Positions 1 through 64,000 of a stretch of 64,000 nt of DNA are shown in pieces (within the stretch, counting starts at the first letter, position 1; the number at the start of each line of letters is the position of its first letter). Position numbers and translations under genes: made by a program. The DNA is from Acidobacteriota bacterium (GTDB taxonomy: Bacteria > Acidobacteriota > Thermoanaerobaculia > Multivoradales > J023). The notes under the pieces were generated by a model. The model made no database searches and had not been told where the DNA came from. It saw nothing but the letters and a program-made list of their open reading frames with translations. The DNA lies in the NCBI GenBank assembly GCA_029263395.1, contig JAJCXO010000214.1, forward strand, positions 1 through 64,000. Direction: 5' to 3'.

Positions 1-1
1 A

Positions 2-472
2 GGACCCGAACGACCGACTCTCGAACGCCTCGCTGGCGAACTGGGTATCGCTGATCGTGTAATCTTTACAGGCAGACTATCCAACGACGAAGCCCTGCGG
101 CGCGTCGCCGAAGCTGACATCTTCACTTTACCTTCCTGGCAGGAAGCTTTTGGTGTGGTTTACCTTGAAGCAATGGCTTGTGGGAAGCCCGTTATCGGCT
201 GTCGAGAGCAGGGACCAGAAGACATTTTCGAGCACGGTCGACACGGGCTCTTGATCGCCCCACCCACAGCGGATAGCCGCGAGCCCATGATCGCGAGCTT
301 GACCGCGGCTCTAGAAACTCTGCTCACTGACCAATCGTTGGCCAATTCGATGGGAGTTGCAGGTCGCGAGAGAGCACAAGAATTCACTTGGGCAAAGAAT
401 GCAACGCGCTACGCTGCAGTTTATGAAGACATTGTTGACAGAGTCCGGACTTCAGAGAGGCATTTACCTTGA
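2..472 (+). CDS. Glycosyltransferase, GT-B fold (family 4 type), C-terminal fragment
   Basis: The window opens inside this gene and 156 codons of its C-terminal half are visible. They match the donor-binding domain of GT4-type glycosyltransferases: a VIFTGRL strand, FTLPSWQEAFG, the E-x7-E signature formed by the glutamates of QEAFG and YLEAM, then ACGKPVIG. Such enzymes transfer a sugar from a nucleotide donor to a growing glycan on the cytoplasmic side of the membrane. The TGA overlaps the TTG start of the next gene by 4 bases, so both belong to one operon. The GTG at 155 lies inside the conserved domain and is not a true start. Donor, acceptor and linkage cannot be inferred. Confidence 0.9.
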   Translation, partial: GPERPTLERLAGELGIADRVIFTGRLSNDEALRRVAEADIFTLPSWQEAFGVVYLEAMACGKPVIGCREQGPEDIFEHGRHGLLIAPPTADSREPMIASLTAALETLLTDQSLANSMGVAGRERAQEFTWAKNATRYAAVYEDIVDRVRTSERHLP

Positions 473-1473
473 GGGCCCTGAAAGACTCCCAGTCAACGAT
501 AGATACTGAAAGACCCGTAGTCGACAAGGATCCCGCGACGGGCAAGGATTTTCAAGCCGACAAGGCTACCAGTTCCTTTTATCAACTGCTGCGCCACGAA
601 GTCAGCACCGGCAATCCGAACTTGTCCGAGCGGCAACAGCGCATGCTTCAAAGCCACTACCCTGTAATGATGGCACCGGAGCGCTTTCCTGAAGATCTCG
701 TCACCGCAATCTACACCTCACGTCGTTCTCCTATTGTCGACGCAATACGACGAGACCGGGAAGCCGTCGTTTTTGATGCAGGTTGCGGATACGGATCGGA
801 GAGTTTTCTCTTTGCAGCATCAGGTGCTCGTGTGCTGGCCGTCGACCGTTCTGCGGATCAAATTGTTATCGCAAAGAAGCGCCAGCGATTTTTCGAGGAA
901 GCACTGGGGCAGACGTTCGATATTGAATTCAGGCCTGCCGACCTGAATGTCTACTCCCCAGAATCCAACAATCTTTCGCTCACCTGGCTCGCTTCCGTGT
1001 TGGCCGTCGTGCCAGACCAAGAAGGTCTACTACGCCGAGTGCATCGTGCGACTCGCACCGACGGAGAGATCATGATCACGGACATGAATCTGCTCAACCC
1101 GCTCTTCCTATTTCGTGAGTGGCGCAGGCGGCGTTGGTTCATCGAGCAAAGTCCTGAATTTAGAAGACACGCAAACTTTTTCGAGATGGTACGGCGTCAC
1201 GAACGCCGGGGCGCACGTTACTTCAAGACGACCGACGGTGACGACGTCGATGACGTACAGTTCTTTCGACCGGGCACTCTTGCGGAACTTCTACGAACGA
1301 CCGGATTCTCGCCAGCCCCGGCGTCCTACAGCGGCTTTATACCACCGATTCCTGTGGGGCGGCACGAGCCGTTGGAACGTCTCTTTGCGCGCATTCCGCT
1401 GATCCGCAAGTTTGGTTACTTTTACTTCATGCGTGCCCAGAAGACCCGACCAGTCACGGAGTTTTTCGTTTGA
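469..1473 (+). CDS. Class I SAM-dependent methyltransferase
   Basis: The 334-residue protein has a Rossmann-type SAM-binding motif I (VFDAGCGYGS, residues 101-110), an acidic end of strand 2 (VLAVDRS) and a motif IV-like region around residue 170. The first 90 residues form an extra N-terminal segment rich in charged residues, unlike minimal methyltransferases. It probably methylates a sugar or a lipid-linked intermediate of the neighbouring polysaccharide pathway; this rests on context only. It starts with TTG overlapping the upstream stop and its own stop overlaps the next TTG, which points to translational coupling along the operon. Confidence 0.85.
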   Translation: MRALKDSQSTIDTERPVVDKDPATGKDFQADKATSSFYQLLRHEVSTGNPNLSERQQRMLQSHYPVMMAPERFPEDLVTAIYTSRRSPIVDAIRRDREAVVFDAGCGYGSESFLFAASGARVLAVDRSADQIVIAKKRQRFFEEALGQTFDIEFRPADLNVYSPESNNLSLTWLASVLAVVPDQEGLLRRVHRATRTDGEIMITDMNLLNPLFLFREWRRRRWFIEQSPEFRRHANFFEMVRRHERRGARYFKTTDGDDVDDVQFFRPGTLAELLRTTGFSPAPASYSGFIPPIPVGRHEPLERLFARIPLIRKFGYFYFMRAQKTRPVTEFFV

Positions 1474-2789
1474 GTCCAATCGTGTTGGCGGCAGGTTTGG
1501 CCGTAGTCTGCTTCTTGATGCCTACTCGTGTGCTCATCTTGCTGAGTGTGCTCGGTGTCATGCTGACCGATACCCCGCTGGTGCCCAAAGATTTGATTTA
1601 CTTCAGTCGTTTTGTACCCAGCGGAGTGCTCGCCCTCCGGACCTTACACATGATGCTCAACAAGGGTGCTATATCCAACTACCTGATGGTCAGAGCTTGG
1701 ACACCCTTCATTTTACTTTCATTGCTCTCGCTCGGTTATTCGATCGATCCAGCTCTGTCTACCCAACGTCTTGTCTCCGCTGCTTTCATCGTCTGCGGAT
1801 TCGGTGTCGGTATCCCCTTGTTCTTTCCGACCAAGGCCGACTATCAACAACTGATCCGATTGATCGGCCTGCTGCTCGGTAGTGCAGCCCTATACAGTCT
1901 GTATCTGACAGCTTCTGGCGGGAGCAGCGTCATCCAGGGACGAACGAGTGGCGTGTTTCACAATCCCAATACCCTTGGCCTCATGGCAATGCAGGCCGCC
2001 TTTCTCGTCTTCTACTGGTGGCAGAAGGAGTCCGGAGTCATACGAAAGGTTCTATTCGTAGCGTTAATCAGCATTGTTGCAGTGCTGCTGCTGTCTGGGT
2101 CTCGAGCGTCTTCTCTGGGCCTTGCCGTCGGAGCAGTAGTCTACGCTCGATCAGCGGCTCGGCTCGAACGTAGAAAACTGCGCGCTATCTTCCACTTGGC
2201 AGTTGTCGGAGTCATGCTCCTAGTGGTTACCGACAGCATGTTTCCAGGGTTCTTCGACTCTCTACTACGCACAGATACATCAAGCCGTACAATTCTCTGG
2301 GAACGAGCCTGGATCGTGGCTCAGGACAATATTGTCCTCGGTGTTGGCTTCTGTGCGAGCGATGAAGTCTTCCGTCGCGACGCCCGCTACTTGAGAAGCG
2401 TCGGCATCTATCTGTTCGGTCCTCATAGCTCACTGATGCGTTTGTTGGTCGACCTCGGCCTGGTTGGCGTCGCACTCGCGGGATGGGCCTTCTTCAGCAT
2501 CCTGACACGAGCTTGGCGTTACCTACCCTACTTCGACGACCCCTTACTCGGTGCAACACTGTACGCAGCAGTCATCGCGAGCTTGACCAATTCCCTCTTC
2601 GAATCTTGGCTGTTCGGTTTCGGCAGCGCCCCAACCGTGCCGTTTTGGCTACTCCTATCCTTGCTGTCCTATCAGACCGATATCGTGCGCCACAAAATAA
2701 CCGCGTGGCGAGTCCACCAGGCACGGATGCAATGGGTACCTGTCGCGCATAGGCATTCGTCACGAGCCAAACTTCCTCAAAACCCGTGA
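1470..2789 (+). CDS. O-antigen ligase/polymerase family (Wzy/WaaL-like) membrane protein
   Basis: The 439-residue protein is hydrophobic throughout, with about ten to twelve predicted membrane helices and a long periplasmic loop. The segment GRTSGVFHNPNTLG and the later stretch SSRTILWERAW, followed by GVGF, are typical of the O-antigen ligase/polymerase superfamily (Wzy_C). These proteins polymerise undecaprenyl-linked repeat units or join finished O-antigen to lipid A core at the outer face of the inner membrane. Polymerase and ligase cannot be told apart by sequence alone. The TTG start overlaps the preceding stop and the next gene starts with GTG four bases before the end. Confidence 0.85.
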   Translation: MSPIVLAAGLAVVCFLMPTRVLILLSVLGVMLTDTPLVPKDLIYFSRFVPSGVLALRTLHMMLNKGAISNYLMVRAWTPFILLSLLSLGYSIDPALSTQRLVSAAFIVCGFGVGIPLFFPTKADYQQLIRLIGLLLGSAALYSLYLTASGGSSVIQGRTSGVFHNPNTLGLMAMQAAFLVFYWWQKESGVIRKVLFVALISIVAVLLLSGSRASSLGLAVGAVVYARSAARLERRKLRAIFHLAVVGVMLLVVTDSMFPGFFDSLLRTDTSSRTILWERAWIVAQDNIVLGVGFCASDEVFRRDARYLRSVGIYLFGPHSSLMRLLVDLGLVGVALAGWAFFSILTRAWRYLPYFDDPLLGATLYAAVIASLTNSLFESWLFGFGSAPTVPFWLLLSLLSYQTDIVRHKITAWRVHQARMQWVPVAHRHSSRAKLPQNP

Positions 2790-5575
2790 TAAAGCTGGGC
2801 TGGTTCTTATCGACCCGCCTCTTTGCCTATTTGCTGGCGGAGGTCTTTTACATGGTGGGCAGCCTGGTGCCGCAGGGTTTGGGCGTCCGACTATGGCGAC
2901 TCAGCTTGGCACTCAATCCCCACCACCGCGGCGCTGCCGCTCAACGGGCGCTTGCCTTGTTGGATCGCGATCCCGAAACAGCCTGGGAGGCTTTCACCGC
3001 CCTGCTGAAACAACTGAGAAACCCGAACAACACATCGGCTTCGGACCTCTATCTGACTTGGGTTCCAGGGCGCCTGATCCGCCGTTGGATCGCTCGACCG
3101 TTAGGGCTCACGAGCACCCATCTGGAAAAGGCCCATCATCAAGCCTTGACTTCTTCTTATGCGGACCTCGCCAGAATGCATTTTGATCGAGCACTGTCGG
3201 GCCAACAATTCGAACGAGCAGCCGAAGCGCTTGATGCCAGGCGGTCCCTGGGGGAAAAATCCCTCGATCTACGCTGGGCCACCGCCGACCTTGCATGGCA
3301 ACGCGGAGATCTAGACGCAGCGCTCCCGCACCTTCAGTCGCTCGTCCCCGACGGCGTTTTCACCTCACCGCTAGCCCCCGAGCAGTGGGCTGAGCGACTC
3401 CTGGCTGTCGGCCAGCAGGAACTTGCAGAGGTTTGCCTGAACAGCGCACGAGACCTCATCCCGGATTCCGCTGCTTGCTGGTTGCTGACGGCGGACCTGG
3501 AGCGCGATCTCGAGAATCTCGATTCGGCACGCGACGCGGGTGAACGCGCGATCGCGCTCGACCCACAGAATCTGACGTGTTTTTGCGTATGGCAGGGCCT
3601 GCTCAAAGGGCGTGATATCCGGCTCGATGACGGGCCCATGGATCTCAACGGGTTCATGGATCTCAACAAGTCCATGGATCTCACAGTCCCAAGCGTACTG
3701 CAGCTGGGAGCCTCGGCAACCATCAACTGCCGCATCGAGGACGCTAGCAGCGATTGGGTTCTATTTGCTCTACCACCAATTGCCCGAGGCATTGTGCCCA
3801 AGGAGCTCGAAACGCCCTTCGACGCGACCGGTCATGCCACCGTCCAGTTGGTGGCTCATCGACCACACCGCATCTGCGGCAGTGCTTGGACAGTGCTTCT
3901 TGTTGCGCTTGGCCCTACCGGCTATCGTTGCCGCTCCGTCGAAATCGAAGTACCCGACACCAGCCCCGGACAGGTTTGGGTCTCGATCACCGAGGACCAT
4001 GAGATCCACGAAGAGCGGGAGATCTTGTCACCGGCGATGCTCCAAACATTACTAGTCGACAAATCACGCTTCGCAGCCGACTCAGGTGTCCCATGGACGC
4101 ATTTTGTGGAAACCGGGTCAGCGGTGACGATGCCGGCACTGGCAGCAGAGAGCGGAGAATCCGCTTGGACGAATCTCGCCCAAGAGACTCGCGATCACCT
4201 GGTCGACGAACTCTGCCTCGGCAACGATCTGCAGCCCCATCTGCATGCTTTCAACGATACTGCCTCGCCAAGCTTCCCCTATCAACTTGAAAGCGCCGGC
4301 TGGCAACCTACGTTGGAGTTCTTGCTCTCAGCACCCGAGTCAAGAGGCCCATGGGCTTCCGCCTGTCTTCCCCCCGGCCAGGGCGAGACCAACCATGGGG
4401 GAACCGAGCTCGACCGCTTGCGCAGTATTGAACGGTGCGTGGCCATAATCGAGAACCTGGCACGAATGGGCGACCCAGACTATCGTGCGATTGTATGGCG
4501 TAGCGGCCTGCTCGACTTCGGTACATCACCTCGAGACCTGGCTTGGTCGGTGGTTGCTCTGCGCCGGGCTGGGCTCTGGGCCGACAGCGACGTAGCCAAG
4601 CCAGCTTCGCCACGAGTAGCCGTAGTGCAGCCCGCCTTTGTCGCTGGCCTGGAAAAACCTCTCGAACCAGCGCCAGAAGGACCGATCCTTCAGCTCCCCA
4701 TTGTTTCCAATCTCGAGGGTGACTATCTGATGGGTTGGCGTCGACTGGCCCGACGCGCCCGAGCCAGCATCGCCGCACTGCGCACTAAAGGCGGTCGCAT
4801 TCGACCTGGAGTTCATCTATTCACCTTGCTGACACATGACAAGTTCTTCAACGCCAGGGGAGGACGCGACGAGTTCCGGCTCGAACGAAACTATGGCGAC
4901 TGGCAAACGGTTCACCGGCACATCCAAGCTTGGCAGGACGCGGGCGCCACCTTCGTCACAGCGCGCGACGGGGTCCGAAAGGCCCTCGATGATCTGGCTT
5001 GGCGACCGGTTCCCTGGCTCGAGGCCGAAACCTTTGTTGCTCACCGAAACGAGCAACAGAGTGTGCGCTACACCATCCGCTGGCTGGGCAAGGGCCTGAC
5101 CGCCTCAGCGGCTCTCCCGCAACATGTTCCGGTCGCCACGCCGCCATCTCTTCGGCCATACCTATCCGGACTCGAGATATCTAGACCAGACACCAAGCTG
5201 GACGTCCCATTGGAATCCGAAAACAGTCGATTCTGGCTTCGATTGATAGACCTGGCTGAACCGATGATTTGTTTTTTTCGATTGAACAAACTCATCGGCC
5301 CGACACTTCAGCAAGCCCAAGCCATCGACAACGGCTGGGACCTGACATTGACCGCGCCCAAACCCTTTAGAAGGGCCAGACTGTTCATCCCCTGGGAGCT
5401 CCTCCCCGAATCACCAACATTCGATGCTTCGACGTCTTGGAGTGCGTCAGAGACTTCAGGCAATATGTTGCGATGTAGTTCGCAATTCGAGGGTGTGCTG
5501 GTTTCTCCGCTAGCATTCCATCGCCAGCCCAAACTTTCGATGAAGGTGCGGCTACAAAGGGTCCCGGCAAACTGA
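2786..5575 (+). CDS. Large TPR protein with a polysaccharide-deacetylase-like domain
   Basis: I do not recognise this 929-residue protein as a named family. Residues 1-45 hold an N-terminal hydrophobic helix (FAYLLAEVFYMVGSLV). Residues about 50-275 look like TPR-type helical repeats, with a final unit ending in AIALDPQNL. Residues about 300-392 look like a beta-sandwich. From about 396 the pattern resembles a NodB-type deacetylase fold: VSITEDHE at a strand end (401-406), a helix-strand in the manner of ATFFV (GVPWTHFVE), then LQPHLH with an H-x-H pair at 485/487. Canonical metal ligands are only partly kept. The C-terminus after about 740 is beta-rich. It may modify or handle the polysaccharide made by the adjacent genes; that is inference. 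Confidence 0.6.
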   Translation: MIKLGWFLSTRLFAYLLAEVFYMVGSLVPQGLGVRLWRLSLALNPHHRGAAAQRALALLDRDPETAWEAFTALLKQLRNPNNTSASDLYLTWVPGRLIRRWIARPLGLTSTHLEKAHHQALTSSYADLARMHFDRALSGQQFERAAEALDARRSLGEKSLDLRWATADLAWQRGDLDAALPHLQSLVPDGVFTSPLAPEQWAERLLAVGQQELAEVCLNSARDLIPDSAACWLLTADLERDLENLDSARDAGERAIALDPQNLTCFCVWQGLLKGRDIRLDDGPMDLNGFMDLNKSMDLTVPSVLQLGASATINCRIEDASSDWVLFALPPIARGIVPKELETPFDATGHATVQLVAHRPHRICGSAWTVLLVALGPTGYRCRSVEIEVPDTSPGQVWVSITEDHEIHEEREILSPAMLQTLLVDKSRFAADSGVPWTHFVETGSAVTMPALAAESGESAWTNLAQETRDHLVDELCLGNDLQPHLHAFNDTASPSFPYQLESAGWQPTLEFLLSAPESRGPWASACLPPGQGETNHGGTELDRLRSIERCVAIIENLARMGDPDYRAIVWRSGLLDFGTSPRDLAWSVVALRRAGLWADSDVAKPASPRVAVVQPAFVAGLEKPLEPAPEGPILQLPIVSNLEGDYLMGWRRLARRARASIAALRTKGGRIRPGVHLFTLLTHDKFFNARGGRDEFRLERNYGDWQTVHRHIQAWQDAGATFVTARDGVRKALDDLAWRPVPWLEAETFVAHRNEQQSVRYTIRWLGKGLTASAALPQHVPVATPPSLRPYLSGLEISRPDTKLDVPLESENSRFWLRLIDLAEPMICFFRLNKLIGPTLQQAQAIDNGWDLTLTAPKPFRRARLFIPWELLPESPTFDASTSWSASETSGNMLRCSSQFEGVLVSPLAFHRQPKLSMKVRLQRVPAN
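3638..3691 (+). repeat. 18-bp in-frame tandem repeat, three copies
   Basis: Three consecutive 18-bp units each start with ATGGATCTCA and encode MDLNGF, MDLNKS and MDLTVP. The array sits at the border between the TPR region and the beta-rich domain of the 929-residue protein, so it behaves like an expandable linker. The period keeps the reading frame. Confidence 0.85.
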
Positions 5576-5669
5576 GGCGACACATGCGGCAACCTGGCAA
5601 ACTCGAGTCAATCACCACCGTGTTGATGTCAGACCAGGGCGATCAAACACCAATCCAGGGCAGATCACG

Positions 5670-6449
5670 ATGATCAAAGGAAAAAAGCTGGTGGTCGCCA
5701 TGCCGGCTTATAACGCCTCCCCTACCCTGGAGAAGACGTTCAACGATCTACCCCACGAAATCGTCGATGAAGTGATCGTCGTCGACGATCACAGCCAGGA
5801 CGACACTCTCGACATCGCTCGACGGCTCGGAGCTCATACGATTCGTCACGATCAGAACCTGGGTTATGGTGGCAATCAGAAGACCTGTTACCGCACGGCT
5901 CTCAGCCTGGGCGCTGACATCGTGGTGATGGTTCACCCCGACTATCAATATTCACCTCGACTCTGTGGCGCACCAGCCTGGATGATCGCGTCGGAAGAAT
6001 ATGATGTCGTGCTCGCCTCACGCATCCTGGGCCGAGGCGCTTTGGCGGGTGGTATGCCGCTGTGGCGCTATGTAGCCAACCGGGGCCTGACAGCCATCGA
6101 GAACATAGCGCTCCACATGAAGCTGTCGGAATATCACACCGGATACCGTTCGTTTTCCCGCCGCGTGCTCGAGACATTGCCGCTGGAAGAGAACTCCGAC
6201 GATTTCGTTTTTGACAACCAAATTATCGCGCAGGCTATTTACTTCGGTTTTCGGATCGGCGAAATCTCCTGCCCGACACGCTACGTAGCCGAGTCTTCAT
6301 CGATAAACTTCCTGCGCAGCTGTAAATATGGCGTCGGTGTACTTCAAACTGCACTGGCCTACCGACTGCAAGCCCTCGGACTCAGGCGCTCGAGGATCTT
6401 CTCTCGATCTGGCAAACGCCTCTTGCCTATGACCGACCTACCGCAGTGA
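5670..6449 (+). CDS. Glycosyltransferase family 2 (dolichyl-phosphate mannose synthase-like)
   Basis: The 259-residue protein begins with the GT2 nucleotide-binding strand (VVAMPAYNASPTL), followed by EVIVVDDHSQDDT and the metal-binding region VVMVHPDYQYSP, where the usual D-x-D is reduced to HPD. There is no clear C-terminal membrane domain. It should use an NDP- or lipid-linked sugar in the cytoplasm for the surrounding polysaccharide pathway. A 94-base gap separates it from the previous gene. The following gene's GTG overlaps its TGA by 4 bases. Confidence 0.85.
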   Translation: MIKGKKLVVAMPAYNASPTLEKTFNDLPHEIVDEVIVVDDHSQDDTLDIARRLGAHTIRHDQNLGYGGNQKTCYRTALSLGADIVVMVHPDYQYSPRLCGAPAWMIASEEYDVVLASRILGRGALAGGMPLWRYVANRGLTAIENIALHMKLSEYHTGYRSFSRRVLETLPLEENSDDFVFDNQIIAQAIYFGFRIGEISCPTRYVAESSSINFLRSCKYGVGVLQTALAYRLQALGLRRSRIFSRSGKRLLPMTDLPQ

Positions 6450-7426
6450 TTCCCATGACCACCGAAGGACTCTGCCGACGCTGCAAGATGACCGGTGGCA
6501 ATTTGCTTTACCGAGGCCAGGACTTTCTTTCCAACGAGCCCTTCGTTGTTCTCACCTGTGACAATTGTAGGGTCGCCCGGACTGGCCCCGACGACTATGA
6601 CTCAGATCCCGACCGCTATTACCCCTCGACCTACTATGGTGATGACGGCCAGCGATTTCTTGGGCCGCTCGAAAAGCTGGTCAGTCTTTTTCGTCGCGCT
6701 CGGGTTCGGGAGATCACCCGGCACAGCCCGAAACCTGGACGTGTCCTGGACATGGGTTGCGGCAGAGGTTGGATGCTCAACGAGCTCCATCAGCTAGGTT
6801 GGACCACAATCGGTGTCGAAAGATCGCTGAGCGCGGTTGTTGCTCGGGCCAAATCCGGTGTGGAGTTTCTCGAGGCATCCTCTCTCCAGGATTGCAAACT
6901 GGCAGCCGATTCATTTCAAGCCATCACCCTTTGGCACTCTCTAGAACATCTCGAGGAACCCTGGGTAACTCTGGATGAAGCCAATCGTTTACTGGCTCCA
7001 GGCGGCATCGCGATCGTCGAGGTACCCAACCTGGCCAGCCTTCAGGCGCGCCTGACCAAAAGTGTTTGGTTCCACCTCGACGCGCCTCGACATCGAGTCC
7101 ACCTTACGATGCAACAGCTTGTCGAAGACTTAGAAACACGCGGGTTCGAGGTCTTGGAGCGCCGAACGTTGTCTCTCGAATATGGGCCCTACGGCATGTT
7201 GCAGTCACTCCTCAATCTAATGATGCGTCGCAACAACCTCTTATATCAGATTTTACGGCGGCAATCCCCGCCAGATCTTGAAACGAGTGAGCTCCTTGGC
7301 ACCGCATTGATGCTGCCGTTGGCGTTAGCCGTCAGCATCCCCTTGGAGTTTGTGGCTGCTGCTTTCGGTCGCGGCGGAATCGCCCATGTTGTGGCACGCA
7401 AGCCACTTCTCGGGAGCAAGGCGTGA
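6446..7426 (+). CDS. Class I SAM-dependent methyltransferase with N-terminal four-cysteine knuckle
   Basis: The 326-residue protein has two CxxC pairs near its N-terminus (C10/C13 and C38/C41), which would bind zinc, then the SAM motif RVLDMGCGRGW near residue 100 and the helix LWHSLEHLEEP. The C-terminus has a hydrophobic stretch (ALMLPLALAVSIPLEFVAAAF) that may anchor it to the membrane. The arrangement is common in methyltransferases of LPS and exopolysaccharide loci that cap or decorate sugars. The GTG at 6446 overlaps the upstream stop; an ATG at 6455 is an equally good start. Confidence 0.85.
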   Translation: MIPMTTEGLCRRCKMTGGNLLYRGQDFLSNEPFVVLTCDNCRVARTGPDDYDSDPDRYYPSTYYGDDGQRFLGPLEKLVSLFRRARVREITRHSPKPGRVLDMGCGRGWMLNELHQLGWTTIGVERSLSAVVARAKSGVEFLEASSLQDCKLAADSFQAITLWHSLEHLEEPWVTLDEANRLLAPGGIAIVEVPNLASLQARLTKSVWFHLDAPRHRVHLTMQQLVEDLETRGFEVLERRTLSLEYGPYGMLQSLLNLMMRRNNLLYQILRRQSPPDLETSELLGTALMLPLALAVSIPLEFVAAAFGRGGIAHVVARKPLLGSKA

Positions 7427-8571
7427 GACGGCCACAACCTGCACGGGTCGCCCTGGTCACCAACGTCCTGGCACATTACAGAGTCTCGTGCTTTCAACAC
7501 CTCGCAACAGAGCTCGATCACCGTCTCACCATCTATCTCTTGGCGGGTGACATGGAACACCGCCGTTATGTCATGGCGGATGGCCGCGTCGACCTACCCT
7601 TGGTCTACCTCCCTGGCTGGCGTTGGCGACAGCCACCTCTCGACGACCGCCATATCAATGACCTCCGACCCGTCTTACGCCACCCGTGGCAAACCATCAT
7701 TCTCGGCGCCTGGGACGAACCAACCTATCTGCTGCTCTGGGCCTGGGCGAAGGCGCGAAGGCGGAACGTCATCTTTTGGATCGAGTCGACCGCCGTCGAC
7801 ATGCCCCGCGGCCGGCTAAAAGAGGCCTTCAAGCGGCTACTCATGAAGCGCTGCGCTGCGTGCATCGTCCCCGGCCAGAGAGCAGCGGAGTATTGCCGAC
7901 AGCTCGGGGCCAACCCAGAGCGTATTTTCCACGCCCCCAACGCAACCGACCGCAACTTCTTCCGAAGTCGTGCTGACCGTCTGTTGCCACAACGTACTGA
8001 GCATCGCCGCGCCGCGAGTCTCGAGTCCTTTACTATCCTCTTTGTTGGCCGCTTGGTCGAGAGTTATAAGGGTGTTGAAACCTTGATCAACGCCTGTGCC
8101 GAGCTCGGAAAACGCCGCCTCGCTGTGACTCTCTTGATCGCTGGCGAGGGTTCCGATGAGGATCACTACCGTCGCCTGGCGGGCAACTTGGCGCTCGAAG
8201 ATAGCCGCTTTCTCGGTACTCTGGACCACGACGAGCTTTGTCGCACTTACGCCATGGCAGATGTTCTTGTCCTGCCGAGTCTGTCGGAGACCTGGGGCTT
8301 CGTACTCAACGAAGCGATGGAATTCGGCTGCCCGCTCGTGGTCTCGGACCGGGTCGGCGCCGGGCCCGACCTCGTTCACCACCGAGAAAACGGTTTCGTT
8401 TTTCCCGTTGGCGACGTCAAGGCGTTGGCAACGGCACTTGAGGAGATCGCCCGAGATCCAGCCCTTCAGAAACGCATGGGGGAGGGCTCGCGCCGCATCG
8501 TCGAGGACTATTCACCGCAACGCTGGGCCGCTGGAGCGATGCGGGCGATCGGAACTGTTTGTGGCAGTTGA
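7423..8571 (+). CDS. Glycosyltransferase family 4
   Basis: The 382-residue GT-B enzyme has an N-terminal acceptor domain and a C-terminal donor domain with ILFVGRLVESYKG, LLIAGEG and the E-x7-E signature in LSETWGFVLNEAM, followed by GCPLVVSD. It should retain the anomeric configuration of the donor sugar and work on lipid-linked intermediates in the cytoplasm. It starts with GTG overlapping the previous stop, and its own stop lies inside the first codons of the next glycosyltransferase, so the two are tightly coupled. Confidence 0.9.
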   Translation: MRRPQPARVALVTNVLAHYRVSCFQHLATELDHRLTIYLLAGDMEHRRYVMADGRVDLPLVYLPGWRWRQPPLDDRHINDLRPVLRHPWQTIILGAWDEPTYLLLWAWAKARRRNVIFWIESTAVDMPRGRLKEAFKRLLMKRCAACIVPGQRAAEYCRQLGANPERIFHAPNATDRNFFRSRADRLLPQRTEHRRAASLESFTILFVGRLVESYKGVETLINACAELGKRRLAVTLLIAGEGSDEDHYRRLAGNLALEDSRFLGTLDHDELCRTYAMADVLVLPSLSETWGFVLNEAMEFGCPLVVSDRVGAGPDLVHHRENGFVFPVGDVKALATALEEIARDPALQKRMGEGSRRIVEDYSPQRWAAGAMRAIGTVCGS

Positions 8572-9775
8572 CCGCCCGGTGGAGACAGTTTTCCTCAATC
8601 CGTGGGACCGTCTCATCGGTCCCAATCGTTACCTGATCGAGCTGTTGCGGCATGCCCCTGAGCTAGCCCGCCGCAGCCTGGTGGCGTTGCCGATGAACAC
8701 CGACGCGGGCGACGAATACTCCGAGCTCGGCTGCAAAGTGGTCACTTGGCCGGAAATGGCTCTTGTTCATCCTCGGATCACCGCCCGCCACCTCGCTCAC
8801 CTGCTGAGCGCCCACACGTTCGGCCTGGCCCGCATCCGGCGCCGCCTGCGGGCCTTGGCTCCACGAATTGTCGTCAGCAATAGTGAGAGTCTTTGGCTCG
8901 GTGGTATGGCGGCTCGGTCGCTGAACATCCCTCACTTGCAGATCTTCCACACGCTGACCTTCGAGGATCGGCTCGGTCAGCGCCCCAAACTGCTGGCGAC
9001 CTACTTGCGTTTCATTGCATCCTGGAATCAGCGGATTCTGGCTGTCTCTCACGCTGTCGAGCAAGCGCTCGAGCGCCATGGCGTTGCAGCCTCCAAACTT
9101 GCCACCTTGCCCAATCCCCTACCGACAGAGCTGCCCGCCGACGATCCACAACGTGTCCACGAACTCGACGAGCTGCTCGCGGCACATGACCCAGTGTTGC
9201 TTTGCGCGGGCCGGATCTCACCGATGAAAGGCCAGGACCGCTTGGTGGAAGCATTGCCTCGGGTCGTCGAGCAGTTCCCCAGACTGCTCTGCTGCTTCGC
9301 AGGCCGTGTCGGCTCTGCCGACGGCGCCGAAGATACCGTCGGTTTCTCGCATCAACTCCGCCAGCGGATCGACGAGCTAGGCCTCACGTCTGCGATACGC
9401 TTCCTGGGCGAATGTGACTACCTCCCAGATCTGCTGCGGCGGGCCGATCTCTACATCCAGCCCTCCCGCACCGAGTCGTTCGGCCGGGTGGTTGCCGAGG
9501 CCTTGTTGTGTGAGACTCCGGTTGTCGCCTTTGCCGTCGGCGGAATCCCGGAGACGGTCGGGCCGGGCGCTCTTCTCGCTCCGCGAGACGATCAAGACGC
9601 TCTGAGTACCGCCATGCTGGAATCTCTGACACAGCCTGAGCAAGCTCGCAGCCGGACACTGGCGGGTCGCCGCCACGTCCTCCATCAATTCGACGCCAAC
9701 AAAGTTGCCCAACAATTCCTTGCAATGCTCGAGGAACTGACGACGCAACCTTTCCCAACCCACAGCCGAGCCTAA
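8561..9775 (+). CDS. Glycosyltransferase family 4
   Basis: The open frame runs further upstream, but everything before 8561 lies inside the preceding gene and lacks family similarity. The GTG at 8561, overlapping the previous stop by 11 bases, gives a 404-residue protein starting close to VFLNPWDRLIGPNRYL. The donor domain shows LLCAGRISPMKGQDRL, IRFLGECDYLPDLL and an E-x7-E signature (RTESFGRVVAEALL). A second GTG at 8579 is an alternative start. It should add a sugar to the same glycan as its neighbour; the two genes are paralogous in fold but not near-identical. Confidence 0.88.
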   Translation: MAVDRPVETVFLNPWDRLIGPNRYLIELLRHAPELARRSLVALPMNTDAGDEYSELGCKVVTWPEMALVHPRITARHLAHLLSAHTFGLARIRRRLRALAPRIVVSNSESLWLGGMAARSLNIPHLQIFHTLTFEDRLGQRPKLLATYLRFIASWNQRILAVSHAVEQALERHGVAASKLATLPNPLPTELPADDPQRVHELDELLAAHDPVLLCAGRISPMKGQDRLVEALPRVVEQFPRLLCCFAGRVGSADGAEDTVGFSHQLRQRIDELGLTSAIRFLGECDYLPDLLRRADLYIQPSRTESFGRVVAEALLCETPVVAFAVGGIPETVGPGALLAPRDDQDALSTAMLESLTQPEQARSRTLAGRRHVLHQFDANKVAQQFLAMLEELTTQPFPTHSRA

Positions 9776-9780
9776 ACGAC

Positions 9781-11673
9781 ATGTGTGGCATCGCAGGTTA
9801 TCTCTTCCTCACAGCACCCCGCGACGAGGCTCCCGATCTCGAACGCATGACCCGACTGCTGAGCCACCGGGGCCCCGACGAAGAAGGCTACCACCGGGAA
9901 GAACGTGTCGGGCTGGGTATGCGGCGACTCAGCATCATCGATTTGGAGACCGGTAAACAACCGATCCACAACGAAACCGGTGACATCACCGTCGTCTTCA
10001 ATGGTGAGATCTATAACTTCCACGAGCTGCGCTCCCGTCTCCTGGCGTTGGGGCATCAGTTCTCTACCGCCAGCGACACCGAAGTCCTGGTGCACGGGTA
10101 TGAGGAATGGGGCGATGCACTACCCCAGCATTTGCGAGGCATGTTCACCTTCGCGATTTGGGATCGTCGCCAACAACGCCTGCTGTTGGCCCGGGACCAC
10201 TTCGGCATCAAGCCTCTGTACTACACACGTTGTGGCGACTTGTTGCTGTTTGGGTCGGAGATCAAATCTCTTCTGGCCTGGAAGGATGTCTCCCGTGAAA
10301 TCGACCATCACGCCTTCGATCGCTTCCTGTCGTTCCTCTACATCCCCGAACCGAGCTCGATTTTCCGCCAGATCCAGGCTCTCCCCGCCGGGCACACTCT
10401 GACTTGCCAACAAGGCACAGTCCGAGTCGAGCGTTATTGGAGGTACCGCCCAGAGCCGGGCCGGTTCAGTTCGCGTTCGGACGCGATCGAAGCCGTGCGC
10501 GAAGCTTTCGAGGACAGCGTCCGTGCGATGCTGATCGCTGACGTGCCGGTGGGTCTCTTCCTCTCGGGCGGCGTCGACTCAGCCAGTATTTTGGCGATGA
10601 TGGCACGGCACAGCAACGAGCCGATCCAGACCTTCTCCATCGGTTTCGGCGACGCCGAGCATCGCTGGGACGAGCTGAAAGCGGCCGCCGCACTAGCACA
10701 GCACCACCACACCCAACACCACGAGTTCCGACTCGAGCCGGACGTTGTCTCGCTCTTGCCAGAAGTGATCCGCCACTTTGATCAACCGTTCGCCAACCCG
10801 ACCGCGGTCATCCTCCATCTGCTATCGGAGAGGACCCGGCAACATGTCAAGGTTGCTCTCTCCGGCACTGGCGGCGACGAGTTTTTTGCTGGTTACCCGA
10901 GATATCTCGGCATGACCCTACTCGACCGCTACCGTTTCTTGCCCAGCGCTTTGAGACGAGCCGCTGCCGGCCTCGGACGAGTTTTGCTGAGGGAATCGAA
11001 CGATGGCCGACAAGGCGCCCGCCGAGCGCGCCGGTTTCTGGAAAGCGGCACGCTGCCGTTCGATCAGAGTTATGCGGCGATGTTGGTAACCCTCGAGGAC
11101 GCACGGAAGCGCCAACTCTACACTCCAGAGATGCAGCAGCAACTTGCGGACTGCGATACCACCGACTTCGTGCGCCAACATCTTGTCGCAAGCGACGGCT
11201 CAACTCCCGCCGCCCTCGAGCGGCTACTCGCCACCGACATTGCCACCTACCTGCCTTTCAACCAACTAGCCTACGCCGACCGCATGAGCATGGCCGGCTC
11301 ACTGGAAGTTCGCGTTCCATTCGTCGACCAGCGGCTAGCGGACGTCGCGGCCGGTATCCCCCTCGCTTGGCACCTCAGGCGAGGCCAGACCAAGAGCCTG
11401 TTCCGCGAAGCCATGGCACCGTTTCTCTCCCAGCAGGTCTTGCGAGGCGCCAAGCGCGGCCTCAATCTTCCGATTGCTCTGTGGTTCCGCGGCGAGCTGT
11501 TGGGTTGGTTACGCGATCTACTGGCACCTGAACGGATCGCCCAGCGCGGCTACTTTCGCCCCGAGGCGATTCAAGAGCTTCTCTCCGAGCATGTCGCGGG
11601 ACGCCGCGACCATTCCCTCTTCCTGTGGGCGCTTGCCGTACAGGAAGTGTGGCACCAAGAGATCATCGACTAA
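9781..11673 (+). CDS. asnB: Glutamine-hydrolysing asparagine synthase family protein
   Basis: The 630-residue protein has the two-domain layout of AsnB. The N-terminal Ntn-type glutaminase carries the nucleophile Cys2 (MCGIAGY) and the loop LSHRGPDEEG; the C-terminal synthetase has the ATP pyrophosphatase loop SGGVDSAS near residue 265 and the SGTGGDE segment. It releases ammonia from glutamine and couples it to an adenylated carboxylate. Within a polysaccharide locus it may amidate a uronic acid or similar group rather than make free asparagine; members of this family occur in O-antigen and exosortase-linked loci. It begins 5 bases after the preceding stop. Confidence 0.9.
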   Translation: MCGIAGYLFLTAPRDEAPDLERMTRLLSHRGPDEEGYHREERVGLGMRRLSIIDLETGKQPIHNETGDITVVFNGEIYNFHELRSRLLALGHQFSTASDTEVLVHGYEEWGDALPQHLRGMFTFAIWDRRQQRLLLARDHFGIKPLYYTRCGDLLLFGSEIKSLLAWKDVSREIDHHAFDRFLSFLYIPEPSSIFRQIQALPAGHTLTCQQGTVRVERYWRYRPEPGRFSSRSDAIEAVREAFEDSVRAMLIADVPVGLFLSGGVDSASILAMMARHSNEPIQTFSIGFGDAEHRWDELKAAAALAQHHHTQHHEFRLEPDVVSLLPEVIRHFDQPFANPTAVILHLLSERTRQHVKVALSGTGGDEFFAGYPRYLGMTLLDRYRFLPSALRRAAAGLGRVLLRESNDGRQGARRARRFLESGTLPFDQSYAAMLVTLEDARKRQLYTPEMQQQLADCDTTDFVRQHLVASDGSTPAALERLLATDIATYLPFNQLAYADRMSMAGSLEVRVPFVDQRLADVAAGIPLAWHLRRGQTKSLFREAMAPFLSQQVLRGAKRGLNLPIALWFRGELLGWLRDLLAPERIAQRGYFRPEAIQELLSEHVAGRRDHSLFLWALAVQEVWHQEIID

Positions 11674-11683
11674 GCGGCCAATC

Positions 11684-12433
11684 ATGCTGGCTTACTTCTC
11701 GGCGATCGCCGCAAACCTCTTCTTGTGGCTGTGGCTGTCCGTGGCTCTTGCAACGTGGCTGTTGGCGCGGAAAAACCGCCGCCGCAGGTGGGCACTCATA
11801 CCCTGGCTGCTGGTCTGGGTGCTGGCCTGTCGCCCGTTCGGCGAGGCCTTTCTCCGGCCACTGGAGAACCGCTTCGACCAACCATCAGTTGCCGATTTAC
11901 AGGAGCGTGGAGTCCGCCAAGTAGTCGTCTTGACCTCGGGTGGCTTCGAGCCTGTTTCCCAGCTGACGAGTTCGGCCTTGACGACGGGCTCCGCCGCTAG
12001 GCTCCTGGGAGGTATCGAATTGTCCGCCCTACTCGGCCCGGATTGTGTGCTGATCCTCTCCGGTTCTGCCGGCCGAGGTCGGCGTGGCTTGGCGGCGGCC
12101 GAGCACATGCAAATGTTGGTCGACCGCCTGGCACCGCAAATGACAACAAAATCCGAGACACGATCCGGCAGCACAGCCGAACATCCGACCCACATCACTC
12201 CGCTACTTACGGACGGTCCCTTTGTATTGGTGACCTCCGCCTACCACATGCCACGGGCGATGCGCAGCTTCCGACGTGCCGGCCTCGAACCCATCGCCTT
12301 TCCGGTGGATCATCACGCGAGAGGCAACTACGGGTGGAGCGACGTCATCCCCTCGTTCGGCAGCCTCCGTCAGCTCGAGATTGCCTGGCGCGAACTCCTC
12401 GCGCATACCCTCTACATTCTGCGCGGCTGGTAA
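11684..12433 (+). CDS. YdcF/SanA-like DUF218 membrane protein
   Basis: The ATG at 11684, 11 bases past the asnB stop, gives 249 residues; the longer upstream frame only shadows asnB. Two hydrophobic helices at the N-terminus (residues about 8-22 and 30-45) precede a DUF218 domain, recognised by VVVLTSGGFEP, VLILSGSAGRG, LVTSAYHMPRAMRSFRRAG and the C-terminal ELLAHTLYILRG. Family members such as ElyC and SanA act in envelope biogenesis, probably on lipid carrier or peptidoglycan metabolism, with the domain in the periplasm. It is the last gene of the first rightward block and converges with the radical SAM gene. Confidence 0.85.
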   Translation: MLAYFSAIAANLFLWLWLSVALATWLLARKNRRRRWALIPWLLVWVLACRPFGEAFLRPLENRFDQPSVADLQERGVRQVVVLTSGGFEPVSQLTSSALTTGSAARLLGGIELSALLGPDCVLILSGSAGRGRRGLAAAEHMQMLVDRLAPQMTTKSETRSGSTAEHPTHITPLLTDGPFVLVTSAYHMPRAMRSFRRAGLEPIAFPVDHHARGNYGWSDVIPSFGSLRQLEIAWRELLAHTLYILRGW

Positions 12434-12465
12434 CCCTTCGCGGACTTGCCGCGACGGCCCGCGCC

Positions 12466-13557
12466 TCAGTAGTCGATGGCCCACTCATCCATCGCTGGGT
12501 CGGTTTTTGCCAACTCAGCGTGACGATACGTGTATTTGTGCTGATTGAGGCCCTGCATCTCGTAGTTGTCTCGAAATGCCTGGGTATTGAGATTGTCCGT
12601 GTCACACCAACATTCGACAACCGGACACTCCGTCGCCTCTTTCAGCAGCTTGAAGCCACTAAAAATATTCCCATAAGGCACATGGAAGCCACCGCACCGG
12701 AAAACATCCCCATCGATGTTCATCAGAACGTAGTCAACCCCGGCGTGACAGAGGCCGGGGGTTTTCAGCTCCACCATGTGGGCATAATCGTGGCGCGAAT
12801 AGGCCAACGATTTCAGCAACTCGCGTTCTTCGTCGGTGTAACTGTCGGGGTATTTTCTACCCTCGGACCAACCGTTGAACGCTTGCACAAACACCGTCAG
12901 GCCGCGGTCGGAAATCTCTTTCTTGAATTCTTCGATGTGCGGTAACACCGGCGGCCAAGCGACCAGGATCGCTGCCAAGTCGGTGATCTTGCTCATACGT
13001 ACGGCAGTATCCAACCACACGCTGCGATCTTCGACCTGGGTCGGATGGTAACTACAGACCAACGCGATCTTCGACATATCGAAGCCTTCGAAGATTTTTG
13101 CGTACTGCTCATAACTGAAGGACAGGTTCGAGATCAGGTTCAAGGCGACGACGTTGTCGTAGTTCGAAATAGCGCGTGCGCCCGCCACCAACGCTTTACT
13201 GGTAAAGAACTCACCGCCGACACCGATCCGAAGGTCGAGGTTGTAAGGCAGCTCGGCGAGCCTGGACACGATCCGTTGGTATTTATCTTCGCCCCAGGTC
13301 ACCGGCGCCTTGGGCGAAAACAGCATCGATGGCGACTGGGCCAAGGCCAGGAGCCTCGCCCCCGTTTTCTTGGGATGCGCTAGATTGCGACTGATCCGCG
13401 AGATGATCGGCAACTTTTTCTGCGAGCGATCTTCTTCCGCCCGCCCCTCGACGCGATCCATCGTGATGCAATACTCACAGGCATAGTTGCACGGGTTGTA
13501 ACTCGTGTACAGCCGGATCTTCAGCAAGTTTTCGGGCGATTTTTGCTCATGATGCAT
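12466..13557 (-). CDS. Radical SAM protein with C-terminal cysteine cluster
   Basis: The 363-residue protein has the radical SAM 4Fe-4S motif CxxxCxxC at C23, C27 and C30 within YNPCNYACEYC. The middle contains a GVGGEFF segment typical of the SAM-binding sheet. The C-terminal third carries five or more further cysteines (GLCHAG, VFRCGGF, TECPVVECWC), suggesting an auxiliary SPASM- or twitch-like cluster. The substrate is unknown. It stands alone on the minus strand between two rightward polysaccharide blocks, so a role in making or modifying an unusual sugar is plausible, though peptide modification cannot be excluded. No precursor peptide gene is visible beside it. Confidence 0.85.
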   Translation of the reverse strand: MHHEQKSPENLLKIRLYTSYNPCNYACEYCITMDRVEGRAEEDRSQKKLPIISRISRNLAHPKKTGARLLALAQSPSMLFSPKAPVTWGEDKYQRIVSRLAELPYNLDLRIGVGGEFFTSKALVAGARAISNYDNVVALNLISNLSFSYEQYAKIFEGFDMSKIALVCSYHPTQVEDRSVWLDTAVRMSKITDLAAILVAWPPVLPHIEEFKKEISDRGLTVFVQAFNGWSEGRKYPDSYTDEERELLKSLAYSRHDYAHMVELKTPGLCHAGVDYVLMNIDGDVFRCGGFHVPYGNIFSGFKLLKEATECPVVECWCDTDNLNTQAFRDNYEMQGLNQHKYTYRHAELAKTDPAMDEWAIDY

Positions 13558-13789
13558 GACGATTCCTTGTCACCGATTCTTGCAGATCATCGGGCCTGAT
13601 GCCTCAGGTTATGCCGAGCGCCTCGGATTGCCAGATCGGTCTGATGGGCCTCAGAAGGGCCCCAAGGGTACCACACCTGACTCCGCCAAAAACCTAGCAA
13701 AGCAGCCCCGACAGCCCTCCCTTCGACGCCCAACCGGTCGCTTTCGGACGTTTCCTATCACCGGCAGCCGCGTCGAAAAGCCCCAATGG
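13558..13789. other. Intergenic region upstream of the radical SAM gene
   Basis: This is the 5' part of the 561-base gap between the leftward radical SAM gene and the rightward bi-domain oxidoreductase. It should contain the promoter of the radical SAM gene. I see no coding sequence, tRNA or clear hairpin in it; the rest of the gap is filled by the 42-bp array. Confidence 0.5.
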
Positions 13790-14013
13790 ACGCTCGATTA
13801 CCCCTTCCAAAACGTCAGGACACCCCGATTAACGCTCGATCGCACGCTCCCAAGCGTCAGGACACCGCGATCAACGCTCGATCCTACGATCCCCAGCGTC
13901 AGGACAGTGCGATCAACGCTCGATTGCACTCTCTCGGGCGTCAGGACACCCCAATCAAGGCTCGATTGCACTTTCTCGAGCGTCAGGATCGTACGATCGA
14001 CGCTCAACTGGGG
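13790..14013. repeat. 42-bp tandem repeat array, five full copies plus a partial
   Basis: Units begin at 13790, 13832, 13874, 13916, 13958 and 14000, each starting ACGCTCGAT or a close variant and containing GCGTCAGGA in the middle. The spacing is exactly 42 bases each time, while sequence identity between copies is roughly 75-85 percent. Because 42 is a multiple of three, several frames stay open and encode 14-residue repeats, but there is no start signal or codon pattern to suggest translation. In the copy at 13832 GATCGC pairs with GCGATC around an inner ACGCT/AGCGT pair, so hairpins are possible. Confidence 0.9.
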
Positions 14014-14118
14014 TCTTCGAGACCGGTGCCTGATCCGCAACAACTCCCTGCTGTAGCTTCGGGCATCGAGTTCTAGTAGGCTCCCAATCTTCCTCGAACT
14101 TCCCTCCCGAGTTGGTCC

Positions 14119-16389
14119 ATGAAGTCCCTCGTTCAGAATTACAGCAAAGGCCAACCGACGGTCACCGAAGTTCCTCCCCCAGCCTTACAGCCCGGAGGCA
14201 TTCTGGTCGGCAACGCTGTCTCCCTGATCAGCGCGGGGACCGAACGCTCGATGGTCGACATGGCCCGCAAGAGCCTGCTGGGCAAAGCCCGCGAACGGCC
14301 CGATCTGGTGCGCAAAGTCCTCGAGAAAGTACGGCGCGACGGCGTTCTGGCAGCGGTGAAAACCGTCCGCAGCCGCCTCGACGCGCCGGTGCCCCTCGGC
14401 TACTCCTGCGCCGGAACCGTCCTTGCTCTCGGTGAAGGTGTCGATAACTTCCGCATCGGCGACCGCGTCGCTTGCGCTGGCGCCGGTTATGCCAACCACG
14501 CGGAAATGATCTTCGTCCCCAAACATCTCGCGGTAGCCGTTCCCGATCACGTACAGCTCGAAGCGGCGGCCTACACCACAGTGGGAGCCATCGCGTTGCA
14601 AGGTCTGCGGCTCGCCAAGCTGGAGCTTGGAGAAGTGGTTGCTGTGATCGGATTTGGGCTGGTGGGTCTGCTCACCGCCCAACTCGGACGGGCGGCGGGC
14701 TGTCGGGTCATCGGCCTCGACCTCGACGCCGACCGCTGTCGACTCGCCGAGAGCCTGGGCGTCGAAGTTGCGGTCACCAAGCCCTCGGATCTGCTGGCGG
14801 CCTGCCGAGAACGGACCGAGGGCCATGGCGCCGACAAGATCCTCGTAACCGCTTCGACCAAGAGCTCACAACCCATCGAACTGGCGAGCGAGCTGGCGCG
14901 GACCAACGGCATTGTCGTGGCGGTTGGTGCGGTCGGCATGGACGTGCCGCGACGTCCCTTCTACGACAAAGAATTGACGTTGCGTGTCTCGCGCTCCTAT
15001 GGCCCGGGGCGTTACGACCCTGACTACGAGGAGAAAGGGCGCGACTACCCGATCGGCCATGTTCGCTGGACCGAAAATCGCAACATGCAGGCATTCGTTC
15101 AGCAACTGGCGACGGGTCGCGTCGACACCGCGCCGCTGACCAGTCACCGATTCGCGATTGATGCGGCAGATCAGGCCTACCAATTGCTCACCGGGGCCCC
15201 CTCTGAACCTTACCTCGGGATTGTCCTGACGTACCCTCAAGACAGCAACTTGGACAGCCCCCAGGACAGTCACCCGGACGGCAACCTTCCAGGCGACAAA
15301 ACGACTTTCGACTCAAGCGACACGTCAACCAGCCCTCCACCTGCCAGGCTTGCACCAGCGAGCCAACAATCTGCCGAGTCGGCAACACCCGCGAAACGGC
15401 ACCACCTCACCTTAGGGGTTTTGGGCGCTGGCCAGTTTGCGACCGGTGTACTGCTACCTGAGCTCCGCCGACTGGATTCCGTCGAGTTCGCCAAGGTCTG
15501 TACCGCAACCGGCGTCAAAGCGCAGAGTGCCGCGGCCAAATTCGGTTTCCAGTCCGCAACCACCGAGGCCTCGGAAGTCACGAGCGATCGAGCGATCGAC
15601 GCGGTGTTGATCGCAACCCGTCATCATCTGCACGCTCAGCAAGTCATCGCCGCACTCGCAGCCGACAAGGACATCTTTGTCGAAAAGCCTCTGTGTTTGA
15701 CCGAGGACGAGTTGCAGGAGATCGAAGACGCGCACGCTGCATTCAGCAAACGCCTCGGTCGCCCCCCCTGCTTGATGGTTGGCTACAACCGACGATTTGC
15801 CCCGATGTCCGAACGCCTCGCCACCTTCTTCGGCGACATCGACGAGCCGCTGGTGGTCCACTACCGCGTCAATGCCGGCCATATTCCCACCGACCACTGG
15901 GTGCAAGATCCCGAACAAGGAGGAGGTCGGATCCTCGGTGAGGTCTGCCACTTCGTCGACTATCTGGCGTTCCTCACCGCCAGCACCCCACGACGAGTCA
16001 GCGCGTTCTCGACACCCAACGTCGGGCGTTATCGCGACGATAATCTGGTGGCGACGATCGAGCTCGACAATGGGTCCATAGGAACCGTGACCTACGTCGC
16101 CAACGGTGACACCTCACTCGCCAAGGAGAGGATCGAGGTCTCGGGGGGCGGAGCCTTTGCGGTGCTCGACAACTTTCGCCGACTCGATCTGGTGCGGGGT
16201 GGTCAGAGCCGGGTGATGCGCTCCCGTTTGCAGCAAGACAAGGGGCACCGGGCACAGCTCGAAGCGTTTGTGCAAGCCGCCCGTACCGGCCAAACAGCCC
16301 CGATTCCCTGGCAACAAACCGTGGACACGTCCCGGGCGACCTTCGCGATCGTCCAAAGTCTCCGAACGGGCTCACCGATCGTGCTCTAG
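14119..16389 (+). CDS. Bi-domain oxidoreductase: zinc-type alcohol dehydrogenase fused to Gfo/Idh/MocA dehydrogenase
   Basis: The 756-residue protein is a fusion. Residues 1 to about 372 match medium-chain dehydrogenases, with a VIGFGLVGLLTAQLGRAAG cofactor loop near residue 176. Residues about 375-425 form a low-complexity Asp/Ser/Pro linker. Residues about 428-756 match Gfo/Idh/MocA oxidoreductases, with LGVLGAGQFATG and the active-site region VEKPLCL. Such fused proteins are known from exopolysaccharide loci and probably oxidise and reduce a nucleotide sugar in sequence. It leads the second rightward block; the next gene starts 14 bases downstream. Confidence 0.88.
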   Translation: MKSLVQNYSKGQPTVTEVPPPALQPGGILVGNAVSLISAGTERSMVDMARKSLLGKARERPDLVRKVLEKVRRDGVLAAVKTVRSRLDAPVPLGYSCAGTVLALGEGVDNFRIGDRVACAGAGYANHAEMIFVPKHLAVAVPDHVQLEAAAYTTVGAIALQGLRLAKLELGEVVAVIGFGLVGLLTAQLGRAAGCRVIGLDLDADRCRLAESLGVEVAVTKPSDLLAACRERTEGHGADKILVTASTKSSQPIELASELARTNGIVVAVGAVGMDVPRRPFYDKELTLRVSRSYGPGRYDPDYEEKGRDYPIGHVRWTENRNMQAFVQQLATGRVDTAPLTSHRFAIDAADQAYQLLTGAPSEPYLGIVLTYPQDSNLDSPQDSHPDGNLPGDKTTFDSSDTSTSPPPARLAPASQQSAESATPAKRHHLTLGVLGAGQFATGVLLPELRRLDSVEFAKVCTATGVKAQSAAAKFGFQSATTEASEVTSDRAIDAVLIATRHHLHAQQVIAALAADKDIFVEKPLCLTEDELQEIEDAHAAFSKRLGRPPCLMVGYNRRFAPMSERLATFFGDIDEPLVVHYRVNAGHIPTDHWVQDPEQGGGRILGEVCHFVDYLAFLTASTPRRVSAFSTPNVGRYRDDNLVATIELDNGSIGTVTYVANGDTSLAKERIEVSGGGAFAVLDNFRRLDLVRGGQSRVMRSRLQQDKGHRAQLEAFVQAARTGQTAPIPWQQTVDTSRATFAIVQSLRTGSPIVL

Positions 16390-16403
16390 ATCGGCCTAGC
16401 GCC

Positions 16404-17615
16404 ATGCGTTTCGCCATCCTGACTCAGTATTACCCGCCGGAAATGGGAGCCCCCCAGGCGCGCTTATCCGAGCTCGCCGCTCGCTTCGTTGAACGCGGAC
16501 ATCAAGTCTTCGTCTTGACCGCGATGCCCAACTATCCACGGGGCAAGTTCTTTCCCGGCTACGGAGGATTGCTGCGGCGCGAAGCGCACGATGGCGTTCA
16601 GATTATCCGCACCACGCTCTATCCGACCAAGCGAGTCGGTTTGGTGCCGCGACTCACCAACTACTTTTCCTTCGTCGGTTCTTCGCTGCTCTGCGGCGCG
16701 TTCACCCTGCCCAAAGTTGACTTCCTGCTGACCGAGAGCCCGCCCCTCTTTCTCGGGATCTCGGGTTATCTCCTGAGCCGTCTCAAAGGCACACGGTTGA
16801 TCTTTAACGTCGCCGACCTGTGGCCCCAGAGTGCCGTCGAGCTCGGAGTTGTGGGCGACGGTATGGCATTGAAAGCCGCCCTGGCCCTCGAGGCCTTCTG
16901 TTACCACAAGGCATGGCTGGTCAGTGGACAGAACCGCGGCATCCTCGACGATATCGAACGACGTTTCCCCGAGGTGCCGACCCATCACCTCTCCAATGGC
17001 GTCGATCCCGAGCTGTTCCATCCCGGCGTCGTCTCACGTCGACAACATTTTGGTCTCGGTCGCGACGATGAATGCATTGTGCTTTATGCTGGGCTCCATG
17101 GGCTGGCCCAGGGTTTGACCCAGGTGCTCGAAGCGGCGGCGCGCCTCCGAGACGTCACCGGCTTGCGCTTTGCGATGGTCGGCGACGGCCCTGCGAAAGA
17201 ACACCTACAGGCCAAAGCTGCCGAGATGCAACTCGACAACATCAGCTTTTTCGATCCGCAGCCACGCCAGATGATGCCCGAGCTACTGGCGTCTGCCGAC
17301 ATCGCAATCGCCTGTCTCGAACGTTCGATGATCGGCGCCGTACCGTCCAAGATCTACGAAGCCATGGGTGCGGCCCGCCCTATTGTGCTCGCTGCCGAAG
17401 GTGAGCCAGCGGACATCGTGCAGCAGAGCGGTGGCGGCCTGACGGTTCCTTCGGGAGATGTTGCGGGGATCGCCGCCGCCATCCGACGTCTAGCGGAGCA
17501 TCCCGACGAGCGTCGAGCGCTGGGAGAACGCGGGCGCCAAGCCGCAATCGAGCGTTACCATCGTGGCAAGATCGTCAACTCCTTCATCGACCGCTTGGAA
17601 GGCGCTCTGTCATGA
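16404..17615 (+). CDS. WbuB-like family 4 glycosyltransferase
   Basis: The 403-residue GT-B enzyme opens with ILTQYYPPEMGAPQARLSELA and continues with LTAMPNYPRGKF, a combination typical of the WbuB group (N-acetylfucosaminyl transferases and relatives). The donor domain has a VPSKIYEAMGAARPIV segment. It would transfer an amino sugar to the growing lipid-linked repeat unit in the cytoplasm. Its TGA overlaps the wecB ATG by 4 bases, and a WecB epimerase next door fits a donor of the UDP-ManNAc or UDP-FucNAc class. Confidence 0.88.
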   Translation: MRFAILTQYYPPEMGAPQARLSELAARFVERGHQVFVLTAMPNYPRGKFFPGYGGLLRREAHDGVQIIRTTLYPTKRVGLVPRLTNYFSFVGSSLLCGAFTLPKVDFLLTESPPLFLGISGYLLSRLKGTRLIFNVADLWPQSAVELGVVGDGMALKAALALEAFCYHKAWLVSGQNRGILDDIERRFPEVPTHHLSNGVDPELFHPGVVSRRQHFGLGRDDECIVLYAGLHGLAQGLTQVLEAAARLRDVTGLRFAMVGDGPAKEHLQAKAAEMQLDNISFFDPQPRQMMPELLASADIAIACLERSMIGAVPSKIYEAMGAARPIVLAAEGEPADIVQQSGGGLTVPSGDVAGIAAAIRRLAEHPDERRALGERGRQAAIERYHRGKIVNSFIDRLEGALS

Positions 17616-18718
17616 AAACCTCAACTCCCATCAAAACCTTGAGCATTGTTGGCGCCCGTCCCAACTTCATGAAGATTGCTCCGGTGATGGACGCCTTGGC
17701 AACCCATGCGGTGGATCAGCTGTTGGTTCACACCGGCCAACATTACGACGCCAACATGTCCAAGGTCTTCTTCGACGAGCTTGGACTGCCCAAACCGGAT
17801 CTTTACCTCGGAGTGGGATCGGCCAGTCACGCACGCCAGACCGCCGCAGTCATGACCGCCCTCGAAGACGTCTTCAACGAACACCGGCCCGATCTCGTAT
17901 TGGTCGCCGGGGACGTCAACTCGACGATGGCGGCAGCATTGGTAGCCGCCAAGGCCAGTATTCCGCTGGCCCACATCGAAGCCGGCTTGCGATCGTTCGA
18001 TCGCACCATGCCGGAAGAAGTCAATCGCGTGGTCGTCGATCATCTCTCCGACTTTCTCTTTGTCACCGAGGAGAGCGGACACCGCAACCTGATCCACGAA
18101 GGGCTCGCCGAAGACCGTATTCACCTCGTCGGCAACTGCATGGTCGACAGCCTCAAACGACATCTCGACCGGGCCCTGGAAGCCTCACCCTGGGAAGCCT
18201 TTGATCTCGCCCCGGAAACGTTCGCCTTGTTGACGTTACATCGGCCATCCAATGTTGATGATCCGGCTGCATTGCGACAGATGCTCGACACCCTCAGCGA
18301 AGTCTCGCAGCAGCTTCCGATCCTCTTCCCCGTCCATCCCCGCACCCGGTCGCGGATTGCGGACAGCGGCATTGAGCTGCCAGCCTCGTTACAGCTATGC
18401 GGTCCACAGCCGTACCTCACCTTCCTCGGACTGATGGCCAAAGCACGCTTGGTGCTGACCGATTCCGGTGGCATCCAGGAAGAAACCACCGCCCTCGACG
18501 TCCCCTGCTTGACCCTACGTTGGAATACCGAGCGCCCAGTGACCGTCGACCAGGGCAGCAATCGACTGGTTGGCACCGACCCCCAAGCGATCCATCAGGG
18601 TTGCCGGGCGATCCTGGCGGGTGACTGGCCGAGGGCTCGTCAGCCACCGCTGTGGGATGGCAAAGCCGGCCAGCGGATCGCTGCAACCATCATGCAGTGG
18701 GTGGAGACACGAGAGTGA
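17612..18718 (+). CDS. wecB: UDP-N-acetylglucosamine 2-epimerase (non-hydrolysing)
   Basis: The 368-residue length and the motifs SIVGARPNFMKIAP, HTGQHYDANMS, HIEAGLRSFDRTMPEE, TLHRPSNVD and LTDSGGIQEE are diagnostic of the WecB family. It interconverts UDP-GlcNAc and UDP-ManNAc (or the equivalent 6-deoxy sugars) in the cytoplasm, supplying donor sugar to the locus. No UDP-ManNAc dehydrogenase (WecC) is beside it, so the product may be used directly or converted elsewhere. Translationally coupled to the glycosyltransferase upstream. Confidence 0.93.
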   Translation: MKTSTPIKTLSIVGARPNFMKIAPVMDALATHAVDQLLVHTGQHYDANMSKVFFDELGLPKPDLYLGVGSASHARQTAAVMTALEDVFNEHRPDLVLVAGDVNSTMAAALVAAKASIPLAHIEAGLRSFDRTMPEEVNRVVVDHLSDFLFVTEESGHRNLIHEGLAEDRIHLVGNCMVDSLKRHLDRALEASPWEAFDLAPETFALLTLHRPSNVDDPAALRQMLDTLSEVSQQLPILFPVHPRTRSRIADSGIELPASLQLCGPQPYLTFLGLMAKARLVLTDSGGIQEETTALDVPCLTLRWNTERPVTVDQGSNRLVGTDPQAIHQGCRAILAGDWPRARQPPLWDGKAGQRIAATIMQWVETRE

Positions 18719-18755
18719 TCGAGCCGCAAGCACCGGGCATCGAGTCCATCAGTCG

Positions 18756-19814
18756 ATGAAGCCGGCATCAGCGGATCCATGTTTCGAGCCGTGTCTCGAC
18801 CTGCTGCGGACTGCAACCCAGCGGCCGGCCCGCGAGCAGGCGCTGACACGCTTGTTACGCCAGGACGAAGACCACGTCTTGCGGTTTCTGACCGAACATC
18901 GGATCGACCAGCATGTGTATCGTCAGGCTCTCGACCTGCGACCTGACATCGAACTACCGGAGGCTCTCCACGAGTCGCTTCGCTGGGCACAGCGCCGTGC
19001 GGCGGTGGCAACCATGCTGCAATTCGAGGCTGCGCAGTTTGCTGCCGAGGCCCTTGCCGGCGAAGGTGTTCATTATGTCTTCTTCAAGGGATTCCACCTT
19101 GGGGAAGCGCTCTACGGTGATGCGGTCCTGCGTCCGGCAGCAGACATTGATGTCCTGATTGCCGAGGCCGACCAACAACGGGCTATCGTAGCCTTGGGAC
19201 AGTCCGACTTCTCCCCTGTCACCCAACCGGGGCAACCACCGTACGAACTAGCCCTCAACGGTCACGGCACGCAGCTCGATCTACACTGGCACCTGTTTCG
19301 ACCTCAGCGTAGCCGCCAACCCCTGACCGACTGGATCCTATCCTCCCGCCAGCAGCACGCGGGACTTTGGTATCCAGACGAAGCCGCCACCCTGGTCATC
19401 CTGCTTCTCAACCCCTCCCTCACCGACCACGTGACACAACAGCTGAGCCACGCTGTCGACCTGGATCGCTGGCTGCGGCGATCACTGCGTCACTCAAAGA
19501 CAACATCCGCAAAAGCATCAGAAGTCGACTGGTCAAGCGTTGTGGACTGCCTCGATGGCAGCGGCCTAAAAACCGCCGCCTGGACGATGCTCGACTGGAC
19601 CCGGCGCCACTTCTCGACACCGGTGCCCTCCGAGGTCCTACGCCGTCTCGAGCCCGGCGCCATCCGTCGCGCCTACCTGCGCGCCTGGCTGAAACGGGAC
19701 CCTGCTCGTCTGTATCTCGAGTGGCCCTCGCTAGTACGAGCCGGCTTCTCCTTGGCACTCCACGATTCAGCCGCTGACGTGCGGCGGGCCCTGCAAAGCA
19801 TTGGGCCACAATGA
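18756..19814 (+). CDS. Nucleotidyltransferase-fold protein (NTP_transf_5 type)
   Basis: The ATG at 18756 gives 352 residues; the longer frame only overlaps wecB. Residues about 100-130 hold VFFKGFHLGEALYGD followed by RPAADIDVLI, the D-x-D metal site of the uncharacterised nucleotidyltransferase family PF14907. A later HGTQLDLHWHLF segment fits the same family. The biochemical role of this family is not established; members recur in polysaccharide, exosortase and some lasso-peptide loci. It follows wecB after 37 bases and probably shares its transcript. Confidence 0.8.
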   Translation: MKPASADPCFEPCLDLLRTATQRPAREQALTRLLRQDEDHVLRFLTEHRIDQHVYRQALDLRPDIELPEALHESLRWAQRRAAVATMLQFEAAQFAAEALAGEGVHYVFFKGFHLGEALYGDAVLRPAADIDVLIAEADQQRAIVALGQSDFSPVTQPGQPPYELALNGHGTQLDLHWHLFRPQRSRQPLTDWILSSRQQHAGLWYPDEAATLVILLLNPSLTDHVTQQLSHAVDLDRWLRRSLRHSKTTSAKASEVDWSSVVDCLDGSGLKTAAWTMLDWTRRHFSTPVPSEVLRRLEPGAIRRAYLRAWLKRDPARLYLEWPSLVRAGFSLALHDSAADVRRALQSIGPQ

Positions 19815-19837
19815 GGATCGCGGCATGAGGATCCCAG

Positions 19838-19885
19838 CTTATCGTCTGGCACCCTACCGTCTGGCACCCTACCGTCTGCCACCCT
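19838..19885. repeat. 15-bp tandem repeat, three copies
   Basis: Three 15-bp units (starts 19838, 19853 and 19868), each reading close to CCTACCGTCTGGCAC, lie in the 84-base gap directly upstream of the methyltransferase gene. They could alter spacing of the leader but have no known function. Confidence 0.85.
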
Positions 19886-19898
19886 CTCGACCGGCTTC

Positions 19899-20714
19899 AT
19901 GTACTCTACTCGGATGATCGCCGAGCCCAAGCCGGTTCTAGCCGATCGGCACCCTCGTCCCGACACCGCTCCGTCGACCCACGGCGCCACCCAGGAACGG
20001 TCACGGATTCGCGCCGAATATCAACGACGTGCCCACCACCTCGACCCGGAGCTATACGCTCCGTGGAATCCCGCCGAGCTCTTTCTAGTCCAGGATCGCA
20101 AACGGCACGCGGCGCACCTCCTGCACGCAGCCGACCAATTCCCCGATGCCAATAGCCGTTGCCTCGAGATCGGTTTTGGCCACGGTGGCTGGCTGTCGAC
20201 GTTGATCGGTTGGGGAGCCCGCGAAACCAACCTTTTCGGAGTCGAGATCGATCACAGCCGTGGCGCGGACACTCGACGCCGACTGCCCGCAGCCCGCCTG
20301 GTGCTTGCTGACGGTGGCTGGCTACCTTGGCCTGATGGCTCATTTCACCTGGTGGTGCTGTCGCTGGTGATGACTTCGGTGCTGGACCTTACACTACGTC
20401 GGCGCATCGCCAACGAGGTCGAACGGGTCATGGCGCCTGCAGGCGCCTTGCTCTGGTACGACTTCGCGGTCGACAACCCACACAATCCCCATGTCCGTGC
20501 CGTAAACTCCCAAGAGCTCCGTGCGCTCTTCCCGTCCCTCGAAGGTAAAATCCGATCCACCAGCCTGGCACCACCGCTGGCGCGACGTGTTGCCCCTCGC
20601 AGCCACTGGCTAGCCGAACTTCTGAGTTGTCTGCCGTTCCTGCAAACCCATCTGTTGGGCGTCCTGCTCAAGCCTACGACGCCTGACGAAGAGCGTTTAT
20701 CCCGCCATGACTGA
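19899..20714 (+). CDS. Class I SAM-dependent methyltransferase
   Basis: The 271-residue protein has the SAM-binding motif RCLEIGFGHGGW near residue 90, an acidic strand end (LFGVEIDHS), LVLADGGWLPWPDGSFHLVVLS and a helix with ERVMAPAGALLWYD. It probably methylates a sugar or a lipid-linked glycan in this locus; the target is unknown. The ATG at 19899 and another at 19914 are both possible starts. It overlaps the next GT2 gene by 8 bases. Confidence 0.85.
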   Translation: MYSTRMIAEPKPVLADRHPRPDTAPSTHGATQERSRIRAEYQRRAHHLDPELYAPWNPAELFLVQDRKRHAAHLLHAADQFPDANSRCLEIGFGHGGWLSTLIGWGARETNLFGVEIDHSRGADTRRRLPAARLVLADGGWLPWPDGSFHLVVLSLVMTSVLDLTLRRRIANEVERVMAPAGALLWYDFAVDNPHNPHVRAVNSQELRALFPSLEGKIRSTSLAPPLARRVAPRSHWLAELLSCLPFLQTHLLGVLLKPTTPDEERLSRHD

Positions 20715-21696
20715 TCGACGCCCCTCTTCCCTCTCCGTGGTCATCCCGGTTTACAACGGCGCAGCCACCATCGGCCCGCTGGTCGATCGGCTGGTCGATC
20801 AATTTGCTGAGTCCACCGAGTTCGAAATCGTGCTGGTTAATGACGGCAGCGCAGACGACAGTGCCGCCACCTGCCGACAGCTCGTCGACCGTCACCCCGG
20901 CCTGGTGAAATTCCTCAACCTGTCGCGCAACTTCGGCGAGCACCAGGCGATCTTGGCAGGGCTCAACCGGACCTCGGGTGACGTGGTGGCCATTATGGAA
21001 GACGACTTCCAAAGCTCACCGGAAGAGGTCGCCAGCCTCGTCGACACCTTGATCAGTGGTGACCACGATGTGGTTTACGGCCAATTTGCAGTGCGGCAAT
21101 ACTCGCGGTCCCGCAAGCTCGGCAGCTGGTTCAACAACCGCATGGCCAACATCCTGCTCGGCAAACCGCACGATCTCTACTTGTCGAGCTTCAAATGCCT
21201 GAGCCGCTTTCTGGTCAACGAAGTCTGCCGCTATCAAGGCCCCTTCCCCTACGTCGACGGGTTGATCCTACGGGTCACTCGCAACATCGGGGTGGTCGCC
21301 TGCCAACACCACCCCCGTCGACAAGGGTCCTCCGGCTACACCCTGACCAAACTCGTCAGCCTGTGGCTCAACATGTTCACCAATTTCTCGATTCTGCCCT
21401 TGAGACTGGCGGTTTTTGCCGGTTTTGGCTTCGCCGCAATCGGCGGCTTGTTGTCGATCGCGGTGATTATCGAGAAGCTATTGATCCCCGAGACACAAGT
21501 GGGCTGGGCGTCCACGGTGATCGTCATCATGATCTTCGCGGGGCTGCAGCTGATGGTGCTGGGGATGATCGGCGAATATCTCGGGCGGGTTTTCCTATCC
21601 AGCAACCAGACTCCACAATTTGCGGTGCGAGAAGCCCACGGCTTCGAAGCCTCACCCCCGCCGAGCGACGCAGAAGACGGAGCTGCCGAGCGGTAG
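20707..21696 (+). CDS. Membrane-anchored glycosyltransferase family 2 (ArnC/GtrB-like)
   Basis: The 329-residue protein starts with LSVVIPVYNGAATI and EIVLVNDGSADDS, has the metal site AIMEDDFQSSPEE, and ends with two hydrophobic helices at about 232-255 and 268-292. This layout is typical of polyprenyl-phosphate sugar transferases (ArnC, GtrB, DPM1 relatives), which load a sugar onto undecaprenyl phosphate for transfer outside the membrane. It ends the second rightward block. Its last 45 bases overlap the 3' end of the convergent methyltransferase gene. Confidence 0.88.
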   Translation: MTDRRPSSLSVVIPVYNGAATIGPLVDRLVDQFAESTEFEIVLVNDGSADDSAATCRQLVDRHPGLVKFLNLSRNFGEHQAILAGLNRTSGDVVAIMEDDFQSSPEEVASLVDTLISGDHDVVYGQFAVRQYSRSRKLGSWFNNRMANILLGKPHDLYLSSFKCLSRFLVNEVCRYQGPFPYVDGLILRVTRNIGVVACQHHPRRQGSSGYTLTKLVSLWLNMFTNFSILPLRLAVFAGFGFAAIGGLLSIAVIIEKLLIPETQVGWASTVIVIMIFAGLQLMVLGMIGEYLGRVFLSSNQTPQFAVREAHGFEASPPPSDAEDGAAER

Positions 21697-22398
21697 CCAA
21701 CCACCCAGCGCAAGATCGACCCGAGCGGCGGCCAGCAGCAGACGGTTGACCCAGGGTGGCGGCAACGCGATATCCGGCTCGCTCTGATCTCGCGGACGCA
21801 GCTTCGCAGCCAAATTGTTGATCACCATCAACGGCGGCAAAAAGGCCAGGCGGTAACGCGCCTCGAGCACCACAAACCCGACACCGCGCACCATCTCGAC
21901 CACCTGGCCCCGGGTGTAGCGACGATCCTGGTGTACGCTGCGATCGTGCTCCCCACGCAGCCACTCGAAGGCCGACAGCTGCAACACCAACAGACCACCG
22001 GGACGCAAGACCCGGGCAATCTCCCCCAGCGCGTCAGCCTCTGCGTGGATCGATCGGTGGGACAACACATCGATGGTGATCGCAGCGTCGAACGATTCGC
22101 TGGCAAACGGCAGCGCTTCGACGCTGCACCCGGCCAACCAAGAATTGCCGCGTCGACGACTGTAGCCCAGGGCCAGCAGCGATCGATCGACGCCGGCCAC
22201 TCGATGCGATGTTGTCGAGTCACCCTCACCGGTCAGCGCCCGGTGTAACCCTCCCGTGCCACAACCTACATCGAGGAGATCGAGCCGTCGATCTCGGGCA
22301 TGTCGCTGCAACGCAGCCATCACCGCCTGCCGCAGCGTACGATGCCACCAATGGTGTGTTTCCACCTCGGCGAGCAAGTGGTACTGAGCGTCCTCCAT
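21652..22398 (-). CDS. Class I SAM-dependent methyltransferase
   Basis: The 248-residue protein has motif I LDLLDVGCGTGGL near residue 40, VAGVDRSLLAL, a motif IV region AAITIDVLSH and EIARVLRPGGLLVLQ. A ribosome site (GAAGGA) stands before the ATG at 22398. It is the last gene of the leftward block that begins with the sugar-phosphate transferase, and it likely methylates a sugar or lipid intermediate made by that block. Its 3' end overlaps the oppositely oriented GT2 gene by 45 bases. Confidence 0.85.
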   Translation of the reverse strand: MEDAQYHLLAEVETHHWWHRTLRQAVMAALQRHARDRRLDLLDVGCGTGGLHRALTGEGDSTTSHRVAGVDRSLLALGYSRRRGNSWLAGCSVEALPFASESFDAAITIDVLSHRSIHAEADALGEIARVLRPGGLLVLQLSAFEWLRGEHDRSVHQDRRYTRGQVVEMVRGVGFVVLEARYRLAFLPPLMVINNLAAKLRPRDQSEPDIALPPPWVNRLLLAAARVDLALGGWLPLGSSVFCVARRG

Positions 22399-22447
22399 CG
22401 GTCAATCCTTCGTATCTGAATAGGCAGGTCTCTAAAGGAGACACAGT

Positions 22448-23554
22448 TCAGAGGCGCGTCAGCACATCGTTCAACACGTCGCAGACCCGCAACTGGTCCT
22501 CATCCTTCAACGACGGAAACATCGGCAACGAGAAAATCTCCTGCGCCGCCAATTCGGTGTGCGGCAGATCGCCCTCACGATAACCGAGTTCACGATAGGC
22601 TTGCATGGTGTGGATTGGCCAGGGATAACTGATGTTCAACTGAATATCCTGCTCGCGTAGAGCCTCCAGGATCCTATCCCGTTCGGGATGCCGGACAACA
22701 TAGAGGTAATACGCGTGTCGACCGTCCCCCACGGTCGCCGGCAAGGTCAATCCAGACTCCGCCAACAATCGATCGTAACGTGCCGCCAGCTGCCGACGAC
22801 GATCGATGTAAGCGTCGAGATGCTGGAGCTTGGCGAGTAGGATCGCGGCATGCAACTCGTCCAGCCGCGAGTTGTAGCCATGTTCATCGGCATAATACTT
22901 ACCCTTCATGCCATAGAAGCGCAGCCGCTGGACACGCTCACAGAACGCCGTGTCGCGGGTGGTGACAAGCCCGCCGTCGCCGTAGCCACCGAGGATTTTG
23001 GTGGGGTAAAACGAAAAGGCTCCGGCCTCCGCCATCGCCCCTGCTTTGTGTCCTCGGTGCTCAGCGCCATGGGCTTGGGCACAATCTTCCAACACCCTCA
23101 CGCCGCCCTTGGCGACGACGTCTTCGAGCCGGGTCATATCAACACATTGGCCGAAGAGGTGCACCGCCACCACACATTTCGTTTGCTTTGTCAGCATCGC
23201 TTCGACCTGCTCAACGTCCATCAGGTAGGTTCGCGGATCGATGTCGACAAAACGTGGCGTTGCGCCAGTGGCGACAATCGCCGACACCGTCGGCACGGCG
23301 GTATTCGAGACCGTGATCACCTCGTCCCCAGCGCCGATATCCATCGCCTTGAGAGCAAGAAAGATGGCATCAGTACCGCTGTTGACACCGACCCCATGCC
23401 CAGCGCCGCAGTAAGCCGCAAACTGCTCTTCGAACGCTGCTACCTGGGGACCGAGAATCAGTCGCCCAGACTCCAGCACCGACGCTATCGCAGCGTCGAT
23501 CTCCGGCCGCTCGATCGCCAACTCGTCCAGATAACCCCACACGTAGATCGTCAT
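22448..23554 (-). CDS. DegT/DnrJ/EryC1/StrS-family sugar aminotransferase (FdtB/QdtB-like)
   Basis: The 368-residue length and the motifs GVNSGTDAIFLALKA, VITVSNTAVPTVSAI, EDCAQAHGAEHRG and SFYPTKILGGYGDGG (the lysine holds the PLP cofactor) define a nucleotide-sugar aminotransferase. Beside an FdtA/QdtA-type ketoisomerase it should aminate the 3-keto intermediate to give a dTDP-3-amino-3,6-dideoxyhexose such as Fuc3N or Qui3N. The ATG overlaps the preceding TGA by 4 bases. No N-acyltransferase gene (FdtC/QdtC) is visible here. Confidence 0.92.
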   Translation of the reverse strand: MTIYVWGYLDELAIERPEIDAAIASVLESGRLILGPQVAAFEEQFAAYCGAGHGVGVNSGTDAIFLALKAMDIGAGDEVITVSNTAVPTVSAIVATGATPRFVDIDPRTYLMDVEQVEAMLTKQTKCVVAVHLFGQCVDMTRLEDVVAKGGVRVLEDCAQAHGAEHRGHKAGAMAEAGAFSFYPTKILGGYGDGGLVTTRDTAFCERVQRLRFYGMKGKYYADEHGYNSRLDELHAAILLAKLQHLDAYIDRRRQLAARYDRLLAESGLTLPATVGDGRHAYYLYVVRHPERDRILEALREQDIQLNISYPWPIHTMQAYRELGYREGDLPHTELAAQEIFSLPMFPSLKDEDQLRVCDVLNDVLTRL

Positions 23555-24561
23555 TTACCAACTCCTCGGTCCGGTGCTTGTCTCGGTGCCTGTCTCAGTG
23601 TTTGTCTCAGTGCCACCACCGATTGGAGATCGGCGAGCAAGTTCTGACCCAACTCGACAAAATCACCTCCATGACGGATCCGATCCAAAACGTCGGCCAA
23701 GAAGCAGGCAAAACTGTCCGCAGCTGACGCTCGCCGGCGGCTGGCCTGGTTGCCCACATGAACCTCGAGCGTGTTGGCAAAATCCGGTGGCGTCGTAAAG
23801 ATCCTCGTCACCCGAATCGCAGCGCCGGGCCCGAGCACCGTCGCCTCATTGCGATACTCCGTGTCGAACCCAAAATGCCCAACCAAGGATCGGCCTCCGG
23901 GATAACTCAATTGCGCGCTGAACGCAGTCTCGACACCGTCAGAATCGTCGCGTGACAACACCGAACAGTGGACCGCGTCCGGTGGATCCTCGAAAAGGAC
24001 GCGTCCGAACGAGACCGCATAAGGCCCAAGATCCCACAACGCCCCACCCCCTAGCGAACGCCGGTAACGGAAGTTGTCGGACGCCAACGGCGGCATCAAA
24101 AACAGGGTCGAAATCCGCGTCGGCTGGGAGTCCGCTTCGGCAAAAATCTTGCGACACAGATCGATCTGGGGATGGGCGGTGTAAACCGTCGCCTCAGCCA
24201 GACAGAGCCCACGGTCGGCAGCCAGTTGCAGCAGCCTCTCGGCGTCTTCCAGGCTGGTGAACGACGGCTTGTCGACGACGGTGTGGAACCCACCGTCGAG
24301 CGCCCGCTCTACCCACTCGGCGTGTTCGCTGTTCACCGTCGAGACATACACAACGTCACAGTCGCTGGTCTCCAATGCGGTCACAAAGTCATCGAAACAA
24401 CGATCGACCTTCGAGGTCAACAATCCCTCGTCGGGTCGACCACGACGACTGGCGATCTCCACCCGCGAGACCTGCGGCAGGCTCTCCAGAGCCGGCAACA
24501 CACGCCGCATCACGATGCGCGAAAAGCCCAAACACAACACGCTCAGTTTGTGGTCCGACAT
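23551..24561 (-). CDS. Gfo/Idh/MocA-family oxidoreductase
   Basis: The ATG at 24561, preceded by GGAG, gives 336 residues; a GTG at 24585 overlapping the upstream stop is the alternative. The fold is shown by the N-terminal Rossmann segment, CDVVYVSTVNSEHAEW, VDKPSFTSLEDAERLL and LWDLGPYAVSFGRVLF. The usual GxGxxG loop reads CLGFSRIVMRR, with glycines missing, so cofactor binding may differ from the norm. The place between ketoisomerase and aminotransferase suggests a nucleotide-sugar redox step in the same pathway. The C-terminal residues are encoded by a 12-bp tandem repeat. Confidence 0.85.
   Translation of the reverse strand: MSDHKLSVLCLGFSRIVMRRVLPALESLPQVSRVEIASRRGRPDEGLLTSKVDRCFDDFVTALETSDCDVVYVSTVNSEHAEWVERALDGGFHTVVDKPSFTSLEDAERLLQLAADRGLCLAEATVYTAHPQIDLCRKIFAEADSQPTRISTLFLMPPLASDNFRYRRSLGGGALWDLGPYAVSFGRVLFEDPPDAVHCSVLSRDDSDGVETAFSAQLSYPGGRSLVGHFGFDTEYRNEATVLGPGAAIRVTRIFTTPPDFANTLEVHVGNQASRRRASAADSFACFLADVLDRIRHGGDFVELGQNLLADLQSVVALRQTLRQAPRQAPDRGVGK
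23579..23614. repeat. 12-bp in-frame tandem repeat, three copies
   Basis: Three 12-bp units near TGTCTCAGTGCC lie inside the 3' end of the Gfo/Idh oxidoreductase gene and encode RQTLRQAPRQAP in its C-terminal tail. They keep frame and do not touch the catalytic domain. Confidence 0.8.
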
Positions 24562-24581
24562 GTGACGCTCCGAACCGCTAC

Positions 24582-25019
24582 TCACCCGCCGGCTTCGCTC
24601 AGCGCCTGCAGAAAATCCGCCCGCGTCCGCAGGGATCTCGACATATCGTAGGGCGTGCTGGCCAACACCAAGCAGACGGCACCGGTTGAGAAGTTTTCAA
24701 GGTCAACCAAAACCATCCGCGGCACGTATAGGCCCCGTTTAGGATCGTCGAAACCATAGGACGCAGAAGCCTCACCGTCGAACAAGGTGACGTCGAAGCT
24801 GCCAGCCATCGCGATGATCACTTGGTCGGTGTCGCGATGGGCATGCCCCCCGCGGGACGCCGTCACATGGTGCATGTAGAACACCCGGCGGATATCAAAC
24901 GGCACATCGAGCTGGCTCTCGGCTGCGGTCAAGGTACCGCGAGGGTCCTCAACCGACGGCAATTCGATCCATCTCACCTGTTGCAGTGGGCGACTGATTC
25001 GTCTCTCAGAATCCTGCAC
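24582..25019 (-). CDS. FdtA/QdtA-type dTDP-4-keto-6-deoxyglucose 3,4-ketoisomerase (cupin)
   Basis: The 145-residue small cupin has WIELPSVEDPRGTL, IRRVFYMHHV, RGGHAHRDTDQVIIAMAGSFDVTLFDG and VLASTPYD, all hallmarks of the FdtA/QdtA/WxcM family. These enzymes move the keto group of dTDP-4-keto-6-deoxyglucose from C4 to C3, with the product epimer (galacto or gluco) differing between family members. It starts with GTG at 25019. With the aminotransferase downstream it forms the core of a 3-amino-3,6-dideoxyhexose pathway. RmlA and RmlB, needed to make its substrate, are not in this window. Confidence 0.9.
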   Translation of the reverse strand: MQDSERRISRPLQQVRWIELPSVEDPRGTLTAAESQLDVPFDIRRVFYMHHVTASRGGHAHRDTDQVIIAMAGSFDVTLFDGEASASYGFDDPKRGLYVPRMVLVDLENFSTGAVCLVLASTPYDMSRSLRTRADFLQALSEAGG

Positions 25020-25035
25020 TTAGCATGCTCCGCTC

Positions 25036-25340
25036 ATCAACCCCGAAGGGGTTCGATACCACAGCCCAGGGTCAGCTGGCGCGAAGCGCCGCGCCACCCT
25101 GGGTTCAGGACGCAGTTGAATTTCAACCCTGGAAGGGTTGCATAACTCAGCTCTGACCGCCTCGATCGACCGTTATGGGACCCTTTCAGGGTTCGGTTGT
25201 TTGGAGATCCCGTTACTGCGCTTACCCTGGGCTGTTGGATGCAACCCCTTCGGGGTTGGAAGGCAACACACTCCAACACTCGGGGTTGTAAGGCAGCACC
25301 TTCCAACACTCGGGGTTGGAAGACAACTGCTTCCAGAGCA
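25036..25340. repeat. Hairpin-rich intergenic repeat region (AACCCCGAAGGGGTT type)
   Basis: The 363-base gap between the sugar transferase and the FdtA gene holds no gene but many palindromic units: CCCCGAAGGGG near 25040, GCGCGAAGCGCC near 25080, CAACCCTGGAAGGGTTG near 25125, GACCCTTTCAGGGTT near 25180, and CAACCCCTTCGGGGTTGGA followed by two imperfect ACACTCGGGGTTGGAAG-like units up to 25340. The inverted halves CAGCCCAGGGT and ACCCTGGGTT frame the first part. Elements of this kind are dispersed intergenic repeats in several phyla; function unknown. They sit inside a leftward operon and could affect its transcript. Confidence 0.8.
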
Positions 25341-25382
25341 TTGGGAAACTTTAGAACGGTCAAGTCAATACCCTTGGGTTCA

Positions 25383-26066
25383 CTACTTACGGGACGACAA
25401 CTGGGGATTCGACAACGGAATCGGCGGGGTCCAACGCGGCTGGAGCCCCAACACCTTGAGCACCATCACCCATGCCGTCTCCGCCATCAGCCGCACATCA
25501 TAGGCCAAGGATCGATGATGCACGTAGTGCAGATCCGCGGCTAGTTTGGCATCCAACAGCTCACGGACATAAAACTCTTCCGGACCCACTCCATCTTCGG
25601 GCCGCAAATGCTCTTGGTAGACGTAGTAGTAGAGGCTTCCCGAGCACGTCAAGCCGGGCAAAATCGACAACGCTTCACGGTGCGCGGCTGTGTAGTGCTC
25701 CTCGACGATATTGATCGATTCCGGGCGCGGGCCAACCAACGACATCTCGCCACGCAACACGTTCCACAGCTGAGGTACTTCATCGAGTTTGGTGAGCCGC
25801 AGCACCCGCCCCAGGGGCGTCACCCTGGCATCGCCACCAACGGTCACCGAACCTTGGCGATCGGCGCCATCGGTCATGGTCCGCAACTTGAGCACATCGA
25901 ACGGCACCCCATCCCGACCTGCTCGCCGAGCACGGTAGAGCACCGGGCCGCGGGAGGTCAGCTTGATCAAAATGGCCAGCACCAGCAAGAGCGGTGCGGT
26001 CACCAATAGGCCAAGCGCCGAGACCAGCCAGTCGATCAACCGTTTGGTGCGATCGTAGAGCTTCAT
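25383..26066 (-). CDS. Bacterial sugar transferase (polyprenyl-phosphate sugar-1-phosphate transferase)
   Basis: The ATG at 26066 gives 227 residues (a GTG directly before it is also possible). One N-terminal hydrophobic helix (LVSALGLLVTAPLLLVLAIL) precedes the catalytic domain with VLKLRTM, RLTKLDEVPQLWNVLRGEMSLVGPRPE, typical of small PglC/WcaJ-type monotopic phosphoglycosyl transferases. It starts repeat-unit synthesis by moving a sugar phosphate from a nucleotide donor to undecaprenyl phosphate. It heads the leftward block; together with the Wzy-like gene it marks the locus as lipid-linked polysaccharide assembly. Confidence 0.92.
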   Translation of the reverse strand: MKLYDRTKRLIDWLVSALGLLVTAPLLLVLAILIKLTSRGPVLYRARRAGRDGVPFDVLKLRTMTDGADRQGSVTVGGDARVTPLGRVLRLTKLDEVPQLWNVLRGEMSLVGPRPESINIVEEHYTAAHREALSILPGLTCSGSLYYYVYQEHLRPEDGVGPEEFYVRELLDAKLAADLHYVHHRSLAYDVRLMAETAWVMVLKVLGLQPRWTPPIPLSNPQLSSRK

Positions 26067-26067
26067 C

Positions 26068-26136
26068 ACGTTGGCTCGATAACACGTGGCTCGATCACAC
26101 GTAGCCCCATTACAGACGTGGCCCGATCACAGACGG
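26068..26136. repeat. Imperfect 15-17-bp tandem repeat in the divergent promoter region
   Basis: Four imperfect units close to ACGTGGCYCGATCACA start at 26068 and run to about 26136, immediately upstream of the sugar transferase start. They lie between the divergent sugar transferase and sulfurylase genes and could carry or displace promoter elements. Confidence 0.65.
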
Positions 26137-26193
26137 TTTCACGGCAGCTTATCCCAAGTCGCTGTATCTGGAGTTGTGTTACGATCTCTGGCT

Positions 26194-26211
26194 GTGGCGA
26201 GTTCTCGCCAC
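26194..26211. promoter_or_regulatory. Perfect inverted repeat upstream of the PAPS synthetase gene
   Basis: GTGGCGAG and CTCGCCAC are separated by two bases, about 113 bases before the ATG of the sulfurylase-kinase gene. It may be a dimeric repressor operator or a leader hairpin. No run of T follows, so it is not a terminator on the plus strand. Confidence 0.4.
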
Positions 26212-26323
26212 ACCTCTCCAATTCAAAACAACGACGGTAGATCTTAGCAGAGCCCTGGATTCCAGCGCTGGATACCGTCTCGCTGGCCCCTCGCCGGCCA
26301 TAGGGAATTACGAAAGGACTGTC

Positions 26324-28048
26324 ATGCCCAATCATCTTATTGCACCTCATGGTGGCGAACTTGTCCAGCTAATGGTCTCCGAAGAACGCCAACAAGAGCT
26401 GCGCCGCGACTCGGTCGACTGGCCCTCCTGGGACCTCACCGCCCGCCAGCTGTTCGATCTCGAGCTCATCCTCAACGGCGGCTTCTCACCGCTCAGAGGC
26501 TTCATGGGCCGTCAGGACTACGACTCTGTTTGCGACTCGATGCGCTTGGCTGATGGCACCCTATGGCCGATCCCGATCACCCTCGATGTCACCGAGGCGG
26601 TAGCCAAGGGTCTCGCCGAAGGCTCCAAGCTTGCCTTGCGCGATCCCCAGGGCTTCATGCTGGCGGTCCTCACCGTCACCGACGTGTGGGCGCCCGACCC
26701 TGAGGCTCAGGCGAAAGCCATCTTCGGTACCAACGACAGCGCCCACCCTGGAGTCGCTCACCTCAACGACCGTACCAACACCCATTCCGTCGGCGGCACT
26801 CTCGAAGGTCTCCAACGGCCACAACACTATGACTTCGTCGAGTTGCGTCACACCCCGGAACGGCTGCGTCGCGACTTCGCTCGTCTCGGCTGGCGCAAGA
26901 TTGTCGCCTTCCAGACCCGCAACCCGATGCATCGGGCCCACATCGAGATGAGCCTGCGGGCCTCCCGTGACCTCGAAGCCAGTCTGCTGGTTCATCCGGT
27001 GGTCGGTACCACCAAGCCCGGTGATGTGGACCATTACACCCGCGTGCGCTGCTACCAGGCGATCATGCCGCACTTTCCCAAGCACACCGCGATGTTGTCC
27101 TTGCTGCCATTGTCGATGCGCATGGCGGGCCCGCGGGAAGCGGTGTTGCACGCCATCATCCGCAAGAACTACGGCTGCACCCACTTCATCGTCGGCCGCG
27201 ACCATGCCGGCCCGGGCAATGACTCCAACGGCAACCCGATCTACGGCCCTTACGATGCCCAGGACATGATGCGCGAGCACGAAGAAGAGCTCGGGATCAA
27301 GATGGTGCCCTTCAAGCTGATGGTCTTCGCCGAAGACCACGGCGGCTACATGCCAGCGGACGAGTTGCCGAAGGACGCCCGCACGCTTTCGATCTCCGGC
27401 ACCGAACTGCGGCAGCGCCTGGCCGAAGGTCGACCGATCCCCGACTGGTTCACCTTGCCCGAGGTTGCCAAAGAGCTGCAACGCACTCACCCACCGCGCC
27501 ACAAAAGCGGCCTCACCGTCTTCTTCACCGGACTCTCCGGTGCCGGCAAATCGACCATCGCCAACGTCTTGATGGTCAAGTTGTTGGAAATGGGCGGTCG
27601 ACCGGTCACCCTGCTCGACGGTGACATCGTGCGCAAGAATCTGTCTTCGGAACTCGGCTTCTCCCGCGAGCACCGCGACCTCAATATCCACCGTATCGGC
27701 TTTGTGGCGTCCGAGATCACCAAGAATGGCGGCATTGCTATCTGCGCGCCGATCGCTCCTTACGCCAAGGTACGCGACGAGGTCCGCGACATGGTCAGCG
27801 CTGGCGGCGGCTTCATCCTGGTCCACGTCGCCACGCCGCTCGAAGTCTGCGAGGAACGGGACACCAAGGGGCTTTACGCCAAGGCCCGGGCCGGCAAGAT
27901 CGACAAGTTCACCGGCATCTCCGATCCTTATGAGATCCCTGAGGATGCCGACGTCGTGGTGCCAACCACCGACAACACACCGGAAGAAGCCGCACAACAG
28001 ATCTTGCTCCACCTCGAGCAAGAGAGATATATCGGCGCCGCCACCTGA
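26324..28048 (+). CDS. Bifunctional sulfate adenylyltransferase / adenylylsulfate kinase
   Basis: The ATG at 26324, with a GAAAGGA ribosome site, gives 574 residues, the usual size of this fusion; the longer frame upstream has no similarity. Residues 1 to about 390 are ATP sulfurylase, with QTRNPMHRAH and GRDHAGPG as the ATP and sulfate site. Residues about 395-574 are APS kinase, with the P-loop GLSGAGKST and later DGDIVRKNL. The product, PAPS, donates sulfate to glycans or feeds assimilation. No sulfotransferase or PAPS reductase is in the window. Its place beside the polysaccharide locus makes glycan sulfation one possible use. Confidence 0.93.
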   Translation: MPNHLIAPHGGELVQLMVSEERQQELRRDSVDWPSWDLTARQLFDLELILNGGFSPLRGFMGRQDYDSVCDSMRLADGTLWPIPITLDVTEAVAKGLAEGSKLALRDPQGFMLAVLTVTDVWAPDPEAQAKAIFGTNDSAHPGVAHLNDRTNTHSVGGTLEGLQRPQHYDFVELRHTPERLRRDFARLGWRKIVAFQTRNPMHRAHIEMSLRASRDLEASLLVHPVVGTTKPGDVDHYTRVRCYQAIMPHFPKHTAMLSLLPLSMRMAGPREAVLHAIIRKNYGCTHFIVGRDHAGPGNDSNGNPIYGPYDAQDMMREHEEELGIKMVPFKLMVFAEDHGGYMPADELPKDARTLSISGTELRQRLAEGRPIPDWFTLPEVAKELQRTHPPRHKSGLTVFFTGLSGAGKSTIANVLMVKLLEMGGRPVTLLDGDIVRKNLSSELGFSREHRDLNIHRIGFVASEITKNGGIAICAPIAPYAKVRDEVRDMVSAGGGFILVHVATPLEVCEERDTKGLYAKARAGKIDKFTGISDPYEIPEDADVVVPTTDNTPEEAAQQILLHLEQERYIGAAT

Positions 28049-28728
28049 TCGGACAACGCGTCCGCCAGAAGAGACAGACGCTGTCACCTTTCGCGGAAGG
28101 CAGTCCTGTTTTTTGGACACCGCCCGCCATCACCTGGATCCAGTGCGCCCCCCACCGGGGCGCCCTGTTCCCAATGATCGGCACTCGCCACCCGGTCATC
28201 CACTCGAGCGCCGGCCATTTCGGCACGGCCGATAGTGTTTGCTGAGCGCGACGCCAAGCTACGTTCTCGACCGCACCTCCGTCTAAGCATGGGGACCAAG
28301 CGCGCCGGTCACGGGATGAAATAACGCAACCCTCGAGATCAAGATTTCAGTAGACATGGCGGGGCCGCCCAGAGAAGCTCTAGACGGCGACGGAAAGGAT
28401 AAAGGCGGGATGTGGGGTGGGATAAAGCGGGATCAGACGATCACGGACCCGTCTGACGTATAGATGGGTTAAAGGCGATTGCTCGCCCGGCAACTCAGGT
28501 TCAAGTGTGTGACTCGTTGCCTCATAACAGCAATCTATTTAGCAAACCGCATGCCAGCCTCGGAATCGGAAACAAGAATTTTCTGAAGATCGACCAGCAA
28601 CCCGCCACCACGTTTTGTACTGAATGCAATACACTGGGCCGCGAAATACTCGTATTCGTTTAAATACCAGGCTCGCTGGACAGTGCTGGCTGGACAGTGC
28701 TCACGGCAAGGTGGCAGGAGGATCGAGG
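28049..28728. other. 680-base intergenic region
   Basis: No convincing gene is seen between the PAPS synthetase and the ferredoxin reductase gene. It contains a G-rich direct repeat (28397-28433) and a two-copy 14-bp duplication (CTGGACAGTGCTGG, 28676-28703) just before the reductase ribosome site. The antisense frames here are extensions of high-GC shadow frames. A small RNA or leader cannot be excluded. Confidence 0.5.
28397..28433. promoter_or_regulatory. Direct repeat GGATAAAG-CGGGAT, two copies
   Basis: GGATAAAGGCGGGAT at 28397-28411 recurs as GGATAAAGCGGGAT at 28420-28433, with TGTGGGGTG between them. The repeated TGGGA/CGGGA pentamers about ten bases apart recall operators bound by MraZ-type regulators, but no mraZ gene is adjacent. 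The site is about 300 bases upstream of the reductase start. Confidence 0.3.
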
Positions 28729-29667
28729 ATGGCGAAACCCCTTTCCTACAACGCGACGTTGGTCGAGCGGATCGATCTCACGGAGCAGTTGGCAATCTTC
28801 AAGGTAAAGCCGGACGAGCCTGCCGAGGCAGATCCGCAGTTCATCCCCGGGCAATACGTCACCCTCGGCATGAACAACGAAGCGCAGGTCGAGTTGGGGT
28901 CGGTGCGGCGCCCGATGTCGATCGCCTCCGCTCCCGAAGAACGTGACGCGCTCGAGTTCTACATCCGTTACGTCAACTACCCGGAGTCCGACAACCCGCT
29001 GACCCATTTGCTGTGGAAAGCCCAGCCCTCGGATCGCCTCTTCATGCGCAACCGAGCGATCGGCAAGTTCACGGTCCACGACGCTGTTGGAGACGATGAT
29101 CCACGCCTGCGGGTTTGCTTGGCCGCCGGTACCGGTTTGGCACCCTTCGTCAGCATGGTGCGCAGTCTCCATCTCGGTGACCCTTCAGCGGACCTCGGTC
29201 AGTACGCCATTTTGCACGGCGCCTCTTACCCCGCGGATCTCGGCTATCGCGACGAGCTCACGGACCTCACCCAACATGGCCTTCGTTACATGGCAACGGT
29301 CAGCCGTCCGAACGAGGCCCCGGATTGGTCCGGGGACGTCGGGCGCGCCGAGGACTATTTCAAGGCAGATCGTTTACCCGAGCTCGACCAGAGGCTGGGT
29401 CTCGGCCCGGATGGCCTGCGTCCAGACAACGCAGTTGTCCTGATCTGTGGACTCCAAGGGACCATCGGCAAAACTATCCTGCGTCTGATCCCACGTGGCT
29501 TCGTGCCCGATAACAAGAAGATTCGCCGTGCGCTCGAGGTGCCGGAGGACGTCCCAGCCAACTTGTTCTTCGAGCAATACGACAGCACCCCGGTCATCGA
29601 CGTCAAAGATCCAGCGGTGGTCGAGCCCCTGCGCGAGCAACTCCACGCCGCACTCGCCAAAGTTTGA
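28729..29667 (+). CDS. Ferredoxin-NADP reductase-like flavoprotein
   Basis: The ATG at 28729 follows a strong AGGAGG site and gives 312 residues; the longer frame is not supported. The FAD domain is shown by FIPGQYVTLGM and RRPMSIAS, and the NADP domain by CLAAGTGLAPFVSMVRSL and later VVLICGLQGTIGK. Members pass electrons between NADPH and ferredoxin or flavodoxin. It has no fused ferredoxin domain. The cytosine methyltransferase gene starts just after its stop and is likely co-transcribed. Confidence 0.88.
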   Translation: MAKPLSYNATLVERIDLTEQLAIFKVKPDEPAEADPQFIPGQYVTLGMNNEAQVELGSVRRPMSIASAPEERDALEFYIRYVNYPESDNPLTHLLWKAQPSDRLFMRNRAIGKFTVHDAVGDDDPRLRVCLAAGTGLAPFVSMVRSLHLGDPSADLGQYAILHGASYPADLGYRDELTDLTQHGLRYMATVSRPNEAPDWSGDVGRAEDYFKADRLPELDQRLGLGPDGLRPDNAVVLICGLQGTIGKTILRLIPRGFVPDNKKIRRALEVPEDVPANLFFEQYDSTPVIDVKDPAVVEPLREQLHAALAKV

Positions 29668-29687
29668 GCGGCAGCGGTTCGTCTTCT

Positions 29688-30614
29688 ATGACCGCAGCCC
29701 GAAAGCCATTTCGGGTCGTCGAGTTCTACAGTGGTATCGGTGGCTGCGCTGCCGCTCTCGGCAGCTTCGAGCCTCAAGTCGAAACCCAGACGGTTGCCGC
29801 GATCGACATTCATCGCGGTGCCCTGGACGTTTACGCTCACAACTTCCCCCACCCAACGGTCCCAGCACTGGTCAAATCGCTCACCGTCGAGCGCTTGCAG
29901 CGGTGGGACGCTCACTTGTGGTGGCTGTCCCCTCCCTGCCAGCCGTTCACTCGGCGCGGCCATCAGCGTGACCTCGACGATCCACGAGCTGCCACCTTCC
30001 TCGCTGCCTTGGATCGTATCGCCGCCGTTCGCCCGCCCTACGTCGCGCTCGAAAATGTCCCACCCTTCCGAGAGTCTCGGGGGCACCAACGGCTGATCGC
30101 AACCCTAGAGCAGGCGGGCTACACCAGCCTCCACGAAAGCCTGCTCTGCCCTTCCGACTTCGGTATTCCCAATCGTCGCCAGCGCTACTACCTGGTTGCC
30201 GCACGCGGCGACCTGCTGCCCTTGCGATCACCCAGCTATGTCGGGCACCCGTTGGCAGCCTACCTCGATTCTGAGCCGTCATCCGCGCTCGAGGTCGAGC
30301 CCACGCTCCAAGAGCACTACCGTTTCAGCCTGCACCTCGTGCACGCTGACGATCCCGACGCCATCACCCAATGCTTCACCTCCGCTTACGGACGTTCCCC
30401 CGTCCGCAGCGGTTCTTATCTGGAACATTCCAACGGAGTCCGCCGCTTCTCGCCAAGCGAGATCCTGCGTCTACTCGGTTTCCCCGCGAGCTACCGGCTA
30501 CCGCCGGGGCTATCCCTGGGCAATGCCTGGCGGCTGGTCGGCAACAGCCTCTCGATTGTGCCAGTGCGGTCGATTCTCGCCGCTATCCCTGAGTTTTCGT
30601 CGCTCGAGTCGTAG
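29688..30614 (+). CDS. Dnmt2/TRDMT1-like cytosine-5 methyltransferase
   Basis: The protein has 308 residues from the ATG at 29688 (316 from an overlapping TTG at 29664). All core C5-methyltransferase motifs are present: VVEFYSGIGG (I), VAAIDIHRGAL (II), LSPPCQPFTRRGHQRD (IV, catalytic Cys84), ALENVP (VI), GIPNRRQRYYLVA (VIII), and RRFSPSEILRLLGFP (IX-X). The motif IV extension, NFPH after the second strand, and especially CFTSAYG with a following GSYL match Dnmt2, which methylates C38 of tRNA, rather than restriction-type enzymes. The target-recognition region is short. No restriction endonuclease gene is nearby. RNA specificity is inferred from these motifs. Confidence 0.82.
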   Translation: MTAARKPFRVVEFYSGIGGCAAALGSFEPQVETQTVAAIDIHRGALDVYAHNFPHPTVPALVKSLTVERLQRWDAHLWWLSPPCQPFTRRGHQRDLDDPRAATFLAALDRIAAVRPPYVALENVPPFRESRGHQRLIATLEQAGYTSLHESLLCPSDFGIPNRRQRYYLVAARGDLLPLRSPSYVGHPLAAYLDSEPSSALEVEPTLQEHYRFSLHLVHADDPDAITQCFTSAYGRSPVRSGSYLEHSNGVRRFSPSEILRLLGFPASYRLPPGLSLGNAWRLVGNSLSIVPVRSILAAIPEFSSLES

Positions 30615-30667
30615 CTTCAACGCCAAGCTCGAATTCCCCGAAAGTGATGGCGACTTGGCGCCGCCGA

Positions 30668-30880
30668 CTAAGCCTCCAACGTGCCAAGCTCCTTCTCTAC
30701 GCCGGCCATCTCCCCCAGCATCTGAGTGTACTTTCTGAGATCAACTTGGAGGGTGGTGAGATCTGACAGTTCTTTAGACGCCTTGCTCTCGCCAAATAAA
30801 AGAAGCCACGCGGTGACGCGTGGCTTCAACGCCGACAGAACGCCGGCACGGCTCGAGAGGCCGTCTTCGATCAGGTGAGG
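30668..30880 (-). other. Open reading extension downstream of the MscS-like stop codon
   Basis: After the TAG that ends the channel gene, the same minus-strand frame stays open for 70 codons, through the terminator hairpin, to a TAG at 30670-30668. The last 40 codons encode a charged, helix-forming peptide (for example KASKELSDLTTLQVDLRKY). There is no good start codon or ribosome site, so it may be a decayed or chance frame. Confidence 0.25.
30794..30827 (-). terminator. Rho-independent terminator of the MscS-like channel gene
   Basis: GAAGCCACGCG and CGCGTGGCTTC form a perfect 11-bp stem with a 4-base loop (30802-30827). Read on the minus strand it is followed by TTTTATTT, so it should end transcription of the channel gene, about 55 bases after its stop codon. 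Confidence 0.88.
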
Positions 30881-32077
30881 CTAGCTGTCGTCGGACTCGC
30901 GCCACGACTCGATGACGCGGGCGGCTTCTTCACGGCCACCGAGGCCAAAGGCGAGGCCACCAGCGATGGAGATGCCGACGATGAGTGCGCCAAAAGCGAG
31001 GTTGACGATTTCAGGCGCAAGCTCGGTTTTGTGCAAGGCCATGGCGCCGACCAAGATCAAGATGGCGAAGCGGGCGACGGTGGCCAGAATTGCGGCTTGC
31101 TGATGGCCACTGGCGGTGATTGCTTTGTGCGCCAGACGACTCAGGAAGAGGCCAATGGCGAAGATCACCACGGCAATCAGCACCGAGAACATACCCTGCA
31201 TGAGCTCGTTGGCAAGACCGGAGACGATGGCCAAGCCGAGGGTGTTGAAGGCCTGGATGGAACCCATGAAGAGGATGACAATCATCACGACCCAGCCGGC
31301 GACCGAGGACGCCGAGGAGGCGCCTTCTTTCGGCTCGCCGAGACCCAACCACTCGGGGAGCTTGTTGAAGCCGATCGTCGCCAGCAGGTTGGCCACCAGG
31401 CGTTGGACGATCCGTGCCACCAGGTAGAAGATGAAGAAGATCACCACCGCGCCGAGCAGGTTGGGCAAGAAACCGAGGATCTCACCAACCATGTCTTTGA
31501 CCGGCGACAACCCTTCCATCTGCAAGGCGTCGAGGACCTGTGGCAAGAAGAGCAGGAAAATCAAGTAGTAGACACCGTCCGCCAGGGTCGACGCCAGGGA
31601 CATCGCCTTGGTTTCTTCGCCAGCGGAGTCGCCGAGCTTTTCGTCGAGCTGGAAGGCACTGAGCAGGTTCTTGACCACCATCCGCAGCACCGTGGCAACC
31701 GCCCAGGCAATCGCCGCCAACGCACCGGCAGCCAAAACTTGCGGCAAGAACCCCATCACTTTGGTAGCCAACGCATTGAGCGGCTCGGTCACGATCGTGA
31801 GGCCAAGTGCCTGCAGCACCGCCATGATGACAAACAGCATGACCAGCCAATAGGCGAGTTGCGCCATGCCAGCTTCGATCGGCGCGTCTTTCGATCGCCC
31901 ACCGGTTATAAGCTCAGCGAGTTTGTTGTCGAGCTCGGTTTTGTCGAGCAGTTTTTTGATCAGGTAGGAGGCGGCTTTGGCCACCATCCAACCGACCACC
32001 AAAATGACAATCGCCTTGAGCAGCGGAATGCCGTATTCGGTTCCGATTGCGAGCAATTGGTTAGTATCAATATTCAT
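30881..32077 (-). CDS. Mechanosensitive-channel-like membrane protein with conserved TM helix repeats
   Basis: The ATG at 32077 has an AAGGAG ribosome site and gives 398 residues; the upstream extension in the longer frame is not supported. The protein has repeated units of about 85-100 residues, each with a helix pair ending in a conserved glycine/alanine-rich pattern such as VAKAASYLIKKLLDKTELD, VVLRMVVKNLLSAFQLDE-like and VARIVQRLVANLLATIGF. This matches the conserved TM helix family (PF05552) found in CmpX-type relatives of MscS, without the cytoplasmic MscS vestibule. A role in osmotic response is likely but not proven. The gene is monocistronic with its own terminator. Confidence 0.85.
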   Translation of the reverse strand: MNIDTNQLLAIGTEYGIPLLKAIVILVVGWMVAKAASYLIKKLLDKTELDNKLAELITGGRSKDAPIEAGMAQLAYWLVMLFVIMAVLQALGLTIVTEPLNALATKVMGFLPQVLAAGALAAIAWAVATVLRMVVKNLLSAFQLDEKLGDSAGEETKAMSLASTLADGVYYLIFLLFLPQVLDALQMEGLSPVKDMVGEILGFLPNLLGAVVIFFIFYLVARIVQRLVANLLATIGFNKLPEWLGLGEPKEGASSASSVAGWVVMIVILFMGSIQAFNTLGLAIVSGLANELMQGMFSVLIAVVIFAIGLFLSRLAHKAITASGHQQAAILATVARFAILILVGAMALHKTELAPEIVNLAFGALIVGISIAGGLAFGLGGREEAARVIESWRESDDS

Positions 32078-32136
32078 GAAACTCTCCTTTGGATTGGATA
32101 ACAACAAGCAAAAATTCAAGTTGCTTATGAAGCAGA

Positions 32137-32211
32137 TCTGCACGGAACAGGTCTGTGCGGAAAAGGTTTGTGCGGAACGGGTCTGTGCGGGGCAGGTCCG
32201 TGCGGAAAAGG
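32137..32211. repeat. 15-bp tandem repeat, five copies
   Basis: Five units close to TCTGTGCGGAAAAGG start at 32137, 32152, 32167, 32182 and 32197. They lie 60 bases upstream of the channel gene start, within the 531-base gap shared with the TetR gene. In one plus-strand frame they read as five-residue repeats, but without a start site. Confidence 0.88.
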
Positions 32212-32448
32212 TCAGTATTGAAGACCTTCGATACGACGCAACGGTCAGCCTTCGAATGGCAGGTCGCTACCGGATTGGATCAAACAGGACGATCCGGTAC
32301 TCAATGCTCGTCGAGCCTCGGCGTCAGCCGACTCGGCCACGACTACTGAGAAGGGATCGTTTAACTATATAGCAATTCCGGTACCAGGCCGCTACAAACC
32401 ACGAATCCGCTTAGCTACGGCTTGTTTCGGTGATCCATCGACGAGTTT

Positions 32449-32494
32449 GGCCGGGAGTTTTGGGCAGGCCGGGAATTTTGGGCAGGCCGGAAAA
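32449..32494. repeat. 18-bp tandem repeat, two and a half copies
   Basis: GGCCGGGAGTTTTGGGCA at 32449 recurs at 32467 and in part at 32485. Together with the two-copy 18-bp duplication at 32580-32615 (GAGCCTGCGATCTAG), which runs into the stop region of the TetR gene, it makes up much of the gap between the channel and TetR genes. No gene is seen in 32212-32608. Confidence 0.8.
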
Positions 32495-32608
32495 TCTTCC
32501 TCACCCCATTAGAATCGACTCTATCGACCTCTAGGCGCCTGCCGAGGGTCATGTACAAGTGACTCCTGGAGCCACCCACGAGCCTGCGATCTAGCGCGAG
32601 CCTGCGAT

Positions 32609-33286
32609 CTAGATGTGGCGACCGCGGGGTCGGCTGCGCTCGACGTCGGTGCGAGTGACCTTGGGGTCGGGCGTCGCCGGGGGATCGATGATCAGTCCAC
32701 GCAGGGCAAGCTGAGTCACCTGATTCACCAAATCATCGGGCTCGATCGAGCTGTCGCTCTTGTACCAGAGCACAACGCCGTGCACCATGCCCAGGACGCT
32801 GTGTGCGGCGACGTTGGGATCGAGTATGGGCATACGATTCTGGCGTTCGAGCACCGCCACGATGCTCTCGCGGAGGAAATCGGTGAAGGCGCGTTTGCGC
32901 TCCATCACCTTCGGCCGGTAGGCGGCGTCCAGACCTTCCTCTTCGTTGACCAGAATATTCATCGAGCTCGGCTCGTCGATCACCAGCCGAACGTAGCCAG
33001 CCAACAGGCTGGCGAGGCGTCCCTCAGGATCGTCCCCCTCACGAGCAATCGCGATCACATCCTCCTCGAGTAGATTGAGGACGAAGTTCATGATTGCGTA
33101 GAGCAGCGCTTTCTTGCCCTTGATGTAGTAGTAAAGACCGCCTTTGGTCAGGTCGACGATCTCGGCGATATCGCCCATCGAGGTGGCATCAAAGCCCTTC
33201 TCAGAGATAATCCGCGCCGCTTCGCGATAAATATGGATAGCGCGAGCATCATCGTTGACCGTTGGTGGCTTCTGGTATGTGGGCAT
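32609..33286 (-). CDS. TetR/AcrR-family transcriptional regulator
   Basis: The 225-residue protein has an N-terminal TetR helix-turn-helix at about residues 18-62 (AARIISEKGFDATSMGDIAEIVDLTKG, then LYYYIKGKKALLYAI) and a helical ligand domain. The pattern GGLYYYIKGKKALL is close to fatty-acid and acyl-CoA responsive members, but the ligand is unknown. The last residues are basic (ERSRPRGRHI). The gene downstream on the same strand is the channel gene, and upstream lies the SLC13 permease; either could be a target along with itself. Confidence 0.9.
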   Translation of the reverse strand: MPTYQKPPTVNDDARAIHIYREAARIISEKGFDATSMGDIAEIVDLTKGGLYYYIKGKKALLYAIMNFVLNLLEEDVIAIAREGDDPEGRLASLLAGYVRLVIDEPSSMNILVNEEEGLDAAYRPKVMERKRAFTDFLRESIVAVLERQNRMPILDPNVAAHSVLGMVHGVVLWYKSDSSIEPDDLVNQVTQLALRGLIIDPPATPDPKVTRTDVERSRPRGRHI

Positions 33287-33929
33287 TGCTGGCGCCTTAT
33301 CTCATAGGATTTCTTCTATCGCTGCAAGGAGTATTCAAGGCTGAAGGTATCCGATACTCCTAAGGTCACTGGCCTAGTCGAGCTATGATACAAAATCTTC
33401 GACATCGGCTTCCTAATACGATATTTCGAAACGTGAGGAAGAGCCGAGCGTTGCTCGGGTCCCATTGCTGATCCAGACCGCTTCTCGAACAACGGCTTCT
33501 AGACCTCTTTCTGTTGCCTGTTCCAGATTAGCCCCTTGCTAGCCTCTCGCCTCTTCAGTCTGCGTGACCTGCAGCTGGCTTAATGACCGGTCGGTAGAAT
33601 AGGTTGTCGCCCTATTCCGTGTCAAGGTGATCAGAGGTGCCTCCCGGGCCTCTGAAGAGGGCTCAACAGACCCGTTTCACGCTCCATCAGCACCCTGCCG
33701 AACCCACTCCTGAACCTGCTGGAACAGCATCAGGCGACACCGAGAAAGCCTCATATTATCTTTCTCTTGCACCCACACTCTCTAAATATCAAACATATTC
33801 TTTTGTTTCGCGCAAATACTCGCGAGATTAGTCGCCAGACCTGTGTAGTGCGCCTCGGCGAAGCTGACGAATCCGGCCCAGACCAACGGGCCCAGAGTTA
33901 CGGGCCCAGAGTTACGCCAACAGACGGGC
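33287..33929. other. 643-base intergenic region with TetR-type palindrome
   Basis: No gene is supported here. It contains a palindromic ACCGGTCGGT site (33583-33596), a more AT-rich stretch (33750-33830), and a two-copy 14-bp duplication ACGGGCCCAGAGTT at 33886-33913 just past the SLC13 stop. The promoter of the TetR gene should lie near 33290-33400. Confidence 0.5.
33583..33596. promoter_or_regulatory. Candidate TetR-family operator
   Basis: ATGACCGGTCGGTA contains the palindrome GACCGGTC extended to ACCGGTCGGT. Operators of several TetR-family regulators contain ACCGACCGGTCGGT-like cores. It is about 300 bases upstream of the TetR gene, farther than typical autoregulatory sites. Confidence 0.35.
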
Positions 33930-35753
33930 TCAGAATTTCCAGATCTGGGGGATAAGCAAAACGCTCACAACAAAGTACATCAGGTTGAGCGGCAAGCCGA
34001 TTTTGACGAAGTCCGAAAATCGATACCCGCCCACACCGTAAACATAAGTGTTGGTCTGATAGCCGATCGGAGTGGAAAAGCTAGCGGACGCTGCGATGCA
34101 GGTGGCGATCACAAAGGGCCGAGGGTCAACACCGATAGCCGGCCCCAGACTGAGAGCGATCGGCGCCATCAAGACGACAGTGGCGTTGTTGGACAACGTC
34201 TCGGTCATCACCATGGTGCCCAAATAGAGCAGCGCCAGGATCACGTAAGGTCTGAAGCCCTCGCTGATGAAGCTGAGACTACCCATCGTCACCAGACTAT
34301 CGGCGATGACATCGGCAGTACCGGTGGTCTGCATCGCCAGGCCGATGCCAAGCATGCCGTAAATCAGGCCGAGGATACTCCACTCGATCGCAGCATACCC
34401 TTCCTTGGGCTGCAAGCAGCCAGTGAAGAAAACCGCCACCATGCCGATCAGCGCCGCGGCAACAATTGGCAGGATATTCAGCGAGACCGCCAAGATGACC
34501 CCAACGGTGATCGCTAAAACCGCTGGCCCTTTGCGGCGCATGCTGAGTGAAGGCACTGGCGGATGATCGAGCAACAAGATGTCGTCTCCCCGTCGCAGCC
34601 GGTCGATGGCGGGATCTGTGCCCATCATCAGCATCAGATCACCGGCTTCGATGCGCAGCGTATCCATCTTTTTTTGCAGATTGACGCCGCGGCGATGGAT
34701 CGCGATCAAGATGACCCGGAAGCGTTGGCGAAAGCTGATCTCTTGCAATGTTCGTCCAACCAACGTCGACCGCGGGCCGATTACACCTTCGACAATCGAC
34801 CCCTCATGAGCCGAGATCGTCTCGAGCCCAACGCCTTGCATCGGCGCCAGATCGATGCCTTCGATCGTCCGGGCATGAGCGATACCCGACGGCCGGCAGG
34901 CCAGGACCAGCCGATCCCCTTCGAGCAGCACCGCTGTTTTGGGATCCTCCACAGCCAGCGTAATATCGTCCCGGATGATCTCGAGTACCCGCACGCTTTG
35001 TTGACGCAGCAGTTTCGATTCAGCAATCGACTTACCGACGATGGGCGAATCGTGCTGAACAAATGCTTCCGTAATGAACTCTTTGCGTTCTTCGTCCGAC
35101 AGCAACGACGTCAACGTCTCCCGCGTCGGCAACAATTTGTCGCTAAAGAAAAAGAGATACACCACTCCGCCGACCAACAGAGGCAGCCCAGCAGCACCAA
35201 TCTCGAACATCGAAATCGGTGCCTCACCAGCCTCCACCAATTTGCTACTGGCCAAAATATTGGTGCTGGTGCCCACCAAGGTGCAGGTACCACCAAAAAT
35301 AGATGCATAAGACAGCGGAATCAACAACTTCGAGGCCGGCACTTTCATTGACCGTGAAAGCATCAAGACCACCGGCATGAACACCATCACCACCGGCGTG
35401 TTGTTGATGAACGCAGAAATCGAGGCGACGCATAACATCAAGATGAGTAGAAACCAGCGATAACCGTATCTCGCCAACTTTTCGAGTCCAGCAGCAATCA
35501 GTTTGATAATGCCGCACTTGTCGAGGGCAGCACTGAGAATGAACATGGCCGCGATGGTCATCGGCGCTGGATTGGCAAACACCGTCAACATCTGTTCGAT
35601 GCTGGGCAATGTATTCGTAAACGGCAAGCTGCCCGCTGCCATGATGACGACAAAAGCCGTTAACGCGGTCTGATCAGTAGGTATTCTCTCCGCCAAGAAG
35701 CTGGCGATCGTTGCCAGCAACAAGACGATGATAAAAATCATTTCCCAGGACAT
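33930..35753 (-). CDS. SLC13-family permease with two RCK_C domains
   Basis: The ATG at 35753, preceded by GGAG, gives 607 residues (GTG at 35759 is the alternative). Membrane helices at both ends flank a cytoplasmic insert of about 190 residues with two TrkA_C/RCK_C-type domains (residues about 205-290 and 300-385, the latter ending GDLMLMMGT). The permease halves carry the family signatures FINNTPVVMVFMPVV and FGGTCTLVGTSTNIL in the first half, and LSNNATVVLMAPIAL with PIGYQTNTYVYG in the second. Such proteins import sulfate, dicarboxylates or other anions with sodium. Sulfate is a possible substrate given the PAPS synthetase nearby, but this is speculative. Confidence 0.92.
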   Translation of the reverse strand: MSWEMIFIIVLLLATIASFLAERIPTDQTALTAFVVIMAAGSLPFTNTLPSIEQMLTVFANPAPMTIAAMFILSAALDKCGIIKLIAAGLEKLARYGYRWFLLILMLCVASISAFINNTPVVMVFMPVVLMLSRSMKVPASKLLIPLSYASIFGGTCTLVGTSTNILASSKLVEAGEAPISMFEIGAAGLPLLVGGVVYLFFFSDKLLPTRETLTSLLSDEERKEFITEAFVQHDSPIVGKSIAESKLLRQQSVRVLEIIRDDITLAVEDPKTAVLLEGDRLVLACRPSGIAHARTIEGIDLAPMQGVGLETISAHEGSIVEGVIGPRSTLVGRTLQEISFRQRFRVILIAIHRRGVNLQKKMDTLRIEAGDLMLMMGTDPAIDRLRRGDDILLLDHPPVPSLSMRRKGPAVLAITVGVILAVSLNILPIVAAALIGMVAVFFTGCLQPKEGYAAIEWSILGLIYGMLGIGLAMQTTGTADVIADSLVTMGSLSFISEGFRPYVILALLYLGTMVMTETLSNNATVVLMAPIALSLGPAIGVDPRPFVIATCIAASASFSTPIGYQTNTYVYGVGGYRFSDFVKIGLPLNLMYFVVSVLLIPQIWKF

Positions 35754-35984
35754 GAACACTCCGATATCGCAGGTCTCTCAGTCAACCATCTCTTACAAGT
35801 ACGACTTACAAGAAGGACAGCCTGCGATCTGGATCAGGCACCAAAGCGCCACCCCCACACACCACCGAATCTTTAGCGCTTGATCTTGCGAAGCGAACTC
35901 GAGTACCGCGTCAAAACAACCCCAAACAACAGACTCGGGCAGTGGCTCGAGCTGATCCCAGGCCGACGCGGTCCCAAGCAGGAC

Positions 35985-36569
35985 CTACCCCTCGGCTTGC
36001 TTGAGCTTCTGAGTCAACTGCCGAATCGCACGTTCATTGTAGCCACGGACAACCTCACCGTCGAAGTCAATCAGTGGTACCCCGCCGCGACCACCAGCCT
36101 TGGCGCGGTACTCTTGCGCGGCCTTGGCGTCCTTTTCGATGTCCTTGGCCACGAAGTCGGCATCGAGCGACTCGAGCAGCTTGCCGGCCTTACGACAGTA
36201 GCCACACCAACTGGTCATGTAGAGAGTGATCTTGGCGTCTTCGTCGGTGGCAGCCGCCTTGGGGTCGTCGGCAGCCGCGGCCGTTGCGGAGTGGCTCGCG
36301 TTCGGCACATAGGGCCGGCCCTGTTTGACTGCGGTCGCCTCTTCACTGGCTTCCAAATCAACAGCATCGAGCTTCAGGCTCTGTCTGGCGCCAACCAGGT
36401 CGATATAGGTCAGCGTCTTGCCGTTGACGATCCAGGGACCACGCGTCTCGATCATCTTCCCTTCCAGAGTGATCAACCAATCCGCTGCGGCGGCCGGGGC
36501 GAGCAGCAGGGCGACACTCAGTCCGATGGCATTCTTCAGGTGACGGGGCAGCCGCGAGGTGTTGGGCAT
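35985..36569 (-). CDS. Exported glutaredoxin-domain protein
   Basis: The 194-residue protein starts with a signal peptide (IGLSVALLLAPAAAADW). Residues about 30-75 resemble a small DUF4124-like beta segment, followed by an Ala/Asp-rich linker and, from about 108, a glutaredoxin fold with ITLYMTSWCGYCRKA (CxxC active site) and GGVPLIDFDG with the cis-proline. It should act as a thiol-disulfide protein in the periplasm. It stands alone between intergenic regions of 225 and 432 bases. Confidence 0.85.
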   Translation of the reverse strand: MPNTSRLPRHLKNAIGLSVALLLAPAAAADWLITLEGKMIETRGPWIVNGKTLTYIDLVGARQSLKLDAVDLEASEEATAVKQGRPYVPNASHSATAAAADDPKAAATDEDAKITLYMTSWCGYCRKAGKLLESLDADFVAKDIEKDAKAAQEYRAKAGGRGGVPLIDFDGEVVRGYNERAIRQLTQKLKQAEG

Positions 36570-37001
36570 GAGAACATCCTATCTTCCGGGTGAGCGATCG
36601 GCTACGAGACGCACGACGTTCGGCAGGGCGTTTGAGCCGTCTAGGGGGCCGAACTTCGATCGAACCCATCATATCGCATGCCGGCACCTGATCTGGTTGC
36701 GATCTGTTGCAATTGGCCCTAAGGGCACCTGGCAATAGTCGATTGCAGGGCCGAGCTGAAGGTTCTCAGGGACAAAGCCGACGAGGCCAAGGCGCTTTAT
36801 TGGATACACTGGTTGCCAGTAGCCGTACAACTTCAGCTAGATCCCGCCCAAGCCCACGACCCGACCGTGCGGATGGGCTGCGGGCGAGACTGCGTGACTC
36901 GGCGTCGCTTGCCGCAGGGTCGATGCAGTAGGGTCGATGCAGCAGGGTCGATACTGTAGGTTCGAAGCAGCATCTATATAACCGCCAGAGGACAACATTC
37001 C
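36570..37001. other. 432-base intergenic region between divergent genes
   Basis: It should hold promoters for the glutaredoxin gene (leftward) and the VWFA gene group (rightward). Apart from the 14-bp array at 36916-36971 and a GAGGACA ribosome site before 37002, I see no gene or clear RNA element. Confidence 0.5.
36916..36971. repeat. 14-bp tandem repeat, four copies
   Basis: Units close to AGGGTCGATGCAGT start at 36916, 36930, 36944 and 36958. The array ends 30 bases before the first VWFA start codon and therefore probably lies in its leader or promoter. The last unit contains GGTTCGAAGC, which resembles a tRNA T-loop only by chance. Confidence 0.88.
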
Positions 37002-39083
37002 ATGACACTCCGCGTGGTGCCTCACATCAGCTTCACTCTTTGGCTGTTCATGGTCATGGGTACTCTGCCGGCGGCCTCCCAACAGGCCAAGGATGAGCCC
37101 AGCCGCACCGATTTCGAAGGCGCCAGCAACGCCAGTCCGATCAGCGGTCTGACGGTTGGCGACAACGAGATCCTCCTCGTTGGCCGCGAAACCACCATCG
37201 ACGTCACCATGGATGACGAGGCACCGCTCGACGCCCCCGAAACGATCACCTCCGAGGTTATCGACGTGCAGGTGGTTAATGTCGAGGTAGTCGTCACCGA
37301 CTCAGCGGGCCGACCGATTGACGGCTTGACCGAGGATGACTTCACACTCTATGAAGACGGCATACCGATCGCGCTGTCCAACTTCTACGCCTTCCCCGAA
37401 ACCTCACCGGAGGGTGCGGTCGGAACGTCGTCTCCGGTCGAAAGGTCGTCTCTAGTTGAAACAGGGTCTCTAGTTGAAACAGAGTCGCAGGCCATTGGAC
37501 AAGGACCGGATGGCGTGTCCCCATCCGCTGCGACACCATCGCCAGGCTCGAGCACCAAGCGGCTGCACATGGTTGTCTTCGTCGACAACCTCAACACTCG
37601 TCCTCAGAACCGAAAGCTACTGTTCGAGTCTCTTCGTGAGCACCTCCGCGAGCAGCCTGGCCAGCAGATCATGCTGGTGGCCATGAATCGACGCATAGAG
37701 GTTGTGCTGCCTTTCACCGCCGATACCGATCAGATCTTCGAGGCCCTCGACCGCATGGAAACCCAGACCAGCCTGCACGCACTTTACGATGGCGCGCGAC
37801 GGATCTACTTGTCGCGCCTTGAACGTGCCAGTCTGCGGTTGTTCTCTCCTCGTCAGGGTGCCGAAAACGACCCCGACTTCGACGACGCCATACGCGTCGC
37901 GCTCGAATTGTCCGAAAACGCTCGCGCCCTGGCCGAGGAGCGCTACCAAAAGGCTGAGGCTACCTTCGAAGCCCTCGGCGGCCTGTGCAACAGCCTGGGC
38001 GGCATCCCGGGACGCAAGGCGCTGATCTACCTCAGCGACGGGCTGCCACTACGGCCGGCAGATCCATTGGTCGAAGCCTGGAATGGCAAGTATCTAAATT
38101 GGGTTCTACAGAGCTCAGAACCGATTCGCAACAGCTCTCGGTTTCCCGGTGCGGTCGCCAAGTTCGATCGACTTTCAACGTCTCTCGGTTCGTCGCGATA
38201 CGACCTACAATCCGAGCTCAATCGGTTGACCATTCAGGCGACCGACAATCGGGTGGCGTTTTATCCGATCTCCAACAACGGTCGCATCTCTGATTTCATT
38301 TCTGCCGAACACTCCGGCGCGGCCACCAATGACTCAGGGTCGATGCGGCGCAACGCTCAAGTGCTGGAAAACTTCACTCGCGACAGCACTTTGATGAAGA
38401 TGGCGGAAGACACCGGCGGGCTAGCGGCACTGCGCAATGCCAACTTGGGCAAGCTGATCGACAAGGTCGAGCGTGATTTCACCCACTTCTACTCCCTCGG
38501 CTACAGCCCCCGCCAGAGCGGACCAGACTTCCGGCCCCGCAAGCTGCACGTCGAGGTCAAGGTCCCCGGTGCCCGGACGCGACACTTCAAAGCGCATCGC
38601 ACCAAAACCTGGCGCCAGCGGCTAGGCGAAAAGACCGCCGCCGCCGCCCTCTTCGCAGTCGAAGAGAATCCTCTCGAAGCACGGATCGCCCCCGGCGAGC
38701 TCAGGTCTGATGGCGACACCTACAAGGTGCCGTTGATGGTCAAGATTCCATTTCAACAAATCCGTCTAGTCCATCAAGACGCCCACTTCAACGCCCAACT
38801 CACCGTGCTGGTCCAGGTGCGAGATGAGCAGGACAGCCTGTCGCGGCCACGCCGGTTCGATTTGCCGATCAAAATCCCGGATGGTCGAGTGCTCGAGGTG
38901 CTGCCGCAGGTGGCTGCTTATCCCCTCGAATTGACGATACCCAAAGGACCGCATCGGATCGCGATCGGTATCCATGACCACCTGGCAGGCATCGACACCA
39001 CCGTCCAAGTTAATCTGGTCGTCGAAGCCCCGGCGCCGGACGCGTCCCGCCAGGTCGCGCCGCAGATCACCGGCGGAAGCTGA
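37002..39083 (+). CDS. Secreted VWFA-related protein (acidobacterial family), copy 1
   Basis: The 693-residue protein has an N-terminal signal sequence (FTLWLFMVMGTLPAASQ) and the family start DVQVVNVEVVVTDSAGRPI with LTEDDFTLYEDG. The von Willebrand A-like domain begins at VVFVDNLNTRPQNRKLL, where the usual metal-site DxSxS reads DNLN. Later come LGGIPGRKALIYLSDG and FTHFYSLGYSPRQSG, typical of TIGR03436-type proteins. Function is unknown; these proteins are abundant in Acidobacteriota and probably act at the cell surface or periplasm. It shares most of its length with the next two genes and probably arose with them by duplication. Confidence 0.88.
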   Translation: MTLRVVPHISFTLWLFMVMGTLPAASQQAKDEPSRTDFEGASNASPISGLTVGDNEILLVGRETTIDVTMDDEAPLDAPETITSEVIDVQVVNVEVVVTDSAGRPIDGLTEDDFTLYEDGIPIALSNFYAFPETSPEGAVGTSSPVERSSLVETGSLVETESQAIGQGPDGVSPSAATPSPGSSTKRLHMVVFVDNLNTRPQNRKLLFESLREHLREQPGQQIMLVAMNRRIEVVLPFTADTDQIFEALDRMETQTSLHALYDGARRIYLSRLERASLRLFSPRQGAENDPDFDDAIRVALELSENARALAEERYQKAEATFEALGGLCNSLGGIPGRKALIYLSDGLPLRPADPLVEAWNGKYLNWVLQSSEPIRNSSRFPGAVAKFDRLSTSLGSSRYDLQSELNRLTIQATDNRVAFYPISNNGRISDFISAEHSGAATNDSGSMRRNAQVLENFTRDSTLMKMAEDTGGLAALRNANLGKLIDKVERDFTHFYSLGYSPRQSGPDFRPRKLHVEVKVPGARTRHFKAHRTKTWRQRLGEKTAAAALFAVEENPLEARIAPGELRSDGDTYKVPLMVKIPFQQIRLVHQDAHFNAQLTVLVQVRDEQDSLSRPRRFDLPIKIPDGRVLEVLPQVAAYPLELTIPKGPHRIAIGIHDHLAGIDTTVQVNLVVEAPAPDASRQVAPQITGGS
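37431..37484 (+). repeat. 18-bp in-frame tandem repeat, three copies
   Basis: Units at 37431, 37449 and 37467 encode SPVERS, SLVETG and SLVETE in the linker between the N-terminal beta domain and the VWA-like domain of VWFA copy 1. Copies 2 and 3 of the protein lack this insert. Confidence 0.85.
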
Positions 39084-39113
39084 GCCGTCCCCGCCCACCT
39101 CGAAGGAGACTCC

Positions 39114-41003
39114 ATGCCCCGCAAAACCAATCTGCTGAGCCACTCGATGTTCGCCATGCTTGTGATCGCCAGCTTCACTGGCCCGGCGCCGCTCGCCGCC
39201 CAAACCGAAGATGCGGTCTTTTCCGAAGTCATCGACGTCGAGGTCTTCAACCTCGAAGTGGTGGTCAACGACAAACAGGGCCAACCGATCACCGGGTTGA
39301 CCCAAGACGACTTCGAGATCTTCGAAGACGGCAAACCCGTGGAATTGACCAACTTTTACGCCGTCGAGAAGCTGGCGATGCCAGCGGCTAAGGACAACAC
39401 AACCGATCAGGTGGCCGACCGGCCAGCGGGAGCCACCCGCCAGCTCAATCTGGTGGTGTTCGTCGACAACATCAACATCCGGCCAGAGAACCGCAAACTC
39501 CTCTTCGAGAATTTGCGCGAACACCTCGGCCAAGTGATGGTTCCCGGGACCAAAGTGATGTTGGCGAGCATGAACAATCGTATCGAGGTTATGCAGTCCT
39601 TCACCGACGACGCCGAGCAGATCTTCACGGCCCTAGACGAACTAGAAAAACAGACCAGTATCAACGCCCTGCTGGACAGCGAGCGGCGCGGCTTCATGAG
39701 CCGGCTGGCACGCGCCAGTACCCGTGGCATGGCCTGCAATCGCAGCCAGACACCGGGAGCTCCCGGCTCGGGCGGCGGCGGTGGTGGCGGGGATCCGACG
39801 TTCAACAATGCGGTGCGGGAAGCTCAAGATCTGGCCCAGGCCGTCCGCACTCTCGGTGAGCAACGCTACAACGCAGCCCGCGGCACCATCGGATCCATTG
39901 CCGCGTTCAGCGACACGCTGGGCGGCCTACCGGGCCGCAAAGCTTTGCTTTATCTGAGCGACGGTATCCCGACACGGCCAGCAGAGTCGATCGGCGAGGC
40001 TTGGATCGCCAAATACGATCAGTGGTTCCAGCAAAACGAAAATGCAATTCGTAATTGCTCGCGTTACCCCGAAGCGATTCCCGACCTGACGCGGGCGTTG
40101 ACCGGCTCCGGCACCTCGGGCTTCAACTTAGAGTCGGAGTTCGACCGTCTGACCATTCGGGCGAGCGACAATCAAGTGGCCTTCTATCCGGTTTCGAACA
40201 GCGGCCGTGACGCCTCGATGGTCTCCGCCGCCAACCTTGGCAGCTCGGACGGAGGCTCGAGCCAAGTGATGCGCAGCGCGATGATCGCCGAGGCGATGAG
40301 CCGTGACGGGTCCTTGCTGCAAATGGCCGAGGACACCGGGGGTCGTGCCTTGACCGGCAATGCCAACGTTGGCGAGTTGCTCGCCCAGGCCAGCCGTGAC
40401 TTCACCACGTTCTACTCGCTCGGTTATACGCCACTTGAACGCACCAAGGACAACAGCTTTCACAAGCTCGAGGTCAAAGTCTCCCGGGACGGCGCCAAAG
40501 CTCGTCATGTCAAGGGTTATCACGCCAAAACCTGGCGCGACCGACTGGTCGACATGACGGTCGCCAGCGCGCTTTACGATCTCGAAGCCAACCCGCTCGA
40601 GATCCAGCTGCAAACCGGTGACACCCAACGCGTCGGCGGACGCTTCAAAGTGCCGGTGCTGGTCCAGATCCCGTTTCGCGAGATCCAGATGGTCAGTGAC
40701 GGCGGCAAATACAACGCCAGTCTGTCGATCCTAGTGGTCGTCCGCGACAACAAGGGGGGTTTCTCCAAGCCGCGCCGCTTCGACCTCCCGATCGAGATCC
40801 CCAACGCCCAGATCCTCAACGCCCGACAACAGATGGCCGCCTATCCAATTGATCTCGATCTCAAGAAAGGCGACCGCCGGGTTGCCATTGCGGTGCGCGA
40901 CCATCTCGGCCAAACCGCGTCAACGCTCAAGTTGGACTTCGACTTCGGCGGCGGCGGCAAGGACAAAAAGTCGAAGAAGAACAAGAAACGCTCGAAGGGC
41001 TAG
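39114..41003 (+). CDS. Secreted VWFA-related protein (acidobacterial family), copy 2
   Basis: The 629-residue protein starts after a GAAGGAG site and a signal peptide ending near APLAAQ. It has VIDVEVFNLEVVVNDKQGQPI, LTQDDFEIFEDG, the VWA-like strand VVFVDNINIRPENRKLL (no DxSxS) and DTLGGLPGRKALLYLSDG. A GSGGGGGGG stretch near residue 215 makes a flexible loop. The C-terminus is a lysine-rich tail (KDKKSKKNKKRSKG). It lies 30 bases after copy 1 and is closer to copy 3 in sequence. Confidence 0.9.
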   Translation: MPRKTNLLSHSMFAMLVIASFTGPAPLAAQTEDAVFSEVIDVEVFNLEVVVNDKQGQPITGLTQDDFEIFEDGKPVELTNFYAVEKLAMPAAKDNTTDQVADRPAGATRQLNLVVFVDNINIRPENRKLLFENLREHLGQVMVPGTKVMLASMNNRIEVMQSFTDDAEQIFTALDELEKQTSINALLDSERRGFMSRLARASTRGMACNRSQTPGAPGSGGGGGGGDPTFNNAVREAQDLAQAVRTLGEQRYNAARGTIGSIAAFSDTLGGLPGRKALLYLSDGIPTRPAESIGEAWIAKYDQWFQQNENAIRNCSRYPEAIPDLTRALTGSGTSGFNLESEFDRLTIRASDNQVAFYPVSNSGRDASMVSAANLGSSDGGSSQVMRSAMIAEAMSRDGSLLQMAEDTGGRALTGNANVGELLAQASRDFTTFYSLGYTPLERTKDNSFHKLEVKVSRDGAKARHVKGYHAKTWRDRLVDMTVASALYDLEANPLEIQLQTGDTQRVGGRFKVPVLVQIPFREIQMVSDGGKYNASLSILVVVRDNKGGFSKPRRFDLPIEIPNAQILNARQQMAAYPIDLDLKKGDRRVAIAVRDHLGQTASTLKLDFDFGGGGKDKKSKKNKKRSKG

Positions 41004-41012
41004 CAGGCCCAG

Positions 41013-41171
41013 GATTCCCGAAGGGAGGACACCAGGCCCTCCCCTACACGTCTCGGCAAAGGTCAGATTCCCGAAGGGAGGACACCAGGTCCTCCCCTAC
41101 AGATCTCAGCAAAGGTCAGATTCCCGTAGGGAGGACACCAGGCCCTCCCTACACGTCTCGGCAAAGCTCAG
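41013..41171. repeat. 53-bp tandem repeat, three copies, of a dispersed hairpin element
   Basis: Units start at 41013, 41066 and 41119 with GATTCCCG and contain GGGAGGACACCAGG followed by CCTCCC, which can fold as a hairpin. The same core occurs once at 43156-43196 and, inverted, at 51434-51480, always just outside genes. The array separates VWFA copies 2 and 3. Confidence 0.9.
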
Positions 41172-41227
41172 TAGATCCACCAGAGACCGGCCCTGGGTCG
41201 GCCCGGAATCATCGTCGGAGGTGCCGC

Positions 41228-43120
41228 ATGCAACACACAACTCGTCTCGCCCTCGCCCTCGCCCTCGCCCTGGTGATGATCGCCACCGCGCTTGCTGCCC
41301 AGGACGGTGACCCGGTCTTCTCCGACGTCATCGACGTGCGGGTGGTCAACGTCGAAGTGTTGGTCCTCGACAAACAAGGCGAGCCGATCACCGGCTTGAC
41401 CCGCGACGACTTCGAAATTCTCGAAGACGGCGAGCCGATGGAATTGGTCAACTTCTACCCGGTCGAGGGCACCACGGCACACCTCGACGCTGGCAGTGTC
41501 GCAAGCAGCGTCAGCGGTGAAATGGGCTCACCTGAGCTGCCGTCCGGCAGCACTCAGGGGCTCAATCTCGTCGTCTTCATCGACAACCTTCACATCCGCC
41601 CGGAAAACCGTAAGCTGCTGTTCGAGAAGCTGCGCAAGCGGCTGGAGGAGCCTTTGGTTCCGGGTAGCCGGATCATGCTGGCGGCGATGGGCAACCGGGT
41701 CGAGGTGTTACACCCGTTCACCGAAGAGATTGACCAAGTCCTCGCCGCTCTCGACCAGATAGAAAAACATGCCAGCCTCAGCGCTCTGATGGATGGTGAT
41801 CGACGCATGTTCATGAGTCGCCTGGCCCGCGCCAGCACCTACGGCATCAACTGCAACCGTACCCGTCCACCAGGTAGCCCGGGGGGCGGCGCCGCCCCGA
41901 CCGATCCCAAATTCGACAGCACGGTGCGCGAAGCTCAGAATCTGGCCGTTACGATCCGTAACATTGCAGAGCAGCGTTACCAAGTGTCGCGGGCCTCGAT
42001 CAATTCGTTGTCAGCCTTCAGCGAAACCCTTGGTGGCCTGCCCGGACGCAAGGCCATGCTTTATCTCTCCGACGGCATCCCGGTACGACCCGCCGATTCG
42101 TTTGCTGAAGCTTGGATCGCCAAATTCGACCTGTGGTACCAACAGAACGAGGGTGCGATCCGCAATTGCTCAAATGTCCCCGAAGCGATTGGCGATTTAC
42201 AACGTGCCCTTACCGGCTCCAGTTCCTCCAACTTCGATCTCCATTCCGAGTTCACCCGACTGACGGAGAGGGCGAGTGACAATCGGGTCGCCTTTTATCC
42301 CATTTCGAATGGTGGCCGTGGCTCCTCCTTCATCTCCGCTTCCAACCCCTCCAGCTCCGATGGTTCGAGTCAAATGATGCGCAACGCAATGGTTGCCGAC
42401 CGCATAAGCCGTGACGCCTCGGTCCTTCAAATGGCGGACGATACCGGCGGCCGCGCCTTCACTGGCAACGCCAACATCGGCGAATTGATCGACCGCGCCG
42501 GCCAGGACTTCAGTCACTTCTACTCCCTCGGTTACACACCGCCGGAGCGCAAGCCGGACAACGCGTTCCACAAGATCAAAGTCAAAGTCCACCGCGACGG
42601 CGCCAAGACCCGTCACATCAAGGGCTACCAGGACAAGAATTGGCGCGACCGGTTGGGCGACATGACCATTGCTGCCGCCCTTTACGACCTCGAAGCCAAC
42701 CCCCTCGGCATCCAGCTGCAGGCCGGCGAGATGACCCAACAGGGTAATCGCTTCAAAGTGCCGGTCATGGTCCAGATCCCGTTCCGGAAAATCGCCATGC
42801 TGGACAACGGTGAAAAGGCCGACGCCAAACTGTCACTGTTGGTTGTAGTGCGCGACGACCAGGGCGGTTTCTCCCAGCCACGACGCTTCGACTTACCGAT
42901 CTCGATCCCCAGCGCCCAAGTTGCCCAAGCCCGTGAACAGGCCGCCGCGTATCCGCTGGAGCTCGACATGAAAAAAGGCGACCAACGCGTCGCCATCGGC
43001 ATCCGCGATCACATCGGCCAGACCTCGTCAACGCTCAAGCTCGACTTCGATACCGGCAGCAGCGATCCGCCGAAAAAGGGCAAAAAAGGCAAGAAGAGCA
43101 AAAAACGCTCGAAGGGCTAG
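41228..43120 (+). CDS. Secreted VWFA-related protein (acidobacterial family), copy 3
   Basis: The 630-residue protein starts after a GGAGGTG site. Its signal peptide core is an unusually regular LALALALAL, encoded by a 6-bp repeat. Domains follow copy 2: VIDVRVVNVEVLVLDKQGEPI, LTRDDFEILEDG, VVFIDNLHIRPENRKLL (metal-site serines absent), ETLGGLPGRKAMLYLSDG and FSHFYSLGYTPPE. The C-terminal tail is lysine-rich (KKGKKGKKSKKRSKG). Copies 2 and 3 are the most similar pair. An ECF sigma factor gene follows after about 120 bases. Confidence 0.9.
   Translation: MQHTTRLALALALALVMIATALAAQDGDPVFSDVIDVRVVNVEVLVLDKQGEPITGLTRDDFEILEDGEPMELVNFYPVEGTTAHLDAGSVASSVSGEMGSPELPSGSTQGLNLVVFIDNLHIRPENRKLLFEKLRKRLEEPLVPGSRIMLAAMGNRVEVLHPFTEEIDQVLAALDQIEKHASLSALMDGDRRMFMSRLARASTYGINCNRTRPPGSPGGGAAPTDPKFDSTVREAQNLAVTIRNIAEQRYQVSRASINSLSAFSETLGGLPGRKAMLYLSDGIPVRPADSFAEAWIAKFDLWYQQNEGAIRNCSNVPEAIGDLQRALTGSSSSNFDLHSEFTRLTERASDNRVAFYPISNGGRGSSFISASNPSSSDGSSQMMRNAMVADRISRDASVLQMADDTGGRAFTGNANIGELIDRAGQDFSHFYSLGYTPPERKPDNAFHKIKVKVHRDGAKTRHIKGYQDKNWRDRLGDMTIAAALYDLEANPLGIQLQAGEMTQQGNRFKVPVMVQIPFRKIAMLDNGEKADAKLSLLVVVRDDQGGFSQPRRFDLPISIPSAQVAQAREQAAAYPLELDMKKGDQRVAIGIRDHIGQTSSTLKLDFDTGSSDPPKKGKKGKKSKKRSKG
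41246..41269 (+). repeat. 6-bp in-frame microsatellite in a signal peptide, four copies
   Basis: CTCGCC is repeated four times and encodes the LALALALA core of the signal peptide of VWFA copy 3. Gain or loss of a unit would lengthen or shorten the hydrophobic core by two residues without shifting the frame. Confidence 0.85.
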
Positions 43121-43155
43121 GACCGAAACGCATGGACCGAGATGATGTCGGCCCA

Positions 43156-43196
43156 GGATCCCAGAAGGGAGGACACAAGGCCCTCCCCTACAGATG
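43156..43196. repeat. Single copy of the GGGAGGACAC hairpin element
   Basis: This copy reads GGGAGGACACAAGGCCCTCC in its core and lies between VWFA copy 3 and the sigma factor gene, about 35 bases after the stop. It is related to the 53-bp units at 41013-41171. Confidence 0.8.
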
Positions 43197-43241
43197 ATTG
43201 ACAATTGAACCTGTCACGTCCCATCAGCGACTATCAACACG

Positions 43242-43775
43242 ATGAGACGAAGAGGCGAGATCTTGGACGAGCTGCTGGTGCTGAGGTGCCAGGGCGGCGA
43301 CACCGTGGCACTCGAAACCCTCGCCCAGCGTTGGCATCCCAGGCTGGTTCGCAAGGCATATCACTTGATCGGTCAGCTGGAGACCGCAAGCGATATTGCG
43401 CAGGAGGCCTGGCTGGCAATCGTCCGTGGTCTGTCACGACTCGACGATCCGGCACGGTTTCGCCCTTGGGCCTACCGGATCGTCACGCACAAAAGCACCG
43501 ACTGGATCCGCACCCAGCAACGTCGACGGCACCTCGCCGACCGCGCCCGCGACGAACTGGAACCGGGGAAGGATCCGGCGCGCGAAGACGACATCCGGCG
43601 ATTGCGGATCGCCTTGAATGCTCTATCTGCTGACCGTCGGACGCTGCTTTCGATGTTCTACCTCGAAGGTCGGTCGGTGCAAGAGATTGCCGAGACCTTC
43701 GCCATACCCGTCGGCACCGTCAAATCTCGTCTCTACCATGCCCGCCTGGAACTCAAGAAGACCTTGGAGCATTGA
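43242..43775 (+). CDS. ECF-type RNA polymerase sigma factor
   Basis: The 177-residue protein has sigma region 2 (residues about 15-85, with ASDIAQEAWLAIVRGLSRLDDPARFRPWAYRIV) and region 4 (about 120-175, with LSADRRTLLSMFYLEGRSVQEIAETFAIPVGTVKSRLYHAR). It should direct transcription of a small regulon. It overlaps in function with the DUF6768-like gene three bases downstream, which looks like a membrane partner. The adjacent VWFA genes are candidate targets, by position only. Confidence 0.92.
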   Translation: MRRRGEILDELLVLRCQGGDTVALETLAQRWHPRLVRKAYHLIGQLETASDIAQEAWLAIVRGLSRLDDPARFRPWAYRIVTHKSTDWIRTQQRRRHLADRARDELEPGKDPAREDDIRRLRIALNALSADRRTLLSMFYLEGRSVQEIAETFAIPVGTVKSRLYHARLELKKTLEH

Positions 43776-43778
43776 GCC

Positions 43779-44174
43779 ATGACAGATCCTTCGAACAACA
43801 TCGACGAGCTCATCCACGAAGCCCTCAGTCGCGAAGAGGCGGAACTTTATGATCAGCTCGGAGAACAATCCTTCCGGGAAATGTTCACCGCTTCGTTCCG
43901 CGGCCGAAACCGCTGGTTGACGATCCTGGGTATGGTTTACGGCTTGATCTTCTTCATCCTCGCTATCTACTGTGCCGTGCGCTTCTTCGGCGCCGAGGAG
44001 TTGAAGGATCTGCTGTTCTGGCTAGGTGGCTTCTTCTTCTGCATGATGTCCAATGCTGCCCTCAAGCTGTGGCATTGGATGCAACTCAACAAGAACGCCG
44101 TCACCCGTGAAATCAAGCGTCTCGAGCTGCAAGTGGCTCATCTAGCAAGCGAGCTGCGGGATAGGGAACCGTGA
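43779..44174 (+). CDS. DUF6768-like small membrane protein
   Basis: The 131-residue protein has a soluble N-terminus (IDELIHEALSREEAELYDQL), two membrane helices (about 48-70 and 78-100) and a C-terminal coiled-coil-like helix (IKRLELQVAHLASELRD). Proteins of this type are commonly encoded directly after ECF sigma factors, where an anti-sigma or sensing role has been suggested. The ATG follows the sigma factor stop by 3 bases, so both are co-translated. Confidence 0.8.
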   Translation: MTDPSNNIDELIHEALSREEAELYDQLGEQSFREMFTASFRGRNRWLTILGMVYGLIFFILAIYCAVRFFGAEELKDLLFWLGGFFFCMMSNAALKLWHWMQLNKNAVTREIKRLELQVAHLASELRDREP

Positions 44175-44224
44175 GATCCGGTCAAGACCAGACCCACGGA
44201 TATTGATGTCGGTGACGGCCTGCA

Positions 44225-46882
44225 CTACGGTAAGAAGAAGACATCATTGACATTGGCCAACTCACAAAAGGCATGATCGTCGGGCAACGGAGGATCTACG
44301 AATCCCACCCGGTGTTGCCACCCCTCAGCCGTCGTCGGCAGCGGTGGAACATAAACTGGATATTGGGACACCTCGTCGTAATCTGAACCGAGACCTTCAC
44401 ACAGAGGATCGACGGGGAAACCAGTGATCCGGCCCAAATTGTCTTCATAATAATTATGAATGAGGTAGTTCGCACGACCCAGCGCAGCACCTCCGAGAAA
44501 AGTCAAGTTAATAAAATTCAACGGCGGATCGTTTTCAATCCAGCCCTGATAACTCGAGCCATTGCCGATGAAGCGATTGCGGTAAAGTAGCAGGTGCCTT
44601 GGCTGACGAAAATATGAAGTCACAGCCTGGACCCGGAGCCCCTTCTTCTTCGCGTCTTGATAGAGGTTGTCATGGACCCAAAAGTACCGTAAATGACTGA
44701 ATTTCGACCCTTGGGAATTGTTAATGATCCGATTGCCGGCAATCTCGGCCAAGATACCGTGTGAGTTGACACCACTCTTGACATTATCGGTGACGTGATT
44801 CGAGTAGACGGCATGGTTTGCAACCCAGTACCACGTCGGCAGTCGACCAAAATCGGCCAGATAGGACGAATCGACGTCCCCAAGACATCCATCAACAGTG
44901 ACCGCAAGATCCGTATCGCAATCAAAGGTAGCGTAGGCGTGCCCACTATTGCCGTAAGCCGCGCTGTGTCTCACTGTAAAATTGAGGGATCGTTCCCACA
45001 AGAAAGCGTTGAGCCGGAAGTCCTTGACCTCTACTCGCTCAATCAAAACATTATCGACTTCCAGAGATCTAAACCCAAAGGTCGAGTCGTTGGTACCTAT
45101 CCGGTGCAAACCGTCGACGGTGAGATCACGCACGATCACATGCTCGATATGCAACAAGTCGAACAACCGATTGTTGCTCCACGGGTCCGCTGGGTGCAGA
45201 ATCGTCCGCCCGATACCCGCTCCCTGAAAGATTACCCGGCTCGGTAGCTGTAGGGTGCCGCCGATGGCGATCTCACAAGCGGGCAGAGTGACCGTACCGC
45301 CACCGTTGAGCTCGACCTGATCCAACAAATCTTGCAGCGCAACTTCGGTACAGGCGGTGAGCTCGAAGTGGTCGTCCCGTAATCCGGCGAGCGCAAAAGC
45401 GGCGGCAAACGCGTTGGGCTTGAATCCGACGTGGACGTCGGATCCGCCGAAGATACGGGTTGGATCGAGGCTGCTACCCGAACTGCCGGTGTGCAGTGTC
45501 TCCAACTCAGAGTCGACACCATGGGCCGCGAGCTGGGCAAGATCAACTTCGAGCTGTTTACAAGGATGCCCACCGTCCGATGCGTCGACATACCATCCTT
45601 CTGGACAGGCGTTGGTGAAAGCATGCTGGCGAACCCGAGTGATCGATAGATCGTCGAAGTAAGCGAAGCCACAGCTAGCGGTGACACAGTCACCGGGGCT
45701 GTCGGAGACGTAGATCGAGAAGTCGATCGAGGTAGCTTCTTCCGGCACCCGTATCTCCAGGCCCACGCGCTGCCAAGGCGATGTCCCGGTCGGTCCCGGT
45801 TGGATAACTTTGGCCTCGGTAATTGCGCCGGCGACGCCTCTAGGCGTCGCTCGCAACGACGTACCGAAGTGCAGCGCTTCAGTGTGCACCGAGGTCGAAA
45901 AAGCGTAAATCTCCCCAGGTTCGATGCCGGTGAGGGTGTACTTCAGGTTGGTCCGCGGCGTCGACGGACACGTCAGACAATCGTCGACGAGCGCTTCGAC
46001 GGCATATACGCTGTCATTATCGAGGCTGGTCAACGTTGCCACAAAAGCTTCGTCAGGGTACTGCTGCACCAGGTACTCCTGAGCACAGGGCCCATCGTTC
46101 TCCCAGTTGTAAAGGCACGGCGGATTACCTTGTGTCCAGGTGTCGAACGACGCGTTGGGGGCTAGATTATCGACCTGAATAATCGAGAGATCGTCAAAGT
46201 AGGCCGAACCACAGGGGGTGTCGACGCCATCTTCAATGACGCCACATTGTCCTAAGCTGCCCCGGACCTCGATCACGAAGTCGATCGACGTCGCGTCCAC
46301 TGGCACTTCAACCTGGAGGCCAACCCGCTGCCAAGGCGCCGTCTGTCGTGGGCCTTCGACCACCACGCTGGCTCCTGGAATTGCACCCGAAGCTCCCTTC
46401 GGAACTGCCTTCAGACGGGTATCAAAGCGTAATGCTGCGGTATGCACCGCAACCGAAAAATCGTAGACCTCTCCAGCCTGGATAGTGGTCAACGGATATT
46501 TGAAGCTAACCCGCGGATCCCCCACAAACGATGCCGGCTCGTCGTCCAACACATGAACCGCAAACACGTTATCGCTCGGATCACCAATCGTAACCAGGGT
46601 TGCTGCGAAGGCTTCGTCGGGATACTGCTGCACAAAATATTCGGGCGCGCACGGCCCATCGTTTTCCCAGGTATAGAGACAAGACGAGCTTCCCGTCGCC
46701 GTGGTCGCCAGATCGGCATTGGGAGCCAGGTTCGTTTGCGCATATGAGCCGGTGGTCAGTAGGACCGTGACCATCTGTACCGCGAGGACGAGGAGGCCCC
46801 ACCGTGGTTGGCGAACCGTTGCAGACCGGTCGGTCAGGGAAGAGGCAGTTTGTTGTCGGATGTCTGCCGGCGTGTGTTGCAT
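44225..46882 (-). CDS. Secreted right-handed beta-helix protein with two carbohydrate-binding-like repeats
   Basis: The 885-residue protein has a signal peptide (LLVLAVQMVTVLLTTGSYAQ). Two tandem units of about 190 residues follow, each starting LAPNA and containing CLYxWENDGPCA, a VQQYPDEAF segment and ending SAYFDDLSI or FAYFDDLSI; they resemble CBM4/9-type jelly rolls. After a cysteine-containing link (about 415-440), residues 500-800 have the repeated short strands of a parallel beta-helix (RVIFQGAGIGRTIL, VIVRDLTVDGLH, HAVYSNHVTDN). It probably binds or cleaves a polysaccharide outside the cell. Catalytic residues cannot be named. It converges with the DUF6768-like gene. Confidence 0.82.
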   Translation of the reverse strand: MQHTPADIRQQTASSLTDRSATVRQPRWGLLVLAVQMVTVLLTTGSYAQTNLAPNADLATTATGSSSCLYTWENDGPCAPEYFVQQYPDEAFAATLVTIGDPSDNVFAVHVLDDEPASFVGDPRVSFKYPLTTIQAGEVYDFSVAVHTAALRFDTRLKAVPKGASGAIPGASVVVEGPRQTAPWQRVGLQVEVPVDATSIDFVIEVRGSLGQCGVIEDGVDTPCGSAYFDDLSIIQVDNLAPNASFDTWTQGNPPCLYNWENDGPCAQEYLVQQYPDEAFVATLTSLDNDSVYAVEALVDDCLTCPSTPRTNLKYTLTGIEPGEIYAFSTSVHTEALHFGTSLRATPRGVAGAITEAKVIQPGPTGTSPWQRVGLEIRVPEEATSIDFSIYVSDSPGDCVTASCGFAYFDDLSITRVRQHAFTNACPEGWYVDASDGGHPCKQLEVDLAQLAAHGVDSELETLHTGSSGSSLDPTRIFGGSDVHVGFKPNAFAAAFALAGLRDDHFELTACTEVALQDLLDQVELNGGGTVTLPACEIAIGGTLQLPSRVIFQGAGIGRTILHPADPWSNNRLFDLLHIEHVIVRDLTVDGLHRIGTNDSTFGFRSLEVDNVLIERVEVKDFRLNAFLWERSLNFTVRHSAAYGNSGHAYATFDCDTDLAVTVDGCLGDVDSSYLADFGRLPTWYWVANHAVYSNHVTDNVKSGVNSHGILAEIAGNRIINNSQGSKFSHLRYFWVHDNLYQDAKKKGLRVQAVTSYFRQPRHLLLYRNRFIGNGSSYQGWIENDPPLNFINLTFLGGAALGRANYLIHNYYEDNLGRITGFPVDPLCEGLGSDYDEVSQYPVYVPPLPTTAEGWQHRVGFVDPPLPDDHAFCELANVNDVFFLP

Positions 46883-47171
46883 AAGAACCTCCAGGAGTTG
46901 ATCTCAATAGATGTCGGGCGGCGCAAAACGAGCACCACCAGCTCTGAGTTGCGAACCAGGAAACCTCACCTTGACGGAGTGGTCGAACCCTGTGGTTCGT
47001 CCACCGCGTCATCCTCTGACCTCCACTACGATCGAAGGCGCCAGGAAGTTCGGTGCTGAATTTTGGTTATTCTGCCGTGCAGCGGATCCCAGGCACCTGT
47101 TCGAGACTTTCTCACTGGAACCCTCAGTCGAACGTGGCCCGCGGTCGGCTCGCTCAGATACACACCCGCCA
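46883..47171. other. Intergenic region upstream of the beta-helix gene
   Basis: Part of a 907-base gap. It should hold the promoter of the leftward beta-helix gene; no gene is supported in it. The overlapping long frames on both strands come from GC bias and from the adjoining 42-bp array. Confidence 0.5.
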
Positions 47172-47506
47172 AACATCGAGTGCGCCCGCGTTGCTCTGTT
47201 TTCGCACGGCCAAACACCGAGTGTGTGGGCTTTTCCCGGTTGCCACACCAGCCAAACATCGAATGCGTGGGCTTTGCTCACTTGACGCACCCGCCAAACA
47301 TCGAGTGCGTGGACTTTGTTCGGTAGCACTACAAGCAAAACATCAAGCGTGCTGGCCTTGCTCGGTTGCAGCACGAGCAAAACATCGAGTGCGTGGGCTT
47401 TGTTCGGTTGCAGCACGGGACAAACATCGAGTGCGTGGGATTTGCTCGGTTGCGGCATAGGCCCAACAGCGACTGTGCGGGCTTTTCTCCTCTGAGCAAC
47501 GACCGT
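47172..47506. repeat. 42-bp tandem repeat array, about eight copies
   Basis: Units start at 47172, 47213, 47255, 47297, 47339, 47381, 47423 and 47465, each with AACATCGAGTGCGTGGGC or a variant, followed by TTTGYTCGGTTGC. Spacing is 42 bases except the first (41). Neighbouring copies can form a stem: TTGCTCG with CGAGCAA in the copy at 47339, and TTTGT with ACAAA in the copy at 47381. No unique spacers exist between units. Degenerate remnants (GAGCAAC, TTGCTCAA) extend to about 47590. Frames stay open by periodicity alone. Confidence 0.9.
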
Positions 47507-47789
47507 GCAGCTCATGTGGAGGCCTTGCTCAACTGAGCGAAGTTTCTGCATCGCCTGGGATGCCCTTGCTCGATTGAGCAAGCCTCCCGCACCGCCTGGG
47601 CTGGCTCCCTCAGATTCGCGCAAGATCCCTACAGGCGATGTTCCCTCTTCCACGATCTGAGCATCGATTCAACATGCGATGTGGAAGGCTCTGCGCGTTT
47701 ACGTAACCACTGGACTTTGCGTGACCAGGCTTCGGACTATCAGAGCCGTCACCCGACAGCCGCAGCAAGACAGAGTAGGATCGCAATCG
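47507..47789. other. Intergenic region upstream of the SGNH-TPR fusion gene
   Basis: The right end of the 907-base gap, with degenerate repeat remnants and probably the promoter of the rightward SGNH gene. An AGTAGGA segment about ten bases before 47790 is a fair ribosome site. No separate gene is visible. Confidence 0.5.
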
Positions 47790-50183
47790 ATGAACGTGTC
47801 TCCCTCCCATCCGGCGCGAAGGTCTCCAAACCTGCTGCTGAGCGCCAGCGTTTTGACGCTGATCGCCCTGGCAGCGATCGAAATCGGCTTGACGATGCTG
47901 CTCGCCGGGCCCCAGCGCGTGGAGGACTCGCGTTTTTTCCTCGACGGCTTGCGCTCCATCTACGCCCGGGAAGATTGGTCGGTGCCTCAGGCTGACCCGG
48001 ACATCGTGATGTACGACTCCGAGCTCACCTACCGGCTGCAGCCTGGCTCGGCGCGGTTCGCCAATCGTGAGTTTGACACAACCCTCGGCATCAACAGCGC
48101 CGGCCTCCGCGACGACGACGCCTCGCTCGAGCGCCCGGATCTGATAGTGCTCGGCGACTCGTATGCCATGGGCTGGGGGGTGGAGCAACACCAGACCTTT
48201 CCGCAAGTCCTCGAGCAACGCACCGGCTGGCGAGTGCTGAATGCCGCGATGTCGTCGTATGGCACTGCACGCCAAATAACGCTGCTCGAAGACCTCGACA
48301 TCTCCCGAACTCAAGCGGTCATTGTCCAATACTTCCAGAACGACTACCCCGAAAACCGTGCCTATCTAGACGGCGGCTTCGAGCTCGAGGTCACGTCCCA
48401 GATCGATTTCGAGCACTATTTGCAGGCTTTCGATCGCCAGACTCGGTATCGCCCCTTCGACTACACCCGCGCTTTCTTCGATCGTTCGTCCTTTTTTCCC
48501 GAGCTCGAAGGGGTGGCGCCGGAAGGTGTCGCGGACACCCTGCTCGAGGTGCTGGAATCATCCGAAGTGCTGTTGGATTTGCCGATTTTCCTACTGCAGA
48601 TCGACCCTTGGACAGATCGTCGATTCGACATCATGGATGCCGTTGCCGAGTTGCTGAGGACCAATGAATACACTGAGCTCAGTCACCGCGTGACCCTTGT
48701 CAGGCTGGACGACGTGTTGCGCCGGGACGACTTCTTCGTCCTCGATCCGCATCTGCGAGCAGGTGGCCATACCAAGGTGGCGATTGCAGTCGAGGAGGCG
48801 CTAGCGACGGTTGCCGCCCGATTGGTTAAACTCGCCGCAACCATGACAGATCACAAACCAACAACCCTCGACGCCTACATCGAACGCGTGATGGCGCTCA
48901 AGCAAGAACGACGAGCGACACCCACCGATGCGGAGCTACGCTCGATCGCCCTCGACATAGGCCTCGACGAAAAGGACTTGGTCGCCGTCGAGCAAGCGGC
49001 GGAAGACCATTTCGTACGCGGCCAGGGGTTTCTCGAGCATCGTCGTTACAGCGACGCGATCGTCGAGCTGGAAGAAGCAGTGGCCTTGGCACCACGCCGC
49101 GTGGAACGACTGCATGCATTGTCTCGGGCGCATGCTGGGCGCTGGCTTGAGCCACAGGCCGGCTCGGCCCGTGACCGCTCAGACCATGTTCGCGCGGAGA
49201 CCTTGGCACGCGAATGCCTGGAGATCGATCCGCAGCACGGTCCGTCGTTCGAGGTCCTCAATACGCTGGACAGCCAGCCGAGCGCCGATCGGCAGGCGAG
49301 TGCCAGCGGACGCCGCTCGACGTTGATGATCGTGACCGGGGTGATGTTGCTGGTGCTCGGCATCGCGACGTTTCTTCGCGTTTCGGACAACGCCACTCCA
49401 CCGCCATCCGTAAACCCCACCGAAGAACATGCTGTCAGCCCATCGGCGGACGAGACGGTGAGTCAGGCTCGCGAGTTGGACATTCCGGTGGTGTTGGACT
49501 CGGGCGCCACCGATGCGAATCTCGCCTTCGAAGCCCGCCATTCCCGCCTCAAGATCTACAACAATGGAAAGTCATTTTGGACCCTGAACGCGATCTTGAC
49601 CCAGCAAGGAGAGACCGAGCTCGACACGATGGCGGCCCGCCTCGAGTTGCTCGACGCCGAAGGCACGGTATTGAGTCAGGAGACGATCGACGTTCTGAAC
49701 AAGGCAGCGCCAACCCTGCGCCCCGGCGATTCCTACGCGCTGCATCTGCTGCGGGAAACCGGCGACGCTGTACGTCAGGCACGACTGGTGGCCGAAACCG
49801 TCGACCAGCAACCGGCGGCACCGAGCTACGCCGCAGCCACGCCGCTAGCGCTCGATTGGCAGATCCCACAGCCGGCAGATCTCGACATCGTGGTCCGCGA
49901 ACGCAGCAGGCGCTTCTCAGAAAAGCTTTTTCCCAAAGATGGCAGCGGCTATTTCAATGTTGTGTTGGAGATCGAGAACATCAGCCAGCGAACACTTCGA
50001 CGGTTGAAGATCGAAGCCGCAATCACCGGTCCCGAAGAACGCTGGACAGTCACCGACGGCAACCATGTGGTACTCGCCAGCGGCCCGGCGATGCGGCCCG
50101 GGGAGACGCGGTTGGACCGGCTCATAGTCACGGTCAACGAGCAGCCCGAGAGCTATTGGATCTCGGTCGTCGAAGCGGAATAG
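47790..50183 (+). CDS. Membrane-anchored SGNH hydrolase fused to TPR and C-terminal periplasmic-type domains
   Basis: The ATG at 47790 gives 797 residues. Residues 1-38 hold a membrane anchor (LLLSASVLTLIALAAIEIGLTMLLA). Residues about 60-345 form an SGNH/GDSL domain with LIVLGDSYAMGWG, an ND pair (YFQNDYPENR) and the C-terminal catalytic D-x2-H (LDPHLRAGGH). Residues about 375-500 contain ELRSIALDIGLDEKDL and TPR helices. A second membrane helix lies at about 512-531, followed by two FxLYD-like beta domains with YNNGKSFWTLN and LEIENISQRTLRRLKI. The second half normally occurs as a separate protein. The hydrolase may act on acyl groups of surface glycans; this is inferred. Confidence 0.78.
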   Translation: MNVSPSHPARRSPNLLLSASVLTLIALAAIEIGLTMLLAGPQRVEDSRFFLDGLRSIYAREDWSVPQADPDIVMYDSELTYRLQPGSARFANREFDTTLGINSAGLRDDDASLERPDLIVLGDSYAMGWGVEQHQTFPQVLEQRTGWRVLNAAMSSYGTARQITLLEDLDISRTQAVIVQYFQNDYPENRAYLDGGFELEVTSQIDFEHYLQAFDRQTRYRPFDYTRAFFDRSSFFPELEGVAPEGVADTLLEVLESSEVLLDLPIFLLQIDPWTDRRFDIMDAVAELLRTNEYTELSHRVTLVRLDDVLRRDDFFVLDPHLRAGGHTKVAIAVEEALATVAARLVKLAATMTDHKPTTLDAYIERVMALKQERRATPTDAELRSIALDIGLDEKDLVAVEQAAEDHFVRGQGFLEHRRYSDAIVELEEAVALAPRRVERLHALSRAHAGRWLEPQAGSARDRSDHVRAETLARECLEIDPQHGPSFEVLNTLDSQPSADRQASASGRRSTLMIVTGVMLLVLGIATFLRVSDNATPPPSVNPTEEHAVSPSADETVSQARELDIPVVLDSGATDANLAFEARHSRLKIYNNGKSFWTLNAILTQQGETELDTMAARLELLDAEGTVLSQETIDVLNKAAPTLRPGDSYALHLLRETGDAVRQARLVAETVDQQPAAPSYAAATPLALDWQIPQPADLDIVVRERSRRFSEKLFPKDGSGYFNVVLEIENISQRTLRRLKIEAAITGPEERWTVTDGNHVVLASGPAMRPGETRLDRLIVTVNEQPESYWISVVEAE

Positions 50184-50192
50184 ACAAGGCTG

Positions 50193-51443
50193 TTGCCAGT
50201 GCCCGTTGACGTCGTGCCTAATCGGCGACGAAAGCTTTTGTTCCAAGCCGTCTTGGTGTTGGTGGTGTGGATCGTTGTCGAAGCCCTGACCCTGGTGACG
50301 TTGCACCGGCTCTACCAGAAGGACCGCGGTCAACACCGTCTACCGCCGGTGGGTAACGGTCAGTTTCTGCTGCCAACACAGACCCAGGTCTTACAAGATA
50401 CCTTGGCCGGGAAACACCAATTCCTGAAGTTTCACCCTGAACTCGGCTGGGAACCCGAGCCTGGCGCAACCACCGACAAGATTCATCTCAACTCCTTGGG
50501 TGCCCGCTCCACCCGAGAATATCCTGAAGTGCCGGAACCCGGGCGACTCCGGCTAGCCGCTTTTGGTGACTCCTTCACGTTTTGTCACGAGTCCACCGAC
50601 GAAGATTGTTGGTCGGCCCAATTAGAGGCGATGTGCAACATCGATGTGCTGAACTTCGGCGTGCCGGGTTATGCACCGGATCAGGCGTTGCTGCGTTTTC
50701 GCAACAAAGCACCGCAGTTCCAAGCCGATATCGTTTTGCTCGGCATCATGAACGAAAACATCTTTCGGGTCATGAACCAATATCGCCCGGCGCTGTATCG
50801 CATCACCTCGATGCCCTTGACCAAGCCGCGGTTTGTACTCGACGCTAACTCTGCGCTCGAGCTGCGGCCAAACATCCTGCGCAGCACAGCGGAGGTCGCC
50901 AAGCTGGTGGCCTACGACGACGCCTTGATCGGCCAGATCGAAGCCGAGGAGTATTACCCCTTGCCGCCCTGGCGAGCGCACCGTCTCGATAGGCTGCCTT
51001 CGGCGCGACTGCTGCGGCTGCTCGACTACCGCTGGGACCGCTGGCGCCAAAAACAGGCAGTGCTCGATCCGCCGTTTTATGAAGCCTCGAGCCCGGCATT
51101 TGCCGTGTTGGTGGCAATCGCCGAGACCTTCGCTGCTGAGGTCGAAGCTCGAGGAGCCTCGCCGGTGATCGTGTTGTGGCCAGACTCGGGCGCCTTGACC
51201 GTCCTGCGTGAGCACGGTCGGACACCTTACGCCACCCTCCGCGAAACTCTGGCGAGCAAGGGTCTAACGGTCTGGGATCTGGCGGACGCCTTCCACACCT
51301 ACGGTAGTGACCAACCGATCGTCTCGTTCTTTTCCGGCCACTACAATCGCGCCGGCAACAAGGTAGCCGCGAAGGGGATCCTCGACGCCTTGCGTCAAGA
51401 ACACGGCGTCTGCCGGGAGACTCAGCCTTCTGAGGATTCGTAG
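50193..51443 (+). CDS. Membrane-anchored SGNH/GDSL-like hydrolase
   Basis: The 416-residue protein starts with TTG (GTG at 50199 or 50211 are alternatives). One membrane helix (LLFQAVLVLVVWIVVEALTLV) precedes an SGNH domain with LRLAAFGDSFTF near residue 127, GVPGYAPDQAL and a late FFSGHYNRAGNKV segment that supplies the histidine. It follows the first SGNH gene by 9 bases and is a distant paralogue. Similar pairs act with acyltransferases in modifying exported polysaccharide, but no MBOAT gene is present here. Confidence 0.8.
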   Translation: MPVPVDVVPNRRRKLLFQAVLVLVVWIVVEALTLVTLHRLYQKDRGQHRLPPVGNGQFLLPTQTQVLQDTLAGKHQFLKFHPELGWEPEPGATTDKIHLNSLGARSTREYPEVPEPGRLRLAAFGDSFTFCHESTDEDCWSAQLEAMCNIDVLNFGVPGYAPDQALLRFRNKAPQFQADIVLLGIMNENIFRVMNQYRPALYRITSMPLTKPRFVLDANSALELRPNILRSTAEVAKLVAYDDALIGQIEAEEYYPLPPWRAHRLDRLPSARLLRLLDYRWDRWRQKQAVLDPPFYEASSPAFAVLVAIAETFAAEVEARGASPVIVLWPDSGALTVLREHGRTPYATLRETLASKGLTVWDLADAFHTYGSDQPIVSFFSGHYNRAGNKVAAKGILDALRQEHGVCRETQPSEDS

Positions 51444-51480
51444 GGGAGGGCCTTGTGTCCTCCCTTCCGGGGCCCTGGGC
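51434..51480. repeat. Inverted copy of the GGGAGGACAC hairpin element
   Basis: The reverse complement reads GGAAGGGAGGACACAAGGC followed by CCTCCCCTACGAATCC, matching the units at 41013-41171 and 43156-43196. It overlaps the stop codon region of the second SGNH gene. Confidence 0.85.
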
Positions 51481-51588
51481 CGTAGCAGAACAGTACTAGC
51501 CCAGCCGGCCATGTCTCCGCCAGCCATCTACCCAAGATGATAAGGTCAATGGCCTTGATTCAGTACTAGGCCGACTTGACTAACGAGC

Positions 51589-52278
51589 GTGACCGTTCTG
51601 CGAAACATTTTGATCACTGGCGCCACTCGAGGTATCGGGCGGGCGATGGCCTTACGGTTGTCCCAAATGGGGCACTCGATCGCCGCCTGTGGCCGCAATA
51701 GTGACGACCTCCGCCGGCTTGCTGACGAGCTGCCAACAGCCCATCTCTGCGCTGTCGACGTCACCGACGCTTCGGGGATCAACGCCTGGGCAGCCACACT
51801 GTCCGACGCCGATTGGGTACCCGACCTGCTGATCAACAACGCTGGCGTCATCAACCGCCAAGCCCCGCTGTGGGAGCTCGATGCGGATGAGTTTCGTCAC
51901 GTCATCGACGTCAACGTGACCGGTGTTTTCCATGTCATCCGCGCTTTCTTGCCAGCGATGATCGATCGGGGTCGCGGAGTGATCGTCAACATGTCTTCGG
52001 GCTGGGGCCACTCGACCTCACCTCGGGTAGCTCCCTATTGTGCGTCCAAATTTGCTGTCGAGGGATTGACCCGAGCACTGGCCCAGGAGCTCCCGGAAGG
52101 TCTCGCCGCGGTGCCGCTGAGCCCAGGGGTTATTCACACCGACATGCTCGAGACCGCCTTCGGCGAACAGGCCGCCAGCCATTGGAAACCGGATGAATGG
52201 GTTGATGCCGCTGTCGCCCACTTGTTACGACTGGGGCCGGCCGACAACGGCTGCTCGCAACGTATCGAAGGGTCCTGA
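51589..52278 (+). CDS. Short-chain dehydrogenase/reductase
   Basis: The 229-residue protein has the NAD(P) loop ILITGATRGIGRAMA, LINNAGV, the catalytic serine in VNMSSGWGH and YCASK with tyrosine and lysine. Substrate unknown. It starts with GTG at 51589; a thioesterase gene begins 4 bases after its stop and a histidine kinase gene follows, so the three probably form one transcript. Confidence 0.9.
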   Translation: MTVLRNILITGATRGIGRAMALRLSQMGHSIAACGRNSDDLRRLADELPTAHLCAVDVTDASGINAWAATLSDADWVPDLLINNAGVINRQAPLWELDADEFRHVIDVNVTGVFHVIRAFLPAMIDRGRGVIVNMSSGWGHSTSPRVAPYCASKFAVEGLTRALAQELPEGLAAVPLSPGVIHTDMLETAFGEQAASHWKPDEWVDAAVAHLLRLGPADNGCSQRIEGS

Positions 52279-52282
52279 GACG

Positions 52283-52708
52283 ATGAGGGATGACTATCGA
52301 CGCTGGATCACCGTTCCGGTACGGTGGGGCGACATGGATGCCTTCGGCCATGTCAACAACGCCAAATACTTCACCTACTGCGAGTCGGCACGGATTGCGT
52401 ACTTCGAGAGTATCGGCATCAGCGCCCAGCGCGAAGCCACCCAGCGAGCGCCGGCAGTGGTGACTGCTACCTGCAATTTTCGCCAGCAGGTCCACTATCC
52501 AGCAACGTTGGAGGTTGGCGTCCGGACTTCCAAACTCGGCCGTACTAGCTTCACCCTCGACTATGGGCTCTTCCTGGAAGGAACTGACACATTGGTCGCC
52601 GACGGTAGCTCGGTCGTCGTCTGGGTCGACTATTCGGCGCAGAAATCGGCACCGCTACCCGACGACGTGAGGCAGACGATCCGCGAGATCGATGGAGTGG
52701 GTTCATGA
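52283..52708 (+). CDS. 4HBT-family acyl-CoA thioesterase
   Basis: The ATG at 52283 gives 141 residues, the normal size of a hotdog thioesterase; the longer frame extends into the SDR gene. WGDMDAFGHVNNAKYFTYCESAR holds the catalytic aspartate and the N-terminal hotdog helix, and FTLDYGLFLEGTDTLVADGSSVVVWVD forms the sheet. It would cleave an acyl-CoA in the cytoplasm. Its stop overlaps the start of the histidine kinase gene by 4 bases. Confidence 0.9.
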   Translation: MRDDYRRWITVPVRWGDMDAFGHVNNAKYFTYCESARIAYFESIGISAQREATQRAPAVVTATCNFRQQVHYPATLEVGVRTSKLGRTSFTLDYGLFLEGTDTLVADGSSVVVWVDYSAQKSAPLPDDVRQTIREIDGVGS

Positions 52709-53952
52709 GCACCGCGCAGACCCCCGAAGCCACGCCGGTACCTGAACGCGCCTCTGCCGCCGAGGAGCGCTTACGCCAGGTCAACACGTTCACGATCTCG
52801 CTACTGCAACAGAACACCCTTCGAGATCTCCTCTCCAGCATAGTGGAGAACGTCGCCAACTTGCTCGGCTACGAAGACTGTGTGATCTACCTGCGCCAAG
52901 GCGATCAGTTCGTTCAAATGGCTGGCTTCCCTTCGGTCCAGCCAGATTTTGCGCTGCGACTGGGCGAAGGAATTGTCGGCGGTGTTGCCCAGAGTGGCAA
53001 AGCGAAGATCGTTCGTGACACCCGGCAAGAGCCGAACTACATCCGAGACGATTTTGGTGGCCTCTCCGAGCTCACGGTACCGATCTTCTATGAAGACGAA
53101 GTGATCGGCGTACTCGACACGGAAAGCCTGCGGGTCGGAGCCTATGGTCAACCTGAGCTGGAGCTACTGCAGGCGATCGCCAATATTGCGGCGTCACGCA
53201 TCGCCTCCGCCCTCGCAGACAAAGACCGCCGAGAGCTGCTCGAGCAGCTAGCGGCCAAGAACGCTGAGTTGGAAAGCTTCATCTACACCGTCTCTCACGA
53301 CCTCAAGAGCCCGCTAATCACCATCCGAGGCTTCCTCGGCTTGCTGGAGAAAGACATCAGCGCAGGCGACACCGAGCGCACCCAACGCGATATGGAGCGG
53401 ATTCGGAGTGCAACCGAGAAGATGGGGGGTCTGCTCAACGATTTGTTGGCCCTGTCTCGGATCGGCCGGATGTTCAATCCAGCCACCGAGCTGCGGGTCG
53501 GTGAGCTGGCTCAAGAAGCGGTCTCTCAACTTGCTGGCCGCATTCGCGACCGCGGCATCCACGTGGACGTCGCTTCGGATATGCCGGTTGGTTTCGGTGA
53601 TCGCGAACGTATCCTCGAGGCATTACGCCATCTGATCGATAATGCGATCAAGTTTTCTCGGCCCGAGATACCCGAAGACGAGGTAGAGCCTTTCATCGAG
53701 ATCGGCCAGCGCGATGCCCCTCAAGACATGGTATTTTTTGTCAGGGATAACGGGATCGGCCTCGAACCGCGCCATCATGAGCGCATCTTCGGCCTGTTTG
53801 AACAACTCGGACAGGACACCGAGGGCACTGGCATCGGGTTGGCCTTGACCAAACGGATCGTGGAGACCCATCAAGGGCGTATCTGGGTAGAATCCGATGG
53901 TGTAGGCGCTGGCAGCACCTTCGTCATCGCTCTGCCTCGTCAAGCCGGGTAG
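52705..53952 (+). CDS. GAF-domain sensor histidine kinase
   Basis: The 415-residue protein has a GAF domain (residues about 30-165), a short coiled coil, then a HisKA domain with SHDLKSPL near residue 197 (phosphorylated histidine) and an ATPase domain with the N box LIDNAIKFSRP, G1 box VRDNGIGLEP and G2 box GTGIGLALTKRIVETH. There is no membrane helix, so it senses a cytoplasmic signal. No response regulator is adjacent. It is coupled to the thioesterase and SDR genes, an odd pairing with no evident logic. Confidence 0.92.
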   Translation: MSTAQTPEATPVPERASAAEERLRQVNTFTISLLQQNTLRDLLSSIVENVANLLGYEDCVIYLRQGDQFVQMAGFPSVQPDFALRLGEGIVGGVAQSGKAKIVRDTRQEPNYIRDDFGGLSELTVPIFYEDEVIGVLDTESLRVGAYGQPELELLQAIANIAASRIASALADKDRRELLEQLAAKNAELESFIYTVSHDLKSPLITIRGFLGLLEKDISAGDTERTQRDMERIRSATEKMGGLLNDLLALSRIGRMFNPATELRVGELAQEAVSQLAGRIRDRGIHVDVASDMPVGFGDRERILEALRHLIDNAIKFSRPEIPEDEVEPFIEIGQRDAPQDMVFFVRDNGIGLEPRHHERIFGLFEQLGQDTEGTGIGLALTKRIVETHQGRIWVESDGVGAGSTFVIALPRQAG

Positions 53953-54162
53953 CGTCGCCTCGGTCGGTCTTGTGGGCTGCGCCGCAGCTGCCGGAACTCG
54001 CCGGATCTCTTGCAACATGCCTGAGTCCTTACGAAGACGAGATGCGATCAGGTGCGCAGCTCAAACACGCTCGCCGCTTGCTCGCTCGCTCCACAAGACC
54101 TCCCTCATTGAGCCGAAAACGGCAAACCTGGACGGGATCTAGTTAGTTTGAGCCTGTCCAAG

Positions 54163-55422
54163 TCACTTTACGTCTTCTCGAGGATGCTCTTCGAGTCGGT
54201 AGAGGTGAGTCTCGGTGCGCACGAAAATTGCGCCGTCCGAGACGGCTGGAGAGGCCCGAATTTGCCCGTCGAGGGTGTTGGTGGCAAGCTCTTGATAGGC
54301 ATCAGCCGCTGCCAGAACCATCGAACGTCCTTCGAGGCTAAAGTTGTAGATGCGCCCCGCCGCATGAATGGGTGAGGCGTAGTAGCGTCCCTTCAGGCGC
54401 TGGCGCCACAGGTCTTCACCCTTGCGTGCATCGAGCCAACTGGCGATGCCCCAATCGCTCACCATGTAGAGCCGAGCTCCGATCAACAGCGGCGACGGAT
54501 TGGCGGACACCTGCCAATGATAGTCCCAGCGGACGTGGGAGTCGGTGACGTCGCCACGGCCACCCGGGTGGATGGCGAGCAGGTGAGGTTTCATGTAGCC
54601 CGTATTGACGAAAACTAGGCCGAGGCCGGCGACCGGCCGGGGTACATTCGAGTACCCCTCGTAGCGCACTCGCCAGATTTCCTCTCCGTTCGCAGGATCA
54701 TAGGCGCTGACTTGACCAGCGGCCGGGCTGACCAGCTGTGGTCGGCCAGCATGGTGAATAACCAGGGGTGTCGAAAACGCCTTGAGATGAGTCCCTTTGC
54801 GATCGAGTGGAATCGACCGTGGCGACTGCCAGGCCAATTTCCCAGTGTGCTTATCAAGGGCGGCAACAAAACGCTGGTCGGTACCGTCGCAATGGACGAT
54901 CAGAAAGTCCTGCCACAAAATCGGCGAGCTCCCTGGCCCAACCTCATGCTGCAGCTTCAGGTCTAGACTGCGCCACAGGACCTCGCCAGTGGCGGCGGAT
55001 AAGCTGGCGGTGCCATAGGCACCAAAGTGCACGTAGACACGCCCGGGCTCGCCGACCGGTGTTGGCGACGCATAACTATTCTCCGGGTGTGCTTCTTGCC
55101 AAACTGCCGGGCGAAAAACTTCGATGTCATGGACGATCTCGCCACTCGTCAGATCGAGGGCGAGGGCATGCAGAGCGTGTTGCTCGTCGAATGCGGTTGT
55201 CACCCACACCTTACCGTCGAGAATCACCGGCGATGACCAGCCGCGTCCCGGCAAAGGGATCTTCCAGGCGACGTTGTGCTCTTCACTCCAGGTGAGGGGT
55301 AGGCCGGTCTCAATCGAATGACCATCCCCCCGCGGACCACGAAACTGCGGCCAATCCGCACTGGCGACACTGGCTAAAAACAGCCACGCCAGCCCAATCC
55401 TCACACTTGGAGACCCCTTCAT
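54163..55422 (-). CDS. Secreted PQQ-like beta-propeller protein
   Basis: The ATG at 55422 overlaps the preceding stop (ATGA) and gives 419 residues with a signal peptide ending SVASADW. The mature part starts WPQFRGPRGDGH and has repeated propeller blades (PVILDGKVWVTTAFDEQ, VYVHFGAYGTASLSAATGEVLWRS, GLVFVNTGYMKPHLLAI). Such propellers are widespread in Acidobacteriota and Planctomycetes. No catalytic residues of PQQ dehydrogenases are evident, so it may act as a binding or scaffold protein. It is the last gene of the leftward operon from the Trm112-like gene. Confidence 0.88.
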   Translation of the reverse strand: MKGSPSVRIGLAWLFLASVASADWPQFRGPRGDGHSIETGLPLTWSEEHNVAWKIPLPGRGWSSPVILDGKVWVTTAFDEQHALHALALDLTSGEIVHDIEVFRPAVWQEAHPENSYASPTPVGEPGRVYVHFGAYGTASLSAATGEVLWRSLDLKLQHEVGPGSSPILWQDFLIVHCDGTDQRFVAALDKHTGKLAWQSPRSIPLDRKGTHLKAFSTPLVIHHAGRPQLVSPAAGQVSAYDPANGEEIWRVRYEGYSNVPRPVAGLGLVFVNTGYMKPHLLAIHPGGRGDVTDSHVRWDYHWQVSANPSPLLIGARLYMVSDWGIASWLDARKGEDLWRQRLKGRYYASPIHAAGRIYNFSLEGRSMVLAAADAYQELATNTLDGQIRASPAVSDGAIFVRTETHLYRLEEHPREDVK

Positions 55423-56696
55423 TCCTTGGTCCGGCGCTGAGCCCAGATCAGACACGAACCACCGGTCTTGCTGTGGTAGCCGATAGCAAATGGCAATGGG
55501 CTAACTCCGTCCAGCGCAACGCGATCATAAGCAGCACGCAGGTCATCCTGATACCACTCGCGATAGCTCGGCAGGGTCTGGCTATAGGTACCGAAGAAGC
55601 GACGCTCCCAATGTGCCGGTAAAAAGTCGCGCAGCGGGATCCCGGAATCATCTTGCAATACAGCACCCGCACGGGCGATCAACAGTGCTTTGAGTTGCGT
55701 GAAGTTGTCCATGTGCAGCAGATAGGACGCCGATTTCAAATAGACGTTGAAAGCTCCGAGCCGATGCAGGAACGCACCAAAGGAGGGTTTTGCTTCCAGG
55801 CCATCATTCGACAGGTCGCGGGAGAAGTAATAGAGCGACCGAGGGTCACCCTCGACTTCGAAGTTGATGCGGACCGCGGTCGCGGCGCGCTCGGCGATCT
55901 GTGGGTTGGCAGACAGGTCTCGCTCCTGACCATCCGGCTCGAGGCTGACAAATTGGACCGCGGTAGGAGTCCAACCGGCGCGGGCTAGAAAAATGAAGAG
56001 AAACGGCAACGCCCCTTCGAGATGCGGCGCCACGAAGTCGGTCTCCATCCGCTTGGTGACAAAGTAGCCTGCGGTCATCAGATTGTCGAGACTGGTGCGC
56101 ACGCGACCGAGCTCTACTGCAAGCTCATCAGTGCCCAACGACTGAAGGGACCGGAGATCAGGAATCCGTCCCGGGGCCTCGAGACCAACGAGCACATAAT
56201 TCGAGGCTTGGGGAAAAAATTGCAGCGCGCTCGGCAGATCCGGACCGCTGAACGGGTACAGCAAGGGGGCTTGTGGATCGGCAGGTTCGAACTCTGCAGC
56301 GGCCCAGATCCGCATAGCCTCGAGATGTCGCTCCTCGATCGCACCCCAGATCTCAGTCATTTGCTCGGCATGCTGCGCCCAGGGCTCGTCGAGTTCAGCT
56401 TGCTCCGTCGCCAGCCCTGCCAGCAGATTGGAAACTCGGCGCAGGCCCTCACGATCTTCGGTCGAAGCCGGTATCCCAACCTCGACTGCAGGGGTCGCCT
56501 GCCCCGACTCCAGTTTATCAGTATCGGAAGGTCTGCATGCCAACAAAGTGCTAGCTAGCAGGACACACGGCAACAGCACACGGCCAGATACTGCAGCTCT
56601 ACCATACATCGTAGCTCTTCCATACATCGTAGCTCGCCCGTACACCTTTTTTCGCCTATACACCGTCGCTCGACGAATCATGTTTCGATAGGTCAC
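55419..56696 (-). CDS. Lipoprotein of unrecognised family
   Basis: I do not recognise this 425-residue protein. It overlaps the permease stop by 4 bases. The N-terminus has three near-identical six-residue units (VYGRAT, MYGRAT, MYGRAA) encoded by an 18-bp array, then a hydrophobic core and lipobox LLAC at cysteine 54; starts at Met24 or Met30 would also give a normal lipoprotein signal. The mature part is mostly helical with aromatic segments (LPFLFIFLARAGWTP, REWYQDDLRAAYDR). It is probably anchored in the outer membrane or on the periplasmic side of the inner one. Confidence 0.75.
   Translation of the reverse strand: MTYRNMIRRATVYRRKKVYGRATMYGRATMYGRAAVSGRVLLPCVLLASTLLACRPSDTDKLESGQATPAVEVGIPASTEDREGLRRVSNLLAGLATEQAELDEPWAQHAEQMTEIWGAIEERHLEAMRIWAAAEFEPADPQAPLLYPFSGPDLPSALQFFPQASNYVLVGLEAPGRIPDLRSLQSLGTDELAVELGRVRTSLDNLMTAGYFVTKRMETDFVAPHLEGALPFLFIFLARAGWTPTAVQFVSLEPDGQERDLSANPQIAERAATAVRINFEVEGDPRSLYYFSRDLSNDGLEAKPSFGAFLHRLGAFNVYLKSASYLLHMDNFTQLKALLIARAGAVLQDDSGIPLRDFLPAHWERRFFGTYSQTLPSYREWYQDDLRAAYDRVALDGVSPLPFAIGYHSKTGGSCLIWAQRRTKE
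56602..56673 (-). repeat. 18-bp in-frame tandem repeat at a start region, four units
   Basis: Units start at 56602, 56620, 56638 and 56656 with CCATACATCGTAGCTC or a variant. On the minus strand two units carry an ATG, giving several in-frame starts for the lipoprotein. Confidence 0.88.
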
Positions 56697-58057
56697 TCGA
56701 GTCCTTCTCCTTCAGCCGCTCGGCGCGGTGACAACCAGTAGATCGGAAGTCCGGCAGCAACGGTCACAAGTCCGGCCAACGATTCCCAAGGCCGCGTCAC
56801 CAGAGTATGCCCCATCGTCGCCAGGCTGATGACGAGAAACAACAGCGGCGTCACAGGATAACCCCAGGTCTTGTAAGGACGCGGCAAATCTGGCGCTTTG
56901 CGTCGCAGTTCGAAGACGCCAAGGACGGTAAGAAACGACGATAGAACCAACGTGAACTGGATGTAGACCAAAACCACTTCGAAGGCGGCGGTCAACAACA
57001 ACACGAGAACGATGGCCGCCTGCAACAGAATTGCTCGACGCGGACTGCCGCCGTGGTGAGTGACGGCAAACGCCCGGAAGAACGCGAAGTCCTGCCCCAT
57101 GGTCTGAGTGACTCGCGGCCCAGCCCAAGTCATCGCGCTGATGGTAGAGATCAGCGCGATACACAACATGGCGCTCATCCAGCGTCCGCCGACCTGTCCA
57201 AAAACCTCCACTGCCACGATATGCCCAATTTCAACCTGCCCCGCCAAGTCCGCAATCGGTGAGATGACAAGGAAGGCCCAATTGAGGGCGACATAAAGCA
57301 ACATCACCAGGGTGGTACCGAGCACCAGGGAGCGCGGGACGTTTTTTGCCGGATCGACCACTTCACCCGTGATGTAGGTCGAGGCATTCCACCCCGAATA
57401 GGCAAACATCACGAACAACAACGAAATCGCAAACGGCGAACCCATCACAACGTCGAGATCTTCGGCGCGTGGAGTGAAGTCGATTGCGGCTGAGCGTTCG
57501 CCGAATGCCGCAGCGGCGACGAAGACCAACACCAGGCCGACTTTGACCACAGTGAAAACATTCTGGAAGGAGCTGCTGAAACGCAATCCACGCAGGTGAG
57601 CTACGGTGACCAACGCGACCACAGCGCAGGATGCGCCCAATGCCGGCAATCCGGGCACGATACGCGCAAAGTATTGACCGAAGGCCATCGCAGCCAGGGC
57701 GATCGGGGCAGCAAAGCCTACGGTCAGCGACACCCAGCCGGCCAGGAAGCCCAGCGCGGGATGAAAGATCGACGTCAGGAAATGAAACTCGCCCCCGGAT
57801 CGCGGCAGGGCAGCAGCCAGTTCGCCATAGGACAAGGCGCCACACAACGCGAACACGCCCCCTGCGATCCACAACAACAACAACGCAAAGCCGGAATGGA
57901 TGTCGATCACCTGGAAGCCGAGACTGGTGAAAACACCGGTACCCACCATGTTGGCCACCGTGATCGACGTTGCCGTGGTCAAGGAGACCGTGGCGCGGCC
58001 CGCAGCCGGCTGATGGGTGGACCTGTTGACGGGGGGCACCACGGAATGGGACCGCAT
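56693..58057 (-). CDS. APC-family amino acid permease
   Basis: The 454-residue protein has twelve predicted membrane helices. TSITVANMVGTGVF near residue 33 matches the unwound first helix of APC transporters that binds substrate, and ELAAALPRSGGEFHFL is typical of the second. It should import an amino acid or related compound. It lies 10 bases after the Trm112-like gene and overlaps the lipoprotein gene by 4 bases. Substrate cannot be assigned. Confidence 0.9.
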   Translation of the reverse strand: MRSHSVVPPVNRSTHQPAAGRATVSLTTATSITVANMVGTGVFTSLGFQVIDIHSGFALLLLWIAGGVFALCGALSYGELAAALPRSGGEFHFLTSIFHPALGFLAGWVSLTVGFAAPIALAAMAFGQYFARIVPGLPALGASCAVVALVTVAHLRGLRFSSSFQNVFTVVKVGLVLVFVAAAAFGERSAAIDFTPRAEDLDVVMGSPFAISLLFVMFAYSGWNASTYITGEVVDPAKNVPRSLVLGTTLVMLLYVALNWAFLVISPIADLAGQVEIGHIVAVEVFGQVGGRWMSAMLCIALISTISAMTWAGPRVTQTMGQDFAFFRAFAVTHHGGSPRRAILLQAAIVLVLLLTAAFEVVLVYIQFTLVLSSFLTVLGVFELRRKAPDLPRPYKTWGYPVTPLLFLVISLATMGHTLVTRPWESLAGLVTVAAGLPIYWLSPRRAAEGEGLE

Positions 58058-58067
58058 GCCCGAGGGC

Positions 58068-58340
58068 TCAGTCTCCGGCAGTACTGGTAGAGACGCCGAG
58101 CACGGAGGCCGCCAGGGCTTCGTCCTCGAGCATAATCGGGATATCAGAGATCACCGGATAGACCAGCTGCGACTCGCGGCAGTAGAGGCCATTCGTAGCA
58201 ACAGGCTCTTCGTCGCGGAAATGCTCGCGATACTTCTCGATCAGCGTCTGCTGGACGTCAGCGGGTAGATCCACGACCTCGAGCTCACCGTGGGTTTTGG
58301 GGCAAACTAGGATTTCGAGCAATTCAGGATCTAAGGCCAT
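58068..58340 (-). CDS. Trm112-family small protein
   Basis: The 90-residue protein has the Trm112 start LDPELLEILVCPKTHGELEV and the end LVYPVISDIPIML. The zinc knuckle normally has two cysteine pairs; here each half keeps one (VCPKT, LYCRE), so metal binding is probably lost or altered. Members partner methyltransferases in eukaryotes and archaea; bacterial roles are uncertain. It starts the leftward operon with the permease. Confidence 0.85.
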   Translation of the reverse strand: MALDPELLEILVCPKTHGELEVVDLPADVQQTLIEKYREHFRDEEPVATNGLYCRESQLVYPVISDIPIMLEDEALAASVLGVSTSTAGD

Positions 58341-58476
58341 CTTGGATCGTCCTCAGGAACATACTTGGGATACCAGCCGACAGGTGACAGGCCTACCGGG
58401 TGAAAACTCAGCCACCCGACAGGTCGAACACCCAGGATAACACTCCACGAGCCAGCATGCATCCAACACTAGAGGA

Positions 58477-59013
58477 TCAGCGCCCAAAACCCCAAATCAA
58501 GACCAGCGAATTGGAACCCGGATTCAGGTCGTAAAAACCAGCGTTCGAGAGATGGTAGAAAAGCAGGCCGAGACGTTGTCCGCCATCGAAACGGTAAGCC
58601 ATCTCGAAACCTGACCGAAACTCCAAAACACCACCCAGATCCTTGCCGTCACCATCCTCATAAAGCGCGATGCTGAATTGTGGCGTCATCACCCATTTGT
58701 TGCCGAGCTGGACATCGAGACGCAGACCACCATAGGCCCAGGCATTACCATCTTCGGTAGCGGCCAAGCCGGCCGTAGGTTTGAGCGACAGCTTACTCGA
58801 GAGCTTGGGAAGCTCGAGCGCCGGCCAACGGTACTCGAGACCAGCTTCCAAGGGCCGATCGTCAACTTCGGGACGATCATCGCCCCGAGTATCGTAGATA
58901 CCACCGTAAATGGCCCAGCCTTTTGCTTCGAGAGCGGTAGCATCCGGCGCAAGCCCACAAAGGATACCGCCGACGATCAGCAAGACCCTCAATCTTTTGA
59001 CACGCATCATCAT
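58477..59013 (-). CDS. PagL-like lipid A 3-O-deacylase / acyloxyacyl hydrolase
   Basis: The 178-residue protein has a signal peptide (VLLIVGGILCGLAPDATA) and alternating amphipathic strands that would form a small outer membrane barrel. The C-terminal GLLFYHLSNAGFYDLNPGSNSLVLIWGF keeps the PagL catalytic histidine-x-serine (HLS) and the terminal aromatic residue for outer membrane insertion. PagL removes the 3-linked acyl chain of lipid A. Three ATGs in a row precede the signal, with a GGGAG site. It stands divergent to an LPS-core GT2, which fits a role in lipid A. Confidence 0.82.
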   Translation of the reverse strand: MMMRVKRLRVLLIVGGILCGLAPDATALEAKGWAIYGGIYDTRGDDRPEVDDRPLEAGLEYRWPALELPKLSSKLSLKPTAGLAATEDGNAWAYGGLRLDVQLGNKWVMTPQFSIALYEDGDGKDLGGVLEFRSGFEMAYRFDGGQRLGLLFYHLSNAGFYDLNPGSNSLVLIWGFGR

Positions 59014-59272
59014 TCTCCCGGGTCCTTCCGCTCATCTTGGAAAGTAGAGTTGATTTCGTCAAGCTCACCATCGTCGATCATCTTTTTACTGGTATCGCGA
59101 GATAGCAGGTTCACGAGATGGTTGGCCCAAGCCGAGCGTGAGTTTAGCGACTGCCTCGACCGGTTATCAAGGAACCACCGACGCCTTCGACGACACGACG
59201 AAGGATGTCCTTTGCAACGACGGGTTTGCCCGCCGGCCTAAAGGCTCTACAATTCAGGCGCGAGGAGAAACT

Positions 59273-60127
59273 ATGCCCAAGCAAGCCCAATCTGCGGACC
59301 GTCCTGGCATTTCAGTGGTGGTGACCACTTTCAACGAAGAGGCCAATATCGCCGCCTGCCTGGAATCACTGCTGTGGTGTGACGAAATCCTGGTGGTCGA
59401 CTCCTATTCGACGGATCGCACCCCAGAAATTGTCCAGAGCTACGACGGAGTGACATTCGTCCAACGGACCTACTATGGCTCGGCAGCCCAGAAAAACTGG
59501 GCTATGGACCAGACTCAGCACGAGTGGATCCTGATCTTCGACGCTGATGAGCGCTGTACACCTGCGCTGCGTAAGGAGATCGAGAAGCTGCTGGCCAACA
59601 ATCCCGTTTATGACGCCTACACCATTCGGCGACGGGTCTATTTCTTAGGCAAGGTCATTCGCTTCTCGGGCTGGCAGCACGATCAAGTCATCCGCCTATT
59701 GAAACAAGGGGCCGGCCGCTACCCCAACCGACGAGTCCATGCCGATATGAAGACTCGTGGGCCAGCTCCCCTGCTCCGCAAACGCATGGACCATTACATG
59801 GTGGAGGACTTCCACACCTATGTCCTGCGGATCGTCAAGTACAGCCATTGGGGGGCGTCCCAGGGTTGGAAAGACGGCAAACGTCCCGGCCTCTCGGCGG
59901 TACTGGGCCGATCTTGCTGGCGATTCCTACGCACCTATTTTCTCCAACTCGGCGTTCTCGACGGCATGCGAGGGTTGGTTTTTTGCCTGCTACAGGCTTA
60001 TGGCACTTACCTGAAATGGTCAATCTTGTGGAGCTGGCGAATCAATGAGGCTCGCGGCATTCAACCTGGATTACCTGAATTCGACGATAGCGCAGAAACC
60101 TGGTCCGGTCTCGACGAGCTCAGCTGA
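59273..60127 (+). CDS. Glycosyltransferase family 2 of the WaaE/KdtX (LPS core) type
   Basis: The ATG at 59273 follows a strong GAGGAG site and gives 284 residues; the longer frame upstream is not supported. ISVVVTTFNEEANIAACLESL, EILVVDSYSTDRT, AAQKNWAMDQTQHEWILIFDADERC and GWQHDQVIRLLKQG are typical of WaaE/KdtX glycosyltransferases that add a sugar to the inner LPS core. The C-terminal helix (LRTYFLQLGVLDGMRGLVFCLLQA) is the usual membrane-facing end. Its position next to the PagL-like gene fits LPS modification. Confidence 0.9.
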   Translation: MPKQAQSADRPGISVVVTTFNEEANIAACLESLLWCDEILVVDSYSTDRTPEIVQSYDGVTFVQRTYYGSAAQKNWAMDQTQHEWILIFDADERCTPALRKEIEKLLANNPVYDAYTIRRRVYFLGKVIRFSGWQHDQVIRLLKQGAGRYPNRRVHADMKTRGPAPLLRKRMDHYMVEDFHTYVLRIVKYSHWGASQGWKDGKRPGLSAVLGRSCWRFLRTYFLQLGVLDGMRGLVFCLLQAYGTYLKWSILWSWRINEARGIQPGLPEFDDSAETWSGLDELS

Positions 60128-60218
60128 CGTAGAACCATCACCGCCAATCCGGGCATCTGGCAAATCCTGACGGTTGGACCGACCGACCGGTACGTGATCT
60201 GATACCGTTCTGCTAGTG

Positions 60219-60779
60219 ATGGTGGATCCACAGTCAACAGTCACCAAGATTCTCCAGGGCGAAGCCTATAGCCCCGACGTAGTCGAAGAAATTCTGCCGA
60301 TCGTCTACGACGAGCTACGGAAACAAGCGGCCTTGTTCCTGAGAAAAGAACGCTCAGGGCACTCCTTGCTGGGAACCGAGCTGGTTCACGAGGCCTATCT
60401 GCGCTTGTTTGGTGGCGAGCAGCCCCGCTACAACGATCGTCGGCATTTTTTTGCCACCGCGGCCATCGCCATGCGCCGCATCTTGATCGATCATGCCCGC
60501 CGGAAGCAGGCTGGTCGACGGATTCCGACCGATGTCGTCGTGCCGTTGGACAAGGCGCCCGAGCAGGCGCTCGATGTCGATGTCGATATATTGGCTCTCG
60601 ATGAAGCCCTGACAGCCCTCGAAGCTTTCGAGCCAAGAATGGCAAAAGTCGTCGAGCTGCGCTACTTCGCCGGACTCACCGAGCGTGAGGTTGCCGAAGT
60701 GTTGCAAGTATCCCGGCCAACCATCACGCGCTCTTGGCAGACCGCCAAGCTGTGGCTGCGCCGGGAAATGAAACGCTAG
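60219..60779 (+). CDS. ECF-family sigma factor (TIGR02999 type)
   Basis: The 186-residue protein (a GTG at 60216 is equally possible) has LLGTELVHEAYLRLF, RRHFFATAAIAMRRILIDHARRKQAGRR and MAKVVELRYFAGLTEREVAEVLQVSRPTITRSWQTAKLWL, the signature of this sigma factor group, common in Acidobacteriota and Planctomycetes. It converges with the M13 peptidase gene. No anti-sigma gene is beside it. Confidence 0.9.
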   Translation: MVDPQSTVTKILQGEAYSPDVVEEILPIVYDELRKQAALFLRKERSGHSLLGTELVHEAYLRLFGGEQPRYNDRRHFFATAAIAMRRILIDHARRKQAGRRIPTDVVVPLDKAPEQALDVDVDILALDEALTALEAFEPRMAKVVELRYFAGLTEREVAEVLQVSRPTITRSWQTAKLWLRREMKR

Positions 60780-60794
60780 ACCTACCCAGACCTC

Positions 60795-62909
60795 CTACCA
60801 GACCTCGCAGATGTCCTTCGGACTCATCGGCGTTCCCGGCTCACAACTGAACGCCTCGGCAAAGCTACGATTGTTGCTCACCGGTCCGTTGACTCGGAAC
60901 CTTCCGGGGGAATGAGAGTCGGTTGTCACCTGCAACCGCTGCTGCTCGTCGGTGGCCAGGCTGCACCAGACTTGACCATAGGCCACAAAGAACAGCTGGT
61001 CGTTGGTCAACCCCTCGACCATAGGCTCGGATTTGCCTTGCCGCTTCTCTTTGCTCTGATAGGCCGCAAAAGCCTGCTTGACACCACCGATGTCGGCGAT
61101 GTTCTCGCCCAGGGTCAACTGGCCATTGACTTTGACCCCCGGCTCGACCTCGTAGCTCGAATAAAGATCATCGACGCATTGTGCCTGCACTTGAAATTGC
61201 TCGCTCGCGGCCGTTTCCCACCACTGGCGCAACTGGCCCTGTGGATCGAACTTGCGCCCCTGATCGTCGAAGCCGTGGCTCAACTCATGGCCAATGACCG
61301 CTCCAATGGCACCGTAGTTCATCGCCGCGGGAAAGTCACGATGGAAGAAGGGCGGCTGCAGAATACCGGCGGGGAACACGATCTCGTTCTGTAGCGGCGT
61401 GTAATAAGCATTCACCATCTGCGGCGTCATCCGCCACTCCTCCGGATCGACCGCTTGACCGATCTTGCTGGCCGTCCGGTCGAACTCGAAGGTACGAGCC
61501 GCCATGGCATTGGAGAAATGGGTACCCCGAACCACCTTCAAAGCCGAGTAGTCGCGCCAGATGTCGGGATAACCAATCTTGTTGCCGACCGCCTGCGCCT
61601 TCTCGAGAGCCCGCTCCCGTGTGACATCGTCCATCCATGCCAGATCGGGCAGATTGTGCTCGAAAGCGACCTCGATGTCCTTTACCATCTCGAGAGCAAC
61701 ATCTTTACTGGCACCAGCAAACCGTTGCTCGACGTATAGTTTGCCAACCGCCTGACCGATGGCGTTCTCGGTTGCGCCGACGCAACGCTTCCACCGCGGA
61801 CGAATCTCCTGTTGTCCCTGAAGCTTCTTGCCAAAAAACTCGAAGTTGGCGTCAACAAAGTCTTTGGAGAGGATATTGGTCGTACCGTTGACCAGGTGCC
61901 ATCGGAGATAGCTCTGGAGGGTGGCTGATGGGGTGTCGGCGACCAACTTTTCCAACGTCTCAAAAAACTCTGGGGTTGCGACACTGATATCGACGACATC
62001 AGGGTAACCAATGGCGGATAGGTACTCCTTCCAAGGCAGCTTGGGCGTCAGCTTCTGGAGACCATTGATGTCGAGCTTGTTGTAGAGCTTTTCGATAATC
62101 CGCATTTGAGCCCGCGGCCGTGATGTCTCTGCCAGTCGAGTCTCGAATGCAACGACCAGAGCCGCATTGGCTGAAGCCTGCTCCGCACTGTCGCCCAGCA
62201 AGCCAAAGATGCGGGCGACGTGCTGTTCATAAGCCCCCATCAATTCCCGTTTGGTCGCGTCCTCGGAGACGTAGTAGTCGCGATCCGGCATCCCTAGTCC
62301 GCCTTGGAAGAAAAACGAGATATTGAGGTCAGGGTCCTTGAAGTCGGGCAGCACCCCAGCACGAAACAATGCGCCAATGAAGTGGCGATGAAGCTTGCCG
62401 GTCACCTGCAGCAGCGAGGTTGCATCCTCAACCTTGGCGATTTCCGCCAACATCGGCGCCAACGGCTTGGTTCCGGCCTTCTCGATGGCGGCTTCATCCA
62501 TACACGAGGCGTAATAACTGCCGATCATTCGACGTTCAGGATGCTCGCCTGGATCAGCCGCCGCACCTTCCAAAATTTCGCGCACAAATTCACGGTTCCG
62601 CTCGTTGATAACCGAAAAGCTGCGCGCCCACCGAGTTTGATCGGAAGGCAACTCGGTATTTTCGAGCCATCCGCCGCAGGCATATTGGTAAAAGTCTTCA
62701 CACGGCTTGGCTTCCAGATCCATTGATGACAGGACCGCAGCACTGACCTGATCAGATGAAAGCGAGCCCTCAGCACGGGATCCTGCGGATAGGGCTGATT
62801 TCTCTTCCGCTTCGAGTGTAGCCATCGGGACAACAAGCATTGCGGCGATTAGCAGCACGGTGGCAAGATGCAGCACGGTGGCATGATGCAGCACGGTGGA
62901 GTGCTTCAT
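60795..62909 (-). CDS. M13-family metallopeptidase (neprilysin-like), secreted
   Basis: The ATG at 62909 follows an AAGGAG site and gives 704 residues; the longer frame is unsupported. A signal peptide with hydrophobic core VLLIAAMLVVPMATLEA precedes the mature part. PCEDFYQYACGGW, VNAYYTPLQNEIVFPAGIL, VIGHELSHGFDDQGRKFD (HExxH zinc site near residue 540) and LGENIADIGGVKQAF (third zinc ligand) are diagnostic. The C-terminus ends CEVW as in the family. It should degrade peptides in the periplasm or outside. Confidence 0.93.
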   Translation of the reverse strand: MKHSTVLHHATVLHLATVLLIAAMLVVPMATLEAEEKSALSAGSRAEGSLSSDQVSAAVLSSMDLEAKPCEDFYQYACGGWLENTELPSDQTRWARSFSVINERNREFVREILEGAAADPGEHPERRMIGSYYASCMDEAAIEKAGTKPLAPMLAEIAKVEDATSLLQVTGKLHRHFIGALFRAGVLPDFKDPDLNISFFFQGGLGMPDRDYYVSEDATKRELMGAYEQHVARIFGLLGDSAEQASANAALVVAFETRLAETSRPRAQMRIIEKLYNKLDINGLQKLTPKLPWKEYLSAIGYPDVVDISVATPEFFETLEKLVADTPSATLQSYLRWHLVNGTTNILSKDFVDANFEFFGKKLQGQQEIRPRWKRCVGATENAIGQAVGKLYVEQRFAGASKDVALEMVKDIEVAFEHNLPDLAWMDDVTRERALEKAQAVGNKIGYPDIWRDYSALKVVRGTHFSNAMAARTFEFDRTASKIGQAVDPEEWRMTPQMVNAYYTPLQNEIVFPAGILQPPFFHRDFPAAMNYGAIGAVIGHELSHGFDDQGRKFDPQGQLRQWWETAASEQFQVQAQCVDDLYSSYEVEPGVKVNGQLTLGENIADIGGVKQAFAAYQSKEKRQGKSEPMVEGLTNDQLFFVAYGQVWCSLATDEQQRLQVTTDSHSPGRFRVNGPVSNNRSFAEAFSCEPGTPMSPKDICEVW
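62852..62905 (-). repeat. 18-bp in-frame tandem repeat in a signal peptide, three copies
   Basis: GCAGCACGGTGGCAAGAT-like units start at 62852, 62870 and 62888 and encode HSTVLH, HATVLH and LATVLL directly after the start codon of the M13 peptidase. They extend the n-region and core of its signal peptide. Confidence 0.88.
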
Positions 62910-63279
62910 AAGGGAGCTCCTTGGTTCGGTCGACGCGATCGCGGGTAGGACTATCCGACTGAGGGTTTCGTCCTCAGTCCATACGCGCAGCAGCTTGTGA
63001 AAGTTTGGTGCCGCCGCCCGTTCGAAAGGCGAGTCTAACAGGCCACCCATGAGCGTTAGCAGGATCGCAACAGAACCAGACCCGGTCGGTTCAACCACTC
63101 GATCAAGGCTCTATGTGATGGGTGGCCTCACGGAGGCCTGACACTCCAGTCAGGCATCCTGACTGCTAATGGGCAGAATTCCCCGGCGATGCATCAACCG
63201 CGGGAGCCAAGGCTCTCCTCATGGCGTAAGATCCGCGCAGCCCGGCACTCGCCCCGGGTGAAAGGACTCGAGACGCCTG
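62910..63279. other. 370-base intergenic region with two overlapping hairpins
   Basis: The gap between the divergent M13 peptidase and terminal membrane protein genes should carry both promoters. GGCCTC/GAGGCC (63124-63138) and GCCTGAC/GTCAGGC (63136-63155) share bases and could form alternative stems; neither is followed by a T run. I cannot match them to a known riboswitch. Confidence 0.45.
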
Positions 63280-64000
63280 ATGCAACCCACCCAGCTCATC
63301 TTGACCTTGCGCCTGCGTGCCTTTGGCCGCTGGGTCCAGGCCCACAGCTTCGAGCTTTTCTTTCTTGGTCCAGTGATCGTAGGGGGCGCACTCTGGGTGC
63401 TGCACCGTCATCTCGACCATCTGCGCGTTCCGATCAGTCGGCTCGTCGAATCGCCAACGCAGCCCTATGGACTGCCAATCACCGACATTCTGGCTTTCTG
63501 CCTGCTACTCTTCGTGCTTCGGTTGCCCGCAACGTTTCGTGAGCTTTATTCCGCTCGCGACGGTGCCAGCATTCTCGATGTCTTACCTGTATCTTCAACT
63601 GCTCGATTTCATGTCTCGCTCGCAGCTGAATGGGCAGCGATGTTGCCCACCTTTCTCATCCTGCTGACAGCAGCAGGTGTACTTCAGGGACGACTGCTAC
63701 CTCCGCTCACCAGCATGCCTTCGGTCTCTTGGAGGTTGTTCAGCGCTCTAAGCGCGCTGGCCATGCTTCGCATGGTGACCGCTCTCTGCGCGGTTCGATG
63801 GCGCTTCGCCTTTCGAGGTGCCACAACCCTGCTGGCTGCGTTGGTGCTGCTAGCCCTAGGCCTCAGCTCACACCAACCATTTGCCCGCCTGATCTTCTTA
63901 CCCTGGGTACCCCCGGCGGCTCAGATCGAAGCCCTTGTACGATCTTGCGTGGCATCCTCGACACCAACAACCGAGAGCCTCTGGAACAAGCCACTGACGC
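63280..64000 (+). CDS. Membrane protein, ABC-2 permease-like, cut by the window end
   Basis: From the ATG at 63280 the frame stays open for 240 codons to the end of the window. It encodes hydrophobic helices (FELFFLGPVIVGGALWVL, ITDILAFCLLLFVLRL, MLPTFLILLTAAGVL, LLAALVLLALGL) separated by basic loops. The segment DGASILDVLPVSSTARF recalls the cytoplasmic helix of ABC-2 type permeases, but no ATPase gene is in view, so the assignment is tentative. The stop codon and C-terminus lie outside the window. Confidence 0.65.
   Translation, partial: MQPTQLILTLRLRAFGRWVQAHSFELFFLGPVIVGGALWVLHRHLDHLRVPISRLVESPTQPYGLPITDILAFCLLLFVLRLPATFRELYSARDGASILDVLPVSSTARFHVSLAAEWAAMLPTFLILLTAAGVLQGRLLPPLTSMPSVSWRLFSALSALAMLRMVTALCAVRWRFAFRGATTLLAALVLLALGLSSHQPFARLIFLPWVPPAAQIEALVRSCVASSTPTTESLWNKPLT

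Follow-up and report, generated by a model that had tools for sequence, protein, structure and literature searches.

We found that the gene at positions 29688 to 30614 (+ strand) of the window, by which we mean the whole 64,000-nucleotide stretch of DNA analysed here, encodes a real bacterial member of the Dnmt2/TRDMT1 family. This membership is firm. The substrate of the enzyme is most likely cytosine 38 (C38) of a tRNA, namely tRNA-Asp(GUC) and/or tRNA-Glu(CUC), and we put the probability of this whole reading at roughly 0.82. That the enzyme would act on RNA, that it would act at position 38 and which tRNA it would modify are all carried over from characterised Dnmt2 enzymes. On the basis of profile, structure and tree, we annotated the 308-residue product as a Dnmt2-family homologue and predicted tRNA cytosine-38 C5-methyltransferase.

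Gene, motifs and family assignment

The genome assembly containing the window comprises 10.7 Mb in 291 contigs. Translation gave an intact open reading frame from an ATG at 29688 to a stop ending at 30614; an alternative TTG start at 29664 would make the protein 8 residues longer. The catalytic residues of a C5 methyltransferase are all present, on the + strand: C84 in motif IV (SPPCQPF, codon 29937..29939), E122 in motif VI (E122-N123-V124, 30051..30059), and R164 and R166 in the RxR of motif VIII (N162-R-R164-Q-R166, 30171..30185). In our alignment, the C84 column holds C in 31/31 bacterial rows, 4/4 eukaryotic rows and 21/21 DNA enzymes. The catalytic core and motifs I, IV, VI, VIII and X are common to the window protein and restriction-type C5 enzymes (M.HhaI, M.HaeIII and the HpaII/MspI type). 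The position of N162, on the other hand, is of Dnmt2 type, with N in 29/31 bacterial rows vs Q in 21/21 DNA enzymes. The CFT motif (C229-F230-T231, 30372..30380, + strand), a Dnmt2 hallmark as defined in excerpts of PMC3227630, lies beside motif IX, and the pattern CF[TI]..Y occurred in 0/21 DNA enzymes.

We identified 11 Dnmt2-type columns (E12, A23, S81, F127, S130, P155, N162, F230, S243, F254, and L283), which are conserved in 85% or more of the bacterial rows, shared by at least three of the four eukaryotes, and present in no more than 20% of the 21 DNA enzymes, where they are not always at zero. The motifs quoted in the initial annotation were all found (NFPH at 52-55, SPPCQPFTR at 81-89, GIPNRRQRYYL at 159-169, CFTSAYG at 229-235, and GSYL at 242-245). 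Its description of them as particular to Dnmt2 holds for S81, N162, F230, and S243 and fails for the N of NFPH, PCQ, and RxR, which DNA enzymes also have.

A Pfam search of the product returned PF00145 alone (1.2e-33). When we searched the sequences of solved structures, the best PDB matches were five distinct Dnmt2 sequences (1.2e-43 to 9.2e-27): human DNMT2 (1.2e-43 and 4.6e-43), Spodoptera frugiperda Dnmt2 (8.8e-40), Schizosaccharomyces pombe Dnmt2 (7.7e-32), and Entamoeba EhMeth (9.2e-27). M.HhaI (1.1e-16) and M.HaeIII (9.9e-10) followed. The profile matches to Dnmt2s were near-full-length, with 176-245 bits vs 116 bits for HhaI. An AlphaFold2 model built from 4 sequences had a pLDDT of 80.2 and a pTM of 0.82, and was weak at 159-162, 231-233, and 235-238, partly in the CFT block. 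With this model, the top nine Foldseek hits were Dnmt2 chains (7.2e-26 to 5.8e-21), followed by HhaI (6.2e-18). VIA-align gave Z scores of 30.8 for 3qv2, 29.0 for 6fdf, 28.7 for 4h0n, 28.5 for 1g55, and 27.8 for 9hgm, with HhaI next at 25.8. The modelled fold is thus nearest to Dnmt2, with five Dnmt2 entries at the top by Z and nine Dnmt2 chains at the top by E-value. The proposal that this is a Dnmt2-like methyltransferase was borne out (human DNMT2 1e-43 vs M.HhaI 1e-16), with profile, fold and tree in agreement.

The eukaryotic DNMT2/TRDMT1 proteins (human 1g55/9hgm, S. frugiperda 4h0n, S. pombe 6fdf, and E. histolytica 3qv2) share the near-full-length profile match, the fold, the CFT motif and the 11 columns with the window protein. 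However, the window protein is shorter (308 aa vs 327-348 in eukaryotic Dnmt2 PDB chains) and lacks an insert of 15-28 residues that lies between the CFT block and motif IX in the eukaryotic chains. Unlike eukaryotic Dnmt2, it has WW before SPPCQ, which is invariant in 15 aligned rows of its own clade, the CFT clade. Compact enzymes without the eukaryotic insert are candidates for structural work with tRNA.

Candidate tRNA substrate

In the established mechanism of C5 methyltransferases, a cysteine attacks C6 of the cytosine and a methyl group is transferred to C5. In the window protein, S-adenosylmethionine would be bound in the N-terminal Rossmann fold, Cys84 would attack C6 of the target cytosine with the aid of Glu122, Arg164, and Arg166, and the methyl group would pass to C5. 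The target would be C38 in the anticodon loop of tRNA-Asp(GUC) and/or tRNA-Glu(CUC).

We found 45 tRNA matches in the genome containing the window, analysed the best 30 of these 45 loci with ARAGORN, and read the positions by eye. The anticodon arms of tRNA-Asp(GUC) (CCGGC-CUGUCAC-GCCGG) and tRNA-Glu(CUC) (CCGGC-CUCUCAC-GCCGG) differ at base 34 only, and their variable loops are AGGUC and UAACA, respectively. Among the best 30 of the 45 loci, C38 was also present in tRNA-Val(UAC) and tRNA-Val(CAC), while Glu(UUC), Gly(GCC), Gly(UCC), and Asn had A38 and Val(GAC) had U38. Excerpts of PMC6409601 give CA-m5C-GCG as the context in the DNMT2 substrates tRNA-Gly and tRNA-Val and report that mutations in the variable loop reduce methylation. 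The CACGCC of the genome's own tRNA-Asp(GUC) and tRNA-Glu(CUC) agrees with this context in 5/6 letters. The Geobacter homologue methylates tRNA-Glu, according to passages of PMC4860778 and PMC5456315.

We searched 98 genomes with a tRNA-Glu pattern, which matched in 92, and counted the same-order genomes with a clear tRNA-Glu among the matches listed. For Glu(CUC), C38 was found in 18/18 genomes with the Dnmt2 gene (gene-positive) and 29/32 without it (gene-negative) among the 50 listed same-order genomes. A38 was found in 0 gene-positive and 3 gene-negative genomes (G008, G029, and G034) among the matches listed. C38 of tRNA-Glu(CUC) does not track the Dnmt2 gene in these 50 listed genomes (Fisher p 0.54, relatedness ignored). 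For Glu(UUC), all 47 listed same-order genomes, 16 gene-positive and 31 gene-negative, had A38 and none had C38. Glu(UUC) with C38 was observed in several other families of the class (e.g., G084 and G087). tRNA-Asp was read in the window's own genome only.

Queuosine at position 34 (Q34) stimulates some Dnmt2s. A tgt match was found in 94/98 genomes, including the window's own, with 92 over the cut-off, and queuosine genes do not discriminate gene-positive from gene-negative genomes. The window's genome also contains queA (381 bits) and a match to TIGR00276 (312 bits), which we take to be queG. Since tgt, queA, and the TIGR00276 match are present, Q34 can probably be made in this genome.

The initial annotation had proposed modelling whether the tRNA-binding surface is kept, and we compared residues with human DNMT2 at 12 lysine or arginine positions. 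Four of these (K254, K271, R288, and K363) we assume to be tRNA-contact positions, and eight were taken from papers (R84, R95, K122, R275, R289, K295, K367, and R371). In excerpts of PMC5456315, the human mutants with strong loss are K295, K122, R289, R371, K367, and R275, and R84 is counted as a key residue; R95 is named in a passage of PMC5995894. Only part of the surface was retained: 3/12 positions are kept in the window protein (R84 as R89, R95 as R100, and R371 as R282), while the other nine, and thus most of the contact residues compared, are replaced. Eight of the replacements, human residue first, are K122-P125, R289-D224, K295-S232, K367-G278, K254-A190, K271-T206, R288-P223, and K363-G274. 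Human R275 corresponds to H210, a column with R in 9/18 CFT-clade and 11/13 CFI-clade rows. As far as the aligned residues go, the human tRNA surface is not kept residue by residue, which neither shows nor excludes tRNA binding.

The Geobacter sulfurreducens enzyme (GsDnmt2), which we compared by description only, is likewise a bacterial Dnmt2 without K122, R289, and K295 in the available parts of PMC3227630 and PMC5456315. R371, which is kept in the window protein, is reported lost in GsDnmt2 as well, since excerpts of PMC5456315 describe an enzyme without K122, R289, K295, and R371. The same excerpts indicate that the tRNA-contact lysines and arginines are not defining for Dnmt2, being partly lost in Geobacter and Entamoeba. 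The Geobacter enzyme is reported to have partly lost the human-type residues and yet to methylate tRNA-Glu.

An RNA methyltransferase of Dnmt2 descent could also act on another RNA or position, such as tRNA-Val or a non-tRNA stem-loop, a possibility we consider unlikely. The two tRNA-Val species with C38 would fit it, as would the variation in Dnmt2 tRNA sets: with one exception these include C38 of tRNA-Asp, and some also include Glu, Gly, or Val (excerpts of PMC5372726). Dictyostelium Dnmt2 binds U2 snRNA (passage of PMC6409601), and part of PMC5456315 places the Geobacter tRNA-Glu site at cytosine 28, possibly in error for 38. In addition, R90 and R240 occur in every CFT-clade row (18/18) but vary in the CFI clade and in eukaryotes, which suggests that recognition may differ. 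However, this analysis yielded no positive evidence for another RNA, and C38 of tRNA-Asp(GUC) and/or tRNA-Glu(CUC) is the reading we prefer.

Tree, neighbourhood and DNA methyltransferases

We constructed a tree of 31 bacterial Dnmt2 proteins (window protein included), 4 eukaryotic Dnmt2 proteins, and 20 DNA C5 enzymes. The DNA enzymes comprised 9 from plasmids, 2 from phages, 1 from a viral contig, and 8 from Acidobacteriota chromosomes, including the second C5 enzyme of the window's genome. The sample is thin, with four eukaryotic rows and the Geobacter sequences left out. The split between the DNA enzymes and Dnmt2 had a support of 100/100, and the window protein lay on the Dnmt2 side with 30 bacterial and 4 eukaryotic proteins. 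Support was 99/92 for the eukaryotes, 91/71 for the bacteria, 99/99 for the CFT clade, and 100/99 for the CFI clade. When M.HhaI (two stretches) was added and four long-branch rows were removed, the Dnmt2/DNA split remained at 100/100, with 99/96 for the eukaryotes and 84/48 for the bacteria. The initial annotation had named placement among restriction or phage DNA methyltransferases as the outcome that would count against it; both trees gave the opposite, with a split of 100/100, and in neither was the window protein placed among DNA C5 enzymes. An AU test joining the window protein alone to the DNA enzymes gave p 0.10 and no rejection, a constraint that we read as only moving the root of the Dnmt2 part and not as testing membership.

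No restriction endonuclease or specificity gene was detected beside the Dnmt2 homologue: we selected 7 proteins encoded nearby (25383 to 36569) for a PADLOC scan, and 0/7 matched any defence model. Within these neighbours, this agrees with the claim that the gene lies outside any restriction system. The window protein thus differs from restriction-type C5 enzymes in having no restriction gene among the neighbours scanned, in its signature columns, and in its side of the tree.

It is quite improbable, and slightly more so than another RNA substrate, that the protein merely resembles Dnmt2 and methylates DNA, as an orphan or restriction-type cytosine methyltransferase would. PADLOC type II methyltransferase models do match it (45 families, best 112.6 bits), with the catalytic domain in common, and the NCBIfam dcm superfamily scores 100.2 bits, just below the cut-off of 100.65; the scarcity of human-type tRNA-contact residues points the same way. 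However, it stands 100/100 apart from 20 DNA enzymes, has the Dnmt2-type columns, and has no nuclease model among the 7 neighbours scanned. The DNA-type C5 enzyme of the same genome also scores higher on the same models (280.9 bits vs 109.8 for the window protein on PDLC03378, and 142.9 vs 112.6 on PDLC03272). Matches in plasmids (177 records) and phages (369) were all below 60% identity, at 23.3-27.7% in the 35 rows listed. We therefore rejected a restriction or phage DNA methyltransferase on the basis of the trees, the PADLOC scan and these low identities. A viral scan with the window protein returned three weak matches only (27-33% identical). The DNA-type enzyme (L001, G000:C67:54741-55745) is the second C5 methyltransferase of this genome, with 280.9 bits to PADLOC MTase_II and a position on the DNA side of the tree.

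Upstream of the Dnmt2 homologue, we identified a gene for an FAD/NAD(P)-binding ferredoxin-reductase-like protein of 312 aa (28729..29667, + strand) from profile matches, the ORF and relatives. Relatives align from residue 34-36 of the ORF as listed, which makes the ATG at 28729 the probable start. The gene ends 20 bases before the Dnmt2 start, and the two are likely in the same operon. They are adjacent in 5/7 genomes of the family (G000, G001, G002, G004, and G006) and on separate contigs in G003 and G005. Across 98 genomes (E 1e-20), reductase orthologues of at least 60% identity were found in f1 (7/7) and f5 (4/4) and in none of the remaining genomes, including those of f2, f7, and f8, which do have the Dnmt2 gene; ten other matches were 35-40% identical. 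The reductase, called a curious partner in the initial annotation, therefore does adjoin the gene in most of its family but is rejected as an obligate partner. Other neighbours in the window, named by eye, include sugar transferase, sulfurylase/APS-kinase-like, mechanosensitive-channel-like, TetR, SLC13-like, and glutaredoxin-like genes. The window also contains tandem arrays at 25250-25335 (30-base unit, x2.9), 41013-41171 (53-base unit, x3.0), and 47168-47489 (42-base unit, x7.7).

Spread and origin of bacterial Dnmt2

Geobacter belongs to a different phylum from the genome containing the window, which is one of the Acidobacteriota. The statement that bacterial Dnmt2 members are rare was correct in naming Geobacter but understated their occurrence: we found a member in 40/396 Acidobacteriota genomes, or about one in ten of this sample of the phylum, with 260-488 bits to profile A1. 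This profile was built from 15 sequences and 5 candidates were scored per genome; the next match below the 40 had 96.5 bits and covered positions 8-179 of 303 only. Most of the positive genomes (32/40) fall in one family, f38. Excerpts of PMC3227630 (2011) state that bacterial Dnmt2 was known only from Geobacter. We found no account of the acidobacterial family in the open-licence literature, which is weak evidence of absence, and automatic annotation may already carry the name.

In a search of 98 genomes (the window's own included), 45 matched at E 0.001 or better. There was a gap between 24/98 genomes at 1e-49 or better and the best match in any other genome (9.5e-13), and matches at that level and weaker are presumably ordinary C5 enzymes. 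Within the window's order, the gene was present in f1 (7/7), f2 (2/2), f5 (4/4), f7 (2/2), f8 (3/3), f3 (4/18), and f9 (2/8), and this search did not find it in f4 (0/24) or f6 (0/4). Stops that seemed to lie inside some relatives were found at the ordinary C-terminus in the members read (G021 left out).

The Dnmt2 homologue and its same-genus copy (G001) are 73% identical, with dN 0.17 vs dS 1.28, indicating purifying selection. It diverges faster than its neighbours, seven of which are 78-96% identical in the same comparison, and is the loosest of four genes by dN (reductase 0.06, TetR 0.03, and glutaredoxin-like gene 0.12). Given this divergence and the whole families of the order in which no copy was found, the gene is not core. 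Its GC3 of 0.72, near that of three neighbours (0.75-0.78), does not point to a recent arrival from elsewhere. We also consider it unlikely that the window lineage received the gene recently from a eukaryote, as its protein falls inside a bacterial clade whose distribution largely matches the families of the order.

The hallmark of the window's clade is CFTSAYGRSpvRSGSYL or near, with TFT in 2/15 aligned CFT-clade rows. The f38 loci, together with G039 and G045 of the window's order, have CFI[GA]GY instead of CFT; the two positive genomes of f9 are of this CFI type. That the CFI type occurs in G039 and G045 as well as in f38 suggests that it has moved between remote lineages of the phylum.

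In AU tests, joining the eukaryotes to either bacterial clade was not rejected (p 0.49 and 0.48). Given these values and the support for bacterial monophyly (91/71 and 84/48), the trees do not settle in which order the eukaryotic, CFT, and CFI lineages branched, and hence do not fix the direction of any ancient transfer. Tentatively, and with rather more doubt than confidence, we propose that Dnmt2 may be an old bacterial tRNA methyltransferase family, long present in Acidobacteriota as the CFT and CFI clades, from which eukaryotes may have acquired theirs; CFI may represent a second type in bacteria, with a distinct substrate preference. This reverses the published suggestion that Geobacter obtained Dnmt2 from eukaryotes, a source raised as possible in excerpts of PMC3227630. 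Passages of PMC12344493 (2025) describe eukaryotic DNMT groups as not closely related to one another or to their viral and archaeal counterparts, leaving both several bacterial donors and saturation possible. The wider interest lies in how deep and how widespread the bacterial family is. Its two deep clades, found in 40/396 genomes of one phylum, make the origin of Dnmt2 testable, together with its ancestral substrate (DNA or tRNA, and Asp or Glu). The acidobacterial enzymes also bear on the source of the human lineage's own Dnmt2.

At L009 (G046, on a 4840-base contig) we found a 68% identical copy that clusters with the window's genus, although 14/18 genomes of its family do not have the gene. 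The contig also carries a short stretch resembling the window's TetR gene, and the copy represents either a transfer or a misbinned contig. The CFI clade includes loci L029-L051 (f38), L096, and L097. At L154 and L158, both from f38 genomes, the CFI-type gene was found in the same setting: an ABC-F ATPase-like gene (EttA-like by eye) lies upstream of it, with one more ORF between the two in L154. A small futalosine hydrolase-like gene (by eye) lies downstream of the CFI-type gene at both loci.
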